This document shows, in pieces, positions 1-64,000 of a DNA stretch of 64,000 bases. A program made the position numbers and the translations under genes. The first letter of the stretch is position 1. Each line of letters starts with the position of its first letter. This stretch comes from Antedon mediterranea (lineage: Eukaryota > Echinodermata > Crinoidea > Comatulida > Antedonidae): NCBI RefSeq assembly GCF_964355755.1, contig NC_092677.1:25886101-25950100 (forward strand), read 5' to 3'. The notes under the pieces were generated by a model. The model had not been told where the DNA came from. It did no database searches and worked only from the letters and a program-made list of their open reading frames with translations.

Positions 1-990
1 TCAGATTTAATTCGATTTTCAAAGGAGAAGAAAAACAATTAATTGGAAGTTGATGTCTGGAAAATATAATGTTGTAAAATAAATGAAATATTGTTTGCTG
101 TATTGAAGTTGAAAGAAATAAAAAGTTGGAAGTTTTTTTATGTTGCATCTTTTAGTTCGATTTTCAATAAAAAGAAGAATATACAATTGGAAGTTGATTG
201 TTGTAGAATAATATCATTTGATGTTGCTGTATATTGAAGTTGAAAGAAATAACAAGTTGGAAGTGTTTCTATGTATCATTTAGTTCAAAAGAGAAAAATA
301 TTCCATTGGAAGACGATTTTTCGAAGGATAAAATATTGTAGAATAAATAAAATATAATTTGATGTTGATATAATGAATCTGAAAGAAACAACAAGTTGGA
401 AGTATTTTTATGTTGCATCCTTTATTAGTTCGATTTTCAATAAAAAGAAGAATATACCATTGGAAGTTGATTTCTCGAAAGATAAAATGTTGTAAAATAA
501 AAAATATCTTTTGATGTTGCTTTATATTGAAGTTGAAAGAAACAAAAAGTTGGAAGTATTTCTGTGTTGTTTTTTTTAAAGTTGATTTTCTAAGGAGGAG
601 AATAATTGATTGATTTATAGAAGTTATACTAATAAAATATCATTTGATGCCATTGTATATTGAAAGTTGGAGCATTTTTATGGATCTGTTTAGGTCGATT
701 TTCTAAGCAGAATAATAATTGATTGATTTCTAGAAGTTATAATGTTATAAAATAAAATATCATTTGATTTCATTGTATATTGAAAGAAACAACAAGTTGG
801 AGCTATTTCTATGATCAATTTTCTAAGGAGAAGAATAATTGATTGATTTACAGATGAAGTTATAAAATATTATAAAATAGAATATCATTTGATGTCATTG
901 CATATTGAAAGTTGGAGCTTTTTCTACAGATCTTTTTCAGGTCGATTTTCTAAGGAGAAGAATAACCAGTTGATTTCTACTTGAAGAAGA
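1..990. repeat. Degenerate tandem repeat, unit about 120 bp
   Basis: The same word order recurs about eight times: a GTTGAAAGAAA segment, ACAAGTTGGAAG, a T-rich stretch with TTTAGTTCGATTTTC, AAGAAGAATA, then AAATATCATTTGATGTTGCTG. Units are diverged and of unequal length. No coding sequence is visible. The array continues off the left edge. Confidence 0.75.
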
Positions 991-998
991 TAATATTA

Positions 999-1162
999 AG
1001 CTCTGTCTACACTATCAAACTTTATGTGACAAAAAATGTGATGTGCACATATATGGACATTATGATGTCATATCACTACCATATTGGGCATATCAGTCAC
1101 TACCATATTTGGGCACATCACATTTTTTTTGTCAAACTAGTTTGATAGTGTGGACAGAGCTT
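999..1162. mobile_element. Family A MITE, full copy
   Basis: The ends are inverted copies of AAGCTCTGTCTACACTATCA, with the right end reading as its complement. Inside are words of the form CATATCACTACCATATTTGG, flanked by a left GTGATGTGCACATATATGG and a right GGGCACATCACATTTTT. There is no coding capacity. About 18 copies or fragments of this family occur in the window; the later entries give only position and peculiarities. Confidence 0.88.
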
Positions 1163-1717
1163 TAGAAATAAAATAGAATCATTGTCATTGATGAATGTTG
1201 AAAGAAATGTTCTATTTGGATGTTTCCAGTCGATTTTTAATAACAAGAACAAATCGCTTCATTTTACAAGGTAAAGATATACATTTTGTTATTATGTATT
1301 ATACTGTAAAGATATAAACCTGCATTCACACTAAGCCAGGATTAGGTCTATGTTATCTTTCTCTAGCACTGTGTTCACACACGTTTTTTTTTACTGAATC
1401 AGAAATGAGTTCATAATACTTGTTTGGCTACACCTATTCCTAACAACTTTTTACTTGTTTATCTAACTAATCCTTGCTACATACATATAAACATACTGTA
1501 GCAATATATAATTTTATTTATTATATTAAATATTTGTTTATATTAAAAGTATCTCTTCTGAGATCCCGCCTCGTGAATAAAAATACTGTAAGATGAGGGC
1601 GTATCAATTTGATCTCTGGTGCGCGTGCGTACAACTGAGGACTAGTGCTGTTCCGCCGTACCACGCCGAGAATGTTAAAGAGTCGCTATCCAATCGAGTT
1701 CGAACAATACCATGAAA
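1163..1717. other. Intergenic, no gene seen
   Basis: A+T-rich sequence with no convincing ORF, splice pair or repeat. A short G+C-richer stretch just before 1718 may be upstream sequence of the tRNA-like gene. Confidence 0.5.
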
Positions 1718-1789
1718 GCCCCAGTGGTCTAATGGTTAGGACATCTGCATATCAAGCAGGCGGTCCGAGTTCGAGTCTCGGTTGGGGCG
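1718..1789 (+). tRNA. tRNA-like gene, anticodon AUC (Asp codon GAU)
   Basis: A 72-nt cloverleaf can be folded. The acceptor GCCCCAG pairs with TTGGGGC (one G:T). The D arm is GTCT/GGAC, the anticodon stem TCTGC/GCAGG closes the loop ATATCAA, and the T arm is CCGAG-TTCGAGT-CTCGG. A run of five T follows at 1792, as expected of a pol III terminator. The anticodon at 1751-1753 is ATC, which would read Asp GAU. Animal tRNA-Asp normally carries GUC, and the body here resembles tRNA-Glu or tRNA-Asp. It could be a functional oddity, a pseudogene or the head of a SINE, because sequence just downstream recurs at 44840. Confidence 0.65.
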
Positions 1790-1834
1790 ACTTTTTCTCA
1801 TTCTCACAGATTTCCTCATCTTTATCGTTTCAAA

Positions 1835-1910
1835 TTAATTAATTAAATTTCAGTATATCACCGTGCGGTTTAGAATTAATGTTCTGTGCCTGATTTGTTT
1901 ATATTAAATA
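1835..1910 (+). repeat. Dispersed repeat, possible SINE tail
   Basis: The segment AATTAATTAAATTTCAGTAT, followed by a GGTTTAGAATTAATGTTCT core and a GCCTGATTTGTTTATAT end, is nearly identical to 44835-44912. Its position 45 bp after the tRNA-like gene suggests a tRNA-headed SINE, but the second copy lacks the head. Confidence 0.5.
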
Positions 1911-3119
1911 TCTTAACATATTTTACCAGTAAAAATAAACAAATTTAAAACATGGTGACATCATTCCTGATGAAGACTTCAATAGGTAGACAAGCATTTT
2001 TGTATAACAATTAATTCTTTTTATTATATTTTACAAAAAGTAAATTGATTAAATCTCTAAATTAATCACCTTCGAGAAACAGCACCAACTTTAAAACATT
2101 ATCTGAAAAAAAAAAAATTTTTTTATTTAATTTATGAATTATGAAAAGGATAAATATGGATCTTGTAGATTTAAAATGTTACGTTTAAATGTGATTTGAT
2201 TTTTGTATTTTTAATTTATTATTACTATGCATTTAAAAAAATTTATTATTTCAGTGCTCGTTGAAACTGCCCCACGTGGCATGAATAAAGAATTTAAATT
2301 TAAAAAATGCGTAACCCGTGCATGGCATATGAACGTACAATTACACCAAGTTTATATAGCGTGATCTTCAACCAAAATTTATATGCATTTTTACAAAGAC
2401 AACATTTCTTGTACTGTATCTAATTTTTGCCAAATTTCATAATTAGGCTCATGGGACTATTTCGGTAGTATTATTGACTGAATTCAAATTGGCATAGTTA
2501 CCTTGTGCATGATTTGTAATGTTATCTTCTTTAAATTCAATTCGTAGTTTCTTCATGGAATTCTCGTCTTCATATCTAATTTTATCCAACAGCACATTCC
2601 TCATTGTAATCCTGACAAAAAGTCTTTAAAGATTTTAATAACTGTATTTAAAATTTTTAATAACTATGTTCACTTAAATACTAATTAAGTAAATTTTAAA
2701 GAGATTTCATCTTTGTGACCAACAGAACCTAGGACTTGCTGTATGACCCACTATACAACCCCAGGAGAGGTGCGTCATTCACAAATAAGGTGCATCAAAA
2801 ACTTAGATGGTACGTCACATCATTGAACAATGGTGCGTCAATGTCCGTCACTTTTTTTGTTTATTTTTTTTAGTATTTCCTATTTGTCACTTTATCATGA
2901 ACAACATGGTCACAGTGTGTGGAAATGGGTGCGTCATGGTCGCCTAAAGACAAGTCACATTTTTGACACACGGGTGCGTCATGGTATTACCCACATCAGA
3001 CAAATGACTCCCGGGGGTCGTATACTGGGCCATACAATTGACAAGTGCATTAAAATATACAGTAATAAATAATAAAATATAATAAAACCAAAATACAGAT
3101 CAATAGAAATAAATAAAAA
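1911..3119. other. Intergenic downstream of AIRIM, no gene seen
   Basis: A+T-rich. Between 2770 and 3000 the word GGTGCGTCA recurs five or six times at irregular spacing. The 80-codon ORF there has no recognisable features and looks like chance. Confidence 0.5.
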
Positions 3120-3710
3120 TCAAGGATACTCTTGACTGAAAATTCTCGCCAGATCTGCTAGCCACTCAAGCATATCGGATATGGAAGGGCAAGTGGCTGA
3201 CCGTTTGATTGCCCTATCTAGCCCCAAGACTTTGTGATGTTTGTTGTACACTTCCATGCTATTGTTATTGATTCGACTCACTTTCTTTTGTATTTCTTGA
3301 AGAGAATGCCTAGTGAAAATAAAAAATATTATTAATAATCATCATGTATCATCAACATGTAGTTATTTAAACAAAATTGTAATAATATTTTTGACAAATT
3401 TCTTTTTTTACATGTTTTCTCTCAGTTTCTTCATCACCACTTCCATGGAATACAGCAGGGATGCGTTAAGTCTATCAGCCAAGTCCGGGAATTGTGCGAC
3501 GACAGGATTATTTGCAGCCTCAACCGCTCTCAGACAGCAGTTTCGCTGTTCAGCCAAGTTCAACAGCGATTCAACCAACACAAGAGATTTAATATTGATT
3601 TCTTTCCACTGCGTTTCTTGTACATTGACTGTTTTAAATGACTTTTTCAATTGTTTTAGCATAACTTCTTCAGCTTCGTTAGCCATCTGTTGTCCAGATA
3701 CTTTATTCAT
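3120..3710 (-). CDS. AIRIM: AIRIM (C1orf109-like) ribosome maturation factor
   Basis: Two exons, 3710-3412 and 3309-3120, encode 162 residues. The donor is AT|GTAAAA and the acceptor CTAG|GC; the junction splits an ATG codon and keeps phase. N-terminal motifs LKQLKKSF, SLLNLAEQ and FPDLADRL, and the C-terminal SDMLEWLADL, match the order and spacing I recall for human C1orf109/AIRIM, about 200 residues long. In vertebrates AIRIM works with the AAA ATPases AFG2A/AFG2B and CINP in releasing factors from pre-60S ribosomal particles. The whole protein looks alpha-helical with no membrane segment. The neighbouring minus-strand transposase-like gene is unrelated. Confidence 0.85.
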
Positions 3711-4190
3711 TGTTGAAAGCTATAATATAAAGAGTAACGTTTTATAGAAATACTACAGGCCCCTAGCCTGAAATCATATCATATTACTCATTTGGCGCTT
3801 CAGTGCACCTACAGAACCTTCTTCTTCCCCCTCCTGCTGCAACAGCGTTTTAAATTAAAAAGAGTACTAGTCTAGACTGTGCAATATTATTATTATATTA
3901 AAAATTCCAAAATGACTAATATTATTATAATTATTATTTAATCTATTATTAATGATTATTATTTATTTAATTGTCCGAGCATTATAAAAAGTAAAGGTTA
4001 GTTTCAAAAATAATAATTAATATTTAAAATTTTTTAAATAAAAATATTTGTCAATTATTGTATTATTTACTGTATGTCATGTTTTATTAATTTTTTTATT
4101 TGTGTTACACAAAGTACCAATCAAATCTCTTTTGGATATTTGGTGGTTCTGAAAAGAACCGTTTGTTTTGTAAAGTATCCTTCATTAAAG
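3711..4190. other. Gap between AIRIM and the transposase-like gene
   Basis: Very A+T-rich spacer with ATT/TAAT runs. It should contain the AIRIM 5' UTR and promoter. No gene is seen. Confidence 0.5.
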
Positions 4191-4196
4191 TTTATT
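4191..4196 (-). terminator. Poly(A) signal of the transposase-like gene
   Basis: AATAAA on the minus strand about 40 nt past the stop codon at 4234. Confidence 0.55.
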
Positions 4197-4233
4197 TTTT
4201 ATTTTTTAGATTTTTCAAGCACGTTGAACGTTT

Positions 4234-7200
4234 TCAGTCCCATATGACTATCAGATCACCACTCTTCATATCCGCAACAATTTCGTCAGTATCCAAATAG
4301 TAATGGTCAACTTCCTTGGTTATTGGGTCCAAATATACAATCTTGAATTCTCCAGTCTCTTCCTTAAATTCAGTTATGTTGCCTTCGTACCATGTATCAG
4401 ATATCACTCCTTCATTATCGTTTGACCACAGGTGATTGATCTTCTTTTCAAGAAGAATAAGGGGGTCCATGATGATGTTCTTGATATGCAGGTCATCCAA
4501 ATCCTCTGAAGACATCAGAATTGAAAGGTTCTCTTTCAATTTTTCAACGGAAAACTGTTTGCCTTTTGACGAAAAACAGAACAGGGATGGATCCGCCTTC
4601 TGATTCAAAATCTTCTTTCGAACATTAAGTTGAGCCTTCAGTGCAATCAGTTGCCTTTTCTTGGATGTTAGCACCTCCAAATTTGAGTTCATACTTATAT
4701 CATTTTGCCATAGTCCACCATACTGCATTAGGTCATTTAGTAGGTTTTCGTTGAGTAGTCTGGCCCTATCTGCCCTACCGATGATTTCTTTCTGCTTATC
4801 ATCAAGATGCTGCTTCTTTTGCATTGTCAATGTCTCACTTCTCTCTGCATTTATCCGTTTACTCCGCAAACACAATATTCTTGCCTTTGACAGTAACTCC
4901 TCTCGTTCTTCTATCGGCTTCATGGCCAACCAATCTGATGTCCTGTTCAATTTATAGACAATCTTGCTTTCAATATAACTTAGGCTTGCATTTGGTGCTC
5001 TTTTCACATAATGGTCTAACAGTCCAAATACTCGCTCTCCGCTTATGTTGTTTCCTACACATGACTTAGCTTGTTGTTTCAATGAATCACTTGGATCATG
5101 ATGTATGCCACCAGGAAGTTGATCGTCCAGTTGTCTCTTACATACATCAATTATAACATCAAGAAGCATCGACAACACAGTTTCAACTTGCTGATCATCT
5201 TCACGAGTTGCAGTCAAGTTATAGAAGACAGCATCTTTAATGATGGGGACATCTGCAAACAAACAATCCGCTTCGCCTTTTACAAGCACCGATGTGTTAA
5301 GCTTCCATTCCTCCATTTTGTTAACAGCAAGGGTGAATGGCATATTTAGGTCAAGAATATTCTGGTCTCTCTCTACCAACCTCATCCATGGACCCGAGAC
5401 ATACTTTCCTATTAGGCCAAGGGCACGGCATCCTGTCAGGTATTCAGCTGTCTTGCTATCAAAAAGTACAGCTCGCTGCAAATCATTAGTAGGAGGCCAC
5501 ACTTTGGTCAGAAACTCCACAATATGGGGCAATAGAAGATGGACGGCTCCAGCATTACGGTACAAGATATGGAACCGGTTTCCCATTATCGGTGATAAGA
5601 TGTTGGTTACCTTTATCCCTTTACGCTTTAAGTATACATCAATTTCCGCAGGCACTCCAACTGCATTGTTGAAACAAAGCTTGCAGACGGCAACGATGAA
5701 ACTCTGGGCTCCACTTAAACTTCTACGACGGAAACTCATGGATTTGTGTTCAGCGGGCAAGTTGTCCTGTTCCCATGTTGAGACTGATTTGTCGCAGGAT
5801 TTTGCGAACGTATCTAATGGATGCATCCCACAAAAAAATTCATTCAGATGTTGGCTTCCAGCTGACATTGATTCAACTAACTCCTTGTTGACAGCCTTGT
5901 TTACGCCACAACGGTCAGTCATCGTGTTAGAAATCTTGTTCAAAATGTGCTGTTTGGAAGTAGACCCTCCTGTTGCTTGGCTTGCTGCCCCTAAATCTTC
6001 AAAGGTCTGTAGTATGCCTTGTGTATTTGCAGAAGCTGTCCCGGATGGAAGTCTGGTTATACCAGTTGTGTAAGTTGCGTCTTGGTCTGCAATCTGCACT
6101 TCTAAGTAATGAGTACCCTTCTTGTTAGTGCCATCATACTTCAGAGTTGTGTCTTTAGCAGATTCCAGCACCTCGCTAACTTGAATTCTTGAGATCTCTC
6201 TCATTTCACGTAGCATACGCAAACAAGTTACTGCATCCGGCAGGATTCCGATCTTCATACAACCAAGTTCCTCAACCGCATACTGTAGTGAACGACAAGT
6301 CATCATCCATACAGACCCCGGAAGAATCACCAATGGAAGTTCCAGCACAGTTGTCTCATCGCACATCCACGCAGATTTCCTAGTCATCTCTCTGACTACG
6401 TTCTTGATTTATAATGTTTCATTCGTATTATATAGTTAAGTTCCGACCATTCAATTTAGATTTTGAGTGCTTTTGCTTGCTTTGTTTTGTTTTTGACTTT
6501 TGTGTTTTATGAGAAGAGAAAAAAAAATGATTACGCCAGTCTAGCGCCCCCTATCTGGGTTGACTCATATATCATGGCCGCTGGTTGTTATGTTATTGTT
6601 GTGATACTTGGTTTTGACGAATAAAGATCTTATTCTACTTGAGTCTTACGTGTCCGGTCGTCTTTATTGTGGTGTGCCTTTTGCCTTACTGGCGTTTGGT
6701 ATGTTTGTTGCTGGAACCTCTTGCTCAAGGCAAAAATACACTGCATTTCTAACGGGCCAGTTAAATGTCTTTCCATCTTTCTTTGTTACAATCTCTCTTG
6801 AAGTTGAAGCAAATGCAGCAATTTCTTCGTTGAGTTTTGTGTTTTCATCCTGTTCAAGCCTTACTTTACTCCGTTGTCCCTCAAGGTTGTCTTCCAGTTT
6901 CTTTATATCTGACTCCAGACTTTCACTTTTCTTTTTATATTTGCTTGTTTGTCTGTATTTCTGTTTTCTTACTGATTGTAGCTGAACTTTCATATTTGTC
7001 AGGTCTTGATCTGCCGGTGTTATTGGTTGTCCCATAGTTGTCTTCATTTTCTTTATTTTCCCCTTCAAAGACTGGATCTGCATATCCTTTCGTCTAATTG
7101 TCTGGTTTAATCGTTTGCAGCTACCAACCCTCTTTACAACTACTTTCGGTTTAACTTCAAGTTGCTTTTTTAGGTCATCAATTGAAGTTTCTAACGACTT

Positions 7201-7656
7201 CATCTCAGCCGCTAACTTTTCATTAACCAAAACCTGCATCTCGCAATCTTTACAAGATGATAGTTGAACGTCTTTATATTTTCGTTTAACAGCTTGCTTC
7301 TGGTTTTGTACAACAGGAATGGAAAATGGTTCAGATAAGAAGGCATCTAACTTTGACTTGTTATTCTTGATTATTTTTCGTCGCATGTTCTTGATACCAA
7401 CAATTTTCGCTCGCAATGTACTGTTCTTTATACTGTTCACGTCAACATTGTTTTGTCCTAAAATCTTGAGTATCCAGGCGATGTGTGTCGAAATTGGCCG
7501 CTTTAGTTTCAGCACAACATCTCGCATTTCAAGGACAGCACCATTAGTAATGTGTTGACCATCAATAAGTTTACAAACGGCATCTTCCTCAAGACTGGAT
7601 AAGTTAATCCCTATCGCATCAGAATAAACACCAATATAATTTTTATCCTCTTCCAT
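4234..7656 (-). CDS. Transposase-like multicopy-family protein, two exons
   Basis: Exon 1 is 7656-6690 and exon 2 is 6395-4234, giving 1042 residues. A 294-nt intron starts GTAAGG and ends GTAG; the junction restores one frame across two otherwise separate ORFs. Residues 1-130 are unassigned. Residues about 165-300 are a Lys/Glu-rich coiled coil. The middle has TTLKYDGTNKKG, ISNTMTDR and NEFFCGMH. The C terminus has a Trp-rich strand region (SDTWYEGNI, VYLDPITKEVDHYYL, KSGDLIV) resembling a small chromo/Tudor-like barrel. From memory, this motif order occurs in uncharacterised multicopy proteins of cnidarians, lancelets and echinoderms. The Asp in YDGT could be the first acidic residue of an RNase-H-fold transposase, but I cannot complete a DDE triad. 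No inverted ends were found around it. An in-frame Met lies 26 codons upstream, but an acceptor-like TTACAG sits just after it. Confidence 0.7.
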
Positions 7657-7903
7657 GTTCTTAAATAAAATTGCCAATAGTTTTAGACAATTTAAAGCCT
7701 GTAAATTAAAGTAAAAATAATACAATTGTAACAATAGATTCTTAGGGTGAATACCATAGTGTTGTTATGCTTACATATAAAATATTAAATAATTTAGTTG
7801 CGAATGAAAATAAAATGGTTATATAATTAAAAAGTCTTATTAGGCCTATTCTATTCCTCTAAAATTATACTTGATAATTGCTATTATGTACTTTATGATT
7901 ATA
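7657..7903. other. Short spacer ending in target-site copy 1
   Basis: A+T-rich with no gene. Positions 7896-7903 are TGATTATA, the left copy of an 8-bp duplication whose other copy is at 12411-12418. Confidence 0.8.
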
Positions 7904-8338
7904 GGATCAGGTGCCGTTTTCGGCCACCTCGACTTGTATGGACTATACCATTATAAAAAGATGGGAAAATAGGGGTGTCCCATTTTTTATTTGAGTGTGC
8001 TAATGTGTTAAAATACTGCTGCTTTTGTTCTTTTGTTTAGTGCATTATGTTTCAGCAACAAAGGGAAAACAACTACGCCCTACACGCTGTAGAATTAATT
8101 TCAGCTTTCAAGTTAATACAGTATATTATGGCTCTTTATTTCTATATAAATTTTAGGTATCATTCCCTAAAATGGATATTAGGTGGATTCCCTAAGGTGG
8201 ATATTGAATACTTTTTACGGATACAGAAAGTATAGGCCTATAAAGAAATTAGTTTTTATTCCAGTTACAAATAAAAAATATAATTTATCTAACGATAACA
8301 CAGTAGTATATTTAACAAAGATGACAGTAGTACATTTA

Positions 8339-8425
8339 ATAAGATCTATCACATACTGATTATTAGGTAATCAGTAAAACAAATAAACATTAAAATTATG
8401 TCAATGAATCTGTACCATTTTGTTC
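8339..8425. repeat. Left subterminal repeat unit
   Basis: Contains GTAATCAGTAAAACAAATAA followed by TTATGTCAATGAATCTGT and CCATTTTGTT, the same unit seen several times at 11518-11870. Confidence 0.7.
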
Positions 8426-8523
8426 CCAGAAAACACAGAACATTTCACGTATTTAAACGTTCTGTGTAGAAATAGGCCTACATGTTCTAATTGAACAACG
8501 TTTGCATCAAAACGTTACAATAA

Positions 8524-8652
8524 CGAATGCAAAAAAACGGAGCTGATAATGTCGCAATGAAGAGGATGATTCATGTCTTCCAATATAGCATGGAATACAT
8601 CGGCAAGCTGTTCGCTGTAGAACGAGTCAAGCAATTGCATAGACAAGCCAAT
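8524..8652 (-). CDS. Small ORF or exon inside the transposon
   Basis: A 42-codon ORF beginning MQLLDSFYSEQLADVFHAIL has protein-like composition. A TATAAAT lies about 20 bases before its ATG, and a donor-like T|GTAACG lies just before its stop, so it may be a first exon. No homology is recognised and no continuation could be followed. It may be chance. Confidence 0.25.
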
Positions 8653-9239
8653 TTATACTTTCCCCGCTCCCAGCACCTTCTCAATTTGGTGATCCCCACA
8701 TTCACTTACTAAATATTCTCAGCCCAACATACAATATCCCCAAATAGAACATCACTGATTAGTAAAACATTCTATAGTACAAATATCCTGCTTTACCCCA
8801 AAGAATTGAGTTTCCTCAAGCAGTCAGCCTTGTATTTAACTTCTTAACTACTCTCTTAAATTCATCGATTGGAAATTTCGATCGTATTTACGTTTGATGA
8901 TTAAAACCAAACTTTTTAGACTGAATATGGTATTCATGAACGTGAAATACGCTCCAGTTGAAAATAAAGTTTCAACTGATAGAAAGTTTGATTACAACAT
9001 CCAATCAGCGCCTAATATATTGTGACGTGAAAGCGCGCGGACAACAAAAGTTTGTCTTCCCTCTCCTCGCTTCCCGCCCGCCTGATCTTCAGAGTCAGTG
9101 TCTTCATGCTCTTCGATCGTATTTTAGATTCTTTGCCTACAATTTACGAGCTACCGTATTCGTAACATATACCAATTGAATCAATATCTATTTTAGAAGG
9201 TTGGTAATCATTTATTTTAAATTGAATCTAAGGCATACG

Positions 9240-9790
9240 CTACATTGAGGCCTACATTCACACCACCACCACCGCGCACATTTTCTGGCCACAGCACAGA
9301 TCTAGGCCTAGTTAGTAGGCTAGTTGACGTGACAGCAGCGAGTGTGGTGTACGGTTACGGCTCGAGTTTATTTTTGCCGGTTACCGAGTTAGGCTATAGG
9401 CCTAGCTAGTGAGTAGCCTAGGTTAAATTTACTAAATCAAATGTGTTATGCCTTGAATATTATTCTATCTAGGGTAGGCTAGGCCTAGCCTAGTTGAATA
9501 GGCATTTCCATTGTATAAACAATTTTAATGAATACTAAAAAAACGTTACTTTGTTGTAATTCTTGATGACGTTCTCTAGGCCTACCCTAGCTAGCCTAGG
9601 CTAGTACTAGCCTAGTAGGCTAGGCCTAACTAGTAGGTCTAGCTGGAGAAGAGCTAGGTCTAATAAATAGGGCTAGACTAGGCCTAGTTACTAAGCCTAG
9701 GCCCTACTTTAATACTATTTCCTAGACTAGGCCCTAGAGGCCTAGCTAGGCCTATAGCTAGAGCCTCTAGTAGGGCCTAGCCTAGCTAGG
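9240..9790. repeat. AGGCCTA/CTAG palindrome-rich block
   Basis: Overlapping TAGGCCTA, CTAGCCTAG and CTAGGCC words follow one another with little other sequence, most densely at 9470-9790. The same word cluster appears at 15120-15370. No coding sequence. Confidence 0.75.
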
Positions 9791-9925
9791 CGTCCTACGA
9801 ATAAATTATGATATAATTAATAATTATAATATTAATAAATAATGACGATAGGCTATACTGTGTATACTGTACAGTACTATAACATTTAGTAGAAACATAT
9901 TATTTCTATCTATTGCACAGGAAAA

Positions 9926-10220
9926 ATGCTTGACTACACAATGTCAATGATGTTTCGGGCTGCAATCATTCACAATAACAACATGGACATCATCTTGAAC
10001 GATTTATATTTATTTTTTGATAGTAAGTAATAATAATATGTTGTGTATCTGTATTTAAATCACTGTATTTATACATGTCAATTGTGTATAAATTCGTGTT
10101 TTTTAAGCTTTAAAACTGAACAGGGACTGGATTAAAAAATATTTCCAACCTAGAAGAAACTACTCGACATACCGACCTGATGCTAGAAAAAGATTGCCTA
10201 ATTATTGGTGGCTTGACTGA
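9926..10220 (+). CDS. Small spliced ORF carried by the transposon, 69 aa
   Basis: Candidate exons are 9926-10022 and 10108-10220. The first exon follows a good acceptor (ATTGCACAG at 9920) and ends A|GTAAGT. The second starts after a T-rich TTTTTTAAG and ends TGA. Phase is kept, giving a basic, aromatic-rich C terminus with WIKKYFQPRR and LPNYWWLD. Further good acceptor/donor pairs at about 10354-10403 suggest a longer transcript. I do not recognise the protein. A different acceptor (AACAG at 10123) would read another open frame, so the model is uncertain. It could be a transposon accessory gene or a captured host gene. Confidence 0.4.
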
Positions 10221-11516
10221 ATCTGAACTAGCCTATTATTTTTACTATTTGTGTTACTATTATTAATGTTTTATAATTTATTTTGTGCACTAGGCCTAAT
10301 GGTCTTGTTATGCTGATTTATATGAAGCATACTATATGTCTCAATCTTCTACAGAGCATGAACCAAATCAGAAGCTGTGAATTTGTTCATTCAACATATC
10401 CATGTAAGCATATTAATTAATACTAATAGTACAGTTTTTATTTTCATTTTAAAAATTACGAATGTCAAAATTTACTTAAATTAGAGAAAAGAGTTTTTAT
10501 GATACTCTTTTCTGATAATATTGAATAGCAAAACTATTCACCGTTGCTTTTTAAGACCATATTGAAAATAAAAAATTATCAATGATAAAGATAGTACAGT
10601 ACTACTACTAAAGATGCGTACATTTATCAAATATTTTATGATAAATAACAGTTTGTTATGCTTTTTGTTATTCTTACAGGATGCAACAGATGTTAGAAAA
10701 TAGTATTCAGGACAAAAATTTGCACAGCCATATTTATTGTCAATTGGATGGTCATCATAACTCAACATGTACTTTCATTCAGACACATTATAGAAGCCAT
10801 GGTTGGGCTTTTATTTAGGCTGCACTATATTTTCCTGAATGATATTTGTGGACTTTGTAGATGCCCTCCCAAGAATTAGGGTATATCACCAAGGCATATA
10901 AGATAGTTTTTGAATTTATAATTATACTACTGAAAGACAAAGACTACAGCAGTGTCTTGACTATTGTAATATACTGTTGTTATGTTCAATAAAATCAAAA
11001 TGGAATATATATAAGAAACGTATCTTTTTTAAGCATCGTATTTAAACAAAAAAGTCAATCGATTTTGGTTGAAAAAATAATTTTTCCAATCTTCTTAGTT
11101 TGAAATTTTTCAATCTTTGAATCGATTGAAAATCTTCAATCGTTATTTCAATCAATCCGATTTGTCCCTACTCACAGTCGGCCAAAAGTTGAAAAATCAA
11201 CCGTATCGATTGAATATTCAGTCGACCAATTTAAGAGAGTATATGATCAACATGTCCACCTATTTAAGCTTTAATCAAACACTACTCCCAGATACTTATA
11301 ATTGTTAACAATCTCTGCCTCCTTTCCTTTAAGTAATGTATACTGTCAGACCAATGTTTTCGAAAATCAATTCTTATTTCTTTCGTTTATTTATGTTTAT
11401 TTCAAGAAAATTGTTGCCATAATCGGTAAATCGAATAATCTCAGAAAGGTACAGAGAATAATCGTATCCAACTATAGCCGAGTCGTCGTATAAAACAAAA
11501 ATACATAATATATATA

Positions 11517-11872
11517 TCGTCAATGAATCTGTTACCATTTTGTTTCTGTATCTACAATCGTTTCATTTATTTACATTTAACATTAAAAGTAAATGTATCA
11601 GGTGATCAGTAGGCCTAAAGAAAACATACATATAATTACGTTAATGAATCTGTTACCATTTTGTTTCTGTATCTACATTCGTTTCATTTATTTACATTTA
11701 ACATTAAATGTAAATGTATCAGTAATCAGTAAAACAAATAAACATATAATTATGTCAATGAATATGAATTGTGTTTCTGTATCTAATTCGTTTTACACTT
11801 AGAATTAAATGTAAATGTATCTGGTGAGGTAAAACAAACAAAAAACATATAATTATGTCAATGAATCTTCAA
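11517..11872. repeat. Right subterminal repeat array, 4 units
   Basis: Four imperfect units of about 100-125 bp contain GTCAATGAATCTGTTACCAT, a TTTCTGTATCTAC segment and ACATTTAACATTAAA. The related unit at 8339 lies near the opposite end of the same transposon. Confidence 0.75.
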
Positions 11873-12418
11873 TTATGTTCGTCTACCGATACCAGGTTCA
11901 AATCCATGATGTTGAGATTTATCCCTTGCAAATAAAAAATATGATTTATCTACCTATCTACTTAGTATTTAAGATTTTCTAATTTCGAATCCGATTGTAC
12001 TAAAATTTAATGTGTTGAAATCAAGAGAGGCATAACATAGTATTTAATATGTTTTAATTTTGATTATACTATAGTGTTTAGGTTAGTTTTTATATATAGT
12101 ATTTAGTAAGTAAGTTATACATAGGCCTAGTTAATATAGTAATATTGTTACAAAATCTTGGCATTGCGTAACACAGTGCCTAATACAGTAATAACATGCC
12201 TTATTAAAAAGTGCATGCTTGCTAGTTTTTGATGTTCTGTATTGTTTCTTGTACAGTAGTTTGTACTGTATGTTACATAACAGAACAATTGTATTGTCTT
12301 CCCATTCAATAGACACCCTTCTATACATAAAACATAATACACACCACACCCCTACCATAATAATGGTATAGTCCATATAAGTCGAGGTGGCCGAAAACGG
12401 CACCTGATCCTGATTATA

Positions 12419-13667
12419 ATTTATTATGTAATTATATTATATTTCTTAATTATTATCAGCTGATAGAGAATCTACGACAAATTATGTTTCATTGATATTG
12501 TATCTCTAGGCCTAAGTATAGGGCTCATACAACATGGTAGCCAGCGGCGAAAACATCGTTTACCGCGCGTGTAGCCTCCGTAAAATTAACAAGGGCGCCC
12601 TCAATTCTCGTACGAACAGAGCCTAGCTCAGCGATACGACAAAGTGACAAAGGCAACAAAAAAGTAATGTTTTAAGGCATCTAGGCCTATTATGTTTAGC
12701 AGTCACAATAATATTATTTATGATTTACCTACCTTTATACTTTAAAACCTGAAGAAGACGAACACATTAACCAAAAAACTTGAAACGATTTCCTTTCTAT
12801 TCTTAAAAAGTACTGAAATATTTGATGTAAACAAAAAACTTCCACTGTATCAAATCACGCGCTTGGAAAAGCCAATATAGGTTCGGAATTTATTTCTCGA
12901 GCGTTATTTGGAAGTAATTCGGTCAAATTGCGATATCCTTCCGCACAATACAACAAAAACCAATTGGGTATCTTTCTCAGTCGTGGAACTATTTTCTATC
13001 GCGATGTTAGAATCACTGATGAACAGCGCCCCCAAACGGTTGTGAGATTATCTATCTAGGAGAGAGGGGCCTAGGCCTAGCTAGTATATTGGAACATCAA
13101 AGTAGACTAATACAATAACTATCTTTAGTTAGGGTTAAGTTAGTTGAATCGATACATCCTATTCTACACACTTACCAATTTATTACCACCAATAGGTAAA
13201 CTAGTATTGTCCAGAACCAAATACACATGGCATGGTGGCAGGGGAATTACCTACCTCGGCGATTCCATTTTACAGTGGGGGTCATGTCAAAATCAAAATT
13301 CCTTGTTCACTTTCTCCAGAGGGCGCCAAACACAAAATTAACTTCATCAAGGTGGAAATTTAAAAACAATTGTACATTCATTTATTACTCGTTTTTAGCA
13401 TTATTGATACCTAATTTACAAAAGGCAACGATTATACAGTACTTTAAAACGTGATAGTAAGTTTATTCAATGTACGGTATATTATAAACAATAAATGTGT
13501 AGGATGGATAGCTATTCAGTTATATTGTCAATGTAATTTGGAGGTAAAGGTACTGAAATTAAAATACTGATGTTGGAAATGGTGACAAATATCACTTTTT
13601 AAGACTTTACAATTCATTTAGTTCTTTTAATTACTTTATTAAATTTATAATAGTTAATAAACAAACT
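12419..13667. other. Intergenic downstream of ERICH2
   Basis: A G+C-richer patch at 12530-12660 looks promoter-like. The two ORFs of 65-75 codons at 13144-13454 show no conserved motif. No gene can be supported. Confidence 0.45.
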
Positions 13668-14900
13668 TTAATTTTTATTTAATTCTGTATTACTTTCATC
13701 GTCCTCATCATCATCATCCTCCTCATCACTATCAGTATCAGATTCATCCTCTGTTTCATCATCATCATCATCATCACTATCCTCATCACTACTTTCTTCT
13801 TCACTACTGCTCCCCCATAATTGTCGTTCTCTCTCTTTTCTTAACTCTTCATCTATTAGCGGTTTAAACTCAATGGCTTCTTTGTTTTCTGGTTCATAAA
13901 TCAAAATCATTTGACAAAGTTTCTGAGCGTTTTCGTAATCTTTTTCCATCACTGTCTCGAGAAATTCACCGAGCAATTCAATTGGTGCTTTTTTCTCTTC
14001 CTCGTCGACTTCATCACCGCTATCGTCACTGTCAGCATCCTCGTTCGATGCTTTTTGTGTTACGATTGTTTTAGGCTTGAAATCTTGTGAATCAACCTCA
14101 TTTTTACTATGACTTACATAATAGCCATTGCTAACACTTTTCATTTGTTTAATGGAGTTTGTTTTGACGTCAATCTTATCATTCTCGTTTAAATTTAATG
14201 TTGTACGTCCTGTGCCATCTATTTGAGGATCTACGTGCTCAGTGGAAGAGTTACTACGATGACTTACATAATAGTCATCTGTTACAGTCACTGCTTGTTT
14301 AGCACTTTCAAGTTTAATCCCGTGAACTCCTGTTTCAAGAGAGTTTAAAGTTGACTTATCTTCAGCAACTGTTAACGTTGGAGTAGTACTACAAACAAAC
14401 GATTCAAATTCTTCGTTGTCTGGCATTCCATGTTTCGTTTCAAGCGAGTTTAAAGTTGATTTGTTATCCGTAATCGAGGTTTTATTTAGAGTTGGAGTCG
14501 TACTACGAACAAAAGATTCAAGTTCTTCATTGTTTGGCATTCCATATTTTTCAAAGTCCCTTTTTACAGATGGTAAGACAACTTTTTTATGGGACGACGA
14601 GGAAGACACTTTGTTATCACTGACTTTATTAGAATTATTTGTATCTTCTCTTTTTGATTGTGAACTTGGTGGTGTATCTTTTACTGTATCAGACTTGGTA
14701 TGATGATTATTTGTCTTGTTAGGCCCAGTTCTAAGGCCTACTACTTCAGCCTCATTTGGTAAGATTTCTAAAGTACTTCCACTGCGTTGCAGAAGCTTAG
14801 GTGTTGTTGATCTTCTTCCGGATGAGGTTGGTCGTTCAAAGATGGTAGGTTTTGACGGTCCTGTACCCAACACAGTTATGGAGTTTGCGGTATGATCCAT
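13668..14900 (-). CDS. ERICH2: ERICH2-like glutamate-rich protein
   Basis: One uninterrupted coding exon encodes 410 residues. Residues 1-280 are low-complexity, Ser/Thr-rich and probably disordered, with an internal duplication (two blocks ending FVRSTTPTL and FVCSTTPTL). Residues about 298-350 are the conserved part: IELLGEFLETVMEKDYENAQ, KLCQMILIYEPEN and FKPLIDEELRKE, which match the C-terminal block I recall for vertebrate ERICH2 and look like a TPR-type helical pair. The last 45 residues are almost all Asp, Glu and Ser. ERICH2 function is poorly known; vertebrate expression is testis-biased. An acceptor-like GCGCAG lies 8 nt before the ATG, so a 5' UTR intron is likely. The gene is head to head with borealin. 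Confidence 0.8.
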   Translation of the reverse strand: MDHTANSITVLGTGPSKPTIFERPTSSGRRSTTPKLLQRSGSTLEILPNEAEVVGLRTGPNKTNNHHTKSDTVKDTPPSSQSKREDTNNSNKVSDNKVSSSSSHKKVVLPSVKRDFEKYGMPNNEELESFVRSTTPTLNKTSITDNKSTLNSLETKHGMPDNEEFESFVCSTTPTLTVAEDKSTLNSLETGVHGIKLESAKQAVTVTDDYYVSHRSNSSTEHVDPQIDGTGRTTLNLNENDKIDVKTNSIKQMKSVSNGYYVSHSKNEVDSQDFKPKTIVTQKASNEDADSDDSGDEVDEEEKKAPIELLGEFLETVMEKDYENAQKLCQMILIYEPENKEAIEFKPLIDEELRKERERQLWGSSSEEESSDEDSDDDDDDETEDESDTDSDEEDDDDEDDESNTELNKN

Positions 14901-16224
14901 TAGTTACCTGCGCATGAGAATTTTATAAATTTAATTGTAAAAATTATTGTTATAAAAAATCTCACTTTTCTTTAATTATTAATAATATAATAATGATAAA
15001 GAGATAGGCCTAGGTAGATAAGGTTTTTCATATATTTTATTTATTATTTATTTTATTCAAAACATGAGGCAACGGTGACTGAAGACAATTTCTATTTATT
15101 GGCTATTATTATTAATTATTAGCTAGGCCTAGGCCTAGCCTAGTTTGGTACTGTAGTTAGGAAGCTCGCCCTCTTTCTACAAAAAACATTTGGCCCTAGC
15201 CTAGTTAGATAGAGGCTAGCCTAGTACTCTACTACTACTACACTACCTAGGCCAGCGCGTAGTAGACTAGAGTAGTAGGCCAAGCATGATATTATATTAC
15301 TAAGATCAGAGTAGAAAGAAGAGACAGCAGAACAGAGAGGCCTACTCTCATACTCTGCTGGCTAGCTAGCCAGGGAAGCTAAATAATTTATTCACACAGA
15401 AATTATACAGATCAATTACCACTTGTTCATGATAATAACGTCAAACCTACTTTCTTTTCTATATACAATTTCGTTTTCGTTAAAAACTTAAAAGTATAAT
15501 GTCGCTTAGAAACTCCTAACCGGAAATACAAAATCTAAAGTTTAACCTTTCAAAATTGTAATCAAATGCTAATTACTCCAATAAATATCTTTAGAATTTT
15601 CTGATTTTAGAAATCAATTACTAATGGTAAATTAAATTATTACTATCAATATAAATTAACTGTTTTGTTAGAATAATATAAATAAACATAAAATTCAAAA
15701 TAAATATTTTGACCTAGGATTAGAAAGGTCCATACTACAAAGTCGCTGATTGGTCAATTGAACATGCGTTCAAATTTATACAGCGGGTTTTATAAATGAA
15801 AATAGTGTACACAAGTAAAATTCTCAAAAGTAAGACAATATATGCCTAGTTTATGGCGTTTTTTGATGATTAAAATATGTAAATTAAGATTCAGTTTAAT
15901 ATAGGGTTTAATACAGCAATATATTGATGTCTGATTTGCTAGTTTTAGGGCTAAATAATGTAAAATAAATGTCTTGTTAGGCCTGTCAGTGTCTGTCTGT
16001 GTGTGTGTGCGGATTCCTGTCTGTGACGTGCAAAGGCAGTGAGTGTCTGCACGTGCAAACTCGAAACTCGTTCGTCTACGTCGTAAAGTGTGTGTAGCGT
16101 AGACCTGGCTTTTTTGTGTATCATTTTAGGCTTTGATATCAATTAAACTTTCGTACTACTAGTCTAGGTTAATAGTATTGTTTGTTAATAAAGGTTTAAC
16201 TTTTATTTTTTAAGGAAAAATAAG
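14901..16224. promoter_or_regulatory. Divergent intergenic region, ERICH2 and borealin
   Basis: Contains the 5' UTRs and promoters of both genes; no TATA box could be assigned. An AGGCCTA/CTAG-rich cluster occupies 15120-15370. An acceptor (TTTTTTAAG) ends at 16213, 12 nt before the borealin ATG, so borealin has an upstream non-coding exon here. Confidence 0.45.
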
Positions 16225-18867
16225 ATGCCTCCAAGAAAACGTCGAACAAAACTGACAACCCGACCAAAACCAAAACTTCCCCAGGGACAGGGCCAAGATG
16301 ATGTTCTCGACACAAATGAACGAAAAAACAAATTGGAATTACTGCTTCGGGATTTCGACTTAGAAGGTAATTATGAAGCAAAAAAAAAAGTCATAAAAAA
16401 TGTATAATTTAAAGAAAATAAATGTAAACTGGAAGACAATAATACCGGCTACAGCATTCTGGTGTAATACTAATGTAACTGTCCTATTTATAAGCAAAAC
16501 CGTTATTTTGTTTCTTTCAGTGAAAGTGAATTGACTTTAGTGATATTAAACTATAACATTATTAATTTTATACATACTTTTATTTTTCATATTTTGGGGC
16601 ACAATACTGTACGTCTTTAACTAGTACAGTATATGCAGGGAGTTGTTGGTATATGTATATTTTTGTCATTTAGTGAATAACAGACTAGAACAAATGGAGA
16701 GAGAAGCTCACAAGATGAGATCAATGATTAACACATTATTTCGTCTCGAGATGTGTAAGATGAATAAAGATATTCTACGTATGACACGGAAAGAATTTCT
16801 TGGTATGTGACTACAATAATTGTTTATGTAATAATGATATTTTATATATTAAAAAAAAATTACTTATATAGCGTTGAAATAATATGCAAGAGCAGGCCTA
16901 TATCATAGATGTGTTATAATAGATCTATCTACACTATATCAAACTTTATGTGAGCAAAAAAATGGGATGTACCCATATATAGACATGATGTCATATCACT
17001 ACCATATTTGGGCACATCACTCTACCATACTTGGGCACATCACACTTTATTTTGTCAAAGTAGTTTGATAGTGTAGACAAAGCTTTATATAGATCTGTAG
17101 GTACATTTGATTGCTAGTTAATAATATTTTTTTTTGTTTTTTTTTTAAAGCTAAAGGAGGGAGTGTTAATGACGCTGCTCTGCAAGAGGTTTCTCAATAT
17201 GTCGATAGTTTATCAGAACACATCGTCAAACCTTTGCAAACTTCGGCAAATTCAGACCAAGACGGAACAGCGGCAGTGACAGCTAAAAAGGTAGTGATGT
17301 GTATTGTAGTAGTAAATCTAAATACAATACAGTTTGTAGTACAGTCAACTCTCCCAATATCAAGACACCTTCGGGCTGACCTAATATGTCTGGTTTTCTG
17401 GAAAGTCTGGTATTCGGAATATGTTTTGGGCTTCAAGAAAAGTCTGATATTGGGAGAGTTAACTGTACTGTTTTAAGAACTAAAGTAGAAGTCTACATTT
17501 AAATTAAAGCAATGTATTTACTTTTTATGATAAAATAAAACATTTTTTACAGAAAACAAAACAAAAGAAGGCAAAAACAAGTAAAAAGAAATTAAAAACA
17601 TCACCTCAAACAGAAGAGAATGAGAACATGATGCCTCCACCATCTCAATCGCTGCGTCGATCTACAAGGTAGAGTGCTTTTTTATATCTGTTGTCAATTG
17701 GGTTAATAGTGTCTCTTTCCTTTGTAACATAACACTAAAGCTCTATGCAAAAAAAAATGTGATGTGCCCATATATGGACTGGGATGTCATATCACTACCA
17801 TATTTGGGCAAATCACAATTGTTATGACTAATTTATTTACGATTCAATTTTTTTTTATAGGAAACAACCAAGTACATTGATGACACCAGCACAACAGACA
17901 CAACGTAACCGTGGCTCGTCAAATACGGGTTGGAATACACCTGCAGTGACTCCTAAGTTTGATCCAAGGTAAGAAATCCAGATTAAAATACCTAACCTAA
18001 TCAATCAAGAATGGGAACTCTATTGACATCTTCAAACAGTTGCTTACTAAAATCCATCTCTTTAACATTGCATTATGATATTACACAATTTCTATCTAGT
18101 TCGAGCCTGTGGTCGTAGCGCTTTAGAGTTAACTACCGCTAACGTGATTGATTGTATAAGAAAATAAAATGGTACTGTTCAATCAATATGCTGTTAGAAG
18201 AGTTAGGGGAGGGGGATATCAACATTACTGGTTGATTGAAAAAAATGTACCAACAGTAATTACAGCTATCCAGTTTCTTAGATGGGCGCTCTGTAGTGTT
18301 AGGGTTGAAGAACATACTTACTATGGATATGGTTAATGTAGTAAACTCCTAATTGATCATCATATCCTTGCTCCCATCCTATAAGGACAATTATTAAATG
18401 GAGGGGGAGGTGGGTGATGTAGGCCCTATGGCATGTCCAAGTCCTATGCCAAAAAAAAAAGGATATACTTTAAATAAATCAATGTTATTTTTTAAACTAT
18501 TGTTTTGTTTTGAACAATTTTTAATTCAGATTGCCGGTGACACCTGGAGCGAGGAGAGCCCGTAAAGGTGAAAGGTTAATGTCAATGACAGGTAGTCCCG
18601 TAATACCAGCAGCACCTGCTCCTAGGACAATATCGCAGGATTTGAAAGACAATGTAAGTATTTTGACAGCTTCCAACAAGTTGGTATAGGTTCGTTCCTA
18701 TCCTTTTACCGATCACCTTTAAATGTTGTTGATTTTTCTTTTTGCAGATAATCGCTGTCAACAATACAATCCAACACATTGACTTAGACGACCAAGTGGC
18801 CAGACGCAATATCAAACTGTTACAGGACAGTTTAGCTAAGATACTACATACACTTCCGGTCAAATAA
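16225..18867 (+). CDS. CDCA8: Borealin, chromosomal passenger complex subunit
   Basis: Seven exons: 16225-16366, 16674-16802, 17151-17290, 17553-17668, 17861-17968, 18530-18653 and 18748-18867. All introns are GT/AG and phase is kept, giving 292 residues against 280 in human. Borealin binds survivin and INCENP and helps target Aurora B to centromeres and the midzone. The N terminus has a basic start, LELLLRDFDLE and a helical REAHKMRSMINTLFRLE segment (the INCENP/survivin-binding helix). The middle is a Lys/Ser/Thr-rich linker with AVTPKFDPR and VTPGARR, matching conserved TP motifs that are mitotic-kinase targets in vertebrates. The C-terminal helix NIKLLQDSLAKILHTL matches the dimerisation domain. 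The stop codon lies inside AATAAA. Introns 2 and 4 carry family A elements. Confidence 0.92.
16922..17086. mobile_element. Family A MITE in borealin intron 2
   Basis: Ends CTATCTACACTATATCAAAC and inverted GTTTGATAGTGTAGACAAAG. Two internal ACTACCATA repeats. Confidence 0.8.
17737..17820. mobile_element. Family A fragment in borealin intron 4
   Basis: Left AAAGCTCTATG and the GTGATGTGCCCATATATGG to GGGCAAATCACA core remain. The right end is missing and the left end is internally deleted. Confidence 0.7.
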
Positions 18868-18984
18868 AATATTTCTGTTCATCGTTATCATTTTTTAATT
18901 CTTTTTTTTGTGTAAAAAGTTACAAAACCATATGAACTATTAGGTCTAGCTACCTACATCAAAATAAGTTTCCAACTCATATAA

Positions 18985-19100
18985 AGCTCTGTCTACACTA
19001 TCAAACTAGTGTGATGTGTCCAAATATGGTGGTGATATGACATTATCATGTCCATATATGGGCACATCACATAAAGTTTGATAGTGTAGACAAGGCTTTA
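18985..19100. mobile_element. Family A MITE, short form
   Basis: Both ends are present, with only one internal ATGGTGGTGATATG unit. Immediate flanks are TA on both sides. Confidence 0.85.
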
Positions 19101-19308
19101 GACAATTGTTGAAGGAAACAACATGTGGCCTGACATTATACTATACATGATTTTAACATTAATGTTTTCTGATCAGATCAACTTTGTGAGCATGATAATG
19201 TCCTGGCTTCTGATTGGCTAGTGAACATGTTTGCCTTGTATAAGTTGCTGAATAATCGTAATGGACCTTGTATTATAGCCTATCATTTTGATAGGAAACT
19301 CAAGTTTT

Positions 19309-19468
19309 AAGCTCTGTCTACACTATTAAAATTTATGTGAAAAAAAAATGAGATGTGCCCATATGGACAAGATGATGTCATATCACTACTATATTTGGGC
19401 ATATCACTACCATATGGGCACATCACACTTTTTTTGTCAAACTGGTTTGATAGTGTAGACAGAGCTTA
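19309..19468. mobile_element. Family A MITE, full copy
   Basis: Inverted ends AAGCTCTGTCTACACTAT and their complement, flanked by TTAA-like sequence on both sides; two internal repeat units. Confidence 0.85.
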
Positions 19469-20334
19469 AGATTATACTTCCATTAATAAGTGGGTGGGTA
19501 ATGTGTGTTTATGGCACATAAACTTTGTAAAATATTTTTGAGTCCTTTGAAAGTAGAATTCGTATTAAAATAGTTTTTATTGTTACATTGTATATATTAT
19601 TTTATATCTTTAAGTCGTTTTTGTTCTTCAAATAAAAATGAAAACTAAATATTTAATAAAATTGATAAATAATTCAGCACTATAAGAGAGACAGTTTGTC
19701 TGTTAGACAAATGTTTACAAGCATTTACATCCATACAGGTGTCAAAATACTAATTAATTTAACCAGAATTTTATTGGGACTGTAGCTTCATTTGAACCGC
19801 CCTCTGGGGGTGGGTATTTACACATTTTTGTTCATATGTTTCCAGTGCTATTTACATTTATAATCCTTATTGTCACCTTTCGTTCAAATAAATATACCAT
19901 CTGAAGAATGAGTCTTTGTCCGACTATTTGTGTACAGCACAGTATTTGTATATTGTTACTACAGCAACAAAAATATTGCTAACAGACGACAGTCCTTTTA
20001 AAATTAGTTACAGTGGTGGATATAATATTATAGATAGCCAATTTTTGTATTCTTAAAAATATGATTTTGTCTTCACCCTGTTTTTGAATTAAAATACTGT
20101 AATTGTAAAATGATGATGGTGGGGGGAGGGGAGTTTTTCTGTTTTTTTAAATCAAAACTAGTGAGGGCGTTTTCTCGCCAGAGGAGGAGAGAGAGAGACT
20201 TTGCATGCAGGCGATCCGGCCGATCGTCGCTCAACAACAACAAAACCCCCACCACCGCGGCGCGAGGACAAAAAAACATTCGAGATTGAAACCCACCAAA
20301 AGCAAACAATTATAGAAAAGCAGAAAAAGAAACT

Positions 20335-21743
20335 ATGGCTGAGTATGTTTTTTATGATTCAAATTATCTTAGAATCACGTTTTTTAGCCAAGTACAACCT
20401 TATAAGTTACTGTTTGTCTTCAATGAAGCTAGGCCTAGACATGCTCTTCTTGCAATAATATTTATATCGCGGGCAAAATAGTCGGTTACTCGGTATACGA
20501 ATTCCGAATCATTAAATCTATGTAGGCCTAGTCAGGATTTTTAAGGGACGATAACTCGTTTATTTTAACATATCAATGACGCAAATTGCTTGCCTTTGAA
20601 TTGGGCATATCTTTCCTATTTTTTAGATTAAGTGACAGAAAACATCATGATGCTAAAATGAGAGCAACAATTCATCAGAAAATGGTAGAAACCGGTGAAA
20701 AAGAAAGGTAAACCATTTCACAGATTTACTTTTTAAAATCATTCAACCATGTTAATTTTCACCTAGTAACAACTATGTTACTCTAAGAAGTTTCAACTTC
20801 ATAACATTTTTCACCCAACCATACGTACCATATTATTTTAACTTTGTTTTCCTCCTACCTTCTTTATTAGACATGTCACTAACACCCCAGAAATTGTGTG
20901 GATTCTACAATTTCAATATTTTAACTTAAATTACTTTCAGGTTAAAAGAACTTTTACGGGCAAAGCTAATAGAATGTGGGTGGCGAGACCAACTTAAAGC
21001 TTATTGTAAAGGTACATTTTTATAAAATTGTTGAAATACATTTTCTTAAAATAAAAATTGATCTTTATTATAATTTATTTATAATTGATTATTATTTTTT
21101 TTTATTCAATAAATCGGATAATTTCTGATATAACAATAATGCTAAAAAAAATTTATATTTGCAGAGGTTGTGAGAACAAAAGGACTAGAACATGTAACAG
21201 TGGATGATTTAGTTGCAGAAATTACACCAAAAGGAAGAGGTGAGTTTGAAATCATTTTAAATATGATATTTATTGAAAATATGAATCTTTCTAAATCTTC
21301 CCATACAAGTTTGTTAGTAGTGGAGTTGTGGCTTGGTGGTTATGATGCTTGGCTACCAATCAAAGGGTTAAAGTCCTGTCAGTGTCAGCATTTTTTCTAA
21401 TGACAACCCCACTTCCAAAGACTTGTAATAAGTCTTTGTTTATGTAGAGCATCTTGTGCATATATTTGTCTTGTGTATTGCCACCTTTAAGAAGGATAGT
21501 GACTGAATTCGCTTATGGTTATCCTTGGCAATTTGCCTAAATATTGAAACAAAACAAGATGATTCTTCTTAGAAGGCCGACACCTTTTTTATTTTGTCAA
21601 ATTAATAAAAGAAACACATTTTAATTTTTACTAATTGTTGATTTTAATTGTTTTTTTTTTGTACAGAACTCGTTCCAGATGAAGTAAAGAAAGAGTTGCT
21701 ACAAAGAATAAGAGCGTTTCTTGCGGACCAGGCAACTGTTTGA
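20335..21743 (+). CDS. ENY2: ENY2, SAGA and TREX-2 subunit
   Basis: Five exons: 20335-20342, 20627-20707, 20941-21011, 21165-21239 and 21667-21743. They encode 103 residues against 101 in human. ENY2 is a small all-helical protein in the deubiquitinase module of SAGA and in the TREX-2 mRNA export complex. The blocks [33 protein letters not shown] and [13 protein letters not shown] are nearly identical to human ENY2 as I recall it. The first coding exon has only 8 nt (ATG GCT GA), with donor GA|GTATGT. Divergence is confined to the N-terminal dozen residues and the last few. It is convergent with the GST gene. Confidence 0.96.
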
Positions 21744-22594
21744 TGAACCAATCAAATGCAAGCGACTGTTTCATGAACCAATCAAAGCAATGCTATTCCA
21801 TCAAAGGAACTTGTAAATATGAAAACAATAATATAGGAGTAATATTTCTCCTTTTTGGGAAATTTGTATATCAGGAATAGATCACTCTCTGATCTAAATT
21901 TAATGTATTATCAAAACATGGAGACTTTGTGTGGATAATTTACACCACACATTAAAGGGTGTCTGTATGCCCAGATGACGATATTGTACATGGAAAGATG
22001 AAACAAACGTTGTTGTCTCCTTGAAGTTGAGACAACAATGTTGTCTCAGCCTAGAAGTGCTCCATAATAAAAAGATGGTGCGATAAGATTGTTTATTCGT
22101 TTATTAAATATCAGTTTTTATAATGAAATACAAGTGTACAATAATTTATTTTCCTATTATAAATTCTATTTTTAAACTAAAATTCTATTATCATCATCAA
22201 CATACTGGGTTTGGTTTATCCTGTTTAGATGCGTTGTCATGACGTCACTCATCGTTGACCTCGCACCTTAGATGCTCACATAATATAAATGCCCATAAAA
22301 TGTTCTAAAGAAACTACTTAAATAAAGTCAAATATTAAGCATCGTGAAAAGAAATATAAGCCTGTGGGCTTGCTTTCGACGCTTGTATTGTATACTACAA
22401 ACCAGGAAAACTAACTAACTAACAGGACACTGAGCTCGGCTTGCCACGATAGGAACTTGTAACAACTAACAGTGTCCTTTGATCTTATGTCTGGCTACGA
22501 CAAATACCGCAGTACTACCCGGAGCGGTGTTAAATCGCGAAATGATCATGTGGCAGCCACAGATAAACCCTTTGATCTCCGGAGGTCAGCATTT
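21744..22594. other. ENY2 3' UTR and convergent spacer
   Basis: An AATAAA at 22056 is a likely ENY2 poly(A) signal. A stem-loop precedes it: TTGTTGTCTC (22010-22019) pairs with GAGACAACAA (22029-22038). No gene is seen in the remainder. Confidence 0.5.
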
Positions 22595-25313
22595 CTAATC
22601 AAGTGCTTCTTTAAGTTCATTAACATAATCTGTGTGCGTTTTATGAACATCTTCCCAGAATTCAACAACCTGCTCAATCAATTTCAACCATTTGAAAACT
22701 TTAGGCCACATCCTAAATGAAAACCCGACCCACTCTGCCTGAATTAACGTGGTCGCTACTACGATGTCCGCCATGGTAACTTGCCCGCCACATAAATACA
22801 CATTGTCTTTTAAATATAGTTTCTCTAACATTTCTAAGTTGGTGATTAGTTGTTCTGTTCCAGACTTTACAAGGACTTCAGTTGCTGCTCTTGATGTGAG
22901 ACTATACTTCTTAAGCGATTGTGGATAAGCACATCTATAGCCTACAATTCTTTTGATAAGAAAAAAACAAGTTAATTTAGTTGGAGCCGCAGTCGTCTTA
23001 ATTAATCTCTGTCATATAGTCATAATTATTGTAATCGTCGCCATACCGTTGTCGTCATCGTCACAATACCGTTGTCGTCATCGTCACCATACCGTTGTCG
23101 TCATCGTCACCATACCGTTGTCGTTATCGTCACCATACCGTTGTCGTCATCGTCACCATACCGTTGTCGTCATCGTCACCAAACCGATGACGTCATCATC
23201 GATGACGTCATCATCGATGACATCGTCACCCTTCAGTAAATTATATCGTTATCATTGTCATCAAACCATGACAACCATTTTTGTAACTAGTTTCGTCAAT
23301 CGTCAACTTTGCCGTTCTCATCGTCGAGCTTTCGAAATAGCGACGCGGGTTACGTCAACGCCAAATCGCGTCGCCTGTTTCTAAAGCTCTCTTTAGCATC
23401 CTCCGACGTCTACATTAGTGAAGTTACCTGTGAAGTTCTGACGATGCCCATGCTATGATGGACTCCACTTGCATCCTCTGCGATAACGTTGAACCGTAAC
23501 TGGCATAGTTAGTGTAACGTGAAGACAGATATCTTAAAATCGCTTGTCTACAAGCAAAATAAATTCGTACAATCAATATAATGTAATCAATTAAATAAAA
23601 TGTGGTATAATTATGTAGGATTAAATTTGCCTGATAGCGAGGTTTTTTGAATAGGAGGCCTACTTTGGAAATGAGGCGAATCGTAATAATTTGTACGCAA
23701 TTTGTATGCCTACTTACCCCTCAAATACTACGATGTCCCCATCAACGATTGTTGGCACCGATTCGTGAGGATTCCGTTCGGCTAATTCACGGTTGCCTTG
23801 CTTGTAATCAACATCGATGAGGTTGTATGGTATCTTATTCTATATCAAGAAAACATATTTCGTTTGGTTATGAATAAGTTACGCTGAGAGTTACCGAAAT
23901 TACATTCCGGCACGCGATATTTCTTTTCGTACAAAAGTTGGGGACCCCGCATGAAACGTCACAAAATAAACATGAATATTCATTAGTCATATCATGTGTG
24001 ACGTAAGAATGAATTAGAACTTTGTGAGAAAACAAACAATCTAATTAATCCTATTGTGTGCTCTATTTAAACATTAATTACACCTTGTCTATTCATCCTG
24101 CCGCCGTAGGCAGGGGAACGTGTGTACCCAGTTTGGTATGTTTTGTTTTCATTCAATAGTCTTGTTATGTGCCCTTGTTTTGTTTAAACATGAATCGGCC
24201 TTTATTTAAGTACGATTGTTGTATGCCAATTGAACAATAACGTAACCAAGAATGCAACTATCTCTAGAGGCCTAACGCTAGAATACAGTATAGGCCCACC
24301 GTTGTGAAATGATGAATATAAGACATTGTAGGCCTAAAATTGTGAATATAAATGGGAGAATAACCAGCGACTTGCAGCCTACTGGGCTGAATTGCGCACA
24401 GGTGCTAGAACAAAAAAAAATGCATGCGTTTAAAACGACTGGAATTAATCTGACAAATTAACCTAAAAAGCAAAGATATGAAGGGGTGTACCCTTTACAG
24501 ATTACATATTCATAAGGTTAATGAGTGCGCTCTGATAAAAGTCCCATTTTATGTTTTATTATCTTTCTAAATTTTGTGAGTTAAACGATATCAACCAATT
24601 GTTGTTGATCAGTCTTTTTTATCACAGAACACAATCTGGAACTAAACAAAAAAAACTAAATTAAAAAAAAAATTGTACCTTTAGTAAAATTAGTATTATT
24701 TTATTTCAGGACCCCAACGGAAATAAACCAGTGAAATTGGTTTTATTGGACTATCCTGGTCAAAATCAATTTTAATACTTTTACATTTTTATGACACTTA
24801 TTTTATTCTTATTTTACCCTTACTTTTCTGGTTTACCTTTATCACTTTTTAAATGTATTTTTTAGTTTTTTACTCTTTTAACACTTGTCACACGGATTTT
24901 ACCTTTTTTACTCTATTATTAATATTATTATTAGCATTTTTATACTTTTCAATTTTGAATTGTAAGCCTATATAATAATGTCTTGTATTTTTTTTTTTAA
25001 TTTTTGATTTTGATTAAATAAATAAATGAATAAAAACCTATGCTTATTCGAAAAACTCGGAGACGACACGTCTACTTAAACACCTCAACAACATAGCGAA
25101 AAGTGTAACAGTAGTATAGCGTAGGAAAGTGATTGATGTTATTTTACGTACCTGCGCTAAGTAGATCCACACAGCCCGACAAGGGGGAGATAACCGAACA
25201 ACATACACATTAATGGGTTCCTGTGGTACACCATTCAGCAAGCAAGAACTCTGTCTTCTGTCCAGAAGTCCACCGGATGGTACTGTCAACATCGAACTCC
25301 GTCGGAAATTCAT
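22595..25313 (-). CDS. Glutathione S-transferase, theta-like
   Basis: Four exons: 25313-25152, 23839-23718, 23547-23428 and 22934-22595. Donors are CAG|GTACGT, GG|GTAAGT and AG|GTAACT. The product is 247 residues. The thioredoxin-fold half has RLSPPCRAVWIYLAQ, the cis-Pro loop in ESVPTIVDGD, and the glutathione-binding turn in FEGQAILRYLSSRY. The helical half has VTMADIVVATTLIQAEWVGF, the conserved GST N-capping region. It is a cytosolic enzyme conjugating glutathione to electrophiles; theta class is favoured by the SPPCRA motif (theta has SQPCRA). The reading begins with a 33-residue extension before the usual start, and a second Met lies eight codons in. The true start could be in an unseen exon. 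Confidence 0.85.
23037..23200. repeat. 23-bp minisatellite in GST intron 3
   Basis: About six copies of a CGTTGTCGTCATCGTCACCA-type unit (23 bp), followed by GATGACGTCATCATC palindromes to about 23225. The long ORF across it is a by-product of the repeat. Confidence 0.85.
23915..24015. repeat. Dispersed repeat in GST intron 1
   Basis: TATTTCTTTTCGTACA, ACGTCACAAAATAAACATGA and GTGTGACGTAAGAAT occur here and, in the same order, at 32363-32443 beside a tRNA-like sequence. Confidence 0.6.
24712..25038 (+). mobile_element. Probable non-LTR retroelement 3' end
   Basis: Contains AATAAACCAGTGAAATTGGT and GGACTATCCTGGTC, then a T-rich tract and a terminal AAATAAATAAATGAATAAA tail. This layout is typical of LINE 3' untranslated ends. 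No reverse transcriptase sequence remains. It lies in GST intron 1. Confidence 0.45.
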
Positions 25314-26194
25314 CGTGTAACTCTGGAAGTATCCTAATTATCTCTGATTATGATAACGAAAATCCTGACTGTCTATTTAGAATATAAACACATGTTTGTG
25401 TGCAAAGAGTGGTGTGTATAGTAAACGTCAAATTGTCTTTTTAAGATTGAAGACTCGACTGAGACTAAATTCGGAAAAATTAACAATGTACGTCTTTTAC
25501 TGCCAAGTATAATAAACCAACCTTTGTCAATAACGGTTCTTGGTTTCGACTATTAAACTTAACATATATGACTTGCTTATTCACAATACTAAATAAGAAC
25601 TAAATTCCCCATGGGAACTATAAGACGCCGCTGCACGTTGTGTGTCGGTTGATCTTTTCCTAACAATAACCCAGATTACATAGACGAATAATACTCTTTA
25701 CTGTCTTGTATACTCAGTAGCTGGCGCACTTTAAATAAGTTATATTTAGACAGTAGTATTAAAACGATGCTTTCAGATTTACAAATATTACGGTTCAACA
25801 AAACATGAATGAACTAATAAAACCTTCCATGCGGTAAATGTTGATTGTGTCCACACGTACTACTATTTATATATCTAATAAGAATAGTTCAATACCTGTG
25901 CGCGCGGTCACCGCTAATTTCAGGAAAACGTCAAACTAATCTTCCTAGTCAGTTTAATAATTTCAATTCCCTTGTCTGATTTATATAGCTTTAATTAACG
26001 CATAATAATAAAGTTGTTCAAACATATTTGATAATTAAATATTATAACTTTCCTATTATTATAGCAATGCAGACATTTTGATTTCTTTATAGCTTTAATT
26101 TGCGCACAAAGTTGTTCACATTTTATAATTAAAATATCTTAATTACCTTACTGATAACAATATGTGGTTATGAAGTAATAATGTAGCTCAGGTT
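25314..26194. other. Intergenic upstream of GST, no gene seen
   Basis: A+T-rich. It should hold the GST promoter. No repeat or ORF of note. Confidence 0.45.
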
Positions 26195-26373
26195 AAGCTT
26201 GGTTCCCACTAGAACGTAACGCAAGGACGTAAACGCAACGCAAGCGGTTTAACCAATGACAAGGGAAGTTATAGACAGTTAGCAATCACAAGCGAATAAG
26301 CCATCGCTTGTGATTGGTCAATTCACTTGCGTTGCGTTACGTCTTGCGTTGCGTCGCTAGTGGAAACCACGCT
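26195..26373. mobile_element. Family B palindromic MITE, copy 1 of array
   Basis: Begins AAGCTTGGTTCCCACTAGAA and ends as its imperfect complement (CTAGTGGAAACCACGCT). Both halves carry inverted ACGCAACGCAAGCG, ACCAATGACAAG and AATCACAAGCGA words, so the whole element can fold back. No coding sequence. Confidence 0.85.
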
Positions 26374-26376
26374 GTA

Positions 26377-26557
26377 AAGCTTGGTTCCCACTAGAACGTA
26401 ACGCAAGGACGTAAACGCAACGCAAGCGTTTTAACCAATGACAAGCGAAGTTATAGACAGTTAGCAATCACAAGCGAATAAGCCATCGCTTGTGATTGGT
26501 CAATTCACTTGCGTTGCGTTACGTCCTTGCGTTGCGTCGCTAGTGGGAACCACGCTT
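26377..26557. mobile_element. Family B palindromic MITE, copy 2 of array
   Basis: Differs from copy 1 at only about four positions in 180 bases, separated by three bases. This points to recent tandem duplication. Confidence 0.85.
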
Positions 26558-26559
26558 AC

Positions 26560-26719
26560 AGCGTGGTTCCCACTAGAGACACAACGCTAGGACGTACGCG
26601 CAACGCAAGCGAGTTGACCAATCACAAGCCACTGTTTGAATAATCCATCGCATGTGATTGGTCAACTCACTTACGTTGCGTTACGTTCTTGCGTTGCGTC
26701 TCTTGTGGGAACCAAGCTT
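26560..26719. mobile_element. Family B palindromic MITE, copy 3 of array
   Basis: More diverged copy beginning GCGTGGTTCCCACTAGAG and ending TGTGGGAACCAAGC. Confidence 0.8.
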
Positions 26720-26826
26720 TATAATCACAAGCGATGGATTATTCGAACAGTCGCGTGTGATTGATGAACTCGCTTGCGTTGCGTCTACGTTCTTGAGTTG
26801 CGTCGCTAGTACGTGGAAACCACGCT
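26720..26826. mobile_element. Family B half copy, end of array
   Basis: Only the right half is present: AATCACAAGCGATGG through GCGTCGCTAGTACGTGGAAA. Confidence 0.75.
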
Positions 26827-27657
26827 AATATTGCAATGACAGAGCATCCTCCATTGGCCTCTTTTTTACACCCGATCGATGGGGCCGGTCTCAGCCACGG
26901 TTAGTTAGACCATCCTCTCCATCACCCCACACCTCCCACTAAACCAGCCTACGGGTCTGTTAACACTTTGCGTGTGTACCAGCTTGATTATAATTATTAT
27001 TTTCATAATTGTCAGAACCATGGGCCTATTTAAACACTATTTATTATTGATTTATAATTAACCTATTTATAATATTATGATATCTCTCTTGCTGTGCTTA
27101 CTGAAACGTCACACTTCATGTATTGAATATGTATGTTGACATTCCACGCGTTCTTCTAGGCCTATATAGCGCGTTATATCATAGATGTTAATCAACCATC
27201 AATATCGAACAGTCAGTGATTTTGGAGCATTGAATTCCGTTGATAGTTAGGCCTACACCAGATTAAAATATTGCATATTGATTATGTATTGTTTGTATTG
27301 AATCGCTCGACAATCAGATCATCGAATTCAAAAACCTTTCTGCTCAGGTTTTTATAAAAAAGGTAAAGGTATTGATATTTGTTCTCAAGCTTAACTGGAA
27401 ACTGAGGAATTGGAATTTAAAAAAATTAAATCATTACGTCACCCGACTGATACTCCGAGGGATAATATATTTATTAATCGGCTGAACATCGATTTTTGAA
27501 AATCAAGTCATTCGAAGTTATATCAGAAGCGAATCTGTACGAATAATTGATCGATTGAAAATTTATTTTGAATATTAGGAAAGATCACCGGAATTGTAGG
27601 CCTACGCGCGCGTACGACACCAAGACGAAGACACAGTCTGCAGATTATACCTGTATT
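26827..27657. promoter_or_regulatory. Upstream region of aquaporin-11-like gene
   Basis: A CCTATATAGC element at 27161-27170 could be a TATA box. In-frame codons extend upstream to an ATG at 27568, but the translation there is polar and does not look like an aquaporin N terminus. Confidence 0.35.
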
Positions 27658-29107
27658 ATGTATGCTTATTCGGATGTCGGTGTTTCTTTCATCCTCCTAT
27701 TCATATCTGTTATATGTTGCCAGATGCTCCGTAGCGTATCAAGGCTACTCATACCCCCTGAATATCAGCAATACAGTTCAGAAGCGATATCAACATTCCA
27801 GTTAGTCGTCGGGTTCATGGAAGGGGACATTATTTTGGAACTGTTGGGTCCTTGGGGGTACGCAGTGTTCCTTTTCTTCCTTGTCATTTCGTTTATTTTA
27901 ACGTTTGATGGTGCCGCCGATCCAGGTAACACGTTTTTTAATTATTTGATTGGGAACATTGACGGTGGCACTGCGTTGTGTCGAGTCGTGTTCCAGGTGA
28001 TCGGTGGCCAATTTGCATATCCATGGGTACGAGCACTTTGGAGGGCCGAGATGTCGACACCTCATGCTAATCAGGTGCCCTTTATGGACAGTATCTGCCC
28101 GTCGTGTTTGCAGGTGCCTTTGATGTATGGGGCAATTGCTGAGCTGTTGGCGACGTTCACTTACTCGTTCGTCTTGGCACTTGACGTCGTCGGCGGAAAA
28201 CTAGAACGTTATGTCGACGCGGGAACCCAGGTAGTCATCATAATGATAGGTATGTCAGGCCTATGATAAACAATTACTTTCGTTTACCAAAATTAACGAA
28301 CTATATGAGATTAAATTTTTATTAAAACATTTGTAAACACACATTTTTATAATACAATTTTATTATCACCTTTTGTAATCGTACCGTGCAGATTTTCTGC
28401 TGATCATATTTCCATTTATACAACGCGCATAATTTATTATTAAATACAGTTCGAATATTTTATATATTTAGATAGCATGCTTTATCGACCCGCAGTAGAT
28501 CCATTTCATATTATATTATGACATAACATTATAGTAACGACTGCATCGACACGCAGTAGATCCGTTATAAAATACATGACATCATAATATGAATATTTGA
28601 TATATAAATAGTGAGCCCCTCTGAGTGCGATCTTAGCTTGTGTGTTTTCATTTAATCGGAGCATAATTATGACCATATTATTATGACTATCAGACTATCT
28701 TCTTTTTCTTTACATCCTTACTCAATTTCTCCTTTTCTTTTATACAAATTTATTCATTTTTTATTTAGTTATCCTCAACAATCACATGTATTAGCTAATT
28801 TCATCTTTCCTTTTTATCTTTTTCTTCAGGGTACACATGGACTGGCATGATGTTCAACCCTGCTCTAGCAGCCGCATTGACATTCAACTGCAAGGACCAC
28901 CCATTTTACGAACACGTCGCCGTCTACTGGCTAGGACCTTTAGCCGGTGTCTTAATACACAGTGTTCTGATCAAAAGCGCTATCGAACATGGACACATCG
29001 ACGACAGTTTTACAATCAAAAAGAAATTATATGAAATGTCGCATAAGATCGTATCTTCCAAATCTATTTATAGTTGCTCATTGAAAACTGCGAAAAAGGA
29101 TGATTGA
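27658..29107 (+). CDS. Aquaporin-11-like (superaquaporin)
   Basis: Exons 27658-28249 and 28830-29107, with junction G|GTATGT...CTTCAG|GG, encode 289 residues (319 from the ATG at 27568). Six hydrophobic segments are visible. The second pore motif FNPALAAALTFNC is intact, with Cys exactly nine residues after NPA, the mark of the AQP11/AQP12 superaquaporins. The first NPA box is replaced by DPG (residues 88-90) in DGAADPGNTF. The segments EAISTFQL and YWLGPLAGVL match AQP11. In vertebrates AQP11 lies in the endoplasmic reticulum and passes water, glycerol and possibly hydrogen peroxide. The C terminus is basic and cytosolic. AQP12 is the alternative assignment. Confidence 0.85.
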
Positions 29108-30200
29108 TGAAATTATAATGAATTTTAATTATTCGAATATTAATATATGCACAGGTTGCAATAATCTGATATTTAGTCCATCTTTCGCATTTTGTTAGAA
29201 ATCTACTATTTTATAAAGATGGGTAGAGAAAATGTCGAAATATAGGGTCAGAGGTTGACGTCTGATCAGTGGCGTAACTGAGGCCCCTGGTTTAGGCCTC
29301 GGACGTTTTTAACCTTTTTCGACATATTTTAATAAATACAAAAAAAAAAAAAATTATATGCATATATAATTTATTTCATGGTTATAAGTAGTGATATAAT
29401 AATTATGAGGTACATGATTTCTTTTTATAGACACACGTATGTACGTATGAGTTCCTATAAAATGTATTTACATATTTAAGATAAAACAACAAAAACGAAT
29501 ACATATATATATTAAAACTATTAATAAATAATACTTAGGCAGGGAATAATTTCGCCAGTGTAGCATAGCAAAAAGCTATACAAAACAACCTTATTGCTAC
29601 ACATTTCGCAAATTGTGTAGCAAAAAATGCAATGCAAAACTATGTTAATAATAATAATAATAAGATTTTTAAAGCGCACATACCACTCCAGAGTGCTCAA
29701 GGCGCATTTAAAAATAAAAAATAAATAAATCATACAAATTCCTGACAAATAAAATGCAATTTCTTTGGAGGGTCCCCATCCGTTGTCGTTCTGTCGACTC
29801 AACAATCAGTTTGATTAGCAATTTTGCTAAACAAAATTTTTAAATGAAATTTTTCCCTGTTAGGTAGACTAAAATTTGCCAAATCAACATGTCTATTGCT
29901 TCGACAATAAAAACAAATTATCCATCTTCAATTAAGACTAAACTGAAAAGGATCTTAACGACTAGTAAAACGAATACAGCTGGCAAAACGAAAATTAACT
30001 AAAATTATGATTAATAATAATGATATACAAAAATAACTAATAATTTTATATAACAAGTTGTTGTGTTATGAAGGGTTAAAGTTTGCTATAAGACTCCATG
30101 TTTTCCATTCCATAGCTGCTGTATTAGCATTATTTAAATATAAACACATAGATATTAATAATTATACAAGATACGCCTTGTTAGCACTGTTGGCAGAAAG
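29108..30200. other. Intergenic after the aquaporin, no gene seen
   Basis: A+T-rich, with a SINE-like segment at 29640-29790 listed separately. A GTGGCGTAACTGAGGCCCCT phrase at 29272 resembles a degenerate repeat also hinted at near 53430. Confidence 0.45.
29640..29790. repeat. Probable dispersed repeat (SINE/LINE-tail-like)
   Basis: A run of AAT triplets, then GATTTTTAAAGCGCACATAC and CAGAGTGCTCAAGGCGCATT, then an A-rich tract. This arrangement resembles short interspersed repeats of invertebrates. There is no second copy in the window. Confidence 0.35.
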
Positions 30201-30214
30201 TTAAAATTGGGATG

Positions 30215-30510
30215 GATACATCATTCTGGGGCGGATGATGCATCATCCAGGGGCGGATGCATCATCCAGGGGAAGATGCATCATCCAGGGGAGGATGCAT
30301 CATCCAGGGGCGGATACATCATCCAGGGGCGGATGCATCATCCAGGGGCGGATGCATCATCCAGGGGCGGATACATCGTCCAGGGGCGGATACATCGTCC
30401 AGGGGCGGATACATCGTCAAGGGGCGGATACATCGTCTTGGGGCTGATACATCATCCAGGGGTGGATACATCATCCAGGGGTGGATACATCATCCAGGGG
30501 CAGATTCAGG
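30215..30510. repeat. 19-bp minisatellite, about 15 copies
   Basis: Unit ATGCATCATCCAGGGGCGG with GCATC, ACATC and ACATCG variants in blocks. Because 19 is not a multiple of three, all three forward frames stay open and spell the same HHPGAD-like peptide. These are not genes. Confidence 0.92.
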
Positions 30511-31435
30511 GAAAGCGATAGGATCGCATGTCCTGACTTTTTTAAGAAGCTATTGAAATTACAATGTACGTTATCGGCCCTCGTTTAAAAAATTCTGGAT
30601 CCGCCAACTCCCCACTTTTTTTAAAAGCTATTAAAATTGCAGTATAAAATTAAACCTTGTGTGGAGAATTACACACCAGTACTTATATAAAATACCTCTT
30701 TACTGTTATAATATAGCAATATATTAGTGGATATTCAAAGGGATTATTTACAATTGTTTAAGTTCATTTTTTAGTGCAACCCTATTATTTACCTAGATGG
30801 TTACTACTCCTAGAATACCCAGTGGCGGAAAACATTTGAAAATATATATTATTGGTGTGGCAAGAAAATTTCACTAAATTTTCAACTAAAAGTGTTAGTT
30901 CAAGACATTTTGAACAAACTTATTTTTTAATTGGACTTTGGATTAAAGAAGCTGGAACAAAACAAATAATCTGTTTTAAAATAACAATTACTATACATGT
31001 GTTACATAATAATTTAAAATAAACAACAAATAACATTAAAAATATATATTTTCAACTTAAACACAAACTATGATTAAAAATAAAAACACGATTTAAGACT
31101 ATATCCCTTAAAATTACTATATTAAAACCTTTATATTTTAAATAATATTTTGGCGTCTTTTTGATAAAGATTGTAAAAGTTTAATAATATAAATAATAAT
31201 GTTTAAATTTCAAAAAACATAAATATTTTTAGATTAATTTTTTAAACTTGTTTTAGCCATAGTCATATTGAGTAAAAATATTATGATAGCCTGGCAACGC
31301 AATTTACCTAGCAACTAAAGTAGTTTGTTTTTGTTCAAATTGTAATTTTAGATCAATTGGTTTGAATTTGTATACTAACTCTGCATGTGTCATAACATTA
31401 AACTTATAATATGGTGAAGTTTCCAATGTTTTACG
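30511..31435. other. A+T-rich spacer downstream of OTUD6B
   Basis: No gene or clear repeat apart from A/T runs. Confidence 0.5.
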
Positions 31436-34400
31436 TTATAATTCTTCTTCATTCTTTACTTTTGTACATTCTGATTTTGGTATAACTGAATTGTAGTGCT
31501 CTCCCAGTCCAAAGGCATGTCGATGATACCTGACAATAAAAGAATGTATTATAATGAATGTGGTAAAATTTATTGAATCCTACGTTGAATGATTTATACT
31601 ATAAAGGCAAATTTACACAGACGAGCCGTAAATAATGTCTATTTTATTCCTTATGAACATTTACACAAAGCGCGGAGTGAACTGGCGGTTTCCGCTGATG
31701 ATAGCTACAGATTCTACGCGGGACAAGCTACATGTTTTTCGCTTACCGTTACCACTCGTCTGTGTAAATTGGCCTTAAAAGAGAGTTTGAACATATGTTT
31801 AATATCATACATTATTTGCTAATGCGTGTATTTACAAACACAGAGAATCAAATTGACCGAAATTGTACTGGGAAGGCTTTAAACTACTCATTTGAAAATT
31901 ATCCACCATCTTGGATCAAATATGGCTAAATTCCCAACTTTGGCTGTGTTTTTATTTTTAATTTTGTAATATGATGATGTTAAGTCTACTTACGAGAGGA
32001 TGAGCGGCATATGTTTTTCCCTAAAGTGTTCTCCAACCGTCAATGGAGGGCTATCCGCTTGAATGACTTCAATTGGTGATTGGTAAATATGACTTATTGC
32101 ATTAATCTATAAATAATAATAAAAGCAATTATTGATTTAGCTTAGCATTCTAATTTTTTTATGTCATAAAAACGTAGAAATGCACTCACCTCATGCTGGC
32201 CACCCCATGCAGCAGTGTTGGCTATTTCTCTGCAGTATTCTTCATACTCTTCTAAAAAAACAAAAACCGCAAATAAATGTATTTTCAACCAGGACTGGGA
32301 GTCGTTCTTTATCCAGGGTTGAATCTGGGTTTTTCCGCATGATAGTCAAGTGTCCTGACCGTGATATTTCTTTTCGTACATAAACGTCACAAAATAAACA
32401 TGACTAGTCATTAATGGTGTGTGGTGTGACGTAAGAATTGACTTAACTAAAATTCGTTAATGCAAACGCATTCTGTCGAGCCGTCTGTGTAGTCAGATGG
32501 ATTAGGTTACGGACTTTGCATGTCGGTGTATGGGGTTCGAATCCCATGAGCAACATCTTTTTACTTTATAGTGAGAGAGAGAGATTATTTAGAGGGTTAG
32601 GTTTAGTTATATTTAGGAAGTAGTTTGACTATCTTTCACAAAAGGAGTCCCCAACTTTAAAAATTGCCTCCTGACCACTATAACTCTGCTTCCTGACCAC
32701 TGTAACTCTGCTTCCTGACCACTGTAACTCTGCGTCCTGACCACTGTAACTCTGTACTAAACTAAACTGCATTAATATCAGCTGATTGTAATGTAATGAT
32801 ATACAGCATACCTTTAGTGTAGGGTTCCCCTGAATCAATTTTACAAAGAAAATACATAAAATCTTCCATATGAGATCTCATGTATTCAGCTGTCTGTTCT
32901 CGCAAGCTCTGCAGTTTGGTCTGTGAGAATACAAATTAAAAGATTTTTAGTTGAATATGTAGTAACATATAAGAGCGCCCTCTTGTAGCTATTTAATTCT
33001 TTTTTCTGTTATTTGATAATTTAGATTTCCAGACTTTCTGTTAAAACAAATATTAATAATTTTTTTTTTTACAGAAGTAAATAACTTTATTACAACTGCA
33101 AAATGGCCTATTTAAAGTCTGATTTTATTAATTTTCATGTTTTTGGGGGACATTACATCAATATTACCATTTACTTTTAGATTTTGTGCTTTATACAACA
33201 TACAGGTTGTGACTAACCTGAGTACCTTGTCTTGCCAGTTGATCAATCAGGGCATTATACAAACAATGACCATCTGACGCAATCTGAAATAAAATATTCA
33301 TTCATCTAAATCATTTCACAAATAACACCCCTTTACATTATTCAACACCGTGAATAAATTCTGGAGAAATGCCCAAGTGTCTCAGGACCAATCGCATTAA
33401 CAGCCACTGCCACAAACTTATCATAGTACTATACTATACACTGGGCTCTCTGGGTCTTTTACTGAAGAGAGGCTTTCCAGTATAAAGAATAAATAATATA
33501 ATAATGTTATTATAAATGCTGTAGAGAATGAAATTCCAAAATGGTAATATACTAGGTACCATTCGATTGTATAATATACTTCACAGACAGTGAGCAAGGT
33601 GATTACACAAACCTCGCGTATGCACAGGCCACGCTGAGCTAAAATCGAGTTTATCTTTTGTTCTTCCATTTTTCGACTACTAAACACGTTGTTCGTTTCG
33701 TCCTCCACAATTCTTCTTTCACGCTCCTTTTCCTTGTTTGCCTTTTTATTCTAAAAAAAATAACAAATTCCGGAGTGATATAGGATATATATGCCATTCA
33801 GCATAATCCCTGCAAGCCGGAGAGAAGATAGGCACCACTGGGAGATATGGCTTATGCCTGTGTATTGTATCATGGTGAGTACCACAACTGTATCACATCT
33901 GCTACACCTCTACAATCATCTAGGTCTAACTAGCAATATATTTACAATTGGAAAATTGATTTTATTCAGCATTTAAAAATACAGAAGTGATTTGGTGAAA
34001 GTGGAAACTATTTTATTAACTACATTAAGGAACATGTTAAAATTATTCTACTGAAGTTACTGCAGTAACTATATAAAAATGTAGTGACTGCAGCAGAATA
34101 ATTTTGACATGGTCTCAAAAGAATGTGATGTGCCTATATATGGACATGATGATGTCATATCACTACCATATGTGGGCACATCACTACCATACTTGGGCAC
34201 ATCACTGCCATATTTGGGCACATCACATTTTCTAGTGACTTAAAGTTTGAGAGAGTAGACAGAGCTTTAGTAAAACAATATAAATGTTCTTGTACCCTTC
34301 TTTTTTGTGCTCTTGTTGTTTTAACTGGCACCTTCTCATCCACCTTATCTTCAGATTTTTCTTCTACATTTAAATTGTCCATTTCCGATTCCAATCCATT

Positions 34401-35632
34401 TTCCTAGAGAGAAACACAATTTTTGCTTAAAGTGATGCTGTAAAATTTAAGAAAAATGAAGGAATAGGAAATCAATACAGTAATCTTATTTTAGTTTTAA
34501 AGCTCTGTCTACACTATCACACTAGTTTGATAAACAAGTGTGATGTGCCCAAATATGGTAGTGATATGACATCATCATGTCCATATTTGGGCACATCACA
34601 TTTTTCTGTCATATAAAGTTTGATAGTGTACAGAGAGTTTAAAAATGATCTCTTTAAAATATCTAGGATCATGTCTGAAACCTTTTATTCATACTTTTCA
34701 TACCAGCAACAGTTATAAATAAAGGTTACAGTAGTATTGTTAAACAGGAAAAAAAATTGGTTAAAATAAAAATTTTTCATTAAAATAATTTCAGGAAGGA
34801 TTTTTTAAAAATACAAAAATCTCTATTTTGAGAAATCTAGGAATTAGGTAACGTTAGTAGCTGAAATTGGGACACAAAAGCGGTCGAGTTTCCGTTGTTG
34901 GTCTGGGAAAAATAATCTCTAAACCAACCATAATAAACTCTTCACCGGCAGTATGGGCATTAAGCTCTTCTTCATGGCGTTTATTAAGTTGGGCCTCAAG
35001 TTTTTCTATTTCTATCGTTGTGTCTTTCTTTTTCTTCTTATCACCTTTTGGAACTGCATGTTTCATGGACTGGATTTTACCTATATGAAGAACAAAAGTA
35101 TAATATAAGTAAGTATACTATATACTGTACTGTACTTTTTCTATAAGAGTATTAACTATTATAAAATTCATTATAAATTACTGTACACTATAAATATAAT
35201 ACCAATAATAAAATACTGTCTAATAGTAATACTATCTATAACTATAGGAGGAGGCCTCCTAATTTTATTATTTTTTTAAATGTATATTTATCAGGATGAA
35301 TGCAAAAATATATTAATTGAAATATTATGTGTTCATGAGTTGGCTAGGCCTAGACATTGATTGCTAACATAGAATAATAATGCCGGGACAAGCCTCTCAT
35401 AATCACTTTCTTTGGTTTGATCGGTGGGATAGTGGAGAGAGAGAAGCCTAAAACGGGATTTGAAAATTTTCATTGGAATTTCTCATAAAATAATTAGTAA
35501 CAGACATTCATTTGGAACTAATAGGATAACACTGTAATTCTCTAACTTACCTTGTAACTCTTTGCGTTCTCTTTTGTGCCTTTGTGCAACATTTTCATTA
35601 TTTATTATGGGACTATCTTCAAAATCTCCCAT
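31436..35632 (-). CDS. OTUD6B: OTUD6B, OTU-family deubiquitinase
   Basis: Nine exons: 35632-35551, 35080-34929, 34403-34296, 33750-33613, 33283-33218, 32920-32812, 32251-32190, 32106-31994 and 31529-31436. They encode 307 residues (human 293). The N-terminal half is a charged coiled coil (RHKRERKELQGKIQSMKHAV, TTRAQKRR). The C-terminal OTU domain has the catalytic Cys in ASDGHCLYNAL, the NTAAWGGQHE and QADSPP segments, and the catalytic His in GLGEHYNS. OTUD6B cleaves ubiquitin chains and is linked to proteasome assembly and translation in mammals. The exon 2 donor is uncertain: phase requires ATG|GTTGGT at 34929, while a better-looking G|GTGAAG at 34946 would break the frame. Introns hold family A, C and D elements and a tRNA-like sequence. 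Confidence 0.92.
31603..31777. mobile_element. Family D MITE in OTUD6B intron 8
   Basis: The left end AAATTTACACAGACGAGCCG matches, inverted, the right end CACTCGTCTGTGTAAATTGG. GGC...GCC lies just outside. No coding capacity. A single end of the same family is at 39155. Confidence 0.75.
32363..32556 (+). repeat. tRNA-like SINE fragment in OTUD6B intron 6
   Basis: At 32484-32556 an A-box-like TGTAGTCAGATGG and a B box GGTTCGAATCC are spaced as in a tRNA, with a possible anticodon TGC. The acceptor and T stems do not pair properly, so it is not a working tRNA. The preceding ACGTCACAAAATAAACATGA segment recurs at 23940. Confidence 0.45.
32668..32757. repeat. 22-bp minisatellite in OTUD6B intron 6
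   Basis: Four copies of CTGACCACTGTAACTCTGCT(TC). Confidence 0.9.
33090..33176. mobile_element. Family C MITE fragment, OTUD6B intron 5
   Basis: AAATGGCCTATTTAAAGTCT, ATTAATTTTCATG and GGGGGACATTACATC match the right half of the element at 51352. Confidence 0.6.
34110..34269. mobile_element. Family A MITE, left end degraded
   Basis: Three internal ACTACCATA-type units; the right end GTAGACAGAGCTTT is present. In OTUD6B intron 3. Confidence 0.8.
34500..34641. mobile_element. Family A MITE in OTUD6B intron 2
   Basis: Left end AAGCTCTGTCTACACTATCA; the right end is GTTTGATAGTGTACAGAGAG, with a short deletion. Confidence 0.85.
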
Positions 35633-35805
35633 TTTTCGTTCGCGCTACGAAAATCATCAACAAGGTCACATAAAGACACTAGTTATATACACGGCCGTCG
35701 TTATAATTGAATCAGTTTTTATCAACTGGTGAGTTCAGATAGCATGAGCCATTTCCCTGCAAATAGATATTAGCTGTACGTTGAGAGAGTCAAATTTCGC
35801 GGAAA
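35633..35805. promoter_or_regulatory. Bidirectional promoter, OTUD6B and RABGGTA
   Basis: Only 173 bp separate the two start codons on opposite strands, so both promoters and 5' UTRs must share this stretch. No TATA box is seen. TTCGCGCTACGAA (palindromic) lies beside the OTUD6B start. Confidence 0.7.
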
Positions 35806-38800
35806 ATGGTGGGCTCATTTTAAAATTAATTTATTTGTTGTTATAACATATAAGTTAAAAGTAAACTTTATATATTTATATTATGTCTGAATGGTATTAA
35901 TAGTTTTACGCAAAATTCGTGTAGTTTTTAGTGATTTTGACTGCCAAATAATGATAGAAAGTTTTAGGCTTTGCTGTGATTTGTTGCATGACAATTTCAG
36001 AGGGAAACGGGAGGTATTGATTGAGAAAAAAAAAGTTAATTTCTAGAGGAAGTGATCTCTGGGCCTAGGCGTACCCAATGTGAATTCAAAACAATTTTCA
36101 CACTTACACACCAGACACCACCCCCTCCCCTGCAGTGTAACCCTAAATTATTACTGAAACTACACCCCAGCAGATTTGCAAGACCCTGTCCATCCCCCCC
36201 CCCCCCTCTCTTCCGCCAACACTCCTACTCCTACTACTCTACCTTACTCTAAAAGTATGCACTGTAAATGGTTGTGATCTTTATTTTACTAGCATGGGCG
36301 AGTAAAAGTAAGAACTACCGAAGAACAGAAGGAAGCTAAACGCAAAGAAAGGGAAAAGAAATTAAAACTTTATAATGGCGTTACGTCCAAAATATGGAAA
36401 AAGGTATTGTACATAAACTTTTGTTTGTTTTTGTCTCATAATAAATATCTAATTCAGGATGCTTCGCATAACACATGTTATTAAGCGTTCATATTACAGC
36501 ATTAATTTGTTTTTATAGCGAGAAGAGAAAGAATTGGATGAGGAAGCGTTAGGGTTAACGAGGGAAGTACTAGCAGCCAATCCGGACTTCTATACCATGT
36601 GGAATTTCAGGAAAGAGATATTTTTAGAGATGAGTTCATCACGGTAAGGGATTATTCATTTTTACCAAGCCGCAGCTTTAAAAAAAATATATATTTTTTT
36701 ATTAAAATTAACTGACTGACTGGAGATAACCTCCAATAATAAGTTGACAATCCATTCATAAGCCATACATACATACACACAAGATGCCCTACATAAAGAA
36801 AGTCTTAAGCTCTATCTACTATCAAATTAGTTTGATGTGTGATGTGCCCAAATATGGTAGTGATATGCCTAAATATTCTTCTTCTTTATTGTATCAAACA
36901 AAAACAATTTAATACAAAAGGTAGCCAAGATATAGCCGAAGCTAATCAAGCTTGGTACCTTTTATCTTAACTAACTTAAGCTACAAAATTAACAAATAAA
37001 TAACAGAACTTAAAAGAAAATAAAAATTTTATAACGTCAAAAACAAAACAAAATATTTTTGGAATAATAAATAAATAACATAACATAACATAAAGTACTG
37101 TATGTACTGTACTGTATGTACTGTACTGTATGTACTGTACTGTATGTACTGTACTGTATGTACTGTACTGTATGTACTGTACTGTATGTACTGTACTGTA
37201 TGTACTGTACTGTATGTACTGTACTGTATGTACTGTACTGTATGTACTGTACTGTAATAAACAAAACCATATCAGTTCAATAGATAATATCTAATGAATT
37301 AACAATATATAAAACATTGTAAATTATAGATTATTCTTTTATATACTTAAATAAAAGTAATTCTTTAAGTTGTTTAGAGAAAGCAAATCTAGATGTAATT
37401 GTTCGTAATTCTAAAGGTAAATCATTCCAAATAACAGCACCAGAAAAAGAAATTCTAAATCGTCCACAATTAATACGACAAGGGGGAATGGCTAAATTAA
37501 AATAATGATTAATTCTTGTATTATATGCATGATCGGTAGTTTCAAAATAATCAGATATGGTAGTGATATGACATCATCATGTACATATATGGGCACATCA
37601 CATTTTTTTGTCACATAAAGTTTGATAGTGTGGACAGAGCTTTACTGTATGTCAATCAATTGTTTGACAGGATTTGAACCAGAACCCTGGGATTTGTAGG
37701 AGAGTATCTTAACAATTAATTATTAGTAATAAATGCTTTCTCTATAAAAGTAGCTAGTAATAGCAAAGAAAGTCATACAATATAAATGTAATATCTTTCA
37801 AATCTATAACTTTATTTGACATTCACTTTTATTTATTATTCACAATTATTTTCGTTAAAATGATCAGACCAAAAGATAATTTCCAGACACTGTGTTCTTC
37901 TGAGCTGTCATTCCTAGAGGATTGTCTGCAAGTGAATCCCAAATCATATGGTGCATGGCATCATAGATGCTGGATTATGGACCACATGCCTCAGCCAGAT
38001 TGGAAGAAAGAATTAAAATTATGTGACATATACCTTGAGCACGATGAACGTAATTGTAAGTTTTGTTTTGTTTATTTTCCACTCTTCAAATAAATTTAAA
38101 CAGTTTTAACATAAGTATACAGTGTATATTGGGTGGATGGAGGTCACAGTAAGTTCATTGAACTGTAAGTCATGACCCCCGTTTCAATAATAGCATGCTA
38201 CGGAGTAGAATAAAATATATGTGTTTAAAAATGAGGGTACATAAAAATCAAGTACATAAGTTAATTTTTATTATCTTTTTTTATCGAGTTAATAATATAG
38301 TAGAACTCATATTACATTTATATATTGGTCTATTTATTTTCTTTTTTTGTCATTATTTTTCACGTTGTTTGTGTTTGTATCGGTGTTGAGGGCCTCATGC
38401 ATGTCATGTTATTGAGTCATCCTCATTAAACAAAGTTTAATAAAAAAAATTAAATTAAAGGGACATAAAAAAGAATCAACAAAAATTTGTTAAAGTTTAG
38501 CAAAAAACTATATTGCCCTGATTTGAAATATTTAGAGCCAATATCAAACTATTTTTGTATAATTTGTTATTAAATTACAACCTTTTCCTTTTTTACAGTT
38601 CATTGCTGGGACTATCGTCGTTTTGTCGTTGCAAGGTCAAAGGTTGCAGCAAAAGATGAATTGGATTTTTCAACTTCGAAGATCAGTAGTAATTTTTCAA
38701 ATTTCTCATCCTGGCATTACCGCAGCAAACTTCTTCCGTTGCTCTATCCCGATGAGAAAAATACCGGAAGAGTCCGGGAAGATGTTCTACTTGAAGGTAT

Positions 38801-41800
38801 GTTAATCTTTATATTGACAAATATAAAATAAAGAGTTTTGATAAAGTGCAGTTGTTTTATGTTGTATATATTTATGTTCCCAAGACTTTATGTAATAAAA
38901 AAATGTGATATACTGTATCTATGGACATGATGATGTCATCACTACCATATTTGGGCACATCACTACCATATTTAAGCATATCACTACCATATTTGGGCAC
39001 ATCACACTTTTTTGTCAAAATAGTTTGATAGTGTAGACATTTCTTACTTTTACAGAGTATGAACTTGCCCAAAATGCGTTCTTTACTGATCCAAATGATC
39101 AAAGTGCTTGGTTTTACCATCGCTGGTTGCTAGGCAGAGGTAAGTACTTCATATTAAGGCCAATTTACACAGACAAGCCGTAACAGTAAGCTAAAAACAA
39201 AAAATAAAGAATTATTATTATCATTATTTTTCACAGCTGAAAGCCCGCAAAATATTAATTTTCTGTATGCCAATAAACGGCGCAATATGATTTTAGTAGT
39301 ATTTGCTAAACCTGTTCTCATTCCGGAGAAAAACAATGTTAAGGTCAGCCTAGATGGTCAACTATTAGCTGGACAATGGAGAACATCAAGTGGCCAGCAC
39401 GTTCATTCTCAAGTCTGGGTATCTTTGTACTTCGTATTAATATTGTCAAGGATCAATGATTTTAGATGAAAAATATCATTACTAATCATTATCATCACCA
39501 CTGATGTAATCATTATCGTCTTAAATCATTTTAATCATTGTTATAATCCATATTATTATCATTATCCTCATTATCATTCAGTACTAATACAGTAAATTAA
39601 TCATATCATTGTCATTATCAACACTATCATTGTAATCATAATCAACATCAGTATCTTTAAAATCATTTGTAATATTATAAGCCTTATCAAAATGGTAACA
39701 GATTTTCACACCAGATTGTGATAAGATCAATGGAGTAACTTTGGATTTTAACTTGGACAATGGACTGGTCAAGAAAGCGTGTTCATTTACAGAAGGCAGG
39801 TAGCTTTACATTTAGTTATAGGATGATGGTGACATTTTGATAATGATTTTGTGGATGATAGTGGTGTTAATGATGTTAGTGGTTTGGTATTTAACAGTGT
39901 TGGTATTGTGGTATTAATGGTGTTAGTGATTTGGTATTAACAGTGTTGGTAGTGTGTGGTATTAATGGTGTTAGTGGTTTGGTATTAACAGTGTTGGTAG
40001 TGTGGTATTAATGGTATTAGTGGTTTGGTATTAACAGTGTTGGTAGTGTGGTATTAATGGTGTTAGTGATTTGGTATTAACAGTGTTGGTAGTGTGTTAT
40101 TAATGGTATTAGTGGTTTGGTTTTTAACTACAGTGTTATTGACTTTTACTGGTAATAATTTATATATTAAGTCATTTGTTCTATAAATGAATTTTTTACT
40201 GATATTTATTTATAAATGTTTTAAGGACTTTGCTAATTCTTGACCCGTATACGCCCATAGCACACTTAGTTATTTTAAGTACCTCATTATCTGTAAAATA
40301 TTAACTTCGCTTTCCTGTGCACTGATGCGTATCTGAAAAAGGTTTCACTTTTCCCGCTATAGGGGATTCCGAAAGTTGGAGTAAGGAAACGAATGTGGCA
40401 GCGACAATGTTCTCTTCGCAATTAAGCGTGGAAAAATCAAGCGTCCTTGCGCAAGAGCTGGAGTCTTGCCAGCAACTCCTCGAACTAGAACCAGATAATA
40501 AATGTAAGAAAATCACTGTTTAATTGTCAAACATTTTTTTATAGAAATAAATCAGAAAGAAAATATTGTTGAAATAAAAGAAATAAATAAAGTATAGTTA
40601 TATATAATAATTTGTAGTATAAATATATAAACAGTATAAATAACGTTTCTGGTTATAGGATAACTTGTGGTATTCATTCCCCCCCCCCCCCCCACCCTTC
40701 TCTCTTTCTTAAAATAAAGCTCTGTCTACACTATCAAAAAACGTGTGATGTGACCAAATATGGTAGTGATATGCTTAAATATGGTAGTGATATGCTTAAA
40801 TATGGTAGTGATATGACATCATCAACACTATCAAAAAACGTGTGATGTGACCAAATATGGTAGTGATATGCTTAAATATGGTAGTGATATGCTTAAATAT
40901 GGTAGTGATATGCTTAAATATGGTAGTGATATGACATCATCATGTCTATGTATAGGCACATCACATTTTTTTGTCACATCAAGTTTGATAGTGTAGACAG
41001 AGCTTAAGATATTAAAATGTTGTAATTTTGTATTAATTGTTTGTGCAGTTTAATATAATATTATTTTAATACCATAAGTACAATTAGCAGTGTAATTGGA
41101 ACGCTATATTTTTATACTTAATAGTTTGTAAAATGTTTTGCGAGAACATAATTAATTTATTTATAATTTTCTAAAGATAAAAATAATAGTTTGTCAAAAC
41201 TAAAGTTTTCCAATCAAAATGAAATTAATAAAAATTGAAAATCATTAATTTTAGATGTTGAAAGATAAAACATTGAGAACTGTCTCTCACTTTCACAATG
41301 TACTTTCAAATTCACTTTTACTTTAATTTGTCATTTATCGTTATTTTCATCAGGGTGTGTTTTCACAATTATCCAGCTGATGAGGTCATTAGACCCGCTG
41401 CGATACGAGTCAGAAACCGACGGTCACGTGAACGTGCTCCTGAAATCCGACCCATATCGTGCTAACTACTTCCATGATCTAAGAAGTAGATTTTGTATCG
41501 AGAATGCTATATTAAGAGCTGAAACAGCAGGAAATAATGTTAAAACTATTGATATATCTAATAAGGTATTAAAAATATGTATATGTTGTTTATGTTTCAC
41601 TATTCAAGATACATTTTCCCCTTGGAAATAAAAAAAAATATTTTTGTTCAATATGCCATTTTAATATCACGTAACACTATAATGATAAAACCATAATTTA
41701 AAGGAAAACTGGAAATTGGGTTTTTTTTTGGTTAAATTTAAATGTTTACACTATCAAACTAGTTTGACAAAAAATGTTGTGTCCAAATATGGTAGTGATA

Positions 41801-43066
41801 TGCCCAAATATGGTAGTGATATGACATCATGTCCATATATGGGCACATCACATTCTTATATCACATAAACTTTCATAGTGTAAACAGAGCTTTATAATAT
41901 ATGTTATTATGTTTTCGTAAAATTCTTATATTAAATATTAAATTAATCACTAGGAACTGACAACTCTAACACATCTTGAACATCTGGTGTCAGTGGAGGA
42001 AATAAACTTGTCATCCAACAAACTAACATCATTAAAGGGTTGTCACATGTTACAATGTGCGAAGAAGATCCTCGTGGACGATAACAACATCGATAGTTTG
42101 CAGGAGCTCGTGCGATTACCATCTCTCGAGGAACTTTCTATAAAAAATAACAGTATCCTTTGTCGAATATTTATATATTGTTTTTTTTTTATTTATTTTT
42201 TTTATTAACTTATAAATTTTCATAACATGAACAAAAAGGTAACAGACAAAAATATTTATATCTTTATAAATTTATAATTTTAAAGGATCTAAAACAGTGG
42301 CGAATTTTTAATTTTTTTAATTTTTTATTTTTTGTTGCATGTATAGTTTCTTAGAATAGAATTCAAATAACTAGGAATGACCTTTGACCTTTGCCAATCG
42401 CCGATAAGATCAAGTGGTCTCCAACATTTGGTAAGCATGCATTATATAATTTATCTAATAATAATAATTTAACGATTTTTTTCGCCCAATATCAGACAAT
42501 TTTGGATTAGCCAATTTTGCTTCATGTTCCAGAAAAAAATAAAGTTTTTAATGAAGAAAATATTTGGGACCTTTTGGACTGTCTACACTATCAAACTAAT
42601 TTGAAAAAAAATTGTGATGTGCCCAAATATGGTAGTGATATGCCCAAATATGGTAGTGATATGACATCATCATGTCCATATATGGGCACATCACATTTTT
42701 GTTGTCAAATTAGTTTGATAGTGTAGACATAGCTTCAAGAAAAGTCTGCGTTTGGGATAGTTTCGGTTTTCTAAGATTCTGGTATTGGCAAAGTTTACTG
42801 TAGTAGTCACCATGTTTCTTTGTCTATTTTACTATTTATTTATTTATTTATTTATTTATTTATTTTACTATTATTTTGCTATTATGTATTCTTATCGAAT
42901 GCTATCAGATATCAAATCTATAGTTGAACTTTCAAATTTAACTTTTTCACCAAATCTGACAATACTGTGTCTCCAAGGCAACCCAGTTGGTCAAATTGAT
43001 GGTTTCCAGAGTGTAATCAAAAATCTACTTCCTCAGCTCCAAGCCCTCAATGGAGTTGAATTTTAA
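35806..43066 (+). CDS. RABGGTA: Rab geranylgeranyltransferase alpha, 1-nt frame break
   Basis: Twelve exons: 35806-35808, 36293-36403, 36519-36643, 37868-38055, 38599-38796, 39056-39139, 39237-39418, 39702-39799, 40363-40503, 41354-41565, 41954-42152 and 42909-43066. RABGGTA pairs with RABGGTB to prenylate Rab GTPases delivered by REP. The PFTA repeats show as [31 protein letters not shown] and [12 protein letters not shown]. Exons 7-8 fit the Ig-like insert. Exons 11-12 encode the C-terminal leucine-rich repeats ([28 protein letters not shown]). The first coding exon is only ATG (donor GTGGGC), then HGRVKV. Total coding length is 1699 nt, one more than 566 codons. The extra base falls at the exon 8/9 junction, in a GGGG run at 40362-40365. 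Human has 567 residues. Confidence 0.93.
36807..36876. mobile_element. Family A MITE, left half (split copy)
   Basis: Starts AAGCTCTATCTACTATCAAA and stops inside an internal repeat at 36876, where a LINE fragment begins. The other half resumes at 37555. Confidence 0.85.
36877..37554 (-). mobile_element. 5'-truncated LINE inserted in a MITE
   Basis: On the minus strand, 37551-37331 is open for 73 codons to a stop and encodes a typical non-LTR reverse transcriptase C terminus ([41 protein letters not shown]). Downstream come a 14-bp minisatellite and an end reading AATAAAGAAGAAGAAT. The 5' part is absent. Clade (CR1-, L2- or Rex-like) cannot be fixed. In RABGGTA intron 3. Confidence 0.8.
37095..37256. 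repeat. 14-bp minisatellite in the LINE 3' region
   Basis: About eleven nearly perfect copies of TACTGTACTGTATG. Confidence 0.95.
37555..37642. mobile_element. Family A MITE, right half (split copy)
   Basis: ATATGGTAGTGATATGACAT to GATAGTGTGGACAGAGCTT; partner of 36807-36876. Confidence 0.85.
38881..39041. mobile_element. Family A MITE in RABGGTA intron 5
   Basis: Three internal units. The left terminal AAGCTCTGTC is missing; the right end stops at GATAGTGTAGACA, 14 bp before the next exon. Confidence 0.8.
39155..39192. mobile_element. Family D single end, RABGGTA intron 6
   Basis: AAGGCCAATTTACACAGACA and AGCCGTAACAGTAAGC match the ends of the element at 31603. Confidence 0.65.
39850..40130. 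repeat. 46-bp minisatellite, RABGGTA intron 8
   Basis: About five to six copies of a unit containing TTAATGGTGTTAGTGGTTTG and TATTAACAGTGTTGGTAGTG. Confidence 0.9.
40718..41005. mobile_element. Family A MITE, expanded copy
   Basis: Normal ends, but the interior has seven ATGGTAGTGATATG units and a duplicated ACACTATCAAAAAACGTGTG segment. It is the longest copy in the window (about 288 bp). In RABGGTA intron 9. Confidence 0.88.
41590..41675. mobile_element. Family C MITE fragment, RABGGTA intron 10
   Basis: AAGATACATTTTCCCC, TTGTTCAATATGCCATTTTA and a TATCAC segment match the left part of the element at 51352. Confidence 0.5.
41741..41893. mobile_element. Family A MITE in RABGGTA intron 10
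   Basis: Two internal units. The left end is shortened to TTTACACTATCAAACTAG. Confidence 0.82.
42577..42735. mobile_element. Family A MITE in RABGGTA intron 11
   Basis: Ends GACTGTCTACACTATCAAAC and inverted GTTTGATAGTGTAGACATAG; two internal units. Confidence 0.85.
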
Positions 43067-43181
43067 ATATTTTTGGCAATCTTGTCCCTTAGGAAGAAAT
43101 AGTTATTTTTAACATATTTTAAAATCATGTCCAAAAACATTCCATAATTACTAAATACCAGTTGAATAAAGGAAGGAAATT

Positions 43182-43347
43182 AAGCTCCATCTACACTATC
43201 AAACTAGTTTGACAAAAAAAAGTATGATATGCCAAAAAAATGGTAGTGATATGCCAAAATATGGTAGTGATATGACATCATCATGGCCATATATGGGCAC
43301 ATCACATTTTTTTGTCACATAATGTTTGATAGTGTGGACAAGGCTTA
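43182..43347. mobile_element. Family A MITE
   Basis: Ends AAGCTCCATCTACACTATCA and the inverted form, flanked by TTAA-like sequence on both sides; two internal units. Confidence 0.85.
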
Positions 43348-44834
43348 ACTTACGTTGGCTGGGAGCTTCAATTCAAAGATAAATTCAATATCGAAAAGCA
43401 AAAAATAAAAAAAAAGACAATACAAAGGAATAAACAATAAAATAAATTTGACCAAGAATTCTAAAACAAATGAAATTTATTGAAAGTTGGAAAAAGAAAT
43501 AGTTGAATGAACGAAGAAAGGATCACAAAAAACAAGGCCATATACATGGCTGCAGTGACGTGCTCAAGTTAGTGTTTACCGACCAACCGACCGAAATAGT
43601 GAGCTGTTACAAATTTAAATTGTTTAATGAGTAAATTTTTAGTGTTTACCGACCAACTGACCGACATAGTCAGCTGCTAAAAATATTAAATTATTTAATG
43701 AGTAAATGCATGTTTACTCTTTGGAACCTGTTAATTATTGGTAATATGTATTTATGGAGTTACTAGTCAATAAGTTACCGTTGTGAATGCCCTCGCCATG
43801 TGTAATAAAAAGATAATAATAATAAATAATAATAATATGTGTGTTTTTGCTGGATTGATTGAGATTTTTCTATTATTATCCGATGTTCTGTTCGTCTTTG
43901 TAATCCATAATTTCTGAGTACAATATATACCAATATACCAATTCCACCAACATGTTTTCGTAGCGTTTTATTTTTTTTTTGCCACGCGCATGAACATGGA
44001 GAGTCAATTTTGATTTGACAAATTAAGCTTCGTTTTTCATGATTTGTTTTTTGATGATAACGTATTCGGGTTTATAAGTAGGGAGTCTTTTCCGCCGCCG
44101 TCATCGTCGTCGTCGTTTCGTTTGTGGGAAGCGTATTCGACTTTTATCAAGTCTAGAACGAGTTGTCTATGACGTCATTACATCGGACCATCGTGAGGTT
44201 TTAATGTCAATCACATCTATGAGTATTTTACAATTCTTCTCCATGTAGAGAACGGGCGATAACAATCTACACCGCCGTTTTAAATTTAGCGCGGGTTGTC
44301 GATCGGAAGCCAGATGGAAATGTTTGATGAAAGCCATTCGCCAACTTGCCAAAGTACTATATGTTGATGACTGTTCGCAAATACATCAACAAATAAACGA
44401 CATCACTTTCGTTTTGAGTGGTAGGCCTCCTTCCTGTATTCATATCGGAAATAAGTGTGCATTTCGTGTCCTAAATTTAAAAAAAGAAAGGATCTCGCAC
44501 TGCTGGAAGAAATGTATTCCACAAATGTCGATTGATTTAGCGCCAAAGTGCAATTTATCAGCAAACGATTCACACCCCAACTCCACCCACCCCACACCTG
44601 AACTCAACCAAAGCGATGAATATATATTTAGGCACAGAAGTTCATTCTTACTTATTATAATATATAGGCCTAAAGTAAAAAGGCGGGGAATGAGCTACTA
44701 GGGGTTCATTGTACTATCGAATCCGAGATACAGGATTTTGAAATAGGGGTTCCCAGGGCCTAAAAATGGTGAAATGAAGAATGGTGTAGCTTAAAATGTG
44801 ATGCCCTATCTTTTGCTGGAATCTATATATACAA

Positions 44835-44912
44835 ATTAATTAATTAAATTTCAGTATATTACCGGGCGGTTTAGAATTAATGTTCTTTGCCTGATTTGTT
44901 TATATATATATT
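44835..44912 (+). repeat. Second copy of the 1835-1910 repeat
   Basis: AATTAATTAAATTTCAGTAT, GGTTTAGAATTAATGTTCT and GCCTGATTTGTTTATAT are shared with the first copy at high identity. Confidence 0.75.
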
Positions 44913-44939
44913 ATATAATATAAATCAGAGAGCTGCATA

Positions 44940-45130
44940 GGCAGGATATAGAAAAAAATCAAATAAGTTAAAACTGCCTCAATATAGGTTTATTTTTACG
45001 ACATGTTTCGGGCATAGCCCATCATCAGGTGAAGAGAATTGTAACAAAGGATAACATATAAGTCACAAAATTACATAATAAAACAAATCAGCCAATCAAA
45101 GATGTTAACAACAATACTTATCAAAGATGT
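44940..45130 (-). mobile_element. Retroelement fragment, possibly Penelope-like
   Basis: A+T-rich repeat-like segment holding a hammerhead-ribozyme-like core on the minus strand and a direct repeat TATCAAAGATGTTAACAACA at its right end. Penelope-like elements are known to carry such ribozymes, but no GIY-YIG or reverse transcriptase sequence is visible. Confidence 0.4.
44990..45032 (-). ncRNA. Hammerhead-ribozyme-like motif
   Basis: Minus strand reads CTGATGA (45028-45022), stem II GGGC-TAT-GCCC, GAAAC (45009-45005), then ATGTC. These are the conserved core boxes of a type I hammerhead with a GTC cleavage triplet ending at 45000. Stem III (ACATGT) is a self-complementary hexamer too short to loop, as in minimal hammerheads that act as dimers. 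Stem I pairing is only partial. Activity is not shown by sequence. Confidence 0.55.
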
Positions 45131-45783
45131 TAACAACAATAATATATAATACTGTATATATCTCATGTCGGACCTACCGACCGATCTATCCGGGAAAACA
45201 ATTACAAGCGGAGTTTAGTACGATTTGAGCGTCTTTCAAGTCACGAAATGTGTGCAGAATGGATGAACGAACGGGCTAAAAAAAAAAGGACCAACTCACA
45301 CAGACATAAACATAGAACTAAAACAGTCAGTAGGGCCTCCTACAATTGGAACAAAAGCGAAACCATTTTTTTTGTCATAATCACACATTTTTTTTCCTCA
45401 AAATGTTATCAATGGTTTACAATTAACGCAGAGTGATTGAATTATTATCTTCCAGTTGACTTTTATATTCGATTTCCTTTTTGCACAACTCCCTTTCTTT
45501 TTAGGATGGAATCAAACACAATGGGAATGACGTCACACGCAATGCATTTTCCTGTTATTAAAGCAAAAATAACACTTGTAAAATGTAACTGTATGTTTGT
45601 TGTATGTATATATTATGTATAGTGTGTTCGTTGTCACAAATTCTCTTTTTTCAAAAGCTATTGGGGTTTTTGTAGCAGTTGGACCTCGCCGCGGTCGATT
45701 TTGAATCCACCTCCGCGTTTTCTTAACGGTCATCATTTAGGCTTGGTTCGCACAAGGACATACTGTACACGTAATTTTGTCTA

Positions 45784-45915
45784 AAGCTTGGTATCCACTG
45801 AGAACGCCGCGACGTAGATAAGCGCATCGCAAGCAATTGACCAATCACGAAGCGATGGGTCATCCAAACAGTCGCTTGTGATTTGTCAACTCACACGTGC
45901 GTGGAAACCAAGCGT
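45784..45915. mobile_element. Family B MITE, diverged copy
   Basis: AAAGCTTGGTATCCACTGAG at the left and GCGTGGAAACCAAGCGT at the right; the centre has ATTGACCAATCACGAAGCGA. Confidence 0.75.
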
Positions 45916-46529
45916 AATATTGACTCATCGGATTCGCGTTGCGAAACGTGGAAACCGGACCAGATTCGTACTGAGCAGCCCAGTGCGCATGTTGTTTATG
46001 TTTATGAAATGTTTTTGTGTCGCATTCAAATTCAAAGTTGAAATATGAAAAGAAAAAACAGAAAAGAGTTTCGATATGAAATAGTGTTATAAATTATCTT
46101 TGATAACATCGAATTTCATGTCAAAATGAGATTGATTAAAGTTCGAAAGAAGCGAGAAAGAAAATAGTTTGACATTTAGTCCTGAAGTTGTTTATACAAC
46201 GAAAGAATCAAAACGAAACTGTTTGGATGAGTCAGTATTTTTGTTTTAAAATAGTTTCACCGGGTTGAAAGGATAGGATATTTTAAACAATCGTTTTTCA
46301 TTATCGATGGTTTGAAATTTCGTTTTTGACATTTACTGAAATTAGAGAGGCCCATAGCCTTGCAGGGACGGGTCTCAGGATGTGTGGAGTGGCCGGGCAT
46401 ATTAGGACGGATTTAGATATTAAAAAACAGAAATGGTTATTTATTATGGCCTCCGTCGATGGCCTCTAATAAATTTTTCATTGAAAGGTTTTAAAACAAT
46501 AAGGATCGGCGATTAAAACTATCCGCCCA

Positions 46530-46698
46530 ATTATAAAATATAGTCACGTCATGTAATAGACGCGCGCGTAGACATATATATCGCGCGTATCGCTGTACTG
46601 TATCACGTGTGTTGTAAAATATAGTAACGTCATATAATAGACGCGCGCGTCGGCATCATGTTAGTCACGCGTATCCGCTGTACTGCGTCACGTGTGTC
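46530..46698. repeat. Tandem duplication, two 84-bp units with E-boxes
   Basis: Each unit runs AAAATATAGT, ACGTCAT, AATAGACGCGCGCG and CTGTACTG and ends TCACGTGTGT. CACGTG occurs at 46604 and 46689. It lies about 400 bp upstream of the Myb/SANT-like start codon, so it may be promoter sequence. Confidence 0.75.
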
Positions 46699-47087
46699 AG
46701 ACCAGCGATACAACGGGGGGAAGACTGTTTCAACTTGGTTTGGATTTATTACTGTAATCGATTATTGCGTTGTAATAATTTCATAATCCGTGATCAAATA
46801 GAGCGACTGTGTGTTTGGTATCCGTTATGCTGTTTGTGATTTGTTTACTTCCTTTCTTGAACGATGTATAAGGTCACGCACCGTTCCGATACTAAACCAG
46901 TTTACAAAGACACCTACACGGCCACAAGAGGCGAATCAGGCGTTGAAGACGGATAACGCACCTCACACACGCTTGTCATCTATCCGCATAGTAAGTGAGC
47001 AGCTTAGAACAACCGGTTTAAAACGCCGCTTAATGCGATTATCTTTGTGTTTTTGCTACTAACGCCGAAAGCTGACATTTCTAAAAG

Positions 47088-50000
47088 ATGTGGGATGATG
47101 AATCTATAAAATGTTTATTAGGAATTTGGAACTCGCAGGATATTTACCCGCAGTTTGACGGCACACGAAGGAATGGAGTCGTGTACAATGTGATTACCGA
47201 TCGACTGAAAGAACAAGGCTACGAGCGAACCGTGGCCCAAGTACGTACCAAGATGAAAAATATGAGGCGGGAATACTTTCAGATCCGGGAGAGCATGGTG
47301 GCTGGGGTGGTGGACAGAAAGGTCTGGTGGCCGTACTATGACGAATTGGAGAAGATCGTCAACAAGATAAAACCATCCACTCAAAACATGTCAATTTATT
47401 ATTGCCGACCCCATAGCTGTATTGATTTTGGTGACGATTCCGATCTGACGATGAACGGAGATGAGGGTGAAGATGATTTGGAGTCGGTGGAGGTGTCGTC
47501 CGCTGCTGCTGCTGCTGCCACGGGAGTTATCGTTAACGGAAATTCGTCTGGGAATGAAAAACGAGGGACAGAAAAACGAGGAAGTGAAACAGGAGAAGAA
47601 ATTAATGGACCATCTACTACTCGTGTACCAGGTAAATTTCTGTATATTTTTGCCATTGATTGATTCATGGAGGTCTATTTTATACCTCCATGATTGATTG
47701 GAGAAGAGACGGGTTGGCGTGTTAGAGGATGGGGAAATTCCCTTTTACCAGGGAAGAGTTAAATTAAAATGTAATTAACTCTTCCCTGCTTTTACAAAGA
47801 TGGGGCCAATCTAGGTCTATCCCAATAATAATTTAAATGCAGGGGTTTTCAGAGGAAAGAGGACATTCCAAAGAAAAACAATTTGGGAAATTCCCTGTAG
47901 ACTTTATTCAACGAGATATACAAAAAAAAGTTTGCATAAAAATCTATTAATATAATCTAATTATTTTTAATAGTTATTTTTAAAACAATAGTTTTGTTGT
48001 GACAAGGAAACGTCCTGAGAAAAAAACTACTATAATTAAGCTGTTTAATCTTTCATTTTTATGAAATGTTTATTTTTTTATTTTTTTTTTTTCACAGAAC
48101 CAATAAGAATCAGGAAAAGAAAGGTACAGTATTATGTAATGTTTATTTGTATCACAATGAGAAAAAAAAGCAAACTATTTCTCTGATGTTAATAAAATAT
48201 ACAAAAATAATTGAAATTTGTAAAAGAACAAATATTGAAATTAAATTTTGATGACTTATTCTTGTTTAGGGACCACTACCTAATCAATTTGATAAATAAA
48301 TAGCAAATATCAACAAATTATATGGAACTATTAAAACAAATCTTGAACTCTGTCTACACTATCAAACTTTATGTGACAAAAAAAAAGTGATGTCATATCA
48401 CTACCATATTTGGGCACATCACACTTTTTTTGTCAAACTGGTTTGATAGTGTAGACAGAGCTTTACAATTTGTTTCCGAAAAAATTTTTTTCAGAAAACT
48501 ATTTATTCTTTGATATTATTTATTTAGATGTCGGAACTTCTCCTAAACATGGATGATGCATACAATGACCTCGTGACAAAAAGGCGCAAGTTTCAGCAAC
48601 CAAAATATCATAATATACTTGTTCATCGGCAGAATCTCTATGAAGGTAGGCAGAACAGAGGCCGTTTTATTAAACTTTTATTGTATCTCATACTCTTATC
48701 CAAAAGTAATCTTTTACCAACTGAAATTAGAAACAAAAGTAACTGGGAAAAATATCTATAAATTCAAAAATATATCAACTAAAATGTCTTCTAAGTGATT
48801 CTGCATATATCTACTTTTTTTTAAATTTTACTTTGTATGTCTGTATGTCTTTTAGACAAAAGAAATTTTTTTTTAAACTGTTCTTTATACCTTTCAAATT
48901 AAGCCTATGTATGCTTTTATTTGTCTGTATATATGTTACTGGACCATTTTGAAAAAGCAGTAATATGTTACTGAAAATGCAATTTAGTCAAAGAAAAAAT
49001 AAATAAATAAATAAATGTAATAGCAGGTAATAGGTAACAATGTATGTAAAAAAAGAAAAACACAGCCCAATAATAAATTGTAAAAACAATTATGACCAGG
49101 ATATTAACAAAACCGGTGGGTGTTATATTGATTATATTAAACAGGTTGTATATTTCTTGTCAAATTACTATTAAAAAACAACTAGGAAGTTAAAATATTT
49201 TTGAAAATTCCTTCTTTGTTTTTAGTAATATGGTCATATGATTGTATATTTATTTTTAGTTTTTTTTTTGCAATCTGTTATCTGAGACGTAATCATATTT
49301 CTCTTTCATTATTGAAAACAATTGAATGAATAATTTGTAGTTGAGTTACATTTGAAAAATGTTTTCTTTTACTTTCGATTTATTTTGAAAGATAAGCGTT
49401 CTATCAGGCCCTTTTTGTTTCCTATTGAAATATGTTTGGTAATATGAAGTATGTTTCTTACCATAAAAATCTTAGGGCGTGTTCAGACCTACGGAGTTAT
49501 GCTTTCGTATTGTACGCTACGCTAACCCTACAACTCCATAGGTCTGAACCAGGAAAAGATTAGTGGAAGCCACCTCTTACGACACTGATCTTTTGTTCGT
49601 TATGAAAGTAATGTATTAACGATTTTGACCTCTATCCAATCAAATATACTCCTGCATACCAGATGTTCGCCCAAATTTGTGACACTTCAGTTTCAAACGA
49701 AAGCGCTAGTTAAGCAAATCTGAACACTTTGCTGTTACAACGCTTATAATATGACATTGTTTGCGATACAAAAACTCCATGGATCTGAACATCCCTTAGT
49801 TGAACAGTTTCTTTAATAACAATTTTGCTTTTTAAGGTTTTCTCCGACATGAAAGCAGGACGTGTGTTGAGAATGCACATCACACCACTGGCAAGCTGGA
49901 CTATTGCGAGGAAGATGAAGAAGCATGGCTGTATTTTGGTCCAGTCAAAAAAACAAATGATGTACGTCCACTACAGAGTTTTGTATTATATAACATTGCA

Positions 50001-52361
50001 TCATTGAAAGTAAATAAAATCACATCCAGTAAATGATTTAAGAGATAAATATGCTATTATTTTGAAACTGCTAGCAGCATTTGAATTATGTGCTCCTTAT
50101 ATATAATTTCAAAAACCATACTCGGGCAACTTAACTTCAATTTCAACTTAACTTCAATTTATTTTCCAAATTTCAAGTAAAGTAATAAAGTAAATATTTG
50201 ATGGAGGGAAAAACCAAAAGAGCAATGCTTTTTTGTGTGGCTACCCTCAGGCAGCTTGTTGGCGTCCAAAGTTGGTTCTACATAGGCGGATCAAAACTCC
50301 TCCCCTAAACTTTGGAAATTACGATTTTAAAGATAGTGCATTAAGTTCAGTTCAGCACTTAAGCTCTGTCTACACTATCAAACTTGTGATTATCCAAAAA
50401 TGTGATGTGCCATATATGCACAAGATGATGTCATATCACTACCATATTTAAGCATATCACTACCATATTTGGGCACATCACATTTTTTTTGCCTTGTTTG
50501 ATAGAGTAGACAGAGCTTTAGTTTCACAATTTCTAGGCCGCCAGCTGCTCCCCCTAATTCCTGGATGCACCACTGAAACAGCACAATACTCTTGTCTTGT
50601 TCATAGAATTCGGTTACAAACATTACTGAGAAGGATCGAGGTATGGATGTGTTCCTGCTGGCGATTCTGTTTGCCTCTCAACACAACTCTCTGGAAACCA
50701 AATACCAACCAAGATTTAAGTCAGAGGTCAGACTCTAATTTGCACTCCATACTAAAAGAAATTATTATTATTATTATTCATAATGCATCATAAGTTATTT
50801 ATATTAAAATGTTGCAAATTTTTAAAAATAGATATTTTTTATTATTTTTTTTATATTATTTTTATTTACTTTGTTGATCAGAGATTGAGCAATGGTGTAG
50901 ACGGCCCCTCGTATAATACATCTCTTGAACTACAAGAAGCAGCCAATCGCTGGCCTCTGTTACCAAGGAGACAGTTACAAAGGGCATTGGGAGATTATGA
51001 ACTAATGGTAAATATTTGAGAATATTATTTGAATATCTTACTAGCTTGAGTCCCGGCTTGAGTACATAAGAGGTGTTTTTTTTTTGGTGGGGGGGGGGGG
51101 GGGGAATTATGGTGTTGCAACATCAGTTATATGGTGTGGAGATCCACTGTAGGGTGGAAATTACCCTTTTTATGATCTGTAACATTTGTAGTTAAAAGAA
51201 ATAGTTTAATGAAAATAATATAATATAAATTTAGAGTTGATACTTGGCTACAGATATCGGCGTCCTGGGTTCAAATCATCAAGTCAAACGGCAGGATTTT
51301 TTCTCAGGAGAAAACAACACCTCTCTCAAAAAAATAAATCACCCAAAGTGCTTTAAATAAAGATGTATTGTCTGAAAAAACAATTTTTTCATTTTTTGTT
51401 GTTGAATATGCCATTTTATTGTCACATAGTAGTTATCCACTTTGAACAAAAATTTTATCAAAAAAAATTGTATTTACCTGAAAAAATTGTAATTTTAAAG
51501 CAAAAAATAGTCAAATTGGCTGCCAGCAAATGGGTTTTGGTTACAATTTACCATTTATTTTGTCTTTTTATAAGTGAAATAATTATATTTTCATTTGTTT
51601 TTTCTATAGAAATGAATAACTTTAATATTAAAACTAAAAAAATGGCCTATTAAAAGTCTTTATTAATTTTCAATTTTCATTTTTTGGGGAACAATACATC
51701 TTTAAATAAAGGGATTAACTCATATTTATTTTATTTTTTTTGTTATTTTTATTTTTAGGAGCAAGAAAGTAGAGCATTTGTTGATTATCAGCTTCTATTT
51801 TGGGTTGCAAGTGATGACTCGTTTCACGACCGAAGAGGAAAAAACTTTGCAAAGAAGGTACTTGACGTTCTTTTTTCATGGCACAAAGACGCAGATATTA
51901 AAATGTCTACGCAAGGCGCTGACCAAATGTTAGCAATACGCGGGATTGTTGCGCCGTTACCCGTATTGAGCCAGGGTAACGAGGCAAGAGCATTAACACT
52001 GACGCATAGAATTCGAAACCATCTTCCAATCACAATGGAGACGTCGTTACACGATGGTAAAATGTCGGATTTGTACGTATTTGACACTAAACGCGGTAAA
52101 GTACTTCTGCTTGGAATCGTTTCAAACGGCGGTGAGAGTTTAGAATTGCGTAAAAATCAACTCATGGAACATATGTTGTTGTCATGGCGACCATATCAGA
52201 CAATGATGTTCGGCATTTTATTTCGGCCTACTTGCGTTTATCTTGTGATTTTCGAACTTGATATGCAAAGCAGAGAATTAAGGCGGTCGATTTCACCTCC
52301 ACTCAAATATCAGAAAGATGGTTTGCGTACGGTTTTCGAGAGTGTATTGTCAACTTTATAG
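47088..52361 (+). CDS. Myb/SANT-like DNA-binding protein, unknown C-terminal domain
   Basis: Seven exons: 47088-47631, 48098-48123, 48528-48645, 49837-49961, 50607-50726, 50882-51007 and 51759-52361. All have GT/AG borders in consistent phase and encode 553 residues. Residues 1-90 form a trihelical Myb/SANT-like domain with Trp spacing WDDESIKCLLGIW, AQVRTKMKNMRREY and VWWPYYDELE. Next comes an acidic, Ala-rich linker, then a basic EPIRIRKRK stretch encoded by a 26-nt microexon (a likely nuclear localisation signal). Residues about 260-340 have LRRQ-type helices. The last exon encodes about 200 residues of mixed alpha/beta character (SDLYVFDTKRGKVLLLGIVS, ELRKNQLMEHMLLSW) that I cannot assign. 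A distant resemblance to a nuclease-like fold is speculation. It could be a transcription factor or a domesticated transposon protein. Confidence 0.75.
48344..48464. mobile_element. Family A MITE, short form
   Basis: Left end GAACTCTGTCTACACTATCA; only one internal unit. In intron 2 of the Myb/SANT-like gene. Confidence 0.85.
49471..49799. mobile_element. Family E MITE in Myb/SANT-like intron 3
   Basis: The left end CTTAGGGCGTGTTCAGACCT and ACGGAGTT match, inverted, AACTCCATGGATCTGAACAT and CCCTTAG at the right. A further inverted copy of the CTCCATAGGTCTGAAC word lies at about 49532. No coding sequence. Confidence 0.7.
50360..50519. mobile_element. Family A MITE in Myb/SANT-like intron 4
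   Basis: Both ends present (TAAGCTCTGTCTACACTATC and inverted GATAGAGTAGACAGAGCTTT); two internal units. Confidence 0.85.
51352..51712. mobile_element. Family C MITE in Myb/SANT-like intron 6
   Basis: Left TTTAAATAAAGATGTATTGT and right ACAATACATCTTTAAATAAA are inverted. Inside are inverted AATATGCCATTTTATTGTCA-like words. Fragments lie at 33090, 41590 and 63010. Confidence 0.75.
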
Positions 52362-53757
52362 AGAAAACAACTCTTTTATGAAACAACTACTTTGTCTACG
52401 TTGAACAATAAATGACAAAAAAAAAAGTTATTGGATGGTAATAATGCACATACTACTACTGTATAATAGGCCTATAGTGTTTAAATAATTATAATAATAA
52501 TATACAACTTCTTGTATATTGCCGAATTTCAACGAATCTTTCATTGCTCATGGCGCTATGGACTCAGATGTTGCACTTTTCAACTACATGCTTCTCCCCT
52601 AAGGTTCACTGCATGTCAGTGCAGCCAATTTAAGGCGCACTCTCATCTGTCCACAACACAGCGGCTGTGTGTGAACTAGTTCACCGTGGTAACCTCCTAC
52701 TCATCTCGAAAGATGGAAAAACTAGCCACTTCAGCATTTTTTGCTAACTGGAAATTGATTTAGCCATCCATTGTATATTGGATTACAGGATGCCGGGAAC
52801 CTAGACACCAATTTATTTTTTGGTTAGTTTCATCGGCCGAAAATCAGATACTAATGAAAGATGGAACCAAGGTAGACAAAAAAATCCGTAGACTGATGAA
52901 ACTTCCTCGTTAACTCGTACCAACAAACAAGAGGTTGACACTTGGACAATTGTCGTTTCATAAAATGAGTTACAAATAAGTTTACAAAAATAAAAAAAAC
53001 AACAAACAAACAAGCAAAGGCTTAATTTTTATCATCAATAAATATTAGTGTTTATAAAATGCTCTCGTCTTATAAACCTATTTTTGTAAATGTCCAGTGT
53101 AGTTCACATATCCACATGCAAGCCAAGGTCCTCATAGGGCAGATAAAGTCTTCAAAATTTGGTACTGTGCTTGTTTTGGAAATTGGGAGCTGAAGAAGAT
53201 AGCACTCGGATGATGCTACCCAGATATTTCAGAAATAAGAAAGAAAGAAATCTATCATAATTTTGACCTAAAATCTAGTGAGGTTTATACCAAGTAAAGA
53301 AAGCTATGAGACCTCACTGGCTAAACCCAGGGGCCCCATAGCTTAAGGGGCCCCAGAGTCAGCCCTAATGCAATCACCCAGCGTTACCGTAGGAGTGCTA
53401 AACTAGGGTCCTTTGCCCCATGCGTTACACCACTGAGTAAAGAAGATATACACTGTACGATTTTTAGTTAACTTTTATTAAATTAATTTTACAAACGTAA
53501 CAAATATAACAAAACAAACATTTGCCTATTATATCTGGCAAAAAACAAAACACTTTTTGGAGCAGTATTTTCTATGTCTACAGGTCCAGCCTATTATAGA
53601 AAATCAACTCAATGAAGCAAGTAGTAACATTGAAAATTAATTTATCAAATTGTAAATTAAAATTATTTAAATAATTAAATTTATTTTGGAATGAATTCAT
53701 TATTTGATTTATTTGCAATGCCTGAACAAAAAGTATAAAACCTAGATAATTCTAAAG

Positions 53758-54005
53758 CTTGGATATATTGTTATTTTAGAAATATTCTTTTTTTCAAACC
53801 AACAATTAGTAAACTAACCTTCTTGACAGTTTCGCTGTCCTGATCTTCTTCTTCAGAAATAATGATGATCTATCATCAAACAGATTGACCTCTAGAGGGC
53901 CTATTCTGTTTAATGACAGGGTCATACACGTGACTGTCAAGAAGGTTAGTTTACTAATTGTTGGTTTGAAAAAAGAATATTTCCAAAATAACTTATATCT
54001 ACAAA
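53758..54005. mobile_element. Family F MITE or long inverted repeat
   Basis: The arm AACCAACAATTAGTAAACTA through ACCTTCTTGACAGT (to 53833) recurs inverted at 53932-53985 with very few mismatches. Weaker pairing extends outward through ATTCTTTTTT and GATATA, to about 70 bp per arm. The loop is about 100 bp. Confidence 0.75.
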
Positions 54006-54629
54006 CCAAATAAACAATTTCAATCATGGATGTATTGTATTTAACAATATATTTTAAATTTTAGAAACAAAAAATATTATATAAATATGAGTATATTGTG
54101 TCTAGTAAATCTAATAAATTGTCTTTTAGCTGTTTTCTCATCCAAAGTATTATCCAAAATTGAATATAATTTATATTCATTTACCAAATAAAAGAAAAAA
54201 AGTACAATAGTACAATATAACCCCTCATTTGGGACACCCCTATCAAAGGGACACTTTCCTGTGGAAGGAACGAAGAGCAAGAGAAAGGTCACCCCTATTC
54301 AGGGGTCACCCGTATTAAAGGGACACTTTGTCGAGTCCTGAAGTGTCCCCTAATATAAAGAATTTTACTGTAATTTGATTTCCATACATATTCCTTCACC
54401 TGTGTTTCATAAATATTATTCAATATCTTACAAAATGCATTTTGATTAAAATCCCTGGTTATCATTCAATATATAGATATTTACATTTGTTTTTACAAAT
54501 AGCTAGTGTACCTAATTATTGCACCAATATGAAATAAAATTGCGCATTTTATATTTTCTAATATTATTACTATTCATTCAGATACAATGAATACAGATAT
54601 TTGTTGAAATAAAAAGATACTGGTACCTC

Positions 54630-55290
54630 CTGCACCTCCCGTGTCGGGGTACCTCCCGTGTCGTGGTACATCCCGTGCCGTGGTACATCCCGCATCTCCC
54701 GTGTCGGGGTACCTCCCGTGTCGGGGTACCTCCCGTGTTGTAGTACATCCCGCATCTCCCGTGTCGGGGTACATCCTGTGTTGGGGTACCTCCTGTGTCG
54801 GGGTACCTCCCGCATCTCCTGTGTTGGGGTACCTCTTGTGTCGGGGTACCTCCCGCATCTCCTGTGTTGGTTTTACCTCCCGCATCTTCTGTGTTGGTTT
54901 TACCTCCCTCATCTCCTGTGTTGGTTTTACCTCCCTCATCTCCTGTGTCGGGGTACCTCCCGCATCTCCTGTGTTGGTTTTACCTCCCTCATCTCCTGTG
55001 TCGGGGTACCTCCCGCATCTCCTGTGTTGGTTTTACCTCCCTCATCTCCCGTGTCAGGGTACCTCCCGCATCTCCTGTGTTGGTTTTACCTCCCTCATCT
55101 CCTTTGTCGGGGTACCTCCCGCATCTCCTGTGTTGGTTTTACCTCCCTCATCTCCTGTGTCGGGGTACCTCCCGCATCTCCTGTGTTGGTTTTACCTCCC
55201 TCATCTCCCGTGTCAGAGTACCTCCCTCATCTCCCGTGTCAGGGTACCTCCCGCATCTCCCGTGTCAGGGTACCTCCCGCATCTCCCTAC
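54630..55290. repeat. Minisatellite with 53-bp higher-order unit
   Basis: The left part repeats a 17-bp CCCGTGTCGGGGTACCT unit. The right part alternates a 26-bp type (GTGTCGGGGTACCTCCCGCA) and a 27-bp type (GTGTTGGTTTTACCTCCCTC), making a 53-bp unit repeated about six times. The long ORFs on both strands are by-products. Confidence 0.93.
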
Positions 55291-55609
55291 TATGTGCTGA
55301 TTCGTACTGAAAAAATTATAATTTATACTACAGTATTTTTTCATAAAAACTACTATATTTATGTTTTAATAGTAAAGCACCCCTTTTTACAAATTTTGTA
55401 TAATGCACTATTTTTACTACTGTTTTAATTAGTATTTTGACATATTCATTCATTTCCTTTATTTCGGATAGTACATCCCATATACAAAACATACAAAACA
55501 AAAAGAGAACAAATGTCACCAGGAAATTAACAATATCATCTTCCAACAAACAACATATGATTTCATAAAAACCTCTTTTGCCTGTTTAAACAGAAACATA
55601 CAAATAGGT

Positions 55610-58600
55610 TTATTTCTTTGGCGTTGAACGTCCTTTGTTTGGTGTCTTCAATCTTGAGGGAGAAGAATATGTTGGAACATCCTATGATAATAAAAAAAAA
55701 TATCCCTGTGATATTTATGCATATTAATCACACAAATTATGACCAGAACTGTAATTTAGTGACATATAATGGATAAACGCAGAAAAGTATTAAGGAAAAT
55801 ATTAACCTCGTATTGAGCAAGTTTTTCTCTCAGCATGGTCACTTCAGCACTGTCTGTTTTCTTGGTGGCAGTGCCCAGCTCAACTGAGCGTACACGTTGC
55901 GCAAAGCTGAGACTGCACTGCGTCTCACCGGCGTTCTTGAGTACGGGAGATACTTGCACTACCATTAACGTCTTGCTATCACCACCTGTAAACAAAATAA
56001 AGGTGTGTTGTGTTAAAACGGAGCTCTGGTGTTTAGGACATTTTTACTATAATACAGAAAGACTCTGGTTCAATTTTCAATTTGGGATGACTCCCAGTCC
56101 ACTCAGCTGTAAATGAGTACCTGATTTAAAAATACTAGGAAGGATAAGCATGTAACACCACTAATACCAATGGTCAGATGAAAACATTTCTTACTTACCT
56201 AGAGAGTCTTGTAAAAGATACGTCAGCTTTGAGTTTCTGTAAGGTATGTGATTTTGTTTGTTTCTGAGAGCTTGTATTACATCGCCCAATGATGAAAGGC
56301 TTTTGTTAATATTCTGAGCTTCTTTCAGTCTTGTCGTGTCAGTCCCTGAGCCTGATTTGTCGACACGTTCTGACCCGGCTAAATCTACAAGGTTTAACTT
56401 TCCTGCAGTAAGTAAAGAAAATGACGTTCAATGTGAGTCTGAATCAAATTAAAAGACTAATTTATTTAAGAGAGTTTTGTTGAAGAATGCACTTCTAGAA
56501 GTATCATTGGTTTTTACAGGCATGCATAATTGTTATTAATATATTAAACCAAGAGGACAGTTTAATAACACACCTATGGTCTTAAATTATCTTTTGTACT
56601 TACCGTTACTCCTAACACCTGTTGTTTTATTTTTGCCTGATATAGAAACGCACAGCAAAGCGTGTGACCGAGAACTGTGCTCATTCATATCGGTACACGC
56701 CGTCGCTCTGTTTCTCTTGCCTATCTTGAAAACATCGTTCACGTCTTCAACGCACTTGACTTCCGTCTTGGTTAGTCCTGGTACATGGAGACCACCCTCT
56801 GGGTTCATTTTAATGTCTAGCTTCATGCTTGGATCAGAACCCAAAAGATCCCTATTGAGAATTGTTAAAATAACTGAGTTCGTCATCATGTTCAAGTCAA
56901 ATTGAGAAAATCATTAACAGATTTATATTAATCCAAAGTTTATATTGGTATAATTGTATATTTTTGTGATTATTTAAGAGGGAGGCGACTTTATTATTCA
57001 CTAGCCTTAACGGCTGTGTGTTTATCTGGCTTCTCTGGGAGACTTGTTTCTAAACTGTCATTAAAAAGTCAGCCAGTTAGACCAGTTGAAAAACCAGTCA
57101 TATCAGTTGATTGCCAGTTAGAAAAATGGAATGGCAAAATGGAGAAAGAGAGTCATATTTTCATTTTCATTAACTGTCAGCCAGTTAGACCAGTTGAAAA
57201 CCAGTTAGACCAATCAAAAAATCAATTATACCAGATTGCCAGTTAGACAAGTAGACATACCGCAGTGTTTCGTTATAAATTTCCATAACACTGACACAAA
57301 TATTATATTCCCATTCTTTTTCTCTTTCCTCTATCTCAAGGAACAATTGACGAAGTGCCCTCTGATTGAGTCCAGGATCTGTGGGTGGACCTTCCATTGT
57401 GTACGTTTTCCCGGAACCTGTCTGTCCGTAAGCGAAGATACAGACGTTGTAACCATCAATACTGCTGATAATTAACGCCTGGGCTTGTTTGAACACCTAT
57501 AAAAGGAAGCAAAAAGAAAGTGAAAATTCCTGCATCGGAATGGTATGGTCATTTAGTCCCATTTATTAGTAATGCTTTCTTTAATGGTTTCTAGTGTCAA
57601 AAGGGCACTTCAAGACTTCTGATACACTAACCTCCTCTTGATTGGAAGAAGCCTGGAAAACTTTATCAACATCATACGATGTCTGCCGTCCTTTGTTGGT
57701 CACATAAATGAGGCCATCATCGTCCCTATCATATGACACCACATTCTTCGCATGTGCACCTCCGCCATCTTCTTTAATAATTGGTCGGACACGACAGAAT
57801 ACTCGGATGTTTCCTTTGAGATCGACAAGTTCATTATGGTATTTCTTTCTCAATGTCATCTCCTTTTTATATTTTCGCACCAGCTCTTTGTTGTTATCAT
57901 CAATCCCCGCAATGGCTTGACCGATTTCGTTTTTAGTTTTCTGGATGGCGTTGGCAAGCATTGTTGGGAATTTGCTGCATAACTGTCTCAGCTGCTGGTA
58001 CTCCTTGGCAAGATCCAGCAGTCCGGGACGAATGTCTTGGAACTTCTTGTGCATGTTGTCAAATTTGGACTGCATCAGCCGAACCTTTTCTTCAGATTCA
58101 GCTTCGGTTTCTGCAACTGCTTCCTCTTTGCCAAGGATCAGTTCTTCTATTTGCTCTTCTGTTTGACGTTTTATTTGAACCATCTCCTTTTCCTGTTCTG
58201 AAATCTGTTAAAGTTAATCATGTATGATTAGTTAAATCAGTAAATTAAATTGTCACTCTAAAGCTTGGTTCCCACTAGGATGCAATGCAATGATAAGTGA
58301 GTTGACCAATGACAAAGCGTGCGTTGTGAACTAAGCTTTCGCTCTCTGTAAAATGTCTAGATGTTACCTTTTGTTCAAGAAGTTGGCTCTCTTTCCTCGT
58401 CTGTTTAAGTTGACTCTCTGTGTCAGCGTACAAGTTCTTCAGTTGGTTCAATTGACCTTTCAACTTGATGACCATGGTCTGGGAAGCAGTGAGTTGTTTC
58501 TTTGCTATATCAGATTCCACAGTGACCGTCTTGGTAACCTCAACAATCTGTTGAATAAAGAAGTAAACAGTCTTAGGGTTGGAAAATAATTTACAAATCA

Positions 58601-61600
58601 CGAGTTTGACGCTGTTACAGCTTAAGTGAAAAAATTCCAAATGATTTTTGAAATATTCTTCAATTGGAATAGTATTCAAGTAATTTATATATATGTTGAT
58701 ATAAAGTTTGCGGTGTACACCATGTAATTGGTTCTGAAAAGAACTGTTGAGTTTCTCGACGTTATATATTTATTAAATTTATAATATTTCCATCTTTTTT
58801 TCTAAAATTGATTTTGAAAAAAAAATAACATGAACCTCTGGGTTTTCCTTGAGGTATTCGAGTTCATCCTGCACTTCCTGTAGCTTTCCTTGCAGCGTGT
58901 TGATCTCTACGCGTGCTTCATTTAAGTGCTCTTCGTGCGTTTCCAACTTTACGATACGGTCACGCAGCTTAGCGTTGTCCTCCTCTAATAACTGAAATTT
59001 TAAAATTGTGATATAGATAAATTTTAATAATATATTCAGGTGTTTATCTAAAGCTGTCTACACTATCAAACTTTGTGACAAACAAATGTGATGTTCCCAT
59101 ATATGGACATGATGATGTCATATCACTACCATATTTAGGTATATCACTACCATATTTGGGCACATTACCAAAACCCTTCAAAGGCTGTGCATGATATCTC
59201 AATTCTGTATCTAGGTTTGATTGCCTTGGGCTGTGTAAGATATCATGATGGGGCTTGGCAGACATTTTAAAATAAAAAAATGGAAAATAAAAAGAATAAA
59301 TTAAATATATACAGTAATAAAATATTAGCGAAGTGGTAATTTTGCAAAAAAAGAAATTTAAATTTGCTTTTATAGATTTTTCCCCTCAAATTTAGTCAAA
59401 AAATATAAAAAAATAAATAAATAATTAGGATGAATAATTACACACACTATGAATATGAAATGATGATTAATATGAATAATCTCAAGAACACAATATCCAA
59501 GCATTCAATATTGTACTAATATAATTACTTAATATTATGTATGCGCTCACAGCGAATGAATTCTAAATGTGTACAGAGGTAGAGAATGTTTATATTAGGG
59601 ATATAAACATGTTTAATTAAATCATTATGAGAACGGTTAAAGCTGTATGTATGTATGATGTAGGTAATTTTGCTCACAGATTATAATATAACATTGTCCA
59701 CATGGCCCTAGCCAGCATGAGGCAGATGAGGACATTTTTGATTTTCACTCCCCTCCCCAATTCTCCAGCAAAGATCTTCATATTTTATATTAATAATTAT
59801 ATTTAAAGCATCTTTTCCTCGTCTGTTTTTAACCTCTCGCTTTAAATGCCTTGTGTACATAATATTAGGATAATAACATTTTACATATTAGGATAACATT
59901 CCACATACTGTAAGCGAACAATTTGTACATAATAAATTTATATTAATTTGATAAAAAAAAACTATGCAACGTTGATATTTAAGCAGCTACTCTAACTTGA
60001 ATTGACATGTATGCTTAATTTATTATATAGCATTTGCTACAATAATAAATATTATATTACTGGCATAGCTACACAACTACAATATGAGTCACCAATCATA
60101 CACTTACGCCAATGTAATCCATTGTAATAATCCTTAATAGCACAAGCCATCCTTTCCAGTTTCCATAATATTATTAATAATCAAATAATTATGACCAAAC
60201 ACCATGCTTAAACCTTTAAACTATGTGATACACAACAGATATGACTGTAAAATCCTATCATATCACTACACTGCTAAATATTAACATCCGATATGATCCT
60301 GTTTAGAAGCGGACGACAGCAGGTTATAGCGGACGACGACACCAGTTGTTGTTTAATCAATAGAATTGTACTTTACCAAATCATCTTGGCTGCTAAAAGA
60401 ACGTGCATTCACACAGCTGTGCAGTGAGGCGTATCGAGCGAAGAGATATGTAATTACCTATGGTAATTAGATACTAATAATACATATAAACAGACAATGT
60501 GGGGACTGTAGCATTGTTACTGTACATACCTCTAGTAAGAAAACATACTTGTGATATTTGTCATCTATTGTTTTTAATTAAACCATAGAGATATTATAAT
60601 ATAATATCTCTATGATTAAACAATACAGGACTGATGGCGAAAATATTTAAATTCAATTCAATTGAATTATTTTATTTCGTCAAGTACTCTGGCTCGAAAA
60701 TTATCTTTGTCACGTATATAAAAACATTTTAAACACATAAAAACAAATTGCTGCACTATGTTAAAATAGCCATTATTACCTATTGAATACAAATCATTAT
60801 TCTACTCCTTTATATAAAACGAATTTATAAAAAGCGAGGATAAAGTTAAGTCCTTCTTTTGGATTGTAAAATTTAGGGGCCATTTCTGGATCCACCTATG
60901 AGCCCCTCCTGAAGTCCTAGTAAAACATAATAAAAAAGATAAAAACAACTGTATTACCTTGTATTCATCAGCGAATTTGACAATACGTTGTGAAGAGGAC
61001 GATGTGTCCAAATTTTTTTTTGCTAAAAAATTAAGGGGTTCAGGACCCCCGTCCTCGCCCCTTCCTAACTGGTTGCGCCCCTGCCCTCCTGAAGTCCTGG
61101 AAAACATAATAAACAAGATAAAAACAGCTTAATTACCTTGTATTCATTGGCAGCTACTTTTTCTCCACATTGTTTCCTCAAACTATCAATCTCTTTTTCA
61201 TTTTCTGCTGTCTCTTTCTGAATTCTTTTCAGTTGATCTTCCAGTTGCGTCACCATACTCTTTAATTTATGTGCATGTTTTCCTTCTTTCTGTGCTTTTG
61301 TAAGTTCCGCTACGAGGTCGTCATTCTTTGCTGCCACTTGTTTAATCTCTTCAGAGTCATCTCTGGATTCCTTAAGGTCTTTCTGACTTTTGATGAGTTG
61401 CTCTTCTAGTCTTGTAAGCTCTTTCTGACTATTGCCGAGTTGTTCTTCTAGTTTTGTAATAGTACTTTGGAGTTTTTGTACTTGTTTGTTCTCTTTGCCG
61501 GCTTTTGTTAGATCTTTCTGCAACTGAGCGTTGGTCACCGTTAGTTTGAGAACCTCTTCTCGGTCTTGTTTGGCACTTTCAAGCTCCTTCTGAAGTTTTA

Positions 61601-63754
61601 AGTTCATTTGTTTTAAGTTTTTGACTTCCTTTTCGCTGTCTGTTATTCCACGTACACTCTGTAAATGTATAAAATATAAACAAATTATATTTCATACTAA
61701 ACGAAGGATTTAGGATTTGCTTTTATCTGTTTTAAATTGAACAAAATGTGAATTAATTACCTCCGAATGACCGTTTGAAATGTTTGCATTTCCTTTCATT
61801 GCAGACTTTAACTCCTCCTCTAATTCTTGTCGTTCTTCCTCGTGATCTCTCTGTAAATTTGAAATTTCATTTTCCAAGGAGAAAACCTTTCCCCTTATCT
61901 TTGCATTTTCTGTGTGTTGTTTGTCCAAGTCATCCGTCAACCGCTGGATTAAGACAGAAACTTTCTCCGACTTAGGCTGAGGACTTCTGGTCCCTGAAAT
62001 GCAATTTAAAATTAGGCTTTAAGTATGGTACTATCAAAATGTTCAATAGCAATTACCATACTCTTGCTTACCACAGTTAAACGAAGCAAAGCTATGCTTT
62101 CTAAGCTAAATCACTACCATATTTGGGCATATCACTACTATATTTGGTAGTAATACATACCTTTAACTTCTCCTTCAAGTTCGTATATTCTAGTTTCCTG
62201 CTCTTCAATAACGTCCTGTAAATTCTTAATGACACCTCTCTTGTCGTCCAAGTGCGTTTCATGCGTCTTGCGCATTATTTTTATCTGCTGCCATTTACTA
62301 GTTTGTTCTTTCTCACTACGCTGTTTATATTTGTTCGTACTTTCTCGGAAATTCTAGAAAAGTAAAAATAAATGCTTATTTATTAATATTTATTACTTGA
62401 TATGATGTCCTGTATAAAATGTTTAAACAATTTTTTTAGGATACAAAATTGCCATTTAATATTGTTCATTGCTTATTTTACTTCTTGGTTATTAAGCTCT
62501 GCCTACACTATCAAAATAATGTGCCCATATGATGATGTCATATCACTACCATATTTGGGTATATCACTACCATATTTTGGCATATCACTACCATATTTGT
62601 GTCAAACTAATTTGAGCTTTAAGTTTATGTACCTTCACTTTTAGCAAAAGGTCTTCTCTTTGATGATTCAATTCATCTATTTCTTTCTTCATTGCTTCAT
62701 ACTTAATTAGCGTTGCATTGTCTACAGAAAAAAAGAGAACAAAATGTCAAAGGTTAACTAAAACAGAGTCGTAAATGATATTAAACAATGTGCTACAATT
62801 TCAGACTTTAAATCCCAACTCACCAAACATTGGATCTCAAAATATTAAGTTGTAATTGTTTATATTATTTATATTAGCAATAAAATAAACTAAATTGAGT
62901 CTGTTTCATATCAAAGTTATTCACTTCTGTAAGAAAAGAAACGTTTAATTATTATAACTCAAAAACCACATTGTCTGACAGACAATTGAGGTATTTTTTG
63001 CTTTTAATTACATTTTTTCAGGTAAAATAACTATTATGTGACAATAAAATGACACATTCAAAAACAAATTTGAAATAAAAAATATTTTTCAGAGGGACAA
63101 TATATCTTTAAAACTGTTACGTCAATAAGCGAGCAGCGTTTTTTGTAAGAAATATTTCTTGTTTATTCAATGCAGCTTATTCTTAATTGGCGTATCCCAT
63201 TATAACTTTGTTTTGTTTTCAATTAATTTGTGCTACTTAGTTTTGTTATTTTTGTATTTTATAATAATGATGGAGTAAGAGCAGTTTTTCTGTTTGGGCT
63301 GAATCCCTATTACTTGCTCCTGGCAAGATGAAATGTAAAACATTCATCTAAGAAGTTTTGCCGAATAGATATTATTATTATTATTAAATAACAGTAATTG
63401 TTATCAGTATTTCTTTCAATTCTTTGTTAAAAAAACCATTAAAAATGCAGATTGGAAAAAACGCCATAGGCTCTGTAAAATACTGTTAAAACGATTGTTA
63501 CTATGAGTCAATAAGGGTGCTATCACTTTTTTTTGTAACATCAAATTCATAGACTCCAATTGTTTTCAATGACTTCGCTTAGTACCACAGAATCAAGAAA
63601 ACACTACATACAGTTAAATTAAATATTTTCCTTTTTGTAGTCAATTATTATACTAATTTGCAAATAATTTATATTTGACCTTTGACCAATTCATCTTCGG
63701 AATCTGAGTCTGTATCGGAGGCTAAACTTTCTGTGTAGCTTGTAGTATCTTCAG
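55610..63754 (-). CDS. KIFC3: KIFC3-like kinesin-14 motor, 5' end off window
   Basis: Thirteen exons are visible: 63754-63680, 62721-62633, 62353-62161, 61993-61761, 61658-61137, 58991-58836, 58547-58368, 58204-57632, 57496-57261, 56851-56604, 56402-56199, 55985-55807 and 55681-55610. They give 985 codons of product so far. An acidic start ([10 protein letters not shown]) leads into a long coiled coil of about 600 residues. The C-terminal motor begins [13 protein letters not shown], with P-loop GQTGSGKT, switch I NEHSSRSH, switch II DLAGSE, then [13 protein letters not shown]. The motor at the C terminus after a neck helix ([14 protein letters not shown]) defines minus-end-directed kinesin-14; the neck and QVSPVLKN match KIFC3, a cell-junction and Golgi motor in mammals. 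The coiled coil looks longer than human KIFC3 (about 830 residues in all). Confidence 0.9.
57060..57248. repeat. Local direct repeats in kinesin intron
   Basis: CAGCCAGTTAGACCAGTTGA occurs twice, with further CCAGTTAGA and ATTGCCAGTTAGA copies. Confidence 0.75.
58261..58338. mobile_element. Family B MITE, internally deleted
   Basis: AAAGCTTGGTTCCCACTAGG at the left, GAGTTGACCAATGACAAAGC, and GTGAACTAAGCTTT at the right. In a kinesin intron. Confidence 0.65.
59051..59167. mobile_element. Family A MITE, right end missing
   Basis: AAGCTGTCTACACTATCAAA at the left and two internal units; it breaks off at GGGCACATTA. Confidence 0.8.
60585..60615. repeat. Perfect AT-rich palindrome
   Basis: CATAGAGATATTATA is followed directly by its inverted copy, about 15 bp per arm. 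Confidence 0.85.
60905..61150. repeat. Tandem duplication spanning an exon border
   Basis: CTCCTGAAGTCCT, AAAACATAATAAA, AAGATAAAAACA and TTACCTTGTATTCAT occur at 60905-60966 and again at 61084-61146. The second copy includes the last codons and splice donor of the kinesin exon 61658-61137. Between the copies is TE-like sequence (GGGGTTCAGGACCCCCGTCC). Confidence 0.8.
62107..62152. mobile_element. Family A fragment
   Basis: Only two internal ATCACTACCATATTTGGGCA-type units remain, right beside an exon end. Confidence 0.65.
62492..62620. mobile_element. Family A MITE, shortened
   Basis: Left end AAGCTCTGCCTACACTATCA; three internal ACTACCATA units; the right end has lost its GATAGTGTAGACA. 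Confidence 0.8.
63010..63115. mobile_element. Family C MITE fragment in kinesin intron
   Basis: TATTATGTGACAATAAAATG (inverted relative to 51420) and the terminal GGACAATATATCTTTAAA match the element at 51352. Confidence 0.6.
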
Positions 63755-64000
63755 CTGAAAAAAATAGATTTAATGTTATTGATATTATTCAATATTACTT
63801 ATAAAAAATAAAAAAATAAAATTATTTTATAGTTAATTCTGAATTAAAAATTATCTTCAACTGAAAAAACAGTAGATTTTAATGTTATTGATATTATTCA
63901 ATATTGCATTAAAAAAAAGATAAGTAATGAAACAAAAAAATAATAATAATTTTATAGTTCTGAATTAATAATTTAAGATTTTGAATGTATCCCCCTCCCC

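Follow-up and report, generated by a model that had tools for sequence, protein, structure and literature searches.

At positions 7896-12418 of the window, by which we mean the whole 64,000-nucleotide stretch of Antedon mediterranea DNA analysed here, about 4.5 kb of sequence are enclosed by long inverted ends and a short direct duplication. The question raised by this locus is whether the interval represents a single transposon travelling with small genes of its own, as suggested in the original prediction, or more than one element. The 4.5 kb proved to be a 2.1-kb non-coding element split by an unrelated 2.39-kb transposon, and two nested cut-and-paste DNA transposons are the best explanation of the locus, with a probability that we put at roughly 0.95.

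Boundaries and nested structure

Excluding the flanking duplication, the whole composite occupies positions 7904-12410 (4507 bp); the wider interval initially marked delimits a real structure but includes part of the duplication. The 8-bp target-site duplication TGATTATA, established by sequence reading and flank comparison, is present on the left at 7896-7903 and on the right at 12411-12418 and is identical in 8/8 positions, exactly as had been predicted. The left terminal inverted repeat (GGATCAGGTGCCG..., 7904-7954, plus strand) pairs with the right one (12360-12410, minus strand) over 51 bases with a single mismatch (G/A, position 33). The ends had been described as 53 bp long with about one mismatch; they are real and the one mismatch was found, but their true length is 51 bp. 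The tips of the outer element read GGATCAGG...CCTGATCC.

In a genome search with the whole element, positions 1-4507 (element coordinates) were matched by the window copy only. Other loci, L040, L041 and L042 among them, matched positions 1-947 and 3337-4507 contiguously, and at L010-L018 the segment 946-3338 was found alone, with unrelated DNA around it. The empty site in L040 reads TTCTTAAC-TATATGATC, where the window has TTCTTAAC-TA-CTCTCTTAAATT...AATTTAAGAGAG-TATATGATC; from the comparison of the two it follows that a second element entered at a TA and duplicated it (8849-8850 on the left, 11240-11241 on the right). In window coordinates, the left part of the outer non-autonomous transposon (element positions 1-945) lies at 7904-8848 on the plus strand and shares 99.2-99.3% identity with the uninterrupted L040 copies. 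It is followed by the inner transposon of 2389 bp (8851-11239, plus strand) and by the right part of the outer element (11242-12410, plus strand; genome search and L040 comparison), which includes tandem units of approximately 121 bp at about 11497-11832.

A single transposon with interior genes as its travelling cargo would be expected to show good ends and a perfect duplication around all 4507 bp, as are seen here. However, the window holds the sole composite copy, the outer copies have no such interior, which is itself found on its own at other loci, bounded by ends and 2-bp duplications of its own, and the L040 empty site is exact. A single transposon is thus almost certainly the wrong description of this locus, and cargo as the origin of the 4.5 kb is refuted: the supposed small genes of the transposon belong to the separate 2.39-kb element.

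Under nested insertion of two transposons, the 2.1-kb non-coding element with its 51-bp ends would have inserted at TGATTATA and duplicated 8 bp, most likely through a transposase supplied in trans from elsewhere and acting on the outer ends. Later, the unrelated 2.39-kb CTCTCTTAAATT...AATTTAAGAGAG element would have inserted at an internal TA with duplication of 2 bp. We infer this order of the two insertions from the single composite copy. Between the outer sequence of the window and the L040 copies, 5-6 mismatches were counted in 2.1 kb (99.3% identity); between the inner copy and that of L010, 2394 bp contain one mismatch and one gap (99.9% identity). This near-identity among copies indicates that both movements were recent, the inner one especially, which bears out the recent mobility proposed originally; the near-identical inner copies also show that a transposase acting on the inner ends has been active recently.

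The locus had been ranked first as a possible undescribed system, and is instead a nested pair of recent, non-autonomous DNA transposons of an ordinary kind. A false lead is thereby removed, the apparent cargo transposon being a nested pair, a frequent outcome in repeat-rich genomes; furthermore, the two families provide clean material for repeat annotation of this genome.

It should be added that two adjoining long ORFs (724 and 366 amino acids) lie right beside the outer element, at 4234-7764 on the minus strand; a Pfam scan of the neighbouring long ORFs of the window, these two included, gave no convincing match. A tRNA gene at 1718-1789 and a match to the histone 3' UTR stem-loop at 4119-4165 (minus strand) were also observed in the window.

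The outer family and the search for a transposase

A 32-base pattern taken from the outer end, with up to 3 mismatches allowed, was found 153 times in the 354-Mb genome (78 forward, 75 reverse), whereas the same pattern reversed, used as a control, had 0 matches; this frequency is well above what chance would give. The outer element accordingly belongs to a repeated family, and its end is multi-copy rather than single-copy. Inverted ends common to many copies place it in the cut-and-paste (TIR) type, and the two-ended copies examined range from 0.64 to 9.4 kb. The length of the duplication was constant in eight paired copies, where it is a perfect 8 bp (the window, L042, L047, L053, L054, L055, L056 and L058). 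Some of the remaining two-ended copies have a 7/8 match and some an offset of one base, and no recognisable duplication was seen at L039, L041, L045, L046, L060, L068 and L071, presumably because of decay, recombination or nested insertion. In L040 (C8:2712225-2716440), two outer elements stand head to tail, their junction being a fused end CGGCACCGGATCAGG, and this pair is flanked as a unit by ATTGTAAG/ATTGTAAA.

The interior of the 4507 bp contains no ORF of at least 150 amino acids, and its translation in all six frames gave no Pfam match; neither element yielded a transposase. The absence of a recognisable transposase, the non-autonomous character and the multi-copy nature with 8-bp duplications, all put forward originally, thus agree with the genome-wide data. 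Longer relatives, proposed as a possible source of the enzyme, yielded no transposase belonging to the outer family in the copies scanned, and no autonomous relative of either element appeared among them. A six-frame Pfam scan of the 9.4-kb outer copy at L039 gave no match; L053, L055 and L056 (six frames) and L066, L071 and L077 (three frames) contained no transposase except a nested hAT fragment. The domain DDE_Tnp_IS1595 (PF12762) was absent from the outer copies scanned by Pfam, and a Merlin-like motif, defined by a crude self-made pattern, was absent from the loci examined. On its minus strand, the outer relative at L056 has a weak match to zf-RVT (reverse transcriptase), a fragment scoring below the Pfam curated cut-off.

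Positions of transposase domains in the genome were compared by eye with those of the outer copies listed, a comparison that took in about two-thirds of the outer-end matches. The hAT dimerisation domain PF05699 had 101 genome matches, one of which (C4:12693517) falls within the outer copies listed, apparently as a nested insertion, and none of the others does. The P-type RNase H transposase PF21787 (36 genome matches) and the KDZ transposase PF18758 (4 genome matches) were likewise found inside none of the outer copies listed. The hAT match at C4:12693517 is a dimerisation-domain fragment inside the outer copy L077 (C4:12690500-12695100), which was considered as the family's own enzyme and rejected: the block is sharp-ended and is followed again by outer sequence, and near-identical blocks recur at C2:23.69 Mb and C3:17.58 Mb.

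The inner element, its small ORFs and palindromic centre

The inner family comprises some twelve copies, complete or nearly so, with CTCTCTTAAATT ends, which stand alone elsewhere in the genome. As defined by end pairing and copy comparison, the left inverted repeat of the window copy (CTCTCTTAAATT, imperfect beyond 12 bp) occupies 8851-8877 on the plus strand and the right one 11213-11239 on the minus strand. Where both flanks could be read, the duplications are 2 bp long and mostly TA, with TG in L014, CT in L015 and CA in L016; no clear duplication was seen at the inner copy of L018. Diverged relatives occur on C3 (12951-12954 kb), C4 (14176-14178 kb) and C7 (7519-7524 kb). Two inner copies of greater length, one on C2 (5.9 kb) and one on C5 (3.9 kb), might have been autonomous; this reading was rejected, since by their match positions both are normal copies that other DNA interrupts at one point.

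Both the small splice-like ORFs and the palindrome-rich stretch noted originally lie inside the inner element. The palindrome-rich centre (9290-9800) exists and folds well (z -6.0), but word counts show it to be built of TAGGCCTA-type words that are common across the genome. From base composition, 0.6 occurrences of the palindromic octamer TAGGCCTA would be expected in the window; 28 were counted, of which 20 fall outside the inner element. Its density in the retrieved loci, which are enriched for these transposons, is about 1.5 per kb.

The candidate exons at 9923-10024 and 10132-10220 (both plus strand) are real as splice-like ORFs, but the coding selection that a spliced small gene would imply was not seen. 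That the inner element holds a functional gene of this kind would accord with plausible acceptor and donor sites around the two intervals and an AATAAA near 10989, all recognised by eye, and with the detectability of the region in diverged relatives (71-87%). Yet, among inner copies, nonsynonymous changes made up six of the seven changes in exon 1 and three of the four in exon 2, the latter including two stops, both in one copy; in these small numbers purifying selection on the ORFs was not detected. The joined ORF gave no Pfam match and, as judged by E-value, no convincing protein relative outside the inner family. A functional spliced gene is therefore very unlikely. The 2-bp duplications beyond TA, the lack of a recognisable transposase and the possible small spliced gene could also be read as signs of an undescribed transposon group encoding an unrecognised small protein, which we regard as highly improbable.

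Relation to known superfamilies

Merlin ends have been described as starting with GG, being 24-462 bp long and being flanked by 8-9 bp duplications (PMC8101967). The GG tips, 51-bp ends and 8-bp duplication of the outer element fit this description, and since the combination of GG tips and 8-bp duplications is given as the hallmark of Merlin (PMC8101967), the outer family appears closer to that superfamily than to hAT or P. The hAT or P affinity suggested originally had the 8-bp duplication as its sole basis; that observation stands, but Merlin accounts better for the GG tips (PMC8101967). Merlin derivation is the leading guess, held tentatively and at somewhat less than even odds, with the absence of the Merlin domain and motif from the copies and loci described above counting against it.

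A hAT origin, for which the 8-bp duplications and the PF05699 fragment in L077 speak, is unlikely. The L077 block is sharp at both ends and recurs on C2 and C3 with no outer sequence listed beside it, and the rest of the 101 matches lie outside the outer copies listed. Moreover, to our knowledge, GGATCAGG tips are not typical for hAT elements.

Compared with known systems, the outer element resembles non-autonomous hAT and P elements in its 8-bp duplication, inverted ends and internally deleted non-coding copies. It differs from them in its GGATCAGG tips and in that the copies listed contain no transposase of the hAT, P or KDZ type beyond the nested hAT fragment. With non-autonomous Merlin members it shares GG tips, long inverted ends, internal tandem repeats and 8-bp duplications without a strong shared sequence, whereas the IS1595-type transposase of Merlin is absent from the outer copies scanned.

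The inner element has short inverted ends and a 2-bp, mostly TA duplication in common with non-autonomous elements of Tc1/mariner, CMC and ISL2EU. Its TG, CT and CA duplications argue against both Tc1/mariner, in which the duplication is strictly TA, and ISL2EU, in which AT is duplicated within A|AT|T (PMC4482050). As judged by duplication length alone, the 2 bp of the inner element are compatible with CMC, whose duplications measure 2-4 bp.
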